From: Deltaproteobacteria bacterium GWA2_45_12
Lineage (GTDB): Bacteria > UBA10199
DNA length: 45,177 nucleotides
Assembly (NCBI GenBank): GCA_001797365.1
Contig: MGPH01000059.1
Span: 34,493-79,669, forward strand
Direction: 5' to 3'
Shown: piece after piece, positions 1 to 45,177 of the stretch
Numbering within the stretch: the first letter of the stretch is position 1
Layout of the letters: the number at the start of each line of letters is the position of its first letter
Translations under genes and position numbers: made by a program
Notes under the pieces: model-generated
Database searches by the model: none
Seen by the model: the letters and a program-made list of their open reading frames with translations, nothing else
What the model was told of the DNA's origin: nothing

Positions 1-751
1 CAACATCGGCAATAATCCATACCGTGTTAAACAACTGGTTATTGCCATAAACTGGAATAGCTGTTCCGCTGGGATTAGCGAGCCTCCAATCCTCACGATA
101 CCCATTGCCAACCTGCTGTGGTGCCGTCATCGAAACATTAAAGTCATAAGTTGATCCCGGATTGACGGACCCTTGAACACAAACCGAACCGACGCCGCTC
201 ATTCTCGTGCCGGAATTACTTACATACCGAAGACAGGTTCCGTTGTTCCAAGCAAGCGATCCCGTATTTTTCAATGTCCATCGCTTGGTAAAAACCTGAC
301 CCGGAGAAAAATCAGAACCATCTTGATAATTTTCGGTCCAGAAGTCAGCTCCTTCTACAATCGCACTCAGACCATAGTTTCCATAGACATTGCCACAGCA
401 GTAATAAACACGAACATAATAATTCCCTGAATAATTCATCTGAAAGCGAACAGAGTCAGTTTGACCGACACCGCGAGCTGACGAGGCAAGGACAGTTCCA
501 TTACCGTTGGTCACTTGAAGGTCAAAATCGGCATTGGCAGGGACAGTCAGCTTGACTTCTAAAAAGGCACCGGCAGAGAGTGGGGCAATATTGACTCTCC
601 ACCAATCAGTCGTATCGTTAGCCGCTAGGGAATTCTGTATGGTTTGGTTCAGGTTAAAGACATTCGCTGACGCACGATCATGATCAGCAATAACTAATTG
701 CGAAGGGAAAAAAGAAAAAAAGAAGAAAAATAGCCACAGGAACTGCTTCAC
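1..751 (-). CDS. Secreted PPC-like / NBR1-Ig-like domain protein (partial)
   Basis: I translated this reading frame by hand from 751 down to the window edge; the C-terminus lies outside. It starts at GTG with a GAGG Shine-Dalgarno 6 bases upstream and an in-frame stop just before it. Residues 1-22 are a Phe-rich signal peptide. Residues 30-125 look like a bacterial pre-peptidase C-terminal (PPC) beta-sandwich: a DTTDWWRVNI stretch, then SGNYYVRVYY. From about residue 138 the pattern FSPGQVFTKRWTLKNTGSLAW, then VNPGS, VSMTAP and EDWRLANPSG matches the NBR1-type Ig-like (four-Trp) domain. An exported, surface or extracellular protein is inferred; any catalytic domain would lie outside the window. 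The PPC call is weaker than the NBR1-Ig call. Confidence 0.72.
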   Translation of the reverse strand, partial: MKQFLWLFFFFFSFFPSQLVIADHDRASANVFNLNQTIQNSLAANDTTDWWRVNIAPLSAGAFLEVKLTVPANADFDLQVTNGNGTVLASSARGVGQTDSVRFQMNYSGNYYVRVYYCCGNVYGNYGLSAIVEGADFWTENYQDGSDFSPGQVFTKRWTLKNTGSLAWNNGTCLRYVSNSGTRMSGVGSVCVQGSVNPGSTYDFNVSMTAPQQVGNGYREDWRLANPSGTAIPVYGNNQLFNTVWIIADV

Positions 752-867
752 CCGCCACCTCGATTTCTTTTACAAAGATGGGAAGCCTTTAGTCCTCCTT
801 TACGAAGGAGTCAATTCATTTATTAAGCTCAAATTTGGGGTTTATTAAGCTTCAAATTTGGGATGTG
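752..867. repeat. Intergenic region with a twofold AAATTTGGG repeat
   Basis: This short gap between two minus-strand genes holds two direct copies of about 22 bases (roughly 818-862). Each is TTTATTAAGCT followed by CAAATTTGGG, the second with one extra T. The same CAAATTTGGGG core reappears as a perfect palindrome at 3024-3037. No terminator with a T-run is visible. Confidence 0.5.
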
Positions 868-1803
868 TCAAGGCTTCCATTCTTGGGGAGCCCTTGGATA
901 CTTTCCTGAACCACGGAGAGCAAGTCTTAAAAATTCAACAACTTCAGGATCTTCCTTTCCTACAGATGAAGGGTCATATTTATCAGAAGTAGAAAGCTTG
1001 GCCTGAAACTCTTCCCAAAGTCCTGCTTCTTCCAAGCGGGCTCGAGCAAATGAAAGTTTTAGGTCAATGCGTTTGTTCTCTGGCGTGATGAATGGATCAT
1101 ATCTCTCTCCCACGAAATTTGGCGTTGGTTTTTTATAAAAAGGAAAATGATCCGACATGGCATACGACCTAAAAGTTGCCGTGTTTATCTCCTCACCATA
1201 ACGAAAAACTTCGTCTATGGTATCAAACAACGCAAAAATGTTAGACCCGTTTAGATTTTCTATATCTCCAATAATTTTTGTGTTGAACGCATCGAAACGC
1301 GCTTGCTCTTTTGGTGTGAGTTCATGGCGCATCAATATTAATAATTGGAAAAGGGCTTCTCTCCGTTGCTCAAGAGAAGCCTCCTTTGGTAAAGCAAATC
1401 TTGCTGAAGCATTCTTTTTTATAACAACATTGTCACGTATGTGCCCATACTCATGGAATAAGGCACGCTTGATTCCTTTTGCCCCGCTGTCAACGATTGG
1501 GGCGAACTCAATCTTATTTCCATCTGGATTTGCTCGGGCAGAAAATCGTGAGGCATCACGTCTTATTCGAATTTTAATACCAGTCTGAGTTGAAAATTGT
1601 GCAAGAATTTTCACATGATTTGGATTAATCATTTCAAACTCATCTGACAGTGGAATTCTACTTGCTTCAGAGAACAGTTGGTTACAGGCATCCTTGAAAC
1701 GAATATTTTTTCCATTAACAAAGCCACCATTTGGAGCCTCAAGAGTGATATCGGTTTTTTGAATCGCATGACAAACATTTTCTATTTTGTTGGTTGTAGC
1801 CAT
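868..1803 (-). CDS. Uncharacterised protein with HEYGH metalloprotease-like motif
   Basis: I do not recognise a named family for this 311-residue protein. Residues 106-126 read SGAKGIKRALFHEYGHIRDN, so H117, E118 and H121 form the HExxH zinc site typical of gluzincin and related metallopeptidases, in the helix-like context those families use. The preceding strand (NKIEFAPIVD) fits the edge strand that usually flanks such a helix. No signal peptide or membrane segment is seen. It lies 9 bases downstream of the gene ending at 1813, so the two are probably co-transcribed. No clear Shine-Dalgarno precedes its ATG. A peptidase or self-processing role is inference; the third metal ligand cannot be assigned. 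Confidence 0.6.
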   Translation of the reverse strand: MATTNKIENVCHAIQKTDITLEAPNGGFVNGKNIRFKDACNQLFSEASRIPLSDEFEMINPNHVKILAQFSTQTGIKIRIRRDASRFSARANPDGNKIEFAPIVDSGAKGIKRALFHEYGHIRDNVVIKKNASARFALPKEASLEQRREALFQLLILMRHELTPKEQARFDAFNTKIIGDIENLNGSNIFALFDTIDEVFRYGEEINTATFRSYAMSDHFPFYKKPTPNFVGERYDPFITPENKRIDLKLSFARARLEEAGLWEEFQAKLSTSDKYDPSSVGKEDPEVVEFLRLALRGSGKYPRAPQEWKP

Positions 1804-1812
1804 ATGAAAAAC

Positions 1813-2955
1813 TTATAAAAGTTGAACATTCATTAACTGTGCAGGTTTTGCGTTAATAGTTACTTGAATGTTTTTGTTTTCATGAAATCCTTGAAGAAGC
1901 GCGATAGTGCGTAGGGCATGATGGTATTGTTCACGCGCCTTGTCAAAAGAAGGGGCAAGAGTCATACCTTTGCAATGGGGAGTGGTTTCTTTGAGTTCCC
2001 AAGAGCACACTTCAAAATCCTTTGGATTGGGTTCGGGAAAGGTTTCAATGGGTACAAGATAATAGATATTTTGACCGTCTTGTTTAAACGTAATCAAAAG
2101 ACGCGTAACATTAGGGGGGAAATCAAAATTCTTAACCCATTGCTGGACCTCTTTTAAGTTCTTAGGGCCCACCAGTTTATTTTTTTTAGGAATATGAAAA
2201 TTAAAATCATCATCGTACACCACACCTTCGTCGTGAAAATAAATGAGATCCCTGGTTAAAGCCAAATGCTGGGCAAATTTTCCCCTCTCAGAGTAGGTGA
2301 GCAAAATCGGCATTCCGAGTGTCATCGTGTTTATGACTGCTACCATACACTCTACGACCTCCGACGATATATCCCAATAGGTTAATTCCGATTCAGGCAG
2401 TTTAGGTTCCCAGGGTTGATAGAGATGGGGATGAGCTTCCTCAAATGTTTGAGCCTGTACCGCTCTATTTTCTTCTCCATTACGGATAAAAAACAGGAGG
2501 CCTAATGCTGTTTTCGTATATTCCCTTTCAAGATTTAAACGCCAATCAAGTAATTGAGGGAAAGCCCCATAACAGGCACGGATGGTCTTTATGTTTTCAT
2601 CAAATTTCTCTCCAAAATCAAGTCCATCATTTTCAGAGTACAATTTGTATCTTTCCTTAAGGCATTCTTGGACATTGGTATCTTGGTTTGCCGGGGGGGT
2701 AAGAGAGGGTGGCGTTTCAGAAAAAAACCAGGTGCGCGGATAGGCTGTATCTTCTTCAGGATATTTTTGAATAAATTTTTCGAAATCTTCGCGAAGCCTT
2801 TGGGCTTGTGCCATGGGATCATTGCTTAAACATGTTCTAATAGCTTCAGCATTGGTTTGAAGTTGCTTTAATTTTAACTCGGATGATCCTGATTTTTGGA
2901 GATGGATATCTTGATAGTTTTCCTTTTGTAGACAGACAGTTAATTCATTTCCCAT
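1813..2955 (-). CDS. Uncharacterised 380-residue protein
   Basis: I do not recognise this protein. It appears soluble, with no signal peptide. It has a Glu/Lys-rich N-terminal helical region (about residues 1-65), a Pro-rich stretch (TPPSLTPP near 80-90), and a central segment around 205-235 that is hydrophobic and could be buried. The C-terminal third is mixed alpha/beta in composition. The ORF is intact and codon use looks like its neighbours. It immediately precedes the HEYGH-motif gene on the same strand (9-base gap), suggesting a two-gene operon, possibly a substrate, partner or inhibitor of the putative peptidase. That functional link is inference only. Confidence 0.6.
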   Translation of the reverse strand: MGNELTVCLQKENYQDIHLQKSGSSELKLKQLQTNAEAIRTCLSNDPMAQAQRLREDFEKFIQKYPEEDTAYPRTWFFSETPPSLTPPANQDTNVQECLKERYKLYSENDGLDFGEKFDENIKTIRACYGAFPQLLDWRLNLEREYTKTALGLLFFIRNGEENRAVQAQTFEEAHPHLYQPWEPKLPESELTYWDISSEVVECMVAVINTMTLGMPILLTYSERGKFAQHLALTRDLIYFHDEGVVYDDDFNFHIPKKNKLVGPKNLKEVQQWVKNFDFPPNVTRLLITFKQDGQNIYYLVPIETFPEPNPKDFEVCSWELKETTPHCKGMTLAPSFDKAREQYHHALRTIALLQGFHENKNIQVTINAKPAQLMNVQLL

Positions 2956-3059
2956 AATGGCTTGCCTTAATTTTTCTGAAGGTTAAAGGCAAGTCTAAAA
3001 TAGAATAGCCTAAAATAGAATACCCCAAATTTGGGGAAAAGCCATGAGGGAAAAAGAAT
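2956..3059. repeat. Intergenic region with tandem repeat and CCCCAAATTTGGGG palindrome
   Basis: The gap contains two near-identical copies of TAAAATAGAATA (2994-3022), then the perfect 14-base palindrome CCCCAAATTTGGGG (3024-3037). It also holds a loose inverted pair, CTTGCCTTAA and TTAAAGGCAAG. The latter lies just upstream of the 1813-2955 gene. No promoter is confidently assigned. Confidence 0.45.
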
Positions 3060-4184
3060 TTACTCCACCTTAAAGGGGACAATAAGGCTGTCATAGACAT
3101 CATGGTTCTCATCACGAATGATCACTTTTAACTTATAAGAACCTGCTTTTAGGGATTCGATCTTGTTTTGGAACAGGACAATCTCATCGGTGGCCCACGC
3201 TTTTTTGAGGCTGGCAATATTGGGGCTTTGCCATACAGGGTTATCGTCTGCATCCAGAACAAAAAGATCTTCCCCTATGGCAATTTGCCCTGTACGCAAA
3301 TTAAACCCCATCACCTGAAAAGAAGCATAAATAACTTCTCCTTCTTTAAACAAACCGGATTCATTGACAACACCATCAAAACCATTTTTTTTGAGTTGAA
3401 AGGATCTTATTTTGACCGTTTGGGGTTCTACAATCTTGATTTTATCCTCCACTCTTTCAACACGGCCTGTGAGTTCATCGGCTACATCGATGGCAATATG
3501 ATAAGTCCCCGCCTCATCCAACTTTAATGTATTTTCAAAAGTGTAAACCGTCGTATCGCTCTGCTCATCAAAGACCATAAAAGAAGGATTTGAATAGACT
3601 TCCTTTCCCTTGTCATTTTTGACTGTAATCCCCTCTTTCACCTTGATACGCCCATTGATCCGGTGCAAACGTCCCAAAACGAGTTTGATGAAAATATCTT
3701 CCCCCAGCTCATATTCATGACTTTCATTGAGAGGCCCTATGCTTGACTCCGAATGAAACGTAAAATTAACTAATTCAAGAGGGATGAGGCTGAGCTCGGT
3801 TTTGCCTTCAATCCTTAAAACAGCGTCATTAATAAGCCAGATGCCATTTTCCTGATACAACCACACTTCAGCTTCACCCTGGTCAGTTTGTCCAATTACT
3901 TTGAATTCAATATGGGCTTCGGCCCAGTTTTTTTCTTGATGGACATTCCAACGGGGAAAATGCCCCAAAGAAATAATGGGCCCAATGGCATCTACGATTT
4001 CGGGGCTTCCTGTAACCAGGGTGGCACTTAATTTATAAGGGATGGAGGCTTTAAACCGAAAAACACGGACTAAATAGGCTGAACCCAAAACAAGGGCTAC
4101 AAGTAAGAAAATCAAACCTACTTTAAAAGTTCGTGATGGCTGCATGAATTGCTTATTATGCAAGATTCCTTCTCTTATGCCCAC
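3060..4184 (-). CDS. Membrane-anchored protein, Coa1-like domain plus Ig-like domains
   Basis: This 374-residue protein has one N-terminal membrane segment (about residues 21-42, VGLIFLLVALVLGSAYLV) and an exported remainder. Residues 51-127 resemble the Coa1/Tim21-like domain found in bacterial membrane proteins: TGSPEIVDAIGPIISLGHF, then an alternating beta pattern ending NGIWLINDAVLRIEG. The rest (about 135-374) looks like two beta-sandwich Ig-like repeats, each ending in a strand such as AGTYHIAIDV or AGSYKLKVIIRDE. The start is ambiguous: an internal ATG at 4145 (MQPSRTFKVG) also keeps the anchor, and neither has a good Shine-Dalgarno. The Coa1 assignment is by remembered pattern, and a role in respiratory-complex assembly is not supported by neighbours. 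Confidence 0.6.
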   Translation of the reverse strand: MGIREGILHNKQFMQPSRTFKVGLIFLLVALVLGSAYLVRVFRFKASIPYKLSATLVTGSPEIVDAIGPIISLGHFPRWNVHQEKNWAEAHIEFKVIGQTDQGEAEVWLYQENGIWLINDAVLRIEGKTELSLIPLELVNFTFHSESSIGPLNESHEYELGEDIFIKLVLGRLHRINGRIKVKEGITVKNDKGKEVYSNPSFMVFDEQSDTTVYTFENTLKLDEAGTYHIAIDVADELTGRVERVEDKIKIVEPQTVKIRSFQLKKNGFDGVVNESGLFKEGEVIYASFQVMGFNLRTGQIAIGEDLFVLDADDNPVWQSPNIASLKKAWATDEIVLFQNKIESLKAGSYKLKVIIRDENHDVYDSLIVPFKVE

Positions 4185-4212
4185 GATTTTTTAAAGTAAG
4201 ATGAAATGGAGG

Positions 4213-4268
4213 AAAAAAATAAAAAGCCCGCTGGTTTCGAGTAAACTCTCCACCAACGGGCCTTTTTT
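4213..4268. terminator. Bidirectional intrinsic terminator
   Basis: A 10-bp stem, GCCCGCTGGT (4226-4235) paired with ACCAACGGGC (4252-4261), is flanked by A-rich sequence on the left (a U-run when read on the minus strand) and TTTTTT on the right. It lies downstream of the phasin-like gene on the minus strand and therefore terminates it. In this orientation it also separates that gene from the one beginning at 4184. Confidence 0.85.
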
Positions 4269-4294
4269 AGAGGGAGGTAGCTTTTAAAAAACGA

Positions 4295-4807
4295 TTAAGC
4301 AGCCTGTTTGGAAAGATTTTCGATCTTCTTTTCCAAACCCTTTATTTTGCGAGAAAGGCTTTCAACTTCATCTTTGGAAGGGATACGAAGCACATTTAAT
4401 ACCTGCTTACGTGTATCCACAGCCTTCTCACGGGCAATTTCAACAATTTCAAGATGCTGAACCTTTTCGACAATCTGGTCAATACCTTCACGGACTTCTT
4501 TAAGAACCCCATTGGCCTTGCCCAAATCAAACTTCTTAAGCTTTAACAAAACATCATCAGCAATTTTACGAACTTCTTTGGTAATGACTTCTGTTTTTTC
4601 AGAGGCCTTGGAATAAACTTCAGAGGCACTGATTTTTTCCAAAATTTCTTCAAGATTTTTACGAATAATGCGGCTTGATTCTTCGCCACGTTTCATAAAC
4701 TTGTTAACGGCTTTTTCAACCTCAGTTTCAAATTTACCGATGGCTTTGTTTATTTGATTAAAACGATTTTTTAAAAACTTTTTGTGATTTTTATTTTTGG
4801 CAACCAT
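4295..4807 (-). CDS. Phasin-like coiled-coil protein
   Basis: This Lys/Glu-rich, almost wholly helical 170-residue protein resembles phasins, the small amphipathic proteins that coat polyhydroxyalkanoate granules. The most telling part is the C-terminus, about residues 142-168 (RIPSKDEVESLSRKIKGLEKK), which matches the PhaF/PhaI-type 'P-x-K-x-x-V-x-x-L' heptad tail. No signal peptide or membrane segment is present. The start is well supported: a GGGGAG Shine-Dalgarno sits 5 bases before ATG. A TTGACA hexamer lies upstream at 4887-4892, but no convincing -10 is spaced from it. It is a single-gene unit ended by the strong terminator at 4213-4268. No PHA synthase is nearby, so a role as a generic coiled-coil or nucleoid-associated protein remains possible. 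Confidence 0.65.
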   Translation of the reverse strand: MVAKNKNHKKFLKNRFNQINKAIGKFETEVEKAVNKFMKRGEESSRIIRKNLEEILEKISASEVYSKASEKTEVITKEVRKIADDVLLKLKKFDLGKANGVLKEVREGIDQIVEKVQHLEIVEIAREKAVDTRKQVLNVLRIPSKDEVESLSRKIKGLEKKIENLSKQAA

Positions 4808-4954
4808 AAATTCTCCCCGTTTAAAAATTTTTTAATTTCCTCTCAACCAACCAACGGTTTCTTGAGTAACACAACGCGTCAAAAATTGTCAACACAAAAA
4901 ATAACGCGCCGCATAAAAAAGAAAAATATTGTCTAACTAACTCATTTTATTGAG

Positions 4955-6661
4955 CTATATAATAGAATGGATATCTTTGATATGAAGAACTACTTGAGGG
5001 TCACCAAAATAAGTATCTAAATTTAAAGTGTAAGCAACATCTGCCTTTTCTCCCAAACTTGAATGGTATTTCCCCATTTTAAAGGCCATGGCTCTACACC
5101 TAGCCTCTTCTTGTTGTAGATCAAATTTTAAATGATCCGTTCCCACAATTTTGGCAGAACGAATCGTATTATTGGTGGAAACAAAAACAGGCTGGGGATT
5201 TCCTTCACCATAAGGTTCCAACAATTGTAATTCTTTTAAAAGTTGAACATGAATTTCTTTAAGTGACAAATGAGCATCCACACGAAGATGGGGTTTTAAA
5301 TCATCCGAGGAAACCCGGCTTTTGACGGCTTCTTCAAAAGCAGCAACAAAGGAATGCAAATTTTCTTTGGTTAAACTGAGCCCCGCGGCAGCCTTGTGTC
5401 CCCCACATTTTATCAAGTGCTCTTGGCAAGTTCTTAACAGGTCAACCATGGACAAGCCCCCAAAGGAACGGGCCGAACCTTTAAGATTGGGGCCATCCAG
5501 ACCCAATAAGATAACCGGTTTACTATATTTTGAAACCAACCGTGAGGCGACAATGCCAATCACTCCCGGATGCCACAACTCATGAAACAGGACCAGACTC
5601 AGCTTTTTGGAATAATCAGCATTAGACTCAACAAGAGAAATAGCTTGGTCCAAAATATCCTGTTCGATTTTTCTTCTTTCGGCATTGGCTTTTTCCAGAC
5701 TGTCCGCATAGGGGAGCGCCTCGTCTTCACTAGAGGCTGTCAGCATCCTGAAACCTGTCATGGCATCATATAAGCGGCCCCCTGCATTAATACGAGGACC
5801 TAACCGAAACCCCAAAGAAGTCGCATCGGCATCCTCCCCCACCTGGGCTTTTACTTTCAAAACACGCAATCCTGGCCAGAATGTCTTTCTTAATTGACCC
5901 AATCCGTTCCTGACCAAAATACGATTGACTCCGGTTAATGGGACCACATCAGCCACGGTGGCCAAGGCCACCAGATCAAGAAATTTTTTCAGATTGGGTT
6001 CGGGTCGGTTTGAAAAATGCCCCTTCTCCCTTAGCGCTTGACGCAAAGCCATGACGAAAAAAAAGGCGACACCCGTTCCACAAATCTGTTTAGCCGGGAA
6101 AGAGCAGTCGCTTCTTTTTGGATTAAGAACAGCCAAGGCTTCAGGCAATTGAGAAGAAGCTTCATGATGGTCGGTAATAATAAGATCCAAATTCAAGTCG
6201 CGACAAAAGAGGGCTTCTTGGTGGGCCACAATCCCGTTGTCAACTGTGATGACAATTTTTGTCCCGTCATTTTTTAATTTTTGAAGGGCTTGCTTGTTTA
6301 AGGAATATCCCTCCTTCAACCGGTGGGGAATATACACATGCACGGGAAAACCGATCTCTTTAAAAAAAAGAAACAAAAGGGAGGACGCAACCGTCCCATC
6401 CACATCATAGTCACCATAAACGGTTATTTTCTCGCCAGCATCCATGGCTTTTAAAATGCGTGCCACAGCCACGTCCATGCTTGCCAACAAAAAAGGATTG
6501 GGGAGATCCTTCAAGTCGGCAAAAAGAAAATCCCGGGCTTGATCCAAACTTGTAATTCCACGGTTATAAAGAAGGGAGGCAACTAAAGGCGACAGCTTAA
6601 GCTGGTCGGCAAAGTTTCTAATTTCTTCCTGGTTAAGCTGTGGAAGAGACCATTTTTTCAT
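4955..6661 (-). CDS. recJ: Single-stranded-DNA-specific exonuclease RecJ
   Basis: RecJ degrades single-stranded DNA 5' to 3' in recombination, mismatch repair and replication-fork processing. The 568-residue product has the DHH phosphoesterase core: YGDYDVDGT with D84, D86 and D88, ITVDNG near 138-143, and the DHH signature at 164-166 (ITDHHEAS). It then has GPRINAGGRL (288-297), WHPGVIGIVASRL (363-375) and the DHHA1 motif GGHKAAAGL (420-428). The C-terminus carries the OB-fold region. I chose the ATG at 6661, which overlaps the secF stop as ATGA and begins MKKWSLPQ as in homologues. The frame is open 40 codons further upstream, but only as an out-of-frame reading of secF. It is the last gene of the tgt-yajC-secD-secF unit and probably translationally coupled. 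Confidence 0.95.
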   Translation of the reverse strand: MKKWSLPQLNQEEIRNFADQLKLSPLVASLLYNRGITSLDQARDFLFADLKDLPNPFLLASMDVAVARILKAMDAGEKITVYGDYDVDGTVASSLLFLFFKEIGFPVHVYIPHRLKEGYSLNKQALQKLKNDGTKIVITVDNGIVAHQEALFCRDLNLDLIITDHHEASSQLPEALAVLNPKRSDCSFPAKQICGTGVAFFFVMALRQALREKGHFSNRPEPNLKKFLDLVALATVADVVPLTGVNRILVRNGLGQLRKTFWPGLRVLKVKAQVGEDADATSLGFRLGPRINAGGRLYDAMTGFRMLTASSEDEALPYADSLEKANAERRKIEQDILDQAISLVESNADYSKKLSLVLFHELWHPGVIGIVASRLVSKYSKPVILLGLDGPNLKGSARSFGGLSMVDLLRTCQEHLIKCGGHKAAAGLSLTKENLHSFVAAFEEAVKSRVSSDDLKPHLRVDAHLSLKEIHVQLLKELQLLEPYGEGNPQPVFVSTNNTIRSAKIVGTDHLKFDLQQEEARCRAMAFKMGKYHSSLGEKADVAYTLNLDTYFGDPQVVLHIKDIHSII

Positions 6662-7605
6662 TTTTTCTTGGAGTGACGTTGAAGCCCATGGTGAGGGAAA
6701 ATCTTTTGCAACCCCAAATAAACAGGAGATGCAATGAAAATCGTGGAATAGCTGCCAAAAACAATCCCCAACAACATGCAAAAAGCAAAATCATGAAGAA
6801 CCGGCCCCCCTATAAGAAACACCACCAACAAAACAAAAAACACAGTCAGTGAAGTGACAATAGTGCGGGACAATGTTTCAGTAAGGGACTGATTAATTAC
6901 CTGAGTCAAAGGGATGGATGCAGGAAGTTTTTTTAAATTTTCGCGAACACGATCATAAATGACGATGGTATCGTTAACCGAATACCCAGTAATGGTAAGC
7001 AACGCTGCCAAAATGGGCAAATTAAATTCCTTCCCCAAAAGGGCAAAAAAACCAATGGGAATAACAATATCGTGAATCAAGGCCACAATGGCACCAGGGG
7101 CAAACAGAAAATCAAATCGTATTCCCACATACACCAAAATAAGAACCCAAGTTAAAACAACGGCAAAAACCCCGCGTTTCCTCAGTTCAGCCCCTACCTT
7201 GGGGCCCACGTTTTCTTCTGAAACAAGTTCCGCCTGGGCATCGAGGGTCTTTAATTTTGAGGTAATTTCATCAGTCACATTACGACCATCAATGGCCTTT
7301 GTCTTTATAAGAAACTGGCGTTTGGAACTTTCTCCAAAACTAACCACCTGAACATCACCCAAGCCAAGCCCTTCAATTTGACCACGAATATTTCCTTCAT
7401 TTAAATCACCACTAAATTGATAGACAAGCTTAATACCTCCCAAAAAATCAACACCGTAATTGAGACCTTTGGTGAACAAAAGATACAAACTGGCCACAAA
7501 AAAGAAAATGGAAATGGCCATGAAATGCCATTTATAGTTTAAAAAATGGAAAACCTTTCGTTCTGCTTTTGAACCAGGTTCTGACTGTGAATTTTGTTGC
7601 TTCAT
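6658..7605 (-). CDS. secF: Protein-export membrane protein SecF
   Basis: SecF partners SecD in the inner-membrane complex that uses the proton motive force to help complete SecYEG/SecA protein export. The 315-residue protein has the expected six-helix layout. The first membrane segment (about 27-45) leads to the GLNYGVDFLGGIKL motif, a periplasmic domain follows to about residue 130, and five further hydrophobic segments come after. The conserved fourth-segment signature GYSVNDTIVIYDRVREN is at 207-223. secD ends 4 bases upstream and recJ overlaps downstream by ATGA, so the genes form one transcript. The C-terminal tail is Lys-rich and the length is normal for the family. Confidence 0.96.
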   Translation of the reverse strand: MKQQNSQSEPGSKAERKVFHFLNYKWHFMAISIFFFVASLYLLFTKGLNYGVDFLGGIKLVYQFSGDLNEGNIRGQIEGLGLGDVQVVSFGESSKRQFLIKTKAIDGRNVTDEITSKLKTLDAQAELVSEENVGPKVGAELRKRGVFAVVLTWVLILVYVGIRFDFLFAPGAIVALIHDIVIPIGFFALLGKEFNLPILAALLTITGYSVNDTIVIYDRVRENLKKLPASIPLTQVINQSLTETLSRTIVTSLTVFFVLLVVFLIGGPVLHDFAFCMLLGIVFGSYSTIFIASPVYLGLQKIFPHHGLQRHSKKK

Positions 7606-7609
7606 TATT

Positions 7610-9303
7610 TTAAATGCTCACTTTCTGTATTTTTTTGCCATAAACAAAATAATCATACATCAACCGCGTCACCACAATGGCTGTGAACATGGTGGTTAAA
7701 ATCCCGATGGAAAGGGTTGTTGCAAAACCTTTGATGGGCCCCGTGCCGAACTGATACAAAACAATACCGGAAATAAGAGTGGTGATGTTTGAGTCGACAA
7801 TGGCGGACATGGCATTATCGTACCCGCTTTCAATGATGGAGCGCGCTGTTTTCCCCAGCCTTTGCTCTTCACGCATGCGTTCAAAAATAATGATGTTGGC
7901 ATCAACAGCCATCCCCATGGTAAGGACAATCCCCGCCAAACCAGGCAAGCTTAAAGAAGCCTGAAACAGGGCCATGATGGCAAAAAGAAAAACAATGTTT
8001 AAAATGAGGGCGATGTTGGCAATAATTCCACCCAGTTTGTAGTAAATCATCATAAAAACAATCACCACAAAAGCCGCCACCATGATGGAGGTAAGCCCCA
8101 TTTTAATGGAGTCTTTTCCTAAAGAAGGCCCCACAACCGTTTTATTCACGACATTTAAGGAAGCTGGCAAAGCTCCTTCTCGTAAAACAAGGGCCAAATC
8201 TTCGGCTTCTTTTAGAAGGGATTTATAATCACCATATCCAAGGGTGATCTGAGCCTGCCCTGTCAAAATGGGTTCGTTAATGACGGGCGCTGTCACCAGA
8301 ACTCCATCAAGCAAAATAGCCAACCGTTCTCTGACGTGGTTTTTGGTAAGTTCACCAAAATTTTTGGAACCTACGTTGTTAAAATTAAGGCTTACATGGG
8401 GTTCATTATTGGAAATACCTACACGCGCATCTTGCAACATATCGCCTGAAACATCCGTACGTTTTTTAACAAGATAAGGAATGCCTTTTGTAATTTGGTG
8501 AGAAACGGAGTCACGTTCAAGTTCAAAAACAACCTCGGCATCCTCAGGGATTTTACCCTGGAGAACCGTATTTATTTTTTCAACGGCTTGTTTGGAATAA
8601 TCGTTTTGTACCCCAATCTGGGAAAAGGCTTCTTTGACAAGGCCATCCAAATTTGTTTTTTCGGCATCATCCACCAGTTTAAATTCAAGCAAACCCGTTT
8701 TTTTCACGATATCAATGACGCGGTCGGGGTCTTTAAGCCCAGGCAATTCAATGACAAGCCTTTGATCCCCCTGCCTTTGGATGGAAGCTTCCGATACACC
8801 AAAACGGTCAATGCGATTACGCACGGCTTCTTCTGCCTGCTTTAAGGTTTCTTCTTTCAAGCGCGACACATAAGGATCAGCCAATTTTAGCTCGAACCCG
8901 TTTTCAACGGATTCCCCTTTGACAAAAATATCCCCAAAAATGTCCTTGAGTTTATTTATAAAGTCGGAAGATTGGCTTGAAGGAATTTGAACACGAACGT
9001 TATTTGTAGGGTCCATGCGTGAAAGCTTAAGATCGGCAAAAGTCTCTTTGGGAAAAGACCGTTCCATTTCGGCAATCAGCAGATCGACACGGTTTTTTAA
9101 TGAATCATCAAGATCGACATCCATTTCAAGGTAGAGCCCCCCTCTTAAGTCCAAACCAAGGTTCAAAATTTTCTGGGGGAAAAATTTTTGCCAGCTTTTT
9201 TGCCCTGAACCGGAAATCCCCCAAAAGGAAGGAATCAAGATATAAATGGACAAAACAACCAAAGCCAAAGTGGTTGCACTTTTTAACTTCCAATTGGAAT
9301 TCA

Positions 9304-9304
<1 letters not shown>
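7610..9304 (-). CDS. secD: Protein-export membrane protein SecD
   Basis: SecD forms the SecDF proton-driven export motor. The 564-residue protein starts with a membrane segment (about 8-28). The family hallmark LGLDLRGGLYLEMD (49-62) and a long periplasmic P1 region follow, including the base segment NRIDRFGVSEASIQRQG. Next come LPG and TGLLEF, then the membrane domain with MAVDANIIIFERMREE at 465-480, where the Asp is the conserved proton-relay residue. The ATG overlaps the last base of the yajC stop (TGATG). An AAGGAG Shine-Dalgarno 5 bases upstream fixes the start. Confidence 0.97.
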
Positions 9305-10856
<1,552 letters not shown>

Positions 10857-10858
10857 TC

Positions 10859-11461
10859 ATGAGGCAAAAAGCAACCAATATTGTCTGGCATCATGGTCAA
10901 GTCTCACCTGCCGAACGTGAAAAATTTCTAGGACAAAAAGGGATGGTGCTTTGGTTTACAGGCCTCTCGGGTTCTGGCAAGTCGACGGTTGCCCATGAAG
11001 TGGAAGCCGCATTGGTTCAACTAAAAAAGAATGCCTTTGTTTTAGATGGCGACAACATCCGCCATGGGTTGAACAGCAATCTTGGATTTTCAGACACGGA
11101 TCGCACCGAAAACATCCGCCGTTTGGCCGAAGTCACCAAACTATTTTGTGATGCCAATGTGCTTGCCATCACTTCTTTTATTTCGCCCTTTCGCAAAGAC
11201 CGTGAAGCCGCAAAAAAAATCATCGGTGCCGAACGCTTTTTTGAAATCTATTGTGAAGCTGATCTGGCCACCTGTGAAAAACGTGACCCCAAAGGGCTCT
11301 ACAAAAAAGCCCGGGCGGGTGAGATTGCCGATTTTACGGGGATTACTTCCCCTTACCAAGCCCCCCTTAAGCCTGATTTGGTTTTAAATACAGGAAAAGA
11401 AGAAGTGGCGAAAAGCGTTGAAAACGTATTGGCATTTTTGAAAGAAAAACAATTTTTATGA
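10859..11461 (+). CDS. cysC: Adenylylsulfate (APS) kinase
   Basis: CysC phosphorylates adenosine 5'-phosphosulfate to PAPS in sulfate activation. The 200-residue protein has the P-loop GLSGSGKST (35-43), the DGDNIRHGLN and RTENIRRLAEV segments that bind APS, the FISPFRKDRE loop, and a KDPKGLYKKARAG-like lid (here RDPKGLYKKARAG). I chose ATG 10859, which gives the usual start MRQKATNIVWHHG. An ATG 12 codons earlier lies inside the tgt start region. No strong Shine-Dalgarno is visible. The next gene on the strand is cysH; between them lies a pair of inverted REP-like palindromes. APS is both the substrate of CysC and the likely substrate of the CysH enzyme here. Confidence 0.93.
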   Translation: MRQKATNIVWHHGQVSPAEREKFLGQKGMVLWFTGLSGSGKSTVAHEVEAALVQLKKNAFVLDGDNIRHGLNSNLGFSDTDRTENIRRLAEVTKLFCDANVLAITSFISPFRKDREAAKKIIGAERFFEIYCEADLATCEKRDPKGLYKKARAGEIADFTGITSPYQAPLKPDLVLNTGKEEVAKSVENVLAFLKEKQFL

Positions 11462-11462
11462 T

Positions 11463-11541
11463 GTAGGGGTGGGTCTGTGACCCACCCGTAGAGGGCAGGT
11501 CTGTGACGCCATATGAGGGCAGGTCACAGACCTGCCCCTAC
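11463..11541. repeat. Pair of inverted REP-like palindromes (BIME-like)
   Basis: The left unit is GTAG (11463-11466) followed by the hairpin GGGTGGGTC/GACCCACCC (11467-11487, 3-base loop). The right unit is the hairpin GGGCAGGTC/GACCTGCCC (11517-11537, 3-base loop) ending in CTAC (11538-11541), so it is the same element on the opposite strand. Between them a half copy begins GTAGAGGGCAGGTCTG at 11488. The left unit begins one base after the cysC stop, and the right one is 11 bases before the cysH start. The hairpins could also influence transcript stability between the two genes. Confidence 0.85.
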
Positions 11542-11552
11542 AAAAGAACCCC

Positions 11553-12305
11553 ATGTCCATCGACAAAAACATCATTCCCGACCTAGAAAAAATCAGCGAC
11601 CCCCAAGCCTTGATCACTGAAATCTTCAAGCGTTTTGGAAACCGTGCTGCCATTGGCACCAGTGGTCAACTCACAGGTTCCGTCATGATCGATATGGCCT
11701 CGCATGGAAAGGCCAGACCCCGCATTTTTACCATAGACACATTACGCCTCTTTCCAGAAACCTATACCCTCTTTGGTGAAATCGAAAAAAAATACGGATT
11801 CAAAATAGAACGCCTCAAACCCGATCCAAAAAAAATCGAAAAAATGGTCAAAGACCATGGAGAATTCCTCTTTTTTGATAGCAAAGAAAAACAGGAATAC
11901 TGCTGCCAATTGCGCAAAGTAGAACCCAACGAACGCGTACTTGAAACCTTGGATGTGTGGCTTACGGGTTTACGAACTGACCAGTCCGAATCGCGGGCCG
12001 GTACAAAAAAATTCCAGATCATTGAACATGGCCCCAAAAAAAGGCCCATTTTAAAAGTGGCCCCCCTTGTCGACTGGACAGAAAAACAATTGCGCGATTA
12101 CATCGCCAAAAACAAAGTCCCCCTCCACCCTCTCCTTAAAGAAAATAAAAACGGGTGGTTTTACGAATCGCTCGGCTGTGTGATTTGCACCACCCCCATC
12201 GGCCCTGGAGAACCCCGCCGCGCCGGTCGTTGGCGCTGGTTTAATGTTAAGGGCGATGACCACAAGGAATGTGGTTTGCATGTGTTTAAAGAGGATAATG
12301 TGTAG
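11553..12305 (+). CDS. cysH: Phosphoadenylyl/adenylyl-sulfate reductase
   Basis: CysH reduces activated sulfate to sulfite with thioredoxin or glutathione as donor. The 250-residue product shows the PP-loop-type start IGTSGQLTGSVMIDMA, IFTIDTLRLFPETY, WLTGLRTDQSESRA, and PLVDWTEKQLRDYI. Five cysteines matter: C117-C118 and C199-x2-C202 form the four-Cys [4Fe-4S] cluster of APS-reducing enzymes. C230 lies in the catalytic KECGLH tail. The cluster implies that APS, not PAPS, is the likely substrate, although cysC is next door. The stop codon TAG is supplied by the GTAG end of the repeat that begins at 12302. No strong Shine-Dalgarno is seen at the ATG. Confidence 0.93.
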   Translation: MSIDKNIIPDLEKISDPQALITEIFKRFGNRAAIGTSGQLTGSVMIDMASHGKARPRIFTIDTLRLFPETYTLFGEIEKKYGFKIERLKPDPKKIEKMVKDHGEFLFFDSKEKQEYCCQLRKVEPNERVLETLDVWLTGLRTDQSESRAGTKKFQIIEHGPKKRPILKVAPLVDWTEKQLRDYIAKNKVPLHPLLKENKNGWFYESLGCVICTTPIGPGEPRRAGRWRWFNVKGDDHKECGLHVFKEDNV

Positions 12306-12449
12306 GGGCGATCCTTACCTGTCCGCCTTTGGAGGGTGTTCGTCCATTAACGGTAGTGACAGGTCGCGCCGTGCCTGCCTCAGGCAGGTGACCCGTACGG
12401 GCGCTGCTTGCTGCGCCCTTATTTACGGGCGAACACAAGGTTCGCCTAC
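12302..12449. repeat. Composite REP-like repeat between convergent cysH and alaS
   Basis: About 148 bases built of several short inverted repeats: GTAGGGGCG at the left end, CCTGCCTCAGGCAGG in the middle (about 12373-12388), and GGCGAAC/GTTCGCC ending in CTAC at the right end (12427-12449). The left GTAG provides the cysH stop and the right CTAC, read on the minus strand as GTAG, provides the alaS stop. No gene is contained in it. It may act as a two-way transcript end, although no T-run is present. Confidence 0.8.
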
Positions 12450-15076
12450 AATAATTCGGTTATTCTCTTAAAAACCTCTGAAATTTTTTCTGGCTGATTT
12501 CCCCCTGCCTGCGCCATATCCGGCCGACCACCCCCTTTACCACCGACAATCTGTGCCAGTTCACCAACAATTTTTCCGGCTTGGTATTTTGATGTCAAAT
12601 CCTTGCTAACCGTGACGAGCAAAGAAACTTTTCCGTCAGATTTGGAGGCCAGCACAACAATGCCGCTTCCCAGACGATTTTTGACCTGGTCGGAGAAATC
12701 TCGCAGCGCTTTGGGGTCATCGATCTCTGCTTCAAACGCGAGCAATTTGACTCCGTTGATCTCCTTCACTTGGGACATATAATCGGCACCGGCTCCACCG
12801 CTGGCAACCTTGGTTTTTAGTTTTGAAATTTCCTGCTCCAAAGCTTTCATACGGTCATTCATCTTCTTGACACGATCCGAAACTTCCAACGGTGTTGCTT
12901 TCAGAGTATCGGCTAATTGTTTGAGCGTTCGCTCCTGTTCCTGGAAGGCTTTGAAGGCCGCCATCCCCGTGATGGCTTCGATACGGCGCACTCCGGAGGC
13001 AACGGAGGACTCGCTCGTGATTTTAAACAGACCGATTTCGCCCGAGGCATTCAAATGCGTGCCCCCGCAAAACTCCATGCTGTAGGGGCCCACGGTTACC
13101 ACACGTACACGGTCGCCATATTTTTCGCCGAAAAAAGCAAGAGCGCCCTTCTTTTGGGCCTGTTCCAAACTCATTTCTTCCTTCGTGACCGGGTAATTGG
13201 CCTGGATCACTTCGTTCACTCGTGTTTCAATTTTTTGGATTTGTTCGGGCGTTAGGGCTTCAAAATGACTAAAATCAAAACGCAGGCGCTCCGCATCCAC
13301 TAACGAACCGGCTTGTTTGACGTGATCTCCAAGAATTTCGCGGAGAGCAGCATGAAGGATGTGCGTACCTGTATGATTGAGCATCGTTGGCCTTCGCGTC
13401 GCCGAACTTACTTCTGTATGAACCTTCTCTCCCGCTTTAAAACTTCCGCTCAAAACTTTTCCGTGGTGCACCCACAAACCATCAACAGGTTTTTGCGTGT
13501 CTTCTATTTGTATTTTTCCGCTCGAGGAAGAAATTATTCCGGAATCTCCCATCTGTCCGCCAGACTCACCGTAGAAAGGCGTTTGATCGAGACAGACTTC
13601 AACACTTTGCCCAACATTCACTTCTTTGGCCACCTGCCCCTCGACCAACAACGCCGTGATCTTTGAGTCAGCGACAAGCGCTTCGTAACCCACAAATTTT
13701 GTTTTTCCTTTTTCATTGAAAATCTGGCGATAAATTTCGCCGACCTTCTCCTGCCCCGACCCCTTCCAGGCGGCCCGCGCGCGCTTTTTTTGCTCATCCA
13801 TTTTGCGATCAAATTCACTCTGATCCACTATCAAGCCGCGTTCTTCCGCAATAAGTTGTGTTAAATCTAGAGGAAAACCGAAGGTATCATACAGCCGAAA
13901 TGCCAATTCCCCGCTTACTTCCTTCCGTCCTTGCTTTATTGCTCGATCCATCTTTTCCTCTAAAACCCCTAACCCGTTTTCAAGTGTCTCCAAAAATCTC
14001 TCTTCTTCAGTCTTCACTACCTTCTCGATGAAACTCTGATTCTTCTTCAAATCCGGATAAGCGCCCCCCATTTCGCGGACAAGAATGCCGATACCTTCGT
14101 GAAAAAAGGGTTCCTTCATCCCCAAAATTTTTCCATGGCGGATCGCCCGGCGCATAATGCGGCGAAGAACATAACCCCGTCCCTCATTGGAGGGTTGCAC
14201 GCCATCGCCAACGAGGAATCCCGCAGCGCGGAGATGATCCGACAAAACACGCAGGCTGACATCGTCATTGGGGTTGGCCCCATAAACCTTCCCGGTGCGC
14301 TTCGCAAAATATTGGAGGATGGGCTGGAATAAATCGGTGTCGTAATTGCTTTTCTTTTTTTGGAGGACTGCCGCCAAGCGCTCCAAGCCCATGCCGGTGT
14401 CGATGGAGGGTTTGGGAAGGGGTGTCATTTTTCCGGAAGCATCCCGGTCAAACTGCATGAAGACCAAGTTCCACACTTCCATAAAATCGGCATCATTGAT
14501 CGCTGGGTTTCCTTTCGCAACGCCCTCTCCATGCAATTGTTTTAAATCCACGTGGATTTCTGAGCATGGTCCGCAAGGTCCCGTTTCGCCCATGGACCAG
14601 AAATTATCCTTTTCATCCAGACGAAGAATGCGTTCCTTGGGCACTCCCTGCTCCTTCATCCAAATTTGTTCGGCCTCGTCATCTTCGCGAAACACCGTAA
14701 TCCAGAGCCATTCCTTGGGAATGCCGACTTCCTTGGTTAAAAATTCCCAAGCATAGGCAATCGCCTCTTTTTTAAAATAATCACCGAAGGAGAAATTGCC
14801 CAGCATTTCAAAAAAAGTATGGTGACGCGGTGTGCGGCCGACATTTTCTAAATCGTTATGCTTGCCAGAAACACGCAAACATTTCTGAGAGCTGGTAGCG
14901 CGGGAATACGGACGTTTTTCCTGCCCGGTAAAAACGTCTTTAAAGGGAACCATGCCGGCATTGACAAAAAACAGGGTCGGATCGTTTTGGGGCACAAGCG
15001 ATGCTGACGCAACACGGCTATGTTTTTTGCTTTCAAAATATTTAAGGAATTTTTCGCGGATTTCGTTGCCTGTCAT
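12446..15076 (-). CDS. alaS: Alanine-tRNA ligase
   Basis: AlaRS charges tRNA-Ala and clears mischarged Ser and Gly. The 876-residue protein is full length. The class II catalytic core carries SRATSSQKCLRVSGKHNDL (58-76), TFFEMLGNFSFGDYF, GPCGPCSEIH and the DTGMGLERLAA motif (about 226-236). The editing domain has the zinc-site histidines in NHTGTHILH (about 567-575) and EFCGGTHL. The C-Ala domain ends with GGKGGGRPDMAQAGG. The ATG at 15076 is the family start, though no Shine-Dalgarno is visible. The upstream gap holds a 46-base palindrome. The TAG stop is contributed by the repeat at 12427-12449. The recA-alaS order is common in proteobacteria. Confidence 0.97.
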   Translation of the reverse strand: MTGNEIREKFLKYFESKKHSRVASASLVPQNDPTLFFVNAGMVPFKDVFTGQEKRPYSRATSSQKCLRVSGKHNDLENVGRTPRHHTFFEMLGNFSFGDYFKKEAIAYAWEFLTKEVGIPKEWLWITVFREDDEAEQIWMKEQGVPKERILRLDEKDNFWSMGETGPCGPCSEIHVDLKQLHGEGVAKGNPAINDADFMEVWNLVFMQFDRDASGKMTPLPKPSIDTGMGLERLAAVLQKKKSNYDTDLFQPILQYFAKRTGKVYGANPNDDVSLRVLSDHLRAAGFLVGDGVQPSNEGRGYVLRRIMRRAIRHGKILGMKEPFFHEGIGILVREMGGAYPDLKKNQSFIEKVVKTEEERFLETLENGLGVLEEKMDRAIKQGRKEVSGELAFRLYDTFGFPLDLTQLIAEERGLIVDQSEFDRKMDEQKKRARAAWKGSGQEKVGEIYRQIFNEKGKTKFVGYEALVADSKITALLVEGQVAKEVNVGQSVEVCLDQTPFYGESGGQMGDSGIISSSSGKIQIEDTQKPVDGLWVHHGKVLSGSFKAGEKVHTEVSSATRRPTMLNHTGTHILHAALREILGDHVKQAGSLVDAERLRFDFSHFEALTPEQIQKIETRVNEVIQANYPVTKEEMSLEQAQKKGALAFFGEKYGDRVRVVTVGPYSMEFCGGTHLNASGEIGLFKITSESSVASGVRRIEAITGMAAFKAFQEQERTLKQLADTLKATPLEVSDRVKKMNDRMKALEQEISKLKTKVASGGAGADYMSQVKEINGVKLLAFEAEIDDPKALRDFSDQVKNRLGSGIVVLASKSDGKVSLLVTVSKDLTSKYQAGKIVGELAQIVGGKGGGRPDMAQAGGNQPEKISEVFKRITELL

Positions 15077-15088
15077 GGATATTGGATT

Positions 15089-15134
15089 GTAGGGCGAACA
15101 CCCTCCTGAGGCGGGCAGGCAAGGTTCGCCCTAC
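15089..15134. repeat. REP-like palindrome between recA and alaS
   Basis: GTAG plus GGCGAAC (15089-15099) is mirrored by GTTCGCC plus CTAC (15124-15134). The roughly 24-base interior, CCTCCTGAGGCGGGCAGG and flanks, itself contains short inverted segments. It carries the GTAG tetranucleotide at both ends and lies in the leader region of alaS, 9 bases after the recA stop, so transcripts running from recA into alaS would contain it as a hairpin. Confidence 0.85.
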
Positions 15135-15143
15135 GGAGATATG

Positions 15144-16217
15144 TTAATTCTTCACCGCTTTTTTATCTTTCTCTGCAACCAACGCGGCCTTTGCTGCTTC
15201 CGGCCCACCAAGCCCTGCCAATTTGCGGATCTCGGTTTCAATTTTTTGGGTGATGCCATTGTTTTGTTTCAAAAATTGAACAGCATTTTCCTGCCCCTGC
15301 CCAATGCGTTCGGGGCCATAAGAAAACCAGGAACCGCTTTTTTCAATAAGTTCATGTTCCACAGCCAAATTTAAAATATCCGATTCTTTGGAAATACCCT
15401 GATTGTAAAACATATCAAATTCCACTTCCTGAAAAGGAGGAGCCACCTTGTTTTTTACAACTTTCACACGGGTACGATTCCCTACCATTTGTTCTCCTTG
15501 TTTAATCGCCCCAATGCGACGAATATCCATGCGTACGCTGGCATAGAACTTGAGGGCGTTACCTCCAGTAGTTGTTTCAGGATTCCCGAACATCACACCG
15601 ATTTTCATACGGATTTGGTTGATAAAAATAAGAAGGGTTTTGGAACGGGCCACAGTGGCTGTCAGCTTGCGCAAAGCCTGACTCATCAAACGGGCCTGGG
15701 CCCCCATGGTGGCATCCCCCATTTCCCCTTCGATTTCTGCTTTGGGAACCAAAGCCGCCACTGAATCAATCACAATCACGTCCACGGCATTGGAACGGAC
15801 AAGGGTTTCAGCAATTTCTAAAGCTTGTTCGCCATAATCGGGTTGTGAAATAAGAAGATCTTCCGTTTTAACCCCAATTTTTTTGGAATATTGAACATCC
15901 AAGGCATGCTCAGCATCAATAAAGGCACAAATTCCTCCCAGTTTTTGGGCTTCAGCCACCACATGGAGGGTGAGTGTTGTTTTCCCCGATGATTCCGGGC
16001 CGTAAACTTCAACAATACGTCCACGAGGAAGCCCCCCAATACCCAGGGCAATATCTAAAGCCAGCGACCCGGTGGGGATGGCATCAATGGCCTTGTTTCT
16101 TGAGGCTTCATCGTCCCCCAATCGCATGATGGAACCTTTGCCAAACTGCTTTTCAATGCTGGAAAGGGCCAGGGCAATGGATTTGTTTTTTTCGGTAATA
16201 TCTTGAGTGGTGGACAT
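15144..16217 (-). CDS. recA: Recombinase RecA
   Basis: RecA forms the presynaptic filament on single-stranded DNA for homologous recombination and triggers the SOS response. The 357-residue protein has the Walker A motif GPESSGKTT (73-81), the [20 protein letters not shown] segment with loop L1, and [20 protein letters not shown] containing the L2 region, with [12 protein letters not shown] after it. A C-terminal helical tail rich in Lys and Ala follows. AAGGAG 8 bases before the ATG fixes the start. A sigma70-like promoter and a leader hairpin lie upstream. I saw no SOS (LexA) box that I could name with confidence. Confidence 0.98.
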
Positions 16218-16235
16218 GGGGTGGACTCCTTTTAG

Positions 16236-16289
16236 TTATGAGTGATGAGTGATGAGACCAAAATTTTTCTCATGACTCATCACTCGTAA
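16236..16289. repeat. Inverted repeat / hairpin in the recA leader
   Basis: The arms TTATGAGTGATGAGTGATGAG (16236-16256) and CTCATGACTCATCACTCGTAA (16269-16289) pair over about 20 positions with two or three mismatches around a 12-base loop. It lies between the recA promoter candidate and the Shine-Dalgarno, so it should be transcribed in the 5' untranslated leader. No T-run follows, so it is not an obvious terminator. Confidence 0.75.
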
Positions 16290-16301
16290 TTCAACTTCTT
16301 A

Positions 16302-16328
16302 CTTATAAACCGATCCCTTATTTGTCAA
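16302..16328 (-). promoter_or_regulatory. Candidate sigma70 promoter of recA
   Basis: On the minus strand, TTGACA (16328-16323) is followed after 15 bases by TATAAG (16307-16302). The -35 is a perfect match and the -10 matches five of six, but the 15-base spacing is short. A twofold direct repeat, ACTTACTTATATAG, lies immediately upstream (about 16330-16358). Initiation would be near 16295, ahead of the leader hairpin. Confidence 0.5.
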
Positions 16329-16376
16329 CTTACTTATATAGACTTACTTATATAGACTTAAATTTGGAGGGGAAAT

Positions 16377-17726
16377 TTACACCGACTTTAGCGATAATTT
16401 CAAAAGAAGATCAAAAAAACCGGGGAAAGAAGTGGCCACACAGTCGATATCTTCAATGACGGAAGGGCCATCAGCAACAAGCGCCGCAACAGCCAAACTC
16501 ATCGCCACGCGATGGTCACCAAAGCTTTGAAACTTCCCTGCCTTAAAAGGAAAGGGTTTGCCGCCATGAACCTTAAAGCCATCTTCTCTTTCATCAACCC
16601 CCACTCCCAAGGTTTTTAAATGCTGGCACATGGTTTTGATGCGATCGCTTTCCTTGACCCGCAATTCTTTGGCATCGGCAACCACAGAATCCCCTTTGGC
16701 CCTAGCCGCAGCAATTGAAAAAACGGGAATCTCATCAATGAGTTTTGGAATAATATCCCCACCAATGGATATGGCTTTAAGATCCGCACTTAAAACTTCA
16801 ATATCCGCCACGGGTTCACCGGACACTTCGCGTTTATCTACAAGCGAAAGTTTTTTTTCTTTACTCCCCTTCTTGGAAACAACCATTTCTTCTAGCACAC
16901 TCATCAGGGCATCCCGCGTCGGATTCACACCCACATTTTGAATAAGAAGTTTTGAATGAGGAACCACAAGCCCTGCCACCATAAAAAAAGCAGCACTTGA
17001 AAAATCACCGGGCACCCTCATCTGAAAATTTTTAAGCTTTGACCCCGGACGAACAGAATGGGTCAGTTTTCTTGATTTGAAGAAAGCCCCCAAACCTTTA
17101 AGCATGCGTTCCGTATGGTCACGCGACTGGGCAGGTTCATGCACCACTGTCTCCCCTTTGGCATACAATCCTGCCAACAAAATAGCCGATTTCACCTGAG
17201 CTGAGGCCACCGGCATTGTGTAATCAATGCCTTTTAAATTTTTATTCCCCTTCACCGTAATGATGCGTCTTCCACTCGCCTCGTGGTTGACTTCAAACTG
17301 GGCCCCCATTTTTTTAAGAGGTTCGATCACCCTTTCCATCGGGCGACGATTAAGAGAGGCATCTCCGGTAAAACGTGATGTAAAAGGCTGGGCGGCCAAC
17401 AACCCCAGAAGCAGACGCATGGTTGTGCCGGAATTACCACAATCTAAAATTTGATCGGAGGGCCTTAAGCCATCAAGCCCCACCCCGGAAATAACAAGGG
17501 TGTCACTGGGACTTAAATCCTCTGGTTTGTGGGACATGCGCACCCCCAGTTGTTGAAAAATACGCATGGTGGACAAAACATCTTCGCCCAAAAGCAGATT
17601 TTCAACACGGCTTTCCCCTTCAGCCAACGAACCAAACATCACGGCACGATGGGAAACGGACTTGTCCCCTGGAACAGTGATAGCCCCTTCAAGTTTTTGG
17701 GCAGGATGAATCGTGATTGAGTTCAT
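16377..17726 (-). CDS. aroA: 3-phosphoshikimate 1-carboxyvinyltransferase (EPSP synthase)
   Basis: AroA condenses shikimate-3-phosphate with phosphoenolpyruvate in the chorismate pathway. The 449-residue product contains VPGDKSVSHRAV (18-29), LDCGNSGTTMRLLLGLLA (94-111) and SLNRRPMERVIEPLKKMGA. It also has SRDHTERML, VKESDRIKT and GDHRVAMSLAV near the C-terminus. The GNSGTT form, not GNAGTA, and the RDHTERML context resemble the class II (Bacillus-type) enzymes, which tend to tolerate glyphosate; that property is inferred from family knowledge only. Its ATG overlaps the tyrA stop (ATGA). It is the third gene of the pheA-tyrA-aroA cluster. Confidence 0.96.
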   Translation of the reverse strand: MNSITIHPAQKLEGAITVPGDKSVSHRAVMFGSLAEGESRVENLLLGEDVLSTMRIFQQLGVRMSHKPEDLSPSDTLVISGVGLDGLRPSDQILDCGNSGTTMRLLLGLLAAQPFTSRFTGDASLNRRPMERVIEPLKKMGAQFEVNHEASGRRIITVKGNKNLKGIDYTMPVASAQVKSAILLAGLYAKGETVVHEPAQSRDHTERMLKGLGAFFKSRKLTHSVRPGSKLKNFQMRVPGDFSSAAFFMVAGLVVPHSKLLIQNVGVNPTRDALMSVLEEMVVSKKGSKEKKLSLVDKREVSGEPVADIEVLSADLKAISIGGDIIPKLIDEIPVFSIAAARAKGDSVVADAKELRVKESDRIKTMCQHLKTLGVGVDEREDGFKVHGGKPFPFKAGKFQSFGDHRVAMSLAVAALVADGPSVIEDIDCVATSFPGFFDLLLKLSLKSV

Positions 17727-18574
17727 GAGATTTTTTGTCTTAGGGACTGAGCGGATTCAAAATAGTTCAACATTTTCTTTTGTTTTCCTTTGGAAAGAAA
17801 ATTGGAAATTTTTGTGAGTTCTTTCTGAAAAATTTTTATGGCTTTCAAAAGATGGGGCTTGTTGGAAAAACAGATGTCCCGCCACATTTCTGCAGGAGAA
17901 GCTGCAATGCGCGTGGTATCACGAAAACCTCCCCCTGAAAATTGCTTGATCGTCTCGATGGGCAACCCTTGACTAATAACATTCATCAGAGTGGTGGCCA
18001 TTACTTGCGGCAAATGGCTGGTATAAGCCAAAAGCCGGTCGTGCTCTTTGGGAGGAACAAGAATGGTCTTGGCTCCCATTTTTTGCCAAACCTGCATCAC
18101 TTTTTTAAGGACAACCGGATGTGTCGTCGCCACAGGCGTGATCAAACATGACTTTCCCCGAAACAAATCGGGAATGGCCGCCATAGCTCCCGATTTTTCA
18201 GTACCGGCCAGGGGGTGAGTCCCCACAAAGAAAACATGTTTGGGAAGTTTTTTGGAAGCCTGATCAACAATGGTTTGTTTGGTTGAGCCAACATCAATGA
18301 CAATGGCCCCTTTTTTTAAATGGGGAGCGATATCTTTTAAATGTCTTAAAATAGCTTGAACCGGACCTGCAAGCACTACAAGGTCGGCATCACGAACACT
18401 TGACTCAAGATTGACCCCAATGGTGTCGATGAGCTTTCTTTTTTTTGCTTGAATAAGATTAGCCTTGGAACGACCGACGCCTACAACCTGGCGCGCCAAG
18501 CGCCTGCGTTTAAGTTCCAATCCAAAAGACCCACCAATCAATCCTACACCCAAAATGGCTACTTTTTGAAACAT
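17723..18574 (-). CDS. tyrA: Prephenate dehydrogenase
   Basis: TyrA oxidatively decarboxylates prephenate (or arogenate) toward tyrosine. The 283-residue product has an N-terminal dinucleotide fold with GVGLIGGSFGLE (9-20), VIDVGSTK, and GTHPLAGTEKSGAMAA, the substrate-binding signature. TSHLPQVMATTL then starts the helical dimerisation domain. There is no fused chorismate mutase or ACT domain, so this is the single-domain form, with the mutase carried by PheA upstream. pheA ends 13 bases before it and aroA overlaps its stop. NAD versus NADP preference cannot be decided confidently from sequence alone. Confidence 0.94.
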   Translation of the reverse strand: MFQKVAILGVGLIGGSFGLELKRRRLARQVVGVGRSKANLIQAKKRKLIDTIGVNLESSVRDADLVVLAGPVQAILRHLKDIAPHLKKGAIVIDVGSTKQTIVDQASKKLPKHVFFVGTHPLAGTEKSGAMAAIPDLFRGKSCLITPVATTHPVVLKKVMQVWQKMGAKTILVPPKEHDRLLAYTSHLPQVMATTLMNVISQGLPIETIKQFSGGGFRDTTRIAASPAEMWRDICFSNKPHLLKAIKIFQKELTKISNFLSKGKQKKMLNYFESAQSLRQKIS

Positions 18575-18587
18575 ACATCAAATCCCG

Positions 18588-19667
18588 TTAAGCCACGACG
18601 GCACTCTTCGGATACGAACCCAAAATTTTGAAAATGGAGCATCGTTTTTTTACCTCTTCCAGCGCTTTGGCAATGCGCTTGTCTTCGGCGTGTCCGTCCA
18701 AATCGACAAAAAACATGTATTCCCACGCCTTCTTTTTCAAGGGACGGGATTCGATTTTAGAAAGATTCACTTTAGCCTTGGCCAGAGGTCCCAAAATTTT
18801 GTAGAGCGCCCCCACTTCATCGCGGGCCACAAACAAAATAGATGTTTTATCTCCCCCTGTTTTGCCTGCAGCATGAGTCCCTATGACCAAAAAACGGGTA
18901 TAGTTTTGGGTTTGATCCTGAATACTTTGCTCCAAAACGGGAAGTTGATACACGCTGGCCGCAATTTCAGAAGCGATAGCCGCAACCCCATTTTCTTCGG
19001 CCGCAAGCTTTGCGGCCATGGCCGTACTTTCCGTTTCTTTAAGAACAACATGGGGAAGATGATTGGCCAGCCAGTTGCGGCATTGAGCCAGGGCTTGGGG
19101 ATGGGAATAGACCACCTTGATGGCATTTAAATCCGTTTCATGGCTTAACAAATGATGGCTTACCCTTAGCACCATTTCACCACACACCTTCAAATTTGAA
19201 TTGGCAAACATATCCAGGGTATGGCTAACCACCCCTTCACTTGAATTTTCAATGGGAACCACGCCATAATCGCTGTGTCCTTTTTCAACATCTTCAAAAA
19301 TGGCCTGGATACTTTTAACCGGCAACATTTGCGAAGAAGATCCAAAATATTTAACTGCCGCCATATGGGTGAACGTGGCTTCCGGCCCAAGAAAAGCCAC
19401 ACGCACAGGAGCTTCAACTGCCCGGGTGGCTGAAATAATTTCTCGGAAGATGGATTGAATCCCTTCAGGCTTGTAAGGACCGGGATTTGTCTGAATGAGG
19501 CGGTCAAAAATGTTTTTTTCCCTGGCCGGCACATGAATGGCCGCACCCTCTTTTCCTTTAAGCTTGCCAATGGCCAGAGCACATTCACCGCGCTTTGACA
19601 AAAGCTTCAGGATTTGATCGTCGATGGAATCAATTTTGTTGCGATACTGATCTATTTTTTCAGACAT
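18588..19667 (-). CDS. pheA: Bifunctional chorismate mutase / prephenate dehydratase
   Basis: The P-protein converts chorismate to prephenate and then phenylpyruvate for phenylalanine synthesis. The 359-residue product has an AroQ-type mutase domain (about 1-85, DQYRNKIDSIDDQILKLLSKR). The dehydratase domain begins VAFLGPEATFTHMAAVKYFG and includes PIENSSEGVVSHTLDM and the catalytic TRF (NYTRFLVIG). A C-terminal ACT domain contains the ESRP motif (SKIESRPLKKKAWEY) that binds phenylalanine for feedback inhibition. I chose ATG 19667 (MSEKIDQYRN); the frame stays open to a TTG at 19760 without homology. tyrA follows after 13 bases. Confidence 0.95.
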   Translation of the reverse strand: MSEKIDQYRNKIDSIDDQILKLLSKRGECALAIGKLKGKEGAAIHVPAREKNIFDRLIQTNPGPYKPEGIQSIFREIISATRAVEAPVRVAFLGPEATFTHMAAVKYFGSSSQMLPVKSIQAIFEDVEKGHSDYGVVPIENSSEGVVSHTLDMFANSNLKVCGEMVLRVSHHLLSHETDLNAIKVVYSHPQALAQCRNWLANHLPHVVLKETESTAMAAKLAAEENGVAAIASEIAASVYQLPVLEQSIQDQTQNYTRFLVIGTHAAGKTGGDKTSILFVARDEVGALYKILGPLAKAKVNLSKIESRPLKKKAWEYMFFVDLDGHAEDKRIAKALEEVKKRCSIFKILGSYPKSAVVA

Positions 19668-19769
19668 GGGCGAGAATACTAAACCATCGCTTTCAAAGCG
19701 GCAACCGGAATCTGGGAGATTAAAAATGGTCTTAGCAGAATGGTTGGTAGGCGCCGCCAATGCTTCCCA

Positions 19770-20096
19770 TCACTCCACAGCAAGCGCTATTTTGAGGGAT
19801 GAATTGAGTTCTTCCATTATTTCGGGGGAAAGTGATCCTATGAAATGGGTGAGTGATGATTTGGGAAGGCTGACCAATTCGTCACAGTGAATGGAGCTGG
19901 AATGTTTGAGCCCTTCTTCGGTGCCAATGGCCACTTGGGTTGAAAGGCCGTCATAGCGGGAATAAACAGGGGCGCAAATGCAGGTTGAAAATTGGGACCC
20001 CAATAATGTGTTTCGACTAACAATGACGAATACACGGAATTTTTTCGGGTCTTGCTTGCCCGGTTTGTAAACCCTGTAGAGATCTCCTCGTTTCAT
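19770..20096 (-). CDS. MazF/PemK-family toxin
   Basis: MazF/PemK proteins are sequence-specific endoribonucleases that halt translation. The 108-residue product begins [27 protein letters not shown] with the conserved RGD(L/I)Y start and basic Arg in the first strand. It then has [14 protein letters not shown], a [23 protein letters not shown] segment and a C-terminal helix [10 protein letters not shown]. This order matches the PemK/MazF SH3-like barrel. It overlaps the antitoxin stop by ATGA, the usual antitoxin-first arrangement. It sits 100 bases from pheA and appears to be a self-contained insert in an otherwise housekeeping region. Confidence 0.85.
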
Positions 20097-20323
20097 AAAT
20101 CCACCTGGTAGCTAAGCGTATCTTCCGCCTCTTTGTTCAAAGCCCTGGCCTTCTTGTTGAGTATTTTTAAATCCCGACTTTCCCGAAGCGTTCGGGCCAT
20201 TTGTTCCAAAAAGGCAAGAACGGCCTTTTCAATGATTTCGGACCGGGTTTCGTCCTGCCCCAGGGCCCGATCGAGTCGACTTAAAACAGAAGAAGATAGT
20301 GTGATTGATGTCTTGACTTTCAT
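20093..20323 (-). CDS. Ribbon-helix-helix antitoxin
   Basis: This is the partner of the MazF-like toxin. The 76-residue protein begins [21 protein letters not shown], a ribbon-helix-helix DNA-binding start in which TSITLS is the beta strand, followed by two helices ([18 protein letters not shown]). A charged C-terminal tail (about 45-76) would wrap the toxin. I chose ATG 20323. An upstream ATG at 20341 is in frame but lies inside the palindromic operator. The neighbouring 22-base palindrome overlaps a promoter, suggesting autoregulation by the antitoxin or the complex, as is usual for such pairs. Confidence 0.82.
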
Positions 20324-20330
20324 ACCCCAC

Positions 20331-20352
20331 TTATACTCCAAATGGAGTATAA
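20331..20352. promoter_or_regulatory. Palindromic operator of the toxin-antitoxin operon
   Basis: TTATACTCCA and TGGAGTATAA are exact 10-base inverted repeats separated by two bases. The element lies 7 bases before the antitoxin ATG (20323) and overlaps the -10 of the candidate promoter. A ribbon-helix-helix dimer pair could bind these arms; binding is inferred from position and symmetry. Confidence 0.8.
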
Positions 20353-20373
20353 ATCAACAAAATTTTGCAACAA
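20346..20373 (-). promoter_or_regulatory. Candidate promoter of the toxin-antitoxin operon
   Basis: On the minus strand TTGTTG (20373-20368) is followed after 16 bases by TATACT (20351-20346). The -10 lies in one arm of the operator palindrome, so repressor binding would block it. Confidence 0.5.
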
Positions 20374-20417
20374 CTTTTTCCTTCCCCTTCCGATAAGTTA
20401 CCAAACCGGAAAAAACC

Positions 20418-21734
20418 ATGAGCTCCATCGTCTCCCAAATACAGGCCGCTTCGCGGGATTTTTTTGTCCCCCCATTCCAAGACTGGGTGGATCATGTTAC
20501 CCGTCCTGACGCCACACCCCTTGAACTTCTGCAAGCTTTTGAACATGGTCTTTATCTGGCGTTTGGTGGGCGGGAAGGGACCGAAGAAAGAAAAGAAATT
20601 TTAGGGACCTTTTCAATACGCATCGCTATAGATTTAGGCACTGAAACAAGACGGTTGGAGGCTCTCAAATCACACAAAGGCAAACCAACCCCCACTCAAA
20701 TAAGGGCCTTGGTACAATTAGGCGAAAACTTACGTGAATCAGCTGAAGGAATCCTTACGCAAATTAAAGTTTATTTGTCGCAAGCCGATGTTTGGCCTCT
20801 GCAACTTAAGGAGACCCTAAGCTACATCCGCACTTTATTGATTCGCATGCGCGATCATGAACCCATGCTCGGCCAGTTGACAGAACATCCAAAATTATTA
20901 AGCCCCTTGGAATTGGATTTTCCCGAATCTCCTATCGATTCGTTTGATGAAGATGTGATTGACAATGTCCTGCTTCAAAAATACACCGCACCCCTTTTCT
21001 TTTCCTGGCGGAATTTATTTACATGGCCCCCTCCTTCCTTTCGCAGAACAAACCATGTTGAAGTGAATCTAGCCACTATGGCAGCTCTGCTTGGAGGTCT
21101 TACCTTGAGTCAGGGAGATTTATGGATTGATTTAGGAACAGGGAATGGGGACACCCTATGCCAATTGGCCCGAAAATTTTCTATGGCCTCGTTTTTAGGT
21201 TTGGATCTGGATGAGTCCTTGAGTGTTCAAGAAGAAAAAACATTGGGACGTCCCCACGGACGTAACAATCCTAGCAATGCCACATATACAGTTTTAACCC
21301 AAACTCGCGGTGTGCCTGACTCATCTTCTTTTTATCAAGGTCTGCATGATACCTCGCTTCACACAGCAGGACGGCATGGAGCTCGAGTCAGTTCTATTTT
21401 TTACCCGTGCTCGACCGATGGAGATCAATTGGCGCACAGTGCCAAAAGCATGCTGGACACCAGTCTTGATGTTTTACAACCGGGAGGCCTTGGTTTTTTG
21501 GTCACTGAAGATCTCCATGTTTTGGCTGAATCTGTGGCTCATTTGGAGGAAAAAAGAGGGAAAATCACAACCCTTGCCTATGCGCCCCGTCCTTTTCATG
21601 GAAATCAATTACGGGAAATGGGCATAAAACCCTACCGTCCCTTTGCCTCCGAAATGGGAATTCGAGCCTCTAACCGTTTTGCCCGCGCAGGAACATTTAA
21701 TTGGGGATATATGATGGCTTTTCGGAGGGCGTGA
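20418..21734 (+). CDS. Class I SAM-dependent methyltransferase-like protein
   Basis: The 438-residue protein has a long N-terminal region (about 1-225) of no recognised family, then a Rossmann-type SAM-binding segment. That segment is LWIDLGTGNGDTLCQLARKF with GTGNG at 240-244, and the acidic residue in FLGLDLDES (D263) would contact the SAM ribose. A later strand, LDVLQPGGLGFLVTEDLH, fits the motif VI region. The C-terminus (about 395-438) is rich in Arg and Phe. The substrate is unknown. It is divergent from the toxin-antitoxin promoter and ends 16 bases before a REP-like palindrome. No clear Shine-Dalgarno was seen. Confidence 0.6.
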   Translation: MSSIVSQIQAASRDFFVPPFQDWVDHVTRPDATPLELLQAFEHGLYLAFGGREGTEERKEILGTFSIRIAIDLGTETRRLEALKSHKGKPTPTQIRALVQLGENLRESAEGILTQIKVYLSQADVWPLQLKETLSYIRTLLIRMRDHEPMLGQLTEHPKLLSPLELDFPESPIDSFDEDVIDNVLLQKYTAPLFFSWRNLFTWPPPSFRRTNHVEVNLATMAALLGGLTLSQGDLWIDLGTGNGDTLCQLARKFSMASFLGLDLDESLSVQEEKTLGRPHGRNNPSNATYTVLTQTRGVPDSSSFYQGLHDTSLHTAGRHGARVSSIFYPCSTDGDQLAHSAKSMLDTSLDVLQPGGLGFLVTEDLHVLAESVAHLEEKRGKITTLAYAPRPFHGNQLREMGIKPYRPFASEMGIRASNRFARAGTFNWGYMMAFRRA

Positions 21735-21750
21735 GGGAAAATTCATTATT

Positions 21751-21775
21751 GGGCGAATACAAGATTCGCCCCTAC
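21751..21775. repeat. REP-like palindrome
   Basis: GGGCGAAT (21751-21758) and ATTCGCCC (21764-21771) flank a 5-base loop, followed by CTAC (GTAG on the minus strand). It lies between the convergent ends of the methyltransferase-like gene and tRNA-Gly. Confidence 0.85.
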
Positions 21776-21778
21776 TAA

Positions 21779-21792
21779 CTCATTTAAATGAG
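21779..21792. repeat. Perfect 14-base palindrome at the tRNA-Gly 3' end
   Basis: CTCATTT and AAATGAG form a perfect palindrome that overlaps the tRNA-Gly 3' end by one base. It has no T-run, so a terminator role is doubtful; it could affect 3' processing. Confidence 0.45.
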
Positions 21793-21862
21793 CGGGAGAC
21801 GGGGCTCGAACCCGCGACCTCTTCGTTGGCAACGAAGAGCTCTACCACTGAGCTACTCCCGC
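21792..21862 (-). tRNA. tRNA-Gly (GCC)
   Basis: A 71-base cloverleaf was folded by hand on the minus strand. The acceptor stem is GCGGGAG with CTCCCGC. The D arm is GCTC/GAGC with loop AGTGGTA. The anticodon stem is CTTCG/CGAAG with loop TTGCCAA, giving anticodon GCC. The T arm is GCGGG TTCGAGC CCCGT. No CCA is encoded. It lies 88 bases downstream of rnr on the same strand. A TTGACA at 21949-21954 is a possible -35, but its -10 is weak. The gap before it also holds a short ATCCGCC/GGCGGAT hairpin (about 21865-21881). Confidence 0.95.
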
Positions 21863-21950
21863 AAATCCGCCGAAGGCGGATCGTGACCCGCGGCACAAGG
21901 CCGCAAGCACGAAAAAAGTTTTACCCCTTTAAAATAAAGACACCAACTTG

Positions 21951-24005
21951 TCAAACAGATGATGTGTGCCTTTTCTCCATCCCCAAATAAACCATCCGGT
22001 CCGCCACTGAAGTTTCCTTGATAAATACCCGCACTTTGTCCCCCACGCCGAAAGACTTTCTTCTTTTCCGGCCCACAAAACGGATATGTTTTTCGTCATA
22101 AATATAAAAATCATCGCTCATGTCACGCACATGCAACAGGCCTTCCACAAAATGGGGAATCAATTCGACAAACAGGCCAAACTTGACAATCCGCCGCACT
22201 TTCCCTTCAAAGACATTGTCCACATATTTTTCCATGAACCACACACGGTACAAATCAAACATTTCGCGTTCCGCCTCCATGGCCTCGCGCTCCCTGCGCG
22301 AGGACTGTGCAGCCATACCTTCCAGATCTTCAACAGACAGAAGCTTTGCCGCTCCATGCCGCTTGATCTCCGGCTTGGAAACATGTTTGGGACTATAGGA
22401 AACAACCCCCTCTTTGGAGGAATGCAGCAAAGTCTTTAATTGCCGATGCACCAACAGATCAGGATAACGCCGGATGGGCGAGGTGAAATGGGCATAGTTT
22501 CTTAAAGCCAGCCCAAAATGCCCCTTGTTCTTGGGCGAATAAGAAGCTTGTTTCATCGAACGCAACAAAACCTGACTGACCACATCAAACATGGGATGAG
22601 CATGGATGGACGCCAAAAAATGGGCAAAATCCTTGGGATGCCGCAGACGGTCCACATGCTTTTTAATGGAAAGCCCTTTCACAAATTTTTCAAATTCTTC
22701 CAGCTTGAAAGCATCCGGTTCTTCATGCACACGATAGATTTGGGGAATATGATTTTGCGCAAAATAAGTAGCCACAGCGACATTGGCGGCGATCATGAGT
22801 TCCTCGATAAGTAAATGGGCAAAGAACCTCTCCGTCTTGCTAATGGCCATCATTTGGCCGGCTTCATCATAAATAACTTTCGCTTCCGGCAAATCAAATT
22901 CAATGGCTCCCCTGTCCTTGCGAAGTTTGATGAGCAAATCGGCCACTTCCTTCATCGCCTTGATGCTTTCAATGATTTTGGGTTGAAAACGGGTTTGATG
23001 AAAATGGGAATCAAGCGCTTTTTGCACCTCGGTATAAGTCGCGCGATGCCAGCTGTTCATAACCGCTTCATACAAACGAACATGAAGCGGGGTGGCATCC
23101 GGGCCAAATTCAATTTCGCAACAGAGAACCAGCCGATCTTCATTGGGCCTTAAGCTGCAAAGATGGTTGGAAAGTTTTTCAGGAAGCATGGGCACACAGA
23201 AATCGGAAAAATAAACAGAGGTGCCACGCTTGAAGGCCTCGGCATTAAGTGGTTTCCCAAGCCTTACATAATGGGCCACATCGGCAATGCAAACATAGAG
23301 AAGATAATTTTTCCCTTTTTTGGTGGCATAAACAGCATCATCAAAATCACGGGCCGTTTCTCCGTCAATGGTGATAAGCGGAATTTTCCGCAAATCAATT
23401 CGTTTTAAAACTTCATGTTCATCAAGAGAATCACTTAATAATTTTGATTCGTGCTCAACGGCGGAGGGAAACTCGCGCTCGATGGCATGCTTGGCCAAAA
23501 TGGAGGCGATTTCCGTGTTTTTTTCAAGGGGAGCCCCCAACACTTCAACCACCTGCCCCGTCATGGGGTTTGAAAAGGCCCCCGCATCATCAATTTCAAC
23601 CAAAACCCGTTTGCCAACAAGGGACGATTTGAGATTTTTCCCCGAAACAACCATGACGATGTCGGTTGAATAATCATGGTTCACAACGAAAAAAACACGC
23701 CCCTTTTGTTCCAAGGTTCCGATCCAGCGTTTGCGGCCACGTTCGACAACCCGTAGAATGCGGCCTTCCCGGCGCAGATCACCCGGGGTCGCCCAAACAT
23801 CCACTTCAACTTTATCATCGGGCAGCCCCCCGTTAATAAAGCGCGGAGGAATAAAAACATCGGGTTCATCGGGGTTATCAGGCAGAACAAAACCATACCC
23901 ATCACGATGCAGTTTTAAGCTGCCGACAAGTTTTTTCTGGCTAGATTTTTCAGGTTTAGGTGAATGTATTTTTTTTTGACGAGAAAAATGGTGTTTTGAT
24001 TTCAT
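21951..24005 (-). CDS. rnr: Ribonuclease R
   Basis: RNase R is a processive 3'-5' exoribonuclease that degrades structured RNA in mRNA turnover, rRNA quality control and trans-translation. The 684-residue product begins with a basic tail (1-25), then cold-shock-type RNA-binding domains (LVGSLKLHRDGYGFVLPDN, DVFIPPR). The RNB catalytic domain has ITIDGETARDFDDAVY, with D214, D220, D222 and D223 as metal ligands. FTSPIRRYPDLLVHRQL follows, and the C-terminal S1 domain starts EGKVRRIVKFGLFVEL. It is shorter than E. coli RNase R (about 800 residues), chiefly for lack of the N-terminal helix-turn-helix domain and C-terminal Lys-rich tail. It ends about 90 bases upstream of tRNA-Gly. Confidence 0.95.
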   Translation of the reverse strand: MKSKHHFSRQKKIHSPKPEKSSQKKLVGSLKLHRDGYGFVLPDNPDEPDVFIPPRFINGGLPDDKVEVDVWATPGDLRREGRILRVVERGRKRWIGTLEQKGRVFFVVNHDYSTDIVMVVSGKNLKSSLVGKRVLVEIDDAGAFSNPMTGQVVEVLGAPLEKNTEIASILAKHAIEREFPSAVEHESKLLSDSLDEHEVLKRIDLRKIPLITIDGETARDFDDAVYATKKGKNYLLYVCIADVAHYVRLGKPLNAEAFKRGTSVYFSDFCVPMLPEKLSNHLCSLRPNEDRLVLCCEIEFGPDATPLHVRLYEAVMNSWHRATYTEVQKALDSHFHQTRFQPKIIESIKAMKEVADLLIKLRKDRGAIEFDLPEAKVIYDEAGQMMAISKTERFFAHLLIEELMIAANVAVATYFAQNHIPQIYRVHEEPDAFKLEEFEKFVKGLSIKKHVDRLRHPKDFAHFLASIHAHPMFDVVSQVLLRSMKQASYSPKNKGHFGLALRNYAHFTSPIRRYPDLLVHRQLKTLLHSSKEGVVSYSPKHVSKPEIKRHGAAKLLSVEDLEGMAAQSSRREREAMEAEREMFDLYRVWFMEKYVDNVFEGKVRRIVKFGLFVELIPHFVEGLLHVRDMSDDFYIYDEKHIRFVGRKRRKSFGVGDKVRVFIKETSVADRMVYLGMEKRHTSSV

Positions 24006-24051
24006 GATTTATGTGGAAGGCAAAAGTTGGTTTTTTTATACTTTGTATTAG

Positions 24052-24191
24052 CAGTCTGTTGATAAAGTCCCATTTCATGGTTCGACGGAGCTCACCATGT
24101 CCTATAGGTAATTGAAAAATAATGGACACCCTGCTTGCCCGCCTCTGGAGGGAGCTTGTCGAAGGGTCAATTTGAGTTTATCAACAGACTG
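24052..24191. mobile_element. Putative MITE-like element
   Basis: A 140-base segment is bounded by perfect 15-base terminal inverted repeats, CAGTCTGTTGATAAA (24052-24066) and TTTATCAACAGACTG (24177-24191). It is flanked by the direct repeat TTAG (24048-24051 and 24192-24195), a likely target duplication. No coding region fits inside. The interior holds CATGGT/ACCATG and other short inverted segments. It sits between rnr and tRNA-Leu. The element family is not recognised and the 4-base duplication could be chance. Confidence 0.7.
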
Positions 24192-24246
24192 TTAGTTTGT
24201 TCAACATTTGCTTTGCAAGTTTTCCTTCCGTGTATCGTGTATCGGA

Positions 24247-24270
24247 ACAAATTTGCTACCGCAAATTTGT
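24247..24270. repeat. Hairpin directly 3' of tRNA-Leu
   Basis: ACAAATTTGC (24247-24256) and GCAAATTTGT (24261-24270) form a perfect 10-base inverted repeat with a 4-base loop, starting right after the mature 3' end of the minus-strand tRNA. No T-run follows. It could serve as a processing or stability stem. Confidence 0.65.
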
Positions 24271-24353
24271 GCGCGAGGGGGGAATTGAACCCCCACAGCC
24301 TTGCGGCCGCTAGAACCTGAATCTAGTGCGTCTGCCAGTTCCGCCACTCGCGC
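24271..24353 (-). tRNA. tRNA-Leu (CAG)
   Basis: An 83-base class II tRNA was folded by hand on the minus strand. The acceptor stem is GCGCGAG/CTCGCGC. The anticodon arm is CTAGA TTCAGGT TCTAG, giving anticodon CAG. A variable arm, GCGGCCGCAAGGCTG, follows, and the T arm is GGGGG TTCAATT CCCCC. No CCA is encoded. A good promoter (24375-24403) precedes it and a perfect hairpin follows at 24247-24270. Confidence 0.95.
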
Positions 24354-24374
24354 TTTTTAAAAAAGTGGTTTTTC

Positions 24375-24403
24375 TTTATAGGATGGATCCTCGGGCAAAT
24401 CAA
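24375..24403 (-). promoter_or_regulatory. sigma70-like promoter of tRNA-Leu
   Basis: On the minus strand TTGATT (24403-24398) is followed after 17 bases by TATAAA (24380-24375). The start would fall near 24368, about 15 bases before the mature tRNA. Confidence 0.7.
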
Positions 24404-24479
24404 TTCTTAATTCAAAAGGCTACCGACACGCCAAATTCCTTGTCCCCCTTTAGGCGACTATGTTAAAAGAATTGGTTTC

Positions 24480-27101
24480 ATGAGAAGGAAAAAATCAAAT
24501 TCAAATGCAAGGCAGCTTACTAAATTGGTCAGGGGAATCATCTATGGCATCCTGGCTTTTTTTGTATTTCTTCTCATCAGTTTTACAGGTCTTATTGCCT
24601 ACTATCGAAACGATCTTCCCAAACTAGACACTCTTCAAGACTACAATCCTCCCGTTGTTTCCGAAGTTTACGATAAAAACGAAAGCAAGATCGGCGAATT
24701 CTGGACGGAGAAAAGAATCTTGCTCAAACCGGAAGAACTTCCCAAAGTGGCCATTCAGGCTGTTGTGGCCGGTGAAGATGACCGGTTTTATGATCACAAG
24801 GGAATTGACTATTGGGGTATCGCCCGCGCCATGCTCGAAAACCTGAAAGCCGGCCACGTTGTCCAAGGGGGCTCCACCATCACCCAACAAGTCACCAAAT
24901 CCCTTCTTTTGACTCGTGAACGCACCTTCGAACGCAAGATAAAAGAAGCCATGCTTGCCACCGAAATTGAAAAAAAATTCAGCAAGAATGAAATTTTATA
25001 TCTTTATTTGAATCAGACATTCTTTGGGAACCGTGCCTACGGCATTGAAGCGGCAGCCCAAAATTATTTTCACAAATCAGCCAAGGAGCTAAACATTGCC
25101 GAGGCCGCCCTGATTGCAGGTTTGGCCAAGGCCCCTTCCACCTATTCCCCCCTGACCAATTCCAAAATGGCCAAAAACCGTCAGGAATACATTATCGACC
25201 GGATGTATGCCGTGGGCTATATCACCAAAGAACAAGCCAAAACAGCCAAACAGGCCCATCTTACCGTTTACAAGGCGGGCACAGACAAGGAATATAACAA
25301 TCAATATGCCCCATGGTTTACCGAATATGTCCGCAGAACCATTCAGGCCAAATATGGCGAGCAGGTTCCCTATACTCATGGGCTTAAAATTTACACCACT
25401 CTTGATTTGAAAATGCAACAAGCTGCTGACAAAGCCGTTTCAAGAGGTTTGGCCGAATTAGATAAACGGGAGGGTTATTCTGGCCCATTGCAAAAACTCG
25501 ACTCAGAAGACTCTATCCGTAATTTCACAAAAAAAGAACAACTACGCCTTACTCGTGAAAACCCAAACTGGGATTTTATGCACCCGCTTCCCGACGACGA
25601 AATCCTGAAAACAAAAGCTCCCTTAGCTCCCAACACTTACTATAAAGCGGTGGTCACAAAACTTGATTCTCAAGGGCAAACCGTAAATGTTTTGGTTGGA
25701 AATATTTCCGGTTTGATACGTGTCCACGACTACAAATGGGCCCGTAAGCGAAATCTCAACTCAGCAGGTTATGATGACGCCACCTATGTAAAAGATCCCA
25801 AGGGGACTTTTTACCAAGGAGATGTTATTTGGGTTAAATTAAAGGAACCTTCCGAAAAGGAATATCAGGAAAAGGGCTATGCCAAAGGACAAACCTACTT
25901 CAGCCTGGAACAAATTCCTGAAGCTGAAAGTGCCCTTTTTTCCTATGATCAACACACCGGGTTTGTCAAAGCCATGGTGGGAGGAAAAGATTTTTCAAAA
26001 AGTGAATACAACCGGGCGATGCAGGCCTTCAGGCAAACAGGCTCGGTTTTCAAACCCCTTTTATATTCAGCCGCCCTCGACAAAGGCTACACGCCTGAAA
26101 CCATCATTGATGATTCTCCCATTTATTATGAATATCTCCCCGGAAAATTTTGGTCCCCTCAAAATTATGGAGGTGAATACAAGGGCCCCACTCCTTTCAG
26201 GAACGGGCTCGTTTTTTCGCGAAACATTGTTTCCGTACGTATTCTCATGGACATCGGTGTTGAATATATAGATGCCTATGCCCGAAAACTGGGAGTCGAG
26301 TCCCCCATTCAAAAATATTATGCCATGGCCTTGGGAGCCAACGACATGCGCCTTTTTGAAGTAAGCCGTGCCTTTGGAGTATTTGCAACAGGAGGTGTTT
26401 TGCCCGATCTTGTTTTTATCACCAAAATTGTTGATCGTTATGGAAATACACTTGAAGAATACGTTCCCAAGGAAAGAATCGCTTTTAATGCACAGCCAAA
26501 AAAGGAAGCTCCTGTCGTAAACCCTGCCCCTGACGACACCGCCGAACCTGTTAAAGTGAAAGTACAACTTGACCCGAACCGCTTGAAGGAAGGTGAGGAA
26601 TGGATCAAAAAAGACAAACTCACCTTAAGTGATATCGAAAAACAAATACTTTACGGAAATTATATCCCCCAAGGATATGCCATTTCTCCAAAGACCGCTT
26701 ACACCATGATGCATTTGATGAATGACGTCGTCAATTTTGGAACGGGATACAAAGTCAAAGAACTTAAAAGACCCGCCGCAGGAAAAACAGGAACCACCAA
26801 TGAAGAATCGGACACATGGTTTGTCGGGTTTACCCCTGAACTATTTGCCGGGGTCTGGGTGGGTTTTGACCAGGTCAAAAAAATCGGTTCCCGTGAAACG
26901 GGCGGGAAAACCGCCGCTCCCATTTTTTTGTATTATATGCAAGAAGCTCTCAAAGATATTCCCGTGACCGAGTTTGTATATCCCAAAGAAGTTGAGCTTG
27001 AACAATTTGATGTCCCGCTGGGCGCAGGAACAGATGATGCTGAAGCCGGTGGCATGTCAAATACGGGAAGTGGTGCGGATTTTTTCATGCATGATTTTTA
27101 A
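24480..27101 (+). CDS. mrcA: Penicillin-binding protein 1A (class A PBP)
   Basis: PBP1A polymerises lipid II into glycan and cross-links the stem peptides. The 873-residue protein has a basic N-terminus and one membrane anchor (about 20-42). The GT51 domain has the catalytic Glu in AGEDDRFYDHKGID (E99) and GGSTITQQVTKSL, EKKFSKNEILYLYLNQTFFG, and AEAALIAGLAKAPSTYSP. The transpeptidase domain carries S522-V-F-K525 (QTGSVFKPL), S580-R-N582 and K769-T-G771. An OB-like insert (about 385-470) separates the two, as in Gram-negative PBP1A. The tail after residue 840 is Gly/Asp-rich and probably disordered. The ATG at 24480 lacks a clear Shine-Dalgarno. It ends 25 bases before a nucleotidyltransferase gene. 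Confidence 0.96.
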   Translation: MRRKKSNSNARQLTKLVRGIIYGILAFFVFLLISFTGLIAYYRNDLPKLDTLQDYNPPVVSEVYDKNESKIGEFWTEKRILLKPEELPKVAIQAVVAGEDDRFYDHKGIDYWGIARAMLENLKAGHVVQGGSTITQQVTKSLLLTRERTFERKIKEAMLATEIEKKFSKNEILYLYLNQTFFGNRAYGIEAAAQNYFHKSAKELNIAEAALIAGLAKAPSTYSPLTNSKMAKNRQEYIIDRMYAVGYITKEQAKTAKQAHLTVYKAGTDKEYNNQYAPWFTEYVRRTIQAKYGEQVPYTHGLKIYTTLDLKMQQAADKAVSRGLAELDKREGYSGPLQKLDSEDSIRNFTKKEQLRLTRENPNWDFMHPLPDDEILKTKAPLAPNTYYKAVVTKLDSQGQTVNVLVGNISGLIRVHDYKWARKRNLNSAGYDDATYVKDPKGTFYQGDVIWVKLKEPSEKEYQEKGYAKGQTYFSLEQIPEAESALFSYDQHTGFVKAMVGGKDFSKSEYNRAMQAFRQTGSVFKPLLYSAALDKGYTPETIIDDSPIYYEYLPGKFWSPQNYGGEYKGPTPFRNGLVFSRNIVSVRILMDIGVEYIDAYARKLGVESPIQKYYAMALGANDMRLFEVSRAFGVFATGGVLPDLVFITKIVDRYGNTLEEYVPKERIAFNAQPKKEAPVVNPAPDDTAEPVKVKVQLDPNRLKEGEEWIKKDKLTLSDIEKQILYGNYIPQGYAISPKTAYTMMHLMNDVVNFGTGYKVKELKRPAAGKTGTTNEESDTWFVGFTPELFAGVWVGFDQVKKIGSRETGGKTAAPIFLYYMQEALKDIPVTEFVYPKEVELEQFDVPLGAGTDDAEAGGMSNTGSGADFFMHDF

Positions 27102-27126
27102 ATCGGGGGTTCCCCACCAAGATAAA

Positions 27127-27861
27127 ATGAATTACACAACCATCATTCTTGCTGCAGGCATGGGAACTAGACTCCATCCTCTTACACTTAATAAACCCAA
27201 ATGCCTTCTTGAAATAGCGGGAGAATCTTTTATTTCAAGGACCATTAAAACCTGTCTGAACCATCACATCAAAAAATTCATCATTGTCCTTGGTTTTGAG
27301 GCGGAACAGATTAGCCAACATATCCACAATACTTATCCAAACCTGCCCGTTCAGTTTGTCATCAATAAAAAATATAACGAAACCAATACGGGCTATTCCC
27401 TATTCCTGGCTTTAAAACAACTCACCGGATCTTTTGTCCTATTTGATGGCGACCTATTGTTTGATCCAAAACTTTTGAATCTTTGCCTTGAAACAGACTC
27501 CAAAAATGCCATGGTGACAGATATACGCATCGAGCGCCTGGATGAAGAAGCTCTTAAAGCACGCGCCAACGCAGACAATGCCATCATTGAGCTGGGGAAA
27601 AAAATTCCTTTATCCAAAGCCCATGGTGAGTTCATTGGTTTATGTCGTTTTTCAGAAAAAAATGCCCTCACTTTAAGATCAATGATGGAAACCACTTTTG
27701 CCAACTCTTCAAACAACCAGCTTTATTATGAGGATGTGATATCCAACTCGCTGGATAAATATGAAAAAGTGGCCCTTGTTCCCACAAAAGATTATCTATG
27801 GTCGGAAGTGGATACATTGGAAGATCTTGAACACATCCGATTAAATTGGAACCTTGCATGA
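27127..27861 (+). CDS. Nucleotidyltransferase (sugar- or alcohol-phosphate type)
   Basis: The 244-residue protein has the nucleotidyltransferase signature at its start, IILAAGMGTRLHPLTLNKPKCLLEI (6-30), the phosphate-binding loop. The metal-binding Asp follows in FVLFDGDLLFD, and the second conserved acidic segment near the end is LWSEVDTLEDLEHI. Such enzymes make NDP-sugars, CDP-choline or CDP-inositol. The next gene encodes a CDP-alcohol phosphatidyltransferase overlapping by ATGA, so a CDP-activated polyol or choline is the reasonable guess (inference). I chose the ATG at 27127. The upstream part of the open frame overlaps the PBP1A coding sequence and has no family match. Confidence 0.82.
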   Translation: MNYTTIILAAGMGTRLHPLTLNKPKCLLEIAGESFISRTIKTCLNHHIKKFIIVLGFEAEQISQHIHNTYPNLPVQFVINKKYNETNTGYSLFLALKQLTGSFVLFDGDLLFDPKLLNLCLETDSKNAMVTDIRIERLDEEALKARANADNAIIELGKKIPLSKAHGEFIGLCRFSEKNALTLRSMMETTFANSSNNQLYYEDVISNSLDKYEKVALVPTKDYLWSEVDTLEDLEHIRLNWNLA

Positions 27862-28727
27862 CAAACCAAAACATGACTTTTGAAAAATCCCTCAAGCCAG
27901 CGGCTGTTGAAGAATGGCTGGATGTCGTTTTTTACAGGAAACTGGCTCACAAGCTTGTTCCCCTTTTCATTAAATTAAAATTTTCTCCAAACATGATATC
28001 GGGTTTAAGCCTGGCTAGTGGGTTATTAGCCTCACTTTTTGTTTTTCATGAGCATTTCTGGGCTTCCGCCCTTTGCATGGTCATGGCCATCATTTTTGAT
28101 TGCAGTGACGGCCAGGTAGCCAGGCTTACAGGAAATAAAAACCCTTTTGGCCGCATCATCGATGGTGTTTTTGACATGATATGGATTGTCAGTTTCTGGA
28201 TCTTACTGGACCGCAGTCCCTACTTTACCAAACACCCCATCCCCCACATCACTTTACTCATGTCGACTGCCGGTTTCTTTTTTGTTGTCCATTGCTGGCG
28301 CTATGATGGTGTAAAAATAAAATATCTCGAGCGGGTACAACCTGGTTATTCGGATAAAGATCTCGACCTTTCTCAAATTAGAGTCTTGCTCAAGGAAGAA
28401 TGGAAAAAGAAAAATATTCTCACCTGTTTTTTATGTGTGTGTATGGCTTTTCAGATGTATTTCTTTGTAAGGGGAAAACATCAAAAAACATCCATCTTCC
28501 CCTCCTTAGAGCAACAAGAGGAAGCCAGGTTAAACTTGACTCCTGTGATGCGTTTGTGGAGCTGGCTGGGTGAAAGCCATCATAACACCCTCATGATTTT
28601 AGGAATTCTTTTGGCCCCATGGACGCCAGCCGGGCTGTTGTTTGTCTTTTTTTACATTACTATTCCACTTAATTTTTTATGGATTGTTTCGGAATGGAAA
28701 TGGAAGAAACTATATAAGAACATGTAA
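27858..28727 (+). CDS. CDP-alcohol phosphatidyltransferase family protein
   Basis: These membrane enzymes move a phosphoryl-alcohol or phosphatidyl group from a CDP donor. The 289-residue product has the exact family signature D81-x2-D84-G-x2-A-R-x8-G98-x3-D102-x3-D106 (in DCSDGQVARL, then FGRIIDGVFD). It has at least five hydrophobic segments and a larger loop between the second and third pairs (about 160-200). The ATG overlaps the stop of the preceding nucleotidyltransferase gene, so the pair is probably translated together. The stop TAA is supplied by the GTAA end of a 28-base palindrome at 28724. The convergent gene at 28796-29926 is a second member of the same family. Acceptor and product are unknown. 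Confidence 0.87.
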   Translation: MTNQNMTFEKSLKPAAVEEWLDVVFYRKLAHKLVPLFIKLKFSPNMISGLSLASGLLASLFVFHEHFWASALCMVMAIIFDCSDGQVARLTGNKNPFGRIIDGVFDMIWIVSFWILLDRSPYFTKHPIPHITLLMSTAGFFFVVHCWRYDGVKIKYLERVQPGYSDKDLDLSQIRVLLKEEWKKKNILTCFLCVCMAFQMYFFVRGKHQKTSIFPSLEQQEEARLNLTPVMRLWSWLGESHHNTLMILGILLAPWTPAGLLFVFFYITIPLNFLWIVSEWKWKKLYKNM

Positions 28728-28776
28728 GGGCAATTCATGAATTGCCCTTACAAAGGCCCTTACAAAGGCCCTTACA
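28724..28776. repeat. Perfect 28-base palindrome plus direct repeats
   Basis: GTAAGGGCAATTCA (28724-28737) is followed by its exact complement TGAATTGCCCTTAC (28738-28751). After it AAAGGCCCTTAC is repeated twice in tandem (28752-28775). The palindrome overlaps the stop codon of the upstream plus-strand gene and sits between two convergent genes. A similar core, GGGCAATT/AATTGCCC, occurs at 31892. Confidence 0.9.
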
Positions 28777-28795
28777 AGACCTCTACAAAGACCCA

Positions 28796-29926
28796 TCACC
28801 TGCGTCGCACCAAGGACAAAACAAAAGACGCCCCATGGACCAAAAATGTGGCGCTAATAGCGACTGTGCTTATCCAGAATAACAGCACTCTTAAATCAAG
28901 AATCAGCAATACAAACATTAAAAAAACAAAAAAATCCCGTTTCATGAGGGGACGCACTTTTTCAAACCATCCTTCTTTGGCTGATGCCGGTTTATCAGAC
29001 CATGCCGGTACAAAATCCTTCACATTGGCACTCTTTGTCCGTGTCATCATCTGGTAATAAAGAAAAAGACTCACCAAAAAAGACAGCCCAAAAAGGACCC
29101 ATCCCCCATTGAAATAAAAAGTGTTTCCCGTTGTCCTGAAAAGACCGACAAAAACCCCAAGCCAAAAAAGATTATTGGCCAAGTCATCCGCTATCGTGTC
29201 AAACCAGGCTCCAAAGCGGCTGGATAAGATCTTTATTCTGGCCACTTCACCATCGCAACCATCTATAATGGAAGAAAACTGCATCAAAATAGCCCCTAAC
29301 ACTCTCCACCCATAATTGTTGTTCATGATCAAAAGAGCTGTCAAAACAGCCAAAGCCAAATTAACAAAAGTAATGGTATTGGGGCTTAAATCTGTTTTAA
29401 CCAACTGCCTGGTCATCGCAAAAGAAACAGGCTTGTTAAGGTGGGGAGCCACCCAGCCTTCGGTTTTGTCTTTAATATTTTGAAAAATCTTTTTTTCAAT
29501 CGCCTTCAAACTGGCCTTGGAATCTTCCAAACGATGCCACCACATGGGGTTTATCTTTCCCAAATAATCACTCGGATTGGTGATCTTCTTGACATGGACC
29601 CAACGAATAAATTCAGACTCGTAATGATACTGTGCCGAAAAAATAGAAACACCACTCTCAAAATGAGGGGTATCGTGGGACAACTGGATATATTCAAGCA
29701 TGCCAAAACGGTTTAACAGGGGTCTTAAATTTTCAAGGTGTCTGGAGACCATCCAAATTTCTTTGAAACCAGCCTGACGAAGCTGTCTTAATGTACGAAT
29801 GAAAATGGGCAAACCAAGAACCATCTTTTGGGCCAAATCGGCTGACTCAACAACAAGAACAGCCCTGACGTTTTCAGAGATGCGGCCATCAAGATCGGAT
29901 TGGAACCCTGAGGTAATTATTTCCAC
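28796..29926 (-). CDS. Degenerate nucleotidyltransferase / CDP-alcohol phosphatidyltransferase fusion
   Basis: The 376-residue product resembles the bifunctional IPCT/DIPPS type proteins (inositol-phosphate cytidylyltransferase joined to a CDP-alcohol phosphatidyltransferase). The N-terminal half (about 18-160) keeps the fold pattern (VRAVLVVES, LGLPIFIRTLRQLRQAGFKEIWMV) but lacks the GxGTR loop, so it is probably inactive. The C-terminal half starts HLNKPVSFAMTRQLVKTDLSPNTITF and has the exact D-x2-DG-x2-AR-x8-G-x3-D-x3-D signature in DGCDGEVARI and FGAWFDTIADD. At least six membrane segments follow. The start is GTG with GGAG 5 bases upstream, overlapping the end of the upstream gene. It converges on the 27858 gene of the same family. 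Confidence 0.8.
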   Translation of the reverse strand: MEIITSGFQSDLDGRISENVRAVLVVESADLAQKMVLGLPIFIRTLRQLRQAGFKEIWMVSRHLENLRPLLNRFGMLEYIQLSHDTPHFESGVSIFSAQYHYESEFIRWVHVKKITNPSDYLGKINPMWWHRLEDSKASLKAIEKKIFQNIKDKTEGWVAPHLNKPVSFAMTRQLVKTDLSPNTITFVNLALAVLTALLIMNNNYGWRVLGAILMQFSSIIDGCDGEVARIKILSSRFGAWFDTIADDLANNLFWLGVFVGLFRTTGNTFYFNGGWVLFGLSFLVSLFLYYQMMTRTKSANVKDFVPAWSDKPASAKEGWFEKVRPLMKRDFFVFLMFVLLILDLRVLLFWISTVAISATFLVHGASFVLSLVRRR

Positions 29927-30480
29927 GTAAGCTCCGACCTAGCCACGGGGCCTGACAAATGCAAGGTAAGCTCTTTGGTGCAAGAGGATGGAGGAATATC
30001 AAAAGATACGAGGTATGTCTTCGACCAAACATCAAGATAGGGATAGAGAAGCCTTACAAGGGGCGAGGGATTTTTGGCCAGTTTTTCTATTTTAGGCTGA
30101 TAAAAATTCCCGCACCATTCAAGATTAAGCGACCATGTTTTTTGACTATCCAAAAAGTCATCAAAGCGTCTTTCCTGGGAATAAAAAGAAACGAAAAAAA
30201 CCGTATGAGAGGCATCCAAACCCGGGATCATCAAATCGGCTGAATGAACAGAATGTCCATCGACATCGTAGGCTTGATGAGTACGGTTTTTCTGAGATTG
30301 TTTCATCTCGGTATTGAGAAGGGTTGCATGCCACAAAAGAGAAGCATTAAAATTTTGGGGGGAATAAATATGATGGGAACGCGTCCATTTTTTTAAAACT
30401 TTTTTATAGTTGGGGCCTGCAGAAGCAGACAAAGAGATAGAAACAAAAAAAAGTGTAAAAATAAATCGAACCATTTTCAT
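29917..30480 (-). CDS. Small secreted protein of unknown function
   Basis: I do not recognise a family for this 187-residue protein. Residues 1-21 form a clean signal peptide (KMVRFIFTLFFVSISLSASAG), so it is exported to the periplasm. The mature part has beta-rich segments (HTVFFVSFYS, KTYLVSFDIPPSS, ELTLHLSG) and two cysteines near residues 125 and 166 that could form a disulfide. Its start overlaps the pyrE stop (ATGA), with a GGGG sequence about 8 bases upstream, and its end overlaps the GTG of the fusion gene. The gene is thus embedded in a compact pyrE-secreted protein-lipid enzyme run; the functional link is unclear. Confidence 0.65.
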   Translation of the reverse strand: MKMVRFIFTLFFVSISLSASAGPNYKKVLKKWTRSHHIYSPQNFNASLLWHATLLNTEMKQSQKNRTHQAYDVDGHSVHSADLMIPGLDASHTVFFVSFYSQERRFDDFLDSQKTWSLNLEWCGNFYQPKIEKLAKNPSPLVRLLYPYLDVWSKTYLVSFDIPPSSCTKELTLHLSGPVARSELTWK

Positions 30481-31037
30481 GATTTGTCCCCTATCAAATC
30501 GTTCTTGGTAAAGAGCGAATAAACCTTATACCCCTTCGCTTCAAGATTTTGTTTTCCCCCTTCTTCCCTATCAACCAAACTTACCACCCCCACAACATCC
30601 AGACCAAAAACTTCGGCACGCTCAATGGCTTTTAATGAACTTCCTCCCGTTGTGATCACATCTTCCAAAATGGCCACTTTCATGGCTGCTTTAAGATTTT
30701 TTGTTCCTTCAATCCAGTTCTGGGTCCCATGTTGTTTGGGCTCTTTTCGAATGATAAAAGCATGAATGGGCTTGTTTTTAAGAGCACTTATCACAGAAAC
30801 AGCACTCACCAAAGGGTCAGCTCCCAAGGTTAACCCTCCTACCGCTTCAACTTGGGGCATCTTTTCAGAAATAAGCTCAAACATCAGCTGCCCAATCAAG
30901 GCTGAGCCCTGGGCATGAAGGGCCGTTTGTTTGCCATCAAAATAAAAATTACTTTTTAGCCCTGAAGAAAGGGTCACTTCACGTTTTTCGTAAGAAAGGG
31001 TAAGAAGAAGTGCTTTAAGTTGGTCTTTGGACTGCAT
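30477..31037 (-). CDS. pyrE: Orotate phosphoribosyltransferase
   Basis: PyrE transfers ribose phosphate from PRPP to orotate, giving OMP. The 186-residue protein has SSGLKSNFYFDGKQTALHA at the start, the conserved IRKEPKQHGTQNWIEG loop (catalytic Lys region), and the PRPP motif VAILEDVITTGGSSLKAI. It is not in the pyrRBC-carAB operon but a short distance downstream on the same strand, beyond the dksA-like and dciA-like genes. The upstream gap holds a CCACG/CGTGG inverted pair and a GATAGGGGCG sequence that could be a worn repeat; no Shine-Dalgarno is visible. Confidence 0.94.
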   Translation of the reverse strand: MQSKDQLKALLLTLSYEKREVTLSSGLKSNFYFDGKQTALHAQGSALIGQLMFELISEKMPQVEAVGGLTLGADPLVSAVSVISALKNKPIHAFIIRKEPKQHGTQNWIEGTKNLKAAMKVAILEDVITTGGSSLKAIERAEVFGLDVVGVVSLVDREEGGKQNLEAKGYKVYSLFTKNDLIGDKS

Positions 31038-31094
31038 GGATAGGGGCGTTCTCTTCCCACGCCGTGGCCTTTTAACAAAAGCCTTTAAAGAACA

Positions 31095-31463
31095 TTAGGT
31101 GTCAGCAAATGATTTTTCCACTTTTTCCTGTTCTTCTTTACAATTAATGCACAGGTCTGTCACAGGGCGGGCTTCCAATCTCTTGGCCCCAATCTCTTCA
31201 CCGCAGGATTCACAAACACCAAATTCTCCCTGCTCAATTTTTTTGATGGCTTTTTCGATTTTTCGTAGAAGAACGCGTTCACGGTCTCGAAGACGCATGT
31301 TTAAAGATTGATCCGCTTCGGAGGAAGCCAAATCAACTTCATCGGGAAGATCATCCGGGTCAAAAACATACCCCTTTTCCTTGGTACTTTCTGCCTGGCT
31401 AAAAAGCTCCTGGCGACGTTGTTCCAACAATTCTTTGAAAAACTTTAATTCTTTTTTATTCAT
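31095..31463 (-). CDS. DksA/TraR-type zinc-finger protein
   Basis: DksA proteins bind the secondary channel of RNA polymerase and work with ppGpp. The 122-residue product has an N-terminal coiled coil (about 1-75, with KELKFFKELLEQRRQELF) and an acidic DDLPDEVD tip. The C4 zinc finger is C84-x2-C87 and C105-x2-C108 (GVCESCGEEIG, TDLCINCKEEQ), as in general DksA/TraR proteins. The start is set by a strong GGGAGG Shine-Dalgarno 5 bases before the ATG at 31463; a longer frame upstream is not needed. A near-consensus promoter sits just upstream. It is somewhat shorter than E. coli DksA (151), so it may be a DksA2- or TraR-like relative. Confidence 0.88.
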   Translation of the reverse strand: MNKKELKFFKELLEQRRQELFSQAESTKEKGYVFDPDDLPDEVDLASSEADQSLNMRLRDRERVLLRKIEKAIKKIEQGEFGVCESCGEEIGAKRLEARPVTDLCINCKEEQEKVEKSFADT

Positions 31464-31488
31464 TAAAACCTCCCGTAAAAGACCGTTG

Positions 31489-31516
31489 ATAATAAAACCA
31501 TGGCTGGTTTTGTCAA
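31489..31516 (-). promoter_or_regulatory. Promoter of the dksA-like gene
   Basis: On the minus strand TTGACA (31516-31511) is separated by 16 bases from TATTAT (31494-31489), a five-of-six -10. Transcription would start near 31482, about 20 bases before the ATG, leaving a very short leader that just covers the Shine-Dalgarno. Confidence 0.78.
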
Positions 31517-31530
31517 TCAAAAAAGCCTTA

Positions 31531-31560
31531 TTGCTTTAAGAAGAAAATCCACGATATAGG
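31531..31560 (+). promoter_or_regulatory. Candidate promoter of the dciA-like gene
   Basis: TTGCTT (31531-31536) and TATAGG (31555-31560) are 18 bases apart, with the ATG 19 bases further on. The match is modest. No Shine-Dalgarno is visible. Confidence 0.4.
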
Positions 31561-31578
31561 TAAAACAATCCCTTATCT

Positions 31579-31884
31579 ATGAATAAAAAATCCTCTCTAA
31601 CAAAAGCCTCTCACATTATTGAAGAAACTCTTAAAAACCTTAAAGCCGATCGATCCTTCAAAGTTTATCCCATTTGGAAACAATGGCCCCAAATCGTTGG
31701 AGAAACCATCGCCGCAAAATGTGAAGCCACCTATGTGCAAGGAAAAATACTTGTTGTGACCGTGACAAATTCTGTATGGATGAACGAACTCGGGTTTCAA
31801 AAAAGACAAATCCTGGAAAAAATCAAGGAACTCATCCCTGAAAGCACCGTCGAAGATATTCGTTTCCAATTGAAGAGGGAATGA
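31579..31884 (+). CDS. DUF721/DciA-like protein (helicase-loading type)
   Basis: DciA-like proteins help load the replicative DnaB helicase in bacteria that lack DnaC. The 101-residue product shows the DUF721 pattern IWKQWPQIVGETIAAKCEATYVQGKILVVTVTNSVWMNELGFQKRQILEKI, with the conserved W...VG and SxWxxEL positions, ending in a strand VEDIRFQL. It stands alone, divergent from the dksA-like gene, and converges on carB across a REP-like palindrome. It is the short form without the C-terminal extension of some families. The loading function is family knowledge, not seen here. Confidence 0.85.
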   Translation: MNKKSSLTKASHIIEETLKNLKADRSFKVYPIWKQWPQIVGETIAAKCEATYVQGKILVVTVTNSVWMNELGFQKRQILEKIKELIPESTVEDIRFQLKRE

Positions 31885-31891
31885 CGTTGTC

Positions 31892-31919
31892 ATAAGGGCA
31901 ATTCACAAATTGCCCTTAT
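31892..31919. repeat. 28-base REP-like palindrome
   Basis: ATAAGGGCAATT (31892-31903) and AATTGCCCTTAT (31908-31919) pair around a CACA loop. It lies between the convergent dciA-like and carB genes; each stop is 7-8 bases away, so neither stop is contributed by the repeat. It shares its core with the 28724 element. Confidence 0.9.
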
Positions 31920-31927
31920 CCCCAAGT

Positions 31928-34900
31928 TCAAGCCACTTTATCTTCTTTTAATTTTTTGGCGTAATCTTGCAGGCTGGACACTTCCAGTTTTTTCTTTTGA
32001 AGGGCTTCAATACCACTGGATGCCGCTTGGGCAGCGGCTAAGGTCGTAAAATAAGGGATTTGCGAGGTAAGGGCCGTGCGACGAATGGAAAATGAGTCAA
32101 CAGCGGTGGCCTTGCCCTCATGGGTATTGATCACCATGGTAATCTCCCCTGCTTTCAGTTTATCGACAATATGGGGAGAGCCCTCACGTACCTTATTCAC
32201 CCTGATGACATTCAAATTGCGATTTTTGAGATAATTGGCTGTTCCATGGGTGGCCACAATGTCAAAACCAAGATGGGACAATTTTTGGGCCACAGCCACA
32301 ACGGCTGCTTTGTCTTTGTCCCGCACACTGATAAAAGCAGCTCCATTCAAGGGAAGGATGGTTCCTGCGGCCAGTTCCGCTTTGGCAAAAGCCATTCCGA
32401 ATTCGGGATCAATCCCCATCACTTCGCCCGTTGATTTCATTTCAGGGCCCAAAAGCGTATCGACCCCCGGGAATTTGGTGAAAGGGAACACCGCCTCTTT
32501 CACCGAACGGAATGGGGGAATGATTTCCTGCGTAAAACCCAGTTCTTTTAAAGTTTTTCCTACCATGATTTTGGCGGCCATTTTGGCCAAGGGAACTCCA
32601 ATGGCCTTTGAAACAAAGGGCACCGTACGTGAGGCACGGGGATTGACTTCAAGAATATAAACCTCACCGTCTTTGACCGCATACTGGATATTCATCAATC
32701 CCTTGGTCTCAAGTTCAAGGGCAATGGCTTTGGTTTGTTGACGGATTGAATTAATCACCGAAATTGCCAATGAATGAGGAGGCAAACAACAAGCACTATC
32801 TCCTGAATGTACACCGGCATGTTCAATATGTTCCATGATGCCGCCGATAACAACGTCTTTACCATCGCAGAGGGCATCCACATCCACTTCGATGGCTCCT
32901 TCCAGATATTGATCAACCAAAACGGGCCTGTCTTCAGAAGCCTGCACCGCTGTTGTCATGTATTTTTTCAAATCATCTTCGTCATAAACAATTTCCATGG
33001 CTCTTCCTCCTAAAACATAGGAAGGACGAACCAAAACGGGGTATCCGATCTTTTTGGCAATGACAATGGCCTCTTCGGTGGAACGGGCGATGCCGTTTTT
33101 GGGCTGACGTAAATTGAGTTTACCAAGCATGGCCGCAAAACGTTCCCGATCTTCAGCGCGGTCGATGGCATCGGGGCTTGTCCCGATAATGGGAGCGCCC
33201 CATTGGTATAATGGAACCGCCAATTTGAGCGGCGTTTGTCCTCCAAACTGGACAATAATTCCATCCGGCTTTTCTTCCTGCAAAACACGAATGACATCCT
33301 CTTTGGTCAGCGGTTCAAAATACAGGCGATCGGAAGTGTCGTAGTCGGTTGAAACCGTTTCCGGATTGCAGTTGATCATGATGGTCTCAAAACCTTCTTC
33401 GGCAAGGGACTGGCTTGCGTGCACACAGCAATAATCAAACTCAATGCCCTGACCAATGCGGTTGGGACCACCGCCCAAAATAACCACCTTCTTTTTTGTC
33501 GTGGGCTGGGCTTCGTTTTCCTGTTCATAGGTGGAATACATATAAGGTGTGAACGCTTCAAACTCGGCCCCACAAGTATCCACACGCTTGTAAACGGGAA
33601 CGATCTTGTTTTTTTCACGGAAAGAACGAATGCCATCTTCTGTTTGACCTGTAAGCTTGGCCAAACGCCGATCAGAAAATCCCCATTTTTTAGCCTGCAA
33701 AAATAAGGGAGCATGCTTTGAGGAAAGCGTACCGAACTTTTTGTCCTTTGATTTCAAAAAAAGCTTCCTGATATTTTTTTCCAAATCGACAATCTGCTTG
33801 ATCTGGACCAAAAACCACCGGTCGATAAATGTCTCCCTGAAAATTTGATCAACGCTTAACCCTTCGCGAAAGCCTTGGGCCACCCACCACAAACGATCGC
33901 CGCGCACCACTTTTAAATGTTCTTTAAGCTCTTTTAAACGCGATGCCTTATTTGTTGATTTTAAGTTTTGTTCTTCAAAACCATAGGTGCCAATTTCAAG
34001 GGAGCGAATGGCCTTTTGGAGCGATTCTTTAAAGGTACGGCCAATGGCCATGACCTCGCCCACCGATTTCATCTGGGTTGTCAGGCGGTCATCGGCTTGG
34101 GGAAATTTTTCGAAAGTGAATCGGGGGATTTTGGTGACCACATAATCGATGGTGGGTTCAAAGGAAGCGGGCGTTACCTTGGTGATGTCGTTTTTGATTT
34201 CATCCAAGGTGTAACCAACGGCCAGTTTTGTTGCAAACTTGGCAATGGGAAAACCCGTGGCCTTGGAAGCCAGGGCCGAACTACGCGAAACACGCGGGTT
34301 CATTTCAATGATGACAAGTTCCCCTGTTTTTGGATTAACCCCAAATTGAATATTAGACCCCCCGGTATCCACCCCAATTTCACGAATAATGGCCAAGGCG
34401 GCATTGCGCATGAACTGGTATTCTTTGTCGGTAAGGGTTTGGGCGGGGGCCACTGTAATGCTATCCCCGGTATGAATCCCCATGGGGTCAAAATTTTCGA
34501 TGGAACAAACAATGACGACATTGTCCTTCCTGTCGCGCATCACTTCCAGTTCATATTCTTTCCATCCCAAAACGGATTGTTCCACCAATACTTGGGAAAC
34601 AGGGGAACAATCCAAAGCCCATTTGATGTGCTCTTTGTATTCCTCCATGGTGTAGGAAATATTGCCGCCTGTACCTCCCAAGGTAAATGCAGGCCTTAAA
34701 ATAAGAGGGAACCCGATATCTTTGGCGGCAGCCAGTCCTTCTTTTATGTTATGAACAAGGGCGCTCTTGGGAACCTTAAGCCCAATCTTCTGCATGGCTT
34801 GTTTGAAGAGATCACGATCTTCAGCCTTTGCAATGGCCCCGACATTGGCCCCAATAAGCTGGACGCCATATTTTTCAAAAACCCCTTTTTTAGCCAGAGC

Positions 34901-35200
34901 CATGGCGGTATTTAAGGCCGTCTGTCCCCCCAGGGTTGGCAAAAGGGCATCCGGGCGTTCTTTTTCGATGATTTTTTCAACGACTTCGGGAGTAATGGGT
35001 TCAATGTAGGTCGCATCCGCCAAACCGGGATCGGTCATGATGGTGGCAGGGTTGGAATTGATAAGAACAACCTCATAGCCCTCTTCTTTTAAAGCCTTCA
35101 CCCCTTGGGTTCCCGAATAATCAAATTCGCAGGCCTGCCCAATCACAATGGGACCGGCACCGATGATCATGATTTTTTTTAGGTCGGTTCGTTTTGGCAT
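31928..35200 (-). CDS. carB: Carbamoyl-phosphate synthase large subunit
   Basis: CarB makes carbamoyl phosphate from ammonia, bicarbonate and two ATP. The 1090-residue protein has the two homologous ATP-grasp halves. The first starts [18 protein letters not shown], continues with [16 protein letters not shown], and contains [23 protein letters not shown]. The second repeats [17 protein letters not shown] and [19 protein letters not shown]. The C-terminal MGS-like allosteric domain starts around [20 protein letters not shown] chose ATG 35200 (MPKRTDLKK). A GTG at 35215 lies inside the upstream repeat. It is the last gene of the pyr operon, 26 bases after carA. Confidence 0.97.
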
Positions 35201-35205
35201 ATCTC

Positions 35206-35230
35206 GGGCGAACACGAGGTTCGCCCCTAC
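35206..35230. repeat. REP-like palindrome overlapping the carA stop
   Basis: GGGCGAAC (35206-35213) and GTTCGCCC (35219-35226) flank a 5-base loop, and the CTAC end (35227-35230) is the minus-strand GTAG. Its TAG is the carA stop codon. The hairpin lies between carA and carB within the operon, so it is transcribed but evidently does not have to terminate. Confidence 0.9.
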
Positions 35231-36339
35231 CTCATTAAATCAATAAATCTTTGAAACAAATAATGGCTATCATGCGGACCGGGGGCTGCTTCCGGGTGAT
35301 ATTGCACACTAAAAGCGGCAAGTTTTTTATGTTTTATTCCTTCAACGGTTTGATCATTTAAATTGATGTGGCTTACCAGGACATCACTTAAGTGTTCACA
35401 ATCAACAGCAAAGCCATGGTTTTGGGCGGTAATTTCCACCTTGCGCGTGCTTAAATCCATCACGGGCTGATTGCCCCCGTGATGTCCAAATTTTAATTTG
35501 TATGTTTTAGCTCCCAAGGCCAGTCCCAAGATTTGATGGCCCAAACAAATTCCGAAAATAGGTTTTTTGCCCAAAATCTTTTGGACATTGTTGATGGCAT
35601 ACGTACACATGGCCGGATCCCCGGGTCCATTGGACAAAAATACACCATCCGGATTTTCTGCCAACACTTTTTGAGCGGGATAATCTCCTGGCACCACTTT
35701 CACCTGGCAGTCATGATCCACAAACATTCGGAGAATGTTCTGCTTGATGCCAAAGTCGTAAGCGATCACTTTGTATTTTTTCTGCCTTCTCGCATTCTTC
35801 GATGCCCGCATAAAAGACTCGGTGCCCTTCTTCCACTGGTAAGGTTTCTGACAACTAACAATTCTGGCTAAATCCTGTCCTTCCATGCCTGGAAGTTTTT
35901 GGGCTTTTTTAACAAGAGAAGTTTTGTTGGTTAAAGGCCCGGTCACAATAAGGGCCTGCATGGCACCCTTCTCTCGAATGTGGCGCACAAGGGCTCGTGT
36001 ATCAATGCCTTCAATGCCGGGAATGCGATTCTTTTTTAAATAAGCCGCCAAATCGCTCCGCGCCCTGAAATTACTCACCGTGGGTGAAAGTTCTTTAACC
36101 ACAAATCCCGAGAGATAAATTTTCGATGATTCAACATCTAGGGCATTGACCCCATAATTCCCTATTTCAGTATAAGTCATGACCACAATTTGCCCTTGAT
36201 AAGAGGGATCCGTCAAAATTTCCTGATAACCCGACATCGATGTATTAAAAACCACTTCACCGTGCTTGGAACCAGCATAGCCAAACGAGCTCCCTGAAAA
36301 AATCGTTCCATCTTGTAAAATGAGATGCGCTGGTTTCAT
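35227..36339 (-). CDS. carA: Carbamoyl-phosphate synthase small subunit
   Basis: CarA supplies ammonia from glutamine to CarB. The 370-residue product has [18 protein letters not shown] (30-47), [11 protein letters not shown], then a class I glutamine amidotransferase domain. That domain has SNGPGDP, the nucleophile C265 in [12 protein letters not shown], and the His-Glu of [18 protein letters not shown] near the end. I chose ATG 36339 ([11 protein letters not shown]). The open frame runs 52 codons further back, but only through the upstream repeat and pyrC in another frame. The stop TAG comes from the repeat at 35206-35230. It lies between pyrC and carB. Confidence 0.96.
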
Positions 36340-36350
36340 AAATTGAAATC

Positions 36351-36378
36351 GTAGGGACAATCCTAGGATTGTCCCTAC
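36351..36378. repeat. Perfect 28-base palindrome at the pyrC stop
   Basis: GTAGGGACAATCCT (36351-36364) is followed directly by its exact complement AGGATTGTCCCTAC (36365-36378). Read on the minus strand the GTAG end supplies the TAG stop of pyrC (36375-36377). The palindrome fills most of the short gap before the carA start. Confidence 0.95.
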
Positions 36379-37679
36379 ATCGTATATACAATCTTCCCCG
36401 AAACAATCGTGGTTTTCACCCTTCCCTTCACCTTCATGCCATCGAAAGGGGAATTTTTGCTTTTGGACTGAAAGGCCGAAGCTTGGACTGTCCATGCCTG
36501 GTTTGGATCAAAAATCACCACATCCGCATCCGCACCCACAGCCAGATCTCCCTTCCTTAAACCCACAATGGAAGCCGCCTTCCAGGTTAACAGGGAAATA
36601 ACGTCCTCAATTTTAAGTTTTTTGGATTCAACCAATTTAAGGGACAATGCCAAAGCGGTCTCCAAACCAACAATGCCAAAACAGGCACAATCATATTCCA
36701 CTTCTTTGTCAATAAGCGCATGGGGTGCGTGGTCGGTGGCAATAGCATCAATGGTGCCATCGCGCAAACCTTCAATAAGCGCACGTCTGTCTTCTTCACT
36801 GCGAAGAGGGGGAGCCATTTTTGTGTTGGTGTCATAGCCGGATACAGCATCATCGGTGAGTGTAAAATGATGGGGAGTCACTTCACAGGTGATGGACAAA
36901 CCCTTTTTCTTGGCTTTAGCCACCAGTTCCACCCCTTCACGCGTGGCAACATGGGCCACATGCAAACGAGCTCCGGTGAGTTGGGCCAAGTAAATATCCC
37001 GGGCAATAATAATATCTTCAGCTTCATTGGGGATGCCGCGAAGCCCCAGAGAAGTGGACATAGATCCTTCACTCATCACCCCTCGCTCTGCCAAGTCGGG
37101 ATCAATGGCATGGGTAATCACGGGCAAATCAAAACTGCGGGCATACTCCATGGCTAACCGCATGAGCTGGGCATTACGAACTGTTTTTCCATCATCAGAA
37201 ACAGCCACACATCCTGCTTTTTTCAATTCCCCCATTAAAGAAAGTTCTTTTCCTTCCAATCCTTTAGTGACAGCTCCTATAGGAAAAACATTAACCAGAC
37301 CCTTTTCTTTAGCCTGCTTTAAAATGTATTGGGTAATAGAGGCTTGATCATTGACGGGATTGGTGTTGGCCATACAACACACTGAAGTAAAACCTCCGGC
37401 CGCGGCTGAAGCTGTCCCTGTTTCGATGGTTTCTTTGTATTCAAAGCCGGGTTCCCTTAAGTGGGTGTGTAAATCAACAAAGCCCGGGGCGACAACCAAC
37501 CCTTTGGCATCAATGACCTGAAAATTTTTATGGGCGGGTTTTAAACCCGCCCCTACGGAACCGGATTTCAAAATATCTTTGACCACCCCATTTTCAATAA
37601 GAAGATCCCATTTCCCATTCTTCTTGTTTTTGGGATCAATCAGCGTTCCATTTGTAATCAATAATGTGCCCATTTTCAT
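36375..37679 (-). CDS. pyrC: Dihydroorotase, with an in-frame palindrome insertion
   Basis: PyrC closes carbamoyl-aspartate to dihydroorotate. The 434-residue product is the class I (long, amidohydrolase) type: zinc ligands H71-x-H73 in [17 protein letters not shown], then [14 protein letters not shown]-type [25 protein letters not shown] and the catalytic Asp in IATDHAPHA. Residues 41-51, [11 protein letters not shown], lie between two expected beta strands ([11 protein letters not shown] and [12 protein letters not shown]) and are encoded by a 25-base REP-like palindrome at 37532-37556, an in-frame insertion. The start is 37679 ([13 protein letters not shown]) or the ATG two codons later; a TTG at 37706 has no support. 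The stop TAG comes from a second repeat. Confidence 0.94.
37532..37556. repeat. REP-like palindrome inside the pyrC coding sequence
   Basis: GGGCGGGTTT (37532-37541) and AAACCCGCCC (37543-37552) pair around a single base, followed by CTAC (GTAG on the coding strand). It is read without a stop as part of pyrC, in the phase GTA-GGG-GCG, and supplies the VGAGLKPA peptide. Confidence 0.9.
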
Positions 37680-37737
37680 CTTTCTTCTAATTTTAGAAGC
37701 CCCCAATTAACATCCGCACCCCCGCACATCAGCACAA

Positions 37738-38661
37738 CTATTTCCCCCCTGCCAACAGATAGAGCAAGGCCATCCGTACTGAAACTCCGTTGGTCACCTG
37801 AGTTAAAATAACAGAATAAGGGCCATCGGCCACTTGGGCATCAATCTCAACGCCCCGATTGACCGGGCCCGGATGCATGATGACTACATCCTTCTTGCAA
37901 TTCTTTAATACTGATAGGTTAAGTCCATATAATTGTGAATATTCCCTTAATGTAGAAAATGGAGCCAACCCCAGACGTTCCTGTTGAATTCGCAGCATCA
38001 TAATAACATCGGCATCGCGAACTCCTTCTTGCAACTGATGGGAAACCCTTACCCCCATTTTTTCAATCCCATGGGGCATCATGGTATAGGGGGCCACAAC
38101 CGTTACCTTGGCTCCCATTTTCAAAAAACCATAAATATTGGACCGGGCTACACGGCTATGAGCAATATCCCCCACGATACTAATATTGAGTCCATCGGTT
38201 TTACCCTTGGCATCTTGCACGGTCATAATATCAAGCAAGGCCTGGGTAGGATGCTCATGGGCCCCATCCCCCGCATTAATGACCGAAGCTTTCAAATTTT
38301 TGGCCAAGACCCACGGGACGCCTGCCGAGGAATGTCGACATACGATAATATCCGGTCCCATGGCTTCAAGGTTTTTGGCTGTATCTAAAAGATTTTCTCC
38401 CTTTTCAATTGAAGAACCACTTTTTGAAATATTGATGACATCGGCCGATAATCTTTTGCCGGCAATTTCAAAAGAAGTGCGCGTGCGTGTGGAACTTTCA
38501 AAAAATAAATTAATGACTGTTTTTCCACGGAGCGTGGGAAGTTTTTTGACTGCGCGGTTTGAAACCTCGTTTAAGGTGCGGGCTGTATGAAGAATAAATT
38601 CAATCTCCTTACGCGAAAGATCTTCAATACCCAACAAATCCTTTCTTTCAAATTTCATCAT
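37738..38661 (-). CDS. pyrB: Aspartate carbamoyltransferase catalytic subunit
   Basis: PyrB condenses carbamoyl phosphate with aspartate. The 307-residue product has the carbamoyl-phosphate motif [17 protein letters not shown] (about 55-71), [15 protein letters not shown], the [11 protein letters not shown] segment, [13 protein letters not shown], and [15 protein letters not shown] near the end. The start ATG at 38661 follows the pyrR stop TAA directly, and a second ATG is next to it. It has no regulatory partner pyrI nearby. It is the second gene of the pyrR-pyrB-pyrC-carA-carB operon. Confidence 0.96.
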
Positions 38662-39198
38662 TTATTCAAGCACCCCCACTCCATCCTCGCCATCGGTTTC
38701 AACAAACTTGACTTTGACGTTATCCCCGGGCTTGGCATCGTAACGCACTCCCGTAATATCCGCCTGAATGGGAAGCTCACGCCCATTGCGTTCCACCATC
38801 ACCACCAGCTTGACCGCCTTGGGGCGACCAAAATCAAACAAGGCATCCAGCGCACACCGAACTGTGCGTCCCGTATACAAAACATCATCCACCAAATAGA
38901 TCGTTTTTCCTTCCAGCGAAAAATCGATCTCAGTTTTTTTCATGACCGGGTATTCTGCCAATTGGGATAGATCGTCCCGATAAAGGGTAATATCTAAAAT
39001 CCCCATATTGACCTTCTGTTTGGTTCTGCCCTCGATTTCAAGTTTTAACCGGGCAGCCAGGGGCACCCCTCGCGTACGAATCCCCACAAAAGCCACGTCC
39101 TGCATATTGAGGCCCCCTTTTTTCCAGCTAGCCAGCAAAGTATCGGCCATGGAAGAAATGGTCTCTTTAAGTTGTTTGGTATCGAGCAGTTTTTTCAT
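38662..39198 (-). CDS. pyrR: Bifunctional pyr operon regulator / uracil phosphoribosyltransferase PyrR
   Basis: PyrR binds leader RNA in the presence of UMP or UTP and promotes termination. It also has weak uracil phosphoribosyltransferase activity. The 178-residue product has the PyrR pattern AFVGIRTRGVPLAARL, ILDITLYRDDL, the PRPP-binding loop YLVDDVLYTGRTVRCALDAL (typical V-D-D-V-L-Y-T-G-R-T), and VKFVETDGEDGV at the end. I chose ATG 39198 (MKKLLDTKQ). It starts directly after the attenuator hairpin and heads the pyr operon. A PyrR-binding sequence with the familiar consensus was not obvious in the leader. Confidence 0.94.
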   Translation of the reverse strand: MKKLLDTKQLKETISSMADTLLASWKKGGLNMQDVAFVGIRTRGVPLAARLKLEIEGRTKQKVNMGILDITLYRDDLSQLAEYPVMKKTEIDFSLEGKTIYLVDDVLYTGRTVRCALDALFDFGRPKAVKLVVMVERNGRELPIQADITGVRYDAKPGDNVKVKFVETDGEDGVGVLE

Positions 39199-39202
39199 GG
39201 TC

Positions 39203-39230
39203 AAAAAAAAACCTCCCATTGGGAGGTTTT
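39203..39230 (-). terminator. Attenuator terminator in the pyr operon leader
   Basis: On the minus strand AACCTCCC and GGGAGGTT form the arms of a short perfect stem, closed by about 3 bases and followed by a run of eight or nine T. It lies between the promoter at 39300-39328 and the pyrR ATG, so transcription can end before any pyr gene. Its GGGAGG might also serve as the pyrR Shine-Dalgarno (about 13 bases from ATG), which would make folding couple to translation. Confidence 0.8.
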
Positions 39231-39299
39231 ATGAAACTGGCAAATTGTGTACTTTCTTGGGATTCAATTTTCAAATGCCTCAAAAAATAAGCTGGAAAT

Positions 39300-39328
39300 T
39301 TTATAGTGGAGTGCCCCGAGCTTGTCAA
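39300..39328 (-). promoter_or_regulatory. Promoter of the pyrRBC-carAB operon
   Basis: TTGACA (39328-39323) and TATAAA (39305-39300) are separated by 17 bases on the minus strand, near-consensus for sigma70. Transcription should start near 39293, giving a leader of about 95 bases that includes the attenuator. The promoter lies just upstream of the divergent membrane-protein gene starting at 39356. Confidence 0.85.
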
Positions 39329-39355
39329 GAAAATGAAAATGAAATGGAGAAAAAA

Positions 39356-39907
39356 ATGGAGAAATTTCTTGCCCAAAAAACACTTTTTAAGTATTTCGGG
39401 CCCCCTATGACAACAAACTCCGAACTCAATACAATTACTCACATTTGGACACGCTTTAACTTAAGATGGATTTTATCCGGTATTTTCAGTGCCCTGGGTG
39501 CTGGGATATTGGCCATGGTCATCGCCTCCATCTTTACTGCCAAAACCTTTGGCGATTGGAGCCAGTCCCTTAAGTTGTTGGCCGCCATCCGTTATGGGGG
39601 CGAGGCCTTAGCCTTTGACGCCCCTGTCTTCATCATGGCTTACGGAGCTTCATTGCATGCCAGTCTGTGTATCCTTTATGGTTCCCTCTTTGCCCAATTG
39701 GTAAACGAAAAAAGTTCCCCTCTTTCTTTGGTCATTTTAGGCTGGGTGACAAGCGCCATTGTTTGGGTTTTCGGCTTTCAACTCTTCATGCCCACTTTTG
39801 ATCCCTACCTTCGCATGATCACACCTTTATGGGTGGGGCTTTTCCTGCATTTTACCTTTGGAATCAGCTTTGGGCTTATTTTAAGCTTGTTTCGTCAAAA
39901 AAATTGA
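39356..39907 (+). CDS. Integral membrane protein of unknown function
   Basis: I do not recognise this 183-residue protein. About five hydrophobic segments are visible: LRWILSGIFSALGAGILAMVIA, an APVFIMAYGASLHASLCILYG pair, LSLVILGWVTSAIVWVFGF, and two near the C-terminus (MITPLWVGLFLHFTFGISFG, LILSLF). I chose the ATG at 39356 because GGAG lies 6 bases upstream; the open frame begins much earlier, inside antisense pyr sequence, without family support. It is divergent from the pyr promoter and converges on the PlsC-like gene with only a 3-base gap. Transport or lipid-related roles are both possible. Confidence 0.65.
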   Translation: MEKFLAQKTLFKYFGPPMTTNSELNTITHIWTRFNLRWILSGIFSALGAGILAMVIASIFTAKTFGDWSQSLKLLAAIRYGGEALAFDAPVFIMAYGASLHASLCILYGSLFAQLVNEKSSPLSLVILGWVTSAIVWVFGFQLFMPTFDPYLRMITPLWVGLFLHFTFGISFGLILSLFRQKN

Positions 39908-39910
39908 TTT

Positions 39911-41764
39911 TCATCCGACCCATTGTTCATCTTCTTGGGCAATGGGGCCCTTGTAATTGTCCTTCCAGAATTGAAGAATCGGCCCGTAAAAGTCCGGCTG
40001 GATCAATTTAAAAACCCCATACGATACCGTCTCCAAAACTGTTTCCCATTCAAGCCCCGTTCTTTGTTTGAATTTGTTTTGGGCTTTTTCATCCAAGGGA
40101 ATTATTTCCACCCCTTCAACATGGTAAGAATACAAGACTTCTTTAAGAACTTGTTGCCAATCATCTTCAGTAAAAGATTCGGGCCATGACATTAGTTTTG
40201 TCTCGTATTTGCCTTTTTTCTTTCCGGAAGAAATTTTTTCAGTAAGTCTATACGCACCAGGTTTTATAAGTCCTAAAAGGGCTTCCCGGTGCTTGGCCAA
40301 AATGGGTTTGGGATCAATGGGTTTGCCAAAAATGACTTCAATGGTCTGCCCCTTGACAACCCATCCCCAAGTTCCCTTGGGATCAATAATGCCAGCCCCG
40401 TTCACCACGGTGGGGACAATGGGTTGGCCTGAAATAAGCGACATAAACACCACCTGGGTTTTATGGGGATGCAACCGGGAATGAACAAGATTCCCCTTCT
40501 CATCCTCTTCTCTTTCACTTCGCGTCCCCGACCCAAAAACAAAAGTATGGCGAGCCGTGGCCCCAGTGAGCGCCTGTTTTTCTGAATCCGCCTTTATTTT
40601 TTGCCGTGCTTGCCGCGGTTTTTCACGGTCAATCATGATGCTGCGTGTGCCATCTGCCAGTTGAAGGAAAAGACCAAGAACAGGAACGTTTTTTCTGGCC
40701 ACCGCACGAAAATTCATTCCAAGCATCTGGGCCGCCAAAAGTAAGGGGGGGCCCTCGGAAATACTGCCCCCTGTGTGGGTAACATCAATGAGAAAACCCC
40801 GGGATGAAGGAGGCAGATTTTCAATCCCCTTCACAACAAGCCTTGCATCCAAGGTAGAAAGACAATGCCCTGCCCAACTAGCCCCCACCATACCCACAGC
40901 GGCTTCGTCCCCGAATTCAAGTTCTTCAATTCCTTCGACAACAGAACCAAAAGTTTGGAAAATTCCTGTAATAGCGGCCCATTGTTTGCGGGAATATTCA
41001 GAAAAATATCTCGGCTCCACACAAATGTTTCCGTTCGGCAAAAGAGAAATGACAACTTTGCCCGAATCCCAATCAAAATTGAAACTATGGGGAAATCCTG
41101 TTTCTTTAAACTGAATACGCTCATAAAAAGCTTCCAAGGTTCTTAAATATTCCCCGATGGCCGACTCTTTTAAAACGCCTGCGGCACATCTTGCTTGCAC
41201 ATAATCAACCAAACGATTGGGATCGATAAGCTTGGGGTGTAAACGGGATCGGTTGGTTTCAAGATAATTAAAAACAGCGCCACGAATCCCATCATAAAAA
41301 GCCTCTCGATGCTCATTATCGACCCAGACCTCCCACACACAGTTTCCTCCACGCAGGTTCACCCAGAGGTTTGATAAGGTTGTCAGGGCGGTACTCACAT
41401 GCCCTTTGGCATCACCGCCAAGAACCATGAGGGAATTCGCTAGCGTAGGATCAAACACAGATGCCGCCACCATACCCCCTGCAAAAAGCGCGGATCCCAT
41501 CTGTTCATAGGGCCGTTTTTTAGGATGAGTGATGTCGTTAAAATCAGGTGAAGAAGGTTGTGGGGAAACCGTTTTACCAAAAATTCCCAAATCCACTCTC
41601 CTTCCCCACTTAAAAGCACCAGAAAGAGAAGCCAAACTATTCGGAGACGGTCTAACTTGAGGTTTGCTTGCAGGATGCATCACGCTCAAAGAAATCCGTC
41701 GAGGCGCAAAACTCCTGGGACCAAAACCACTCACAGGCCGAAATGTGTTCAGCAATACAGGCAT
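39911..41764 (-). CDS. PlsC-like (LPLAT) acyltransferase with altered motifs
   Basis: The C-terminal half of this 617-residue protein (about 305-480) matches the lysophosphatidate acyltransferase fold. It has VKGIENLPP, then the motif I region FLIDVTHTGGSISEGPPLLLA, the motif II pattern DGTRSIMIDREKPRQA, the motif III pattern FVFGSGTRSERE, and the motif IV pattern SGQPIVPTVV. Two catalytic positions look changed: the usual HxxxxD is H330 followed by Glu seven positions on, and FPEGTR has become FGSGTR (410-415). The N-terminal 300 residues are not recognised. The start is set by GGGAGG 3 bases before ATG. It lies 3 bases from a convergent gene and 70 bases from the gene upstream. Confidence 0.65.
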   Translation of the reverse strand: MPVLLNTFRPVSGFGPRSFAPRRISLSVMHPASKPQVRPSPNSLASLSGAFKWGRRVDLGIFGKTVSPQPSSPDFNDITHPKKRPYEQMGSALFAGGMVAASVFDPTLANSLMVLGGDAKGHVSTALTTLSNLWVNLRGGNCVWEVWVDNEHREAFYDGIRGAVFNYLETNRSRLHPKLIDPNRLVDYVQARCAAGVLKESAIGEYLRTLEAFYERIQFKETGFPHSFNFDWDSGKVVISLLPNGNICVEPRYFSEYSRKQWAAITGIFQTFGSVVEGIEELEFGDEAAVGMVGASWAGHCLSTLDARLVVKGIENLPPSSRGFLIDVTHTGGSISEGPPLLLAAQMLGMNFRAVARKNVPVLGLFLQLADGTRSIMIDREKPRQARQKIKADSEKQALTGATARHTFVFGSGTRSEREEDEKGNLVHSRLHPHKTQVVFMSLISGQPIVPTVVNGAGIIDPKGTWGWVVKGQTIEVIFGKPIDPKPILAKHREALLGLIKPGAYRLTEKISSGKKKGKYETKLMSWPESFTEDDWQQVLKEVLYSYHVEGVEIIPLDEKAQNKFKQRTGLEWETVLETVSYGVFKLIQPDFYGPILQFWKDNYKGPIAQEDEQWVG

Positions 41765-41834
41765 AAACCTCCCATTGAATTGGAATGTTTTTAATCTCGG
41801 CAGGATGAAGAAAAGGTTGCGTTATTTAAAACCA

Positions 41835-43181
41835 TCAGCGAGCCAAAACCCGAGCCATCCCTGTTAATCCAGGCACACGCGGCATTCGGGTATGAGTGGG
41901 ACTCAACCCACGAACCACTCCCCTATGGATGGTTCTCTGTCCCCGGTGAGGACCTTTATTTCCAGATTGAATGCTGGAAACCGCACCCTGAGCAGATAAA
42001 GATGAAGTTGTTGGAACTCTTTTACTTCCTCGCGGAGGTTCTGGGGACGGGTCTGCTGGAACCACCACCGATGCCATCCCCAGCGCACCTACTTCAAACA
42101 TGGTATGGCCAGGCCGAACCGGAAACTGCCAGGAGGCTTGTAGTGGAGCAGAAATATCAATCCCTTCTATCCCCTCAACCAGTTTGCTGAGATCATTCAC
42201 AGGTTTGTTCCCGGGGCTAACAATAAATGAAAAATCATTGCGAGGCCTTCGATGAGTGATCTCTGTTTGAAAATAAACCAGACGCCCCTTTCTCTTGGCA
42301 AACCGTGCCAGACCTTGCACATGCGTTTGAGTCATTTTCCATGCCAGTTTTTCAAAGACTTCCCTTCCCATTTTTGTCGAAAATGAAGTTTTATATTTTT
42401 CCAAAAAACGGTTGGAAAATACGGCATCCGGACCCCAGGCCATCTCATTGCTGACAAAAGTGGAAATAAGAAAGTCGACATCTTCACCTGCAGTGGGATC
42501 AACATCCGACACCTGTTTTTCTAGATCGGTAAGTAAATCCAAATAACGCGCACGTGTGAGATAAATATTAAGATTCCGTTTAAGGATTTCTTTGGCGCCA
42601 CGCACCCACTTGGCTGTAATACCTCCCGAAACATCCCGCACCCTCAATTCTACATAGGGCTGCAATTCCTTCGGCAAATTTTTACGGGCACAGTCGATAT
42701 CTTCAAGGCTTATATCTACAAGAATCACCCTAAAATCTTTTGCTAATTTTCTAAGTGGGATCTCGGTGCAAGGGCCCGCACCCAGGATCATGACCAGCGG
42801 TCGTTTGGAAGAGTCTGGATCTCCTCGATGGCCACGGGTTATTTTGTCCGCCATTTTCAGGATATTTTCACTGCTGATACGGATATGTTCCCGATAGGGT
42901 CCATGGATATATTTTTCTACTTGCGGCAGGATGTCAGTATCATCCTCCCGAAACCATTCCACCACATCGGCTACATCGTCCTGGATAACCGGATCTAAAA
43001 CCGGAAACATAGCTGTGGCAGCAGAAGAAGAAACTCCACCCGCCACAAAAGTATCGGGACCCGATGCAGACTGTGCCCCAGCAGCCATAGGTTCGCCCTG
43101 TCCCGATGGGTCGGCAGGAAGCTTATCCTCCATGGATACAGTTCCTGGGGAAGTGGGGGGTGTTTTAGCAATGGATGACAT
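41835..43181 (-). CDS. SAM-dependent methyltransferase-like protein
   Basis: The 448-residue product has a low-complexity Ser/Ala/Gly/Pro N-terminus (about 1-60). A helical segment follows, then a Rossmann motif I, LVMILGAGPCTEIPLRKLAKDF (129-150), and the ribose-contacting Asp in VILVDISLED (D156). A helix/strand set follows (ARKNLPKELQPYVELRVRDV). The rest, to about 370, is mostly helical and ends in a strand, then an Arg/Pro-rich tail (about 400-448). The substrate is unknown. It is upstream of the PlsC-like gene with a 70-base gap, and a comparable fold occurs in the gene at 20418. An AAGAGAG sequence lies just before the ATG. Confidence 0.55.
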   Translation of the reverse strand: MSSIAKTPPTSPGTVSMEDKLPADPSGQGEPMAAGAQSASGPDTFVAGGVSSSAATAMFPVLDPVIQDDVADVVEWFREDDTDILPQVEKYIHGPYREHIRISSENILKMADKITRGHRGDPDSSKRPLVMILGAGPCTEIPLRKLAKDFRVILVDISLEDIDCARKNLPKELQPYVELRVRDVSGGITAKWVRGAKEILKRNLNIYLTRARYLDLLTDLEKQVSDVDPTAGEDVDFLISTFVSNEMAWGPDAVFSNRFLEKYKTSFSTKMGREVFEKLAWKMTQTHVQGLARFAKRKGRLVYFQTEITHRRPRNDFSFIVSPGNKPVNDLSKLVEGIEGIDISAPLQASWQFPVRPGHTMFEVGALGMASVVVPADPSPEPPRGSKRVPTTSSLSAQGAVSSIQSGNKGPHRGQRTIHRGVVRGLSPTHTRMPRVPGLTGMARVLAR

Positions 43182-43282
43182 GCTCTCTTTTCGATTGAAT
43201 TTGGGGAAAGTTGCTCAAAAAAATCCATGTTACATCCTTAATATCCTCTTGTCTTCGAACTACAAAATTTTTGAATTTTATA

Positions 43283-44353
43283 TTACAACAAGGCAGGATG
43301 GATGATTTTACCTTCGTAACAGTTGATCGCCCCTTTAAGTTCGGGCCAGCGCTTACAAGCGTCCACCAAGCCATAATGGGCAATACGCAAAACGTAAGGG
43401 AAGGTTTCGGTACTTAAGGCCAAAGTAGAGGTCAAGGGAACCACTGCAGGAATATTAGGAACCCCATAGTGCAGCACACCATGTTTGACGACGGCGGGAT
43501 TTTCGTGGCTTGTTACTTCCGAAGTTTCAATGCAGCCTCCCTGATCGACAGCGACATCAATGATGACGGAACCCTTCTTCATTTTTTTGACCAAAGTTTT
43601 GGAAACCAGTTTGGGCGCTTTGGCTCCGGGAATAAGAACCGCTCCTATAAGCAAGTCAGCTATAGGAACCAGCTTGGCTCTCCACCTGGATGTTGAAGGG
43701 TGGACATGCAAACGGTCCCCGTATTTTCTCTTCAAATTTTGAAGGCGTTTTTCAAAAACATCCAAGATATGCACGGTGGCTCCAAGGCCCATGGCCATCT
43801 GCGCCGCATTTTCCCCCACAACTCCCGCCCCTAAAATCACCACCGTAGCCCCAGGAACTTTGTCGGTGCCCCCCATCAAAACACCGCGCCCTCCTTGATC
43901 AATGCGTAACAAATGGGCGCCATTTTGGGTGGCCAGGCGACCGGCAATCTGACTCATGGGGATTAAAAGAGGCAAATGCCCATCGGGGGCTTGCAATGTC
44001 TCATAACCAAGGGCGATGATTTTTTTTCGAAGGATTTTTTGGGTAAGCCTGGGGAAAGCCGCCAAATGCAAATAACAAAAAATCATCTGGCCAGGCCGCA
44101 TCCATTCAAGTTCCTCCATGGTGGGCTCTTTTACTTTAAGCAGAAGGTCTGATTGCAAAATAATTTCTTTAGATGAATGTAATAAGCGGGCCCCTGCTTT
44201 TTTGTACTGGCTATCGGCAAAAGAGGAAAGTTCCCCCGCCCCTTTCTGAACACATACACGATGGCCCGTACGAACAAGCGCGCCAATATTTTCAGGAGTT
44301 AACGCCACTCGCCCTTCATTCTTCTTTGTTTCTTTTAATAAACCGATCTTCAC
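43283..44353 (-). CDS. ald: Alanine dehydrogenase
   Basis: Ald interconverts alanine and pyruvate plus ammonia with NAD, and often supplies pyruvate in amino-acid catabolism. The 356-residue product shows the substrate residues R15, K75 (in LLKVKEP) and H96 (in CYLHLAAF) at the positions known for the family. The NAD-binding GAGVVG (175-180) follows DKVPGATVVIL. I chose the GTG start at 44353. AAGGAG lies 5 bases upstream and the numbering then matches family residues exactly; an ATG at 44374 would add seven residues. Its GTG overlaps the stop of the preceding gene (GTGA), so translation is probably coupled. Confidence 0.92.
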   Translation of the reverse strand: MKIGLLKETKKNEGRVALTPENIGALVRTGHRVCVQKGAGELSSFADSQYKKAGARLLHSSKEIILQSDLLLKVKEPTMEELEWMRPGQMIFCYLHLAAFPRLTQKILRKKIIALGYETLQAPDGHLPLLIPMSQIAGRLATQNGAHLLRIDQGGRGVLMGGTDKVPGATVVILGAGVVGENAAQMAMGLGATVHILDVFEKRLQNLKRKYGDRLHVHPSTSRWRAKLVPIADLLIGAVLIPGAKAPKLVSKTLVKKMKKGSVIIDVAVDQGGCIETSEVTSHENPAVVKHGVLHYGVPNIPAVVPLTSTLALSTETFPYVLRIAHYGLVDACKRWPELKGAINCYEGKIIHPALL

Positions 44354-45177
44354 CAAATCTCCTTTTTCACCCATACACCCATCAAAGAATCATCATAACC
44401 GACTTCCCAGTCCTCTTGGGATTGCAAATAATCGGCCAGGGGTTTGTTCTGGCCCAAATGTGCTTTTGAAAGCACCAGGGTTTTAACGCCCAAGTTTTCC
44501 CAAAGTTTGGTTAGTTCATCCGGTTTATTGGCCACGCCCATCACCTGATGCAAAAACTCTTCTCCGTAAACAGGAGTGCGGGTGTCCACAAAAACCTTAT
44601 TACGCGGCCATAAACGAAAAATCAGATATCCCCCCAAATCCATCGAATTATAAACAGCTCCTTTTGGAGGGTATGCAAACAAATAATTTCCTCCCGCCCA
44701 CGAAAAAGCAGAATGATCAAATCCAACACTGAGAGATCTTCCTAAAATAAAATCCAGACGGCCTTGTTCAGCATTGTACCGCGCCCCTTGAATCCAGCCA
44801 TTTCTGGCCCACAATAAAGGGATCACAACAAGGATTCCCAACAGAAGAAATTTTACCCGCAAAAAAAACTCTCCTGCTTTTTCCCGTACCCATTTAAGAG
44901 AACTTAAACTTCCCAACAAAACAAACATCACCACTACAGCATAAAAAACGAAACGTTGATGCTTAAAGGCCAAAAAAGAAAAATAAAGCGATGCTAAAAT
45001 AAGTCCCAAGTTTTTTGGAACATCCCGATAAGAAAAAAGAAGCCCTATTCCAGCTATCAGACACAATCCCAGAAAAAGCCAGATAGTCAGATAAGAAAAA
45101 TGTCCTGCCGATAGAAGAGGAACCCAATCAGACACACGAGCCATTGTGACTGGGGCTGCCATGTGTTTAAAGGGATA
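44350..45177 (-). CDS. Membrane protein, GT39-like C-terminal part (partial)
   Basis: The frame is open to the window edge, so this is the C-terminal 275 residues of a longer protein whose N-terminus lies outside. At least four membrane segments are visible (YLTIWLFLGLCLIAGIGLLF, LGLILASLYFSFLAF, FVFYAVVVMFVLLGSL, FLLLGILVVIPLLWA). They are followed by a soluble C-terminal domain containing GAVYNSMDLGGYLIFRLWPRNKVFVDTRTPVYGEEF. That pattern occurs in dolichyl-phosphate-mannose-type (GT39-like) and related multi-spanning glycosyltransferases of unknown substrate. Its stop overlaps the ald start. No catalytic residues can be judged because the N-terminal loop is missing. Confidence 0.6.
   Translation of the reverse strand, partial: YPFKHMAAPVTMARVSDWVPLLSAGHFSYLTIWLFLGLCLIAGIGLLFSYRDVPKNLGLILASLYFSFLAFKHQRFVFYAVVVMFVLLGSLSSLKWVREKAGEFFLRVKFLLLGILVVIPLLWARNGWIQGARYNAEQGRLDFILGRSLSVGFDHSAFSWAGGNYLFAYPPKGAVYNSMDLGGYLIFRLWPRNKVFVDTRTPVYGEEFLHQVMGVANKPDELTKLWENLGVKTLVLSKAHLGQNKPLADYLQSQEDWEVGYDDSLMGVWVKKEIW

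Follow-up and report, generated by a model that had tools for sequence, protein, structure and literature searches.

An overlapping cytidylyltransferase and CDP-alcohol phosphotransferase pair convergent with an AF2299-like fusion in a deltaproteobacterial genome

The window analysed here is a stretch of 45,177 nucleotides from Deltaproteobacteria bacterium GWA2_45_12, whose genome (G000) is a 2.46-Mb draft of 95% completeness. The locus comprises three genes (Table 1), and sequence and open reading frames bear out all of them, with their features, as the first-pass annotation had placed and described them. The start codon of the stand-alone transferase lies over the stop codon of the nucleotidyltransferase (NTase) in an ATGA at 27858-27861, and the whole fusion gene (28796-29926, 376 aa) is convergent to this pair. 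A homologue of the 187-aa protein encoded upstream of the fusion also adjoins the fusion in genomes G003, G004, G005 and G007.

Table 1. Features of the locus (positions in the window).
Feature	Positions	Strand	Remarks
Window NTase, cytidylyltransferase-type (type C, PntC/LicC-like)	27127..27861	+	244 aa, ATG at 27127
Stand-alone CDP-alcohol phosphotransferase	27858..28727	+	289 aa from ATG 27858; motif DCSDGQVAR..G...D...D intact
Fusion C-half, AF2299/DIPPS-type CDP-alcohol phosphotransferase	28796..29464	-	from about residue 155 on; motif DGCDGEVAR..G...D...D intact
Fusion N-half, apparently decayed, shortened nucleotidyltransferase-like domain	29537..29926	-	residues 1-130; GxGxR absent
187-aa protein, signal-peptide-like start	29917..30480	-	upstream of the fusion; 10-nt overlap with the fusion

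The window NTase scores 60.7 bits against Pfam NTP_transferase (cut-off 21.2) and possesses Lys25, Asp109, Glu227 and Asp229. Its GxGTR loop is intact (AAGMGTRL), which, with the ATGA overlap, agrees with the annotation of an apparently active enzyme overlapping a CDP-OH_P gene. Against PF01066 (cut-off 22) the stand-alone transferase reaches 49.6 bits and the fusion 47.2 bits over residues 181-355. The motif D-x2-DG-x2-AR-x8-G-x3-D-x3-D, which we take to be the catalytic motif of CDP-alcohol phosphotransferases, reads as intact in both proteins, so the fusion would indeed contain a second intact enzyme of this kind.

PF01066 is common to all enzymes of this kind, and G000 holds seven CDP-OH_P genes, which by our own reading of sequences and tree are two PgsA-like genes, one PssA-like gene, C60, the two window genes and another fusion, C36. 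Both observations would suit CDP-diacylglycerol-type (PgsA/PssA-like) phospholipid synthases that merely stand beside an unrelated NTase, a reading that we consider very improbable: a cytidylyltransferase partner recurs in other phyla, PgsA and PssA are already present elsewhere in the genome (C66, C39 and C11), and the NCBIfam PgsA and PssA scores of both window transferases are far under cut-off. The phylogeny against PgsA and PssA, set beforehand as a refuting test of the first-pass annotation, places both transferases outside PgsA, PssA and PIPS (the fusion of G014 was left out of this tree) and rejects a PgsA/PssA identity. The genome search for an inositol-1-phosphate synthase, likewise proposed there, found an INO1-type gene at C40; INO1 occurs in 46 of the 60 genomes searched, G000 included. 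With the transferases outside PgsA/PssA and INO1 in the genome, the annotation survives its own refutation tests.

The N-half of the fusion lacks the GxGxR loop and is about 100 residues shorter than an intact domain, in accordance with the nucleotidyltransferase half without GxGTR loop described at first. Its match to NTP_transf_3 is under the cut-off (E 0.05), that to the IPCT domain of AfDIPPS is weak and collinear (11 bits), and its profile aligns with intact IPCT over 72 columns in hhalign (E 0.0015, probability 16%). These matches weakly suggest a nucleotidyltransferase-like origin, which the architecture supports; judged by its motif, the half appears catalytically dead.

The transferase half carries the DGCDGE signature of the AF2299/DIPPS clade (support 97/92), inside which the window fusion and its five orthologues from the same class form one group (94/95). 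In sequence the closest PDB entry is AF2299 of Archaeoglobus fulgidus (E 9.2e-21, over the transferase half). AF2299 is also the best match in fold, aligned over its full length by Foldseek (377 columns, TMq 0.55, 20% identity in the fold alignment), obtained with a low-confidence model (pLDDT 61.7) in which the N-half too is of low confidence. Fusion and AF2299 thus share their architecture, a cytidylyltransferase-like N-domain followed by a DGCDGE-type CDP-OH_P domain; they differ in that the window N-half is truncated, and in the orthologues of G007 and G028 it is gone altogether. The best NCBIfam model of the fusion is NF041135 (IPCT/DIPPS), with 96.4 bits against a cut-off of 580 and over residues 128-356 only. 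AfDIPPS and the NF041135 proteins have the same fused order and transferase signature, and G000 contains an intact relative, the 505-aa IPCT-type fusion C36, whose neighbours are a radical-SAM gene, a flippase-like gene and a GPAT-type acyltransferase. The window fusion differs from a bifunctional IPCT/DIPPS in that its IPCT half, with the GxGxR loop absent, would not be active.

The GxGxR loop is also absent from the fusion orthologues of G003, G004 and G005, from the fusions of G009, G012, G016 and G024 (class members with a split NTase) and from those of loci L201, L203 and L208; the count of intact or decayed N-halves covers some of the class's fusions. Since intact C36-type fusions stand beside decayed G024-type fusions in the tree (98/92), the simplest reading of these sequences is that the N-half decayed more than once in the clade.

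Three NTase types can be told apart by the tree and by the residues at positions 107 and 202 of the window NTase. Type A comprises IPCT-like enzymes, intact fused or stand-alone, with Met/Ser in 14 of 15 and Met/Thr in one. Type B is the split NTase that in own-class clusters accompanies INO1, HAD, flippase and radical SAM genes, with Asn/Glu in all five. Type C, that of the window, has Asp/Glu in 39 of 49 sequences, Asn/Glu in seven, Asn/Leu in two and His/Ala in one. Asp107 and Glu202 of the window NTase align with Glu104 and Glu196 of PntC, placed to hydrogen-bond the AEP amine, and with the corresponding D105 and D192 of LicC (both according to PMC6697681; the offset of the LicC numbering is our own reckoning), so both amine-contact positions are acidic, as in PntC. 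IPCT types carry Met/Ser or Cys/Tyr there. The IPCT of Thermotoga maritima groups with type A (100/94), and the window NTase, apart from it, falls outside the clade of this enzyme and the intact fused IPCTs; it thus shows neither the grouping nor the type-A residues of a stand-alone IPCT. PntC has a very long branch in this tree, flagged for composition.

By sequence, the window NTase is closest in the PDB to PntC/PntC-AEPT (6pd1), which ranks first, and to LicC (1jyk), at 22-24% identity. In Foldseek searches with its model (pLDDT 90.6), PntC chains take ranks 1-7 (TMq 0.83-0.87), followed by IPCT 4jd0 as second-best fold (TMq 0.80) and LicC (0.79). In tree, key residues and predicted fold the window NTase therefore sides with PntC and LicC, activators of amino head groups, and an amino head group is favoured. 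Glu202, shared by type B, and the lack of hits in G000 for PEP mutase, choline kinase or an aminotransferase of PhnW grade count against a firm claim of an amino substrate, and fold similarity does not fix the substrate: CpgD of Caulobacter has IPCT as best structural match, yet its substrate is phosphoglycerate (PMC12275187). The likeness of the locus to inositol-phosphate cytidylyltransferase/di-inositol-phosphate synthase (IPCT/DIPPS) systems, as first proposed, accordingly holds for the fusion and for C36 and fails for the window NTase, and the proposed structure predictions lead in the same two directions, the fusion model to AF2299 and the NTase model to PntC, not IPCT.

Within the class, type-C NTase and window-type transferase (matches with E <= 3.2e-39) occur in the same six of 46 genomes, namely G000, G003, G004, G005, G013 and G028 (hypergeometric 1e-7, a value that ignores kinship). 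G046, with a match of E 2.6e-24 to the NTase, was left out of these sets for its Tyr/Thr at the two key positions. The pair is adjacent in G000; in G013, where the transferase is cut by a contig end, its members lie near each other with a class V aminotransferase between them. The partner of the window NTase is hence the overlapping stand-alone transferase, not the fusion. This one-to-one association, the Asp/Glu residues and the position outside the IPCT clade speak against the earlier proposal that the split NTase feeds CDP-inositol to the fusion. Pair and fusion are separable: in G007 (84% complete) the fusion occurs with an intact C36-type enzyme and neither pair member, and in G013 the pair occurs with no window-type fusion. 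Their co-occurrence in five of six own-class genomes each way, and their clustering in L201, L203 and L208, nevertheless suggest a shared product or a shared membrane.

Outside the class, the neighbours of the pair or the trio include a PLP aminotransferase or an inositol-phosphate synthase, in some loci both. L201 and L203 (Gemmatimonadota) show the order aminotransferase, type-C NTase, stand-alone transferase, decayed fusion and a divergent stand-alone IPCT-type NTase. L208 (Myxococcales) contains the transferase, an MMPL-type exporter, the type-C NTase, a decayed fusion and a flippase-like gene. In L202 and L204 (Bacteroidetes) the transferase lies near a TagD-type cytidylyltransferase (116 bits in L204, cut-off 165), again a CDP-head-group enzyme. 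A first scan for related loci with the fusion as query gave no match. Profile A4 matched 87 of 395 Gemmatimonadota genomes; type-C NTase was found in none of the 40 loci read there (L247-L286, E 1e-6), which mostly hold another branch beside a flippase, so that, among the loci read in this phylum, only L201 and L203 show the full cluster.

The NTase profile matches 188 of the 377 Myxococcota genomes sampled. Forty loci, picked from among the matches listed and mostly the best of them, were read; about ten listed matches of similar score and all later ones were left out. Among these 40, the transferase lies within 500 bp of the type-C NTase and on its strand in 17, and within 8 kb in 24; it is absent within 8 kb in 16, which counts against a fixed pairing. 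Nine loci have INO1 in the cluster, eight an IPCT-type domain joined to a HisC-like aminotransferase (over the HisC cut-off in both cases scored), and two a PhnW-like aminotransferase scoring 250 bits or more.

From the structure of the genes, their motifs and family placement, and the way they pair and cluster we infer the substrates, the fusion's donor and the lipid acceptor of a reading in which the locus holds two CDP-alcohol phosphotransferases, each fed by a different cytidylyltransferase; we give it about an even chance. The overlapping pair would be a Kennedy-type unit: the window NTase would convert CTP and a phosphorylated or phosphonylated X-P to CDP-X, X most likely bearing an amino group, and the stand-alone transferase would move X-P from this donor onto an acceptor alcohol, probably a lipid of the membrane. 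The fusion would be an AF2299-like transferase whose dead cytidylyltransferase is at most a structural remnant. It would draw a CDP-polyol from another source, the likeliest being CDP-inositol supplied by the C36 fusion, which in turn would be fed by the inositol-1-phosphate synthase at C40. According to PMC4634129, AF2299 uses CDP-glycerol and does not process lipids; the fusion may therefore have a donor other than CDP-inositol and a product that is no lipid.

The likeness to PntC and LicC extends to the aminotransferase neighbours of type-C NTases in other phyla; the window NTase differs from both in its CDP-OH_P partner and in its genome, G000 having no match to PEP mutase (at 95% completeness), the phosphonate source expected for PntC, or to choline kinase (PF01633), expected for LicC. 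The missing choline kinase speaks against choline as head group. A true PntC making CMP-AEP for a stand-alone transferase acting as phosphonolipid synthase would fit the best sequence and fold match of the window NTase, the PhnW-AepZ-like aminotransferases (301-327 bits, cut-off 360.8) near type-C NTases in L203, L337 and L354, the class V aminotransferase in L201 and G013, and the PEP mutase matches that pass the cut-off in G005 and the L208 genome. We nonetheless hold it to be quite improbable. Only three of the 60 genomes have PEP mutase over cut-off; it was not found in G000, G003, G004, G013 or G028, nor in the two genomes that carry L201 and L203. De novo synthesis of AEP is therefore improbable in all of these, and the best PhnW-AepZ candidate of G000 is a general class V aminotransferase (160 bits, cut-off 360.8). 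As a general answer, prompted by the G013 aminotransferase, a phosphonolipid was rejected for G000 on account of the missing PEP mutase.

The clustering of INO1 with type-C NTase in nine of the 40 Myxococcota loci is evidence against an amino substrate, since type C could then act on an inositol compound. It would favour an inositol system, in which the window NTase is an inositol-1-phosphate cytidylyltransferase supplying CDP-inositol to either transferase for di-inositol phosphate or an inositol lipid; so would the wide occurrence of INO1, the NF041135 match of the fusion and the second rank of IPCT 4jd0 in fold. We judge this unlikely: the intact C36 fusion already fills the IPCT role, the tree puts IPCT with type A and not with type C, residues 107/202 differ between type C and the IPCT types, and an IPCT-type enzyme accompanies the type-C NTase in L201, L203 and eight Myxococcota loci, so that type C is unlikely to perform the same step. 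Rather unlikely, too, is a relay of all three genes that builds one head group, of a polar lipid or solute, in two CDP-alcohol steps with two phosphodiesters. The AF2299-type enzyme would first install inositol (or glycerol) phosphate, onto which the type-C NTase and its partner transferase would add an amino-X phosphate or phosphonate. Such a relay would predict type-C NTase, INO1, an IPCT-type enzyme and a PLP aminotransferase together, as seen in eight of the 40 Myxococcota loci.

Type-B clusters of the class (INO1, NTase, HAD, CDP-OH_P fusion and LPG-synthase-like flippase) match the gene set of the alternative inositol-lipid cluster of Bacteroidetes (MIPS, NTP transferase, CDP-OH_P and HAD), as given in PMC9246714, where studies of CDP-inositol as the donor in inositol-phospholipid synthesis are cited. 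The window locus differs in its NTase type and in having alongside neither INO1, which is on C40, nor, by eye, a HAD gene. CpgD resembles the window NTase as a stand-alone enzyme of the same fold in lipid head-group activation; it differs in its phosphoglycerate substrate, and a term search of PMC12275187 showed no mention of a CDP-OH_P partner. AF2299, IPCT/DIPPS, PntC/LicC and the Bacteroidetes alternative cluster cover the parts; a literature search, with most subscription journals outside its coverage, found no paper on the pair or the trio.

In the two-system reading, the paired enzymes probably build an unusual polar lipid or solute. Joining a CDP-head group to a lipid acceptor is the logic of the eukaryotic Kennedy pathway, and to our knowledge head-group activation of this kind has been proposed only sparsely for bacterial lipids. 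The fusion exemplifies the decay of an attached cytidylyltransferase domain beside a transferase that keeps its catalytic motif, a loss that seems to have happened several times within a single clade. The pair, recurring in deltaproteobacterial MAGs, Gemmatimonadota and Myxococcota, offers a small, defined target for an uncharacterised polar lipid.

The 68 nucleotides separating the stand-alone CDP-alcohol phosphotransferase gene from the convergent fusion gene (decayed nucleotidyltransferase-like half plus intact CDP-alcohol phosphotransferase) contain a palindrome and, after it, short direct repeats; this may be a terminator common to both genes or a repeat element. At its other end the fusion gene overlaps by 10 nt a gene for a 187-aa protein, an overlap also present in genomes G004 and G007. 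This protein has matches in 42 of the 60 genomes, and a Pfam search of it returned nothing over the cut-off.

Features in the window and at the intact fusion of the same genome
Feature	Location	Coordinates
Perfect 20-bp palindrome GGGCAATTCATGAATTGCCC, then short direct repeats TTACAAAGGCCC	Window, between the convergent genes	within 28728-28795
187-aa protein, signal-like N-terminus	Window	29917-30480
Flippase-like gene, broken into overlapping ORFs of 135 and 182 aa	L028, adjoining the intact C36 fusion	2789-3729

The split of the flippase-like gene is a frameshift or an assembly error.

Among the six pair-bearing genomes, G005 is the only one with a putative phosphonate pathway in evidence, because its loci L160 and L178 possess a PEP mutase, after which comes a decarboxylase-like gene (named by eye), and a PhnW-type aminotransferase over the cut-off, adjoining a PhnX-like HAD gene (likewise named by eye).

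In some Myxococcota clusters with inositol-1-phosphate synthase (INO1), namely L325, L332, L338, L339, L342, L344, L350 and L353, an IPCT-type cytidylyltransferase and a HisC-like aminotransferase domain are joined in one protein, a fusion that is not known to have been described. The class-wide cluster runs radical SAM - decayed fusion - HAD - type-B split nucleotidyltransferase - PF03706 flippase - INO1 (L094, L095, L096, L098, L104 and L109), the full member set not being present in each locus. The Bacteroidetes alternative inositol-lipid cluster (MIPS, NTP transferase, CDP-OH_P and HAD) is much like it.
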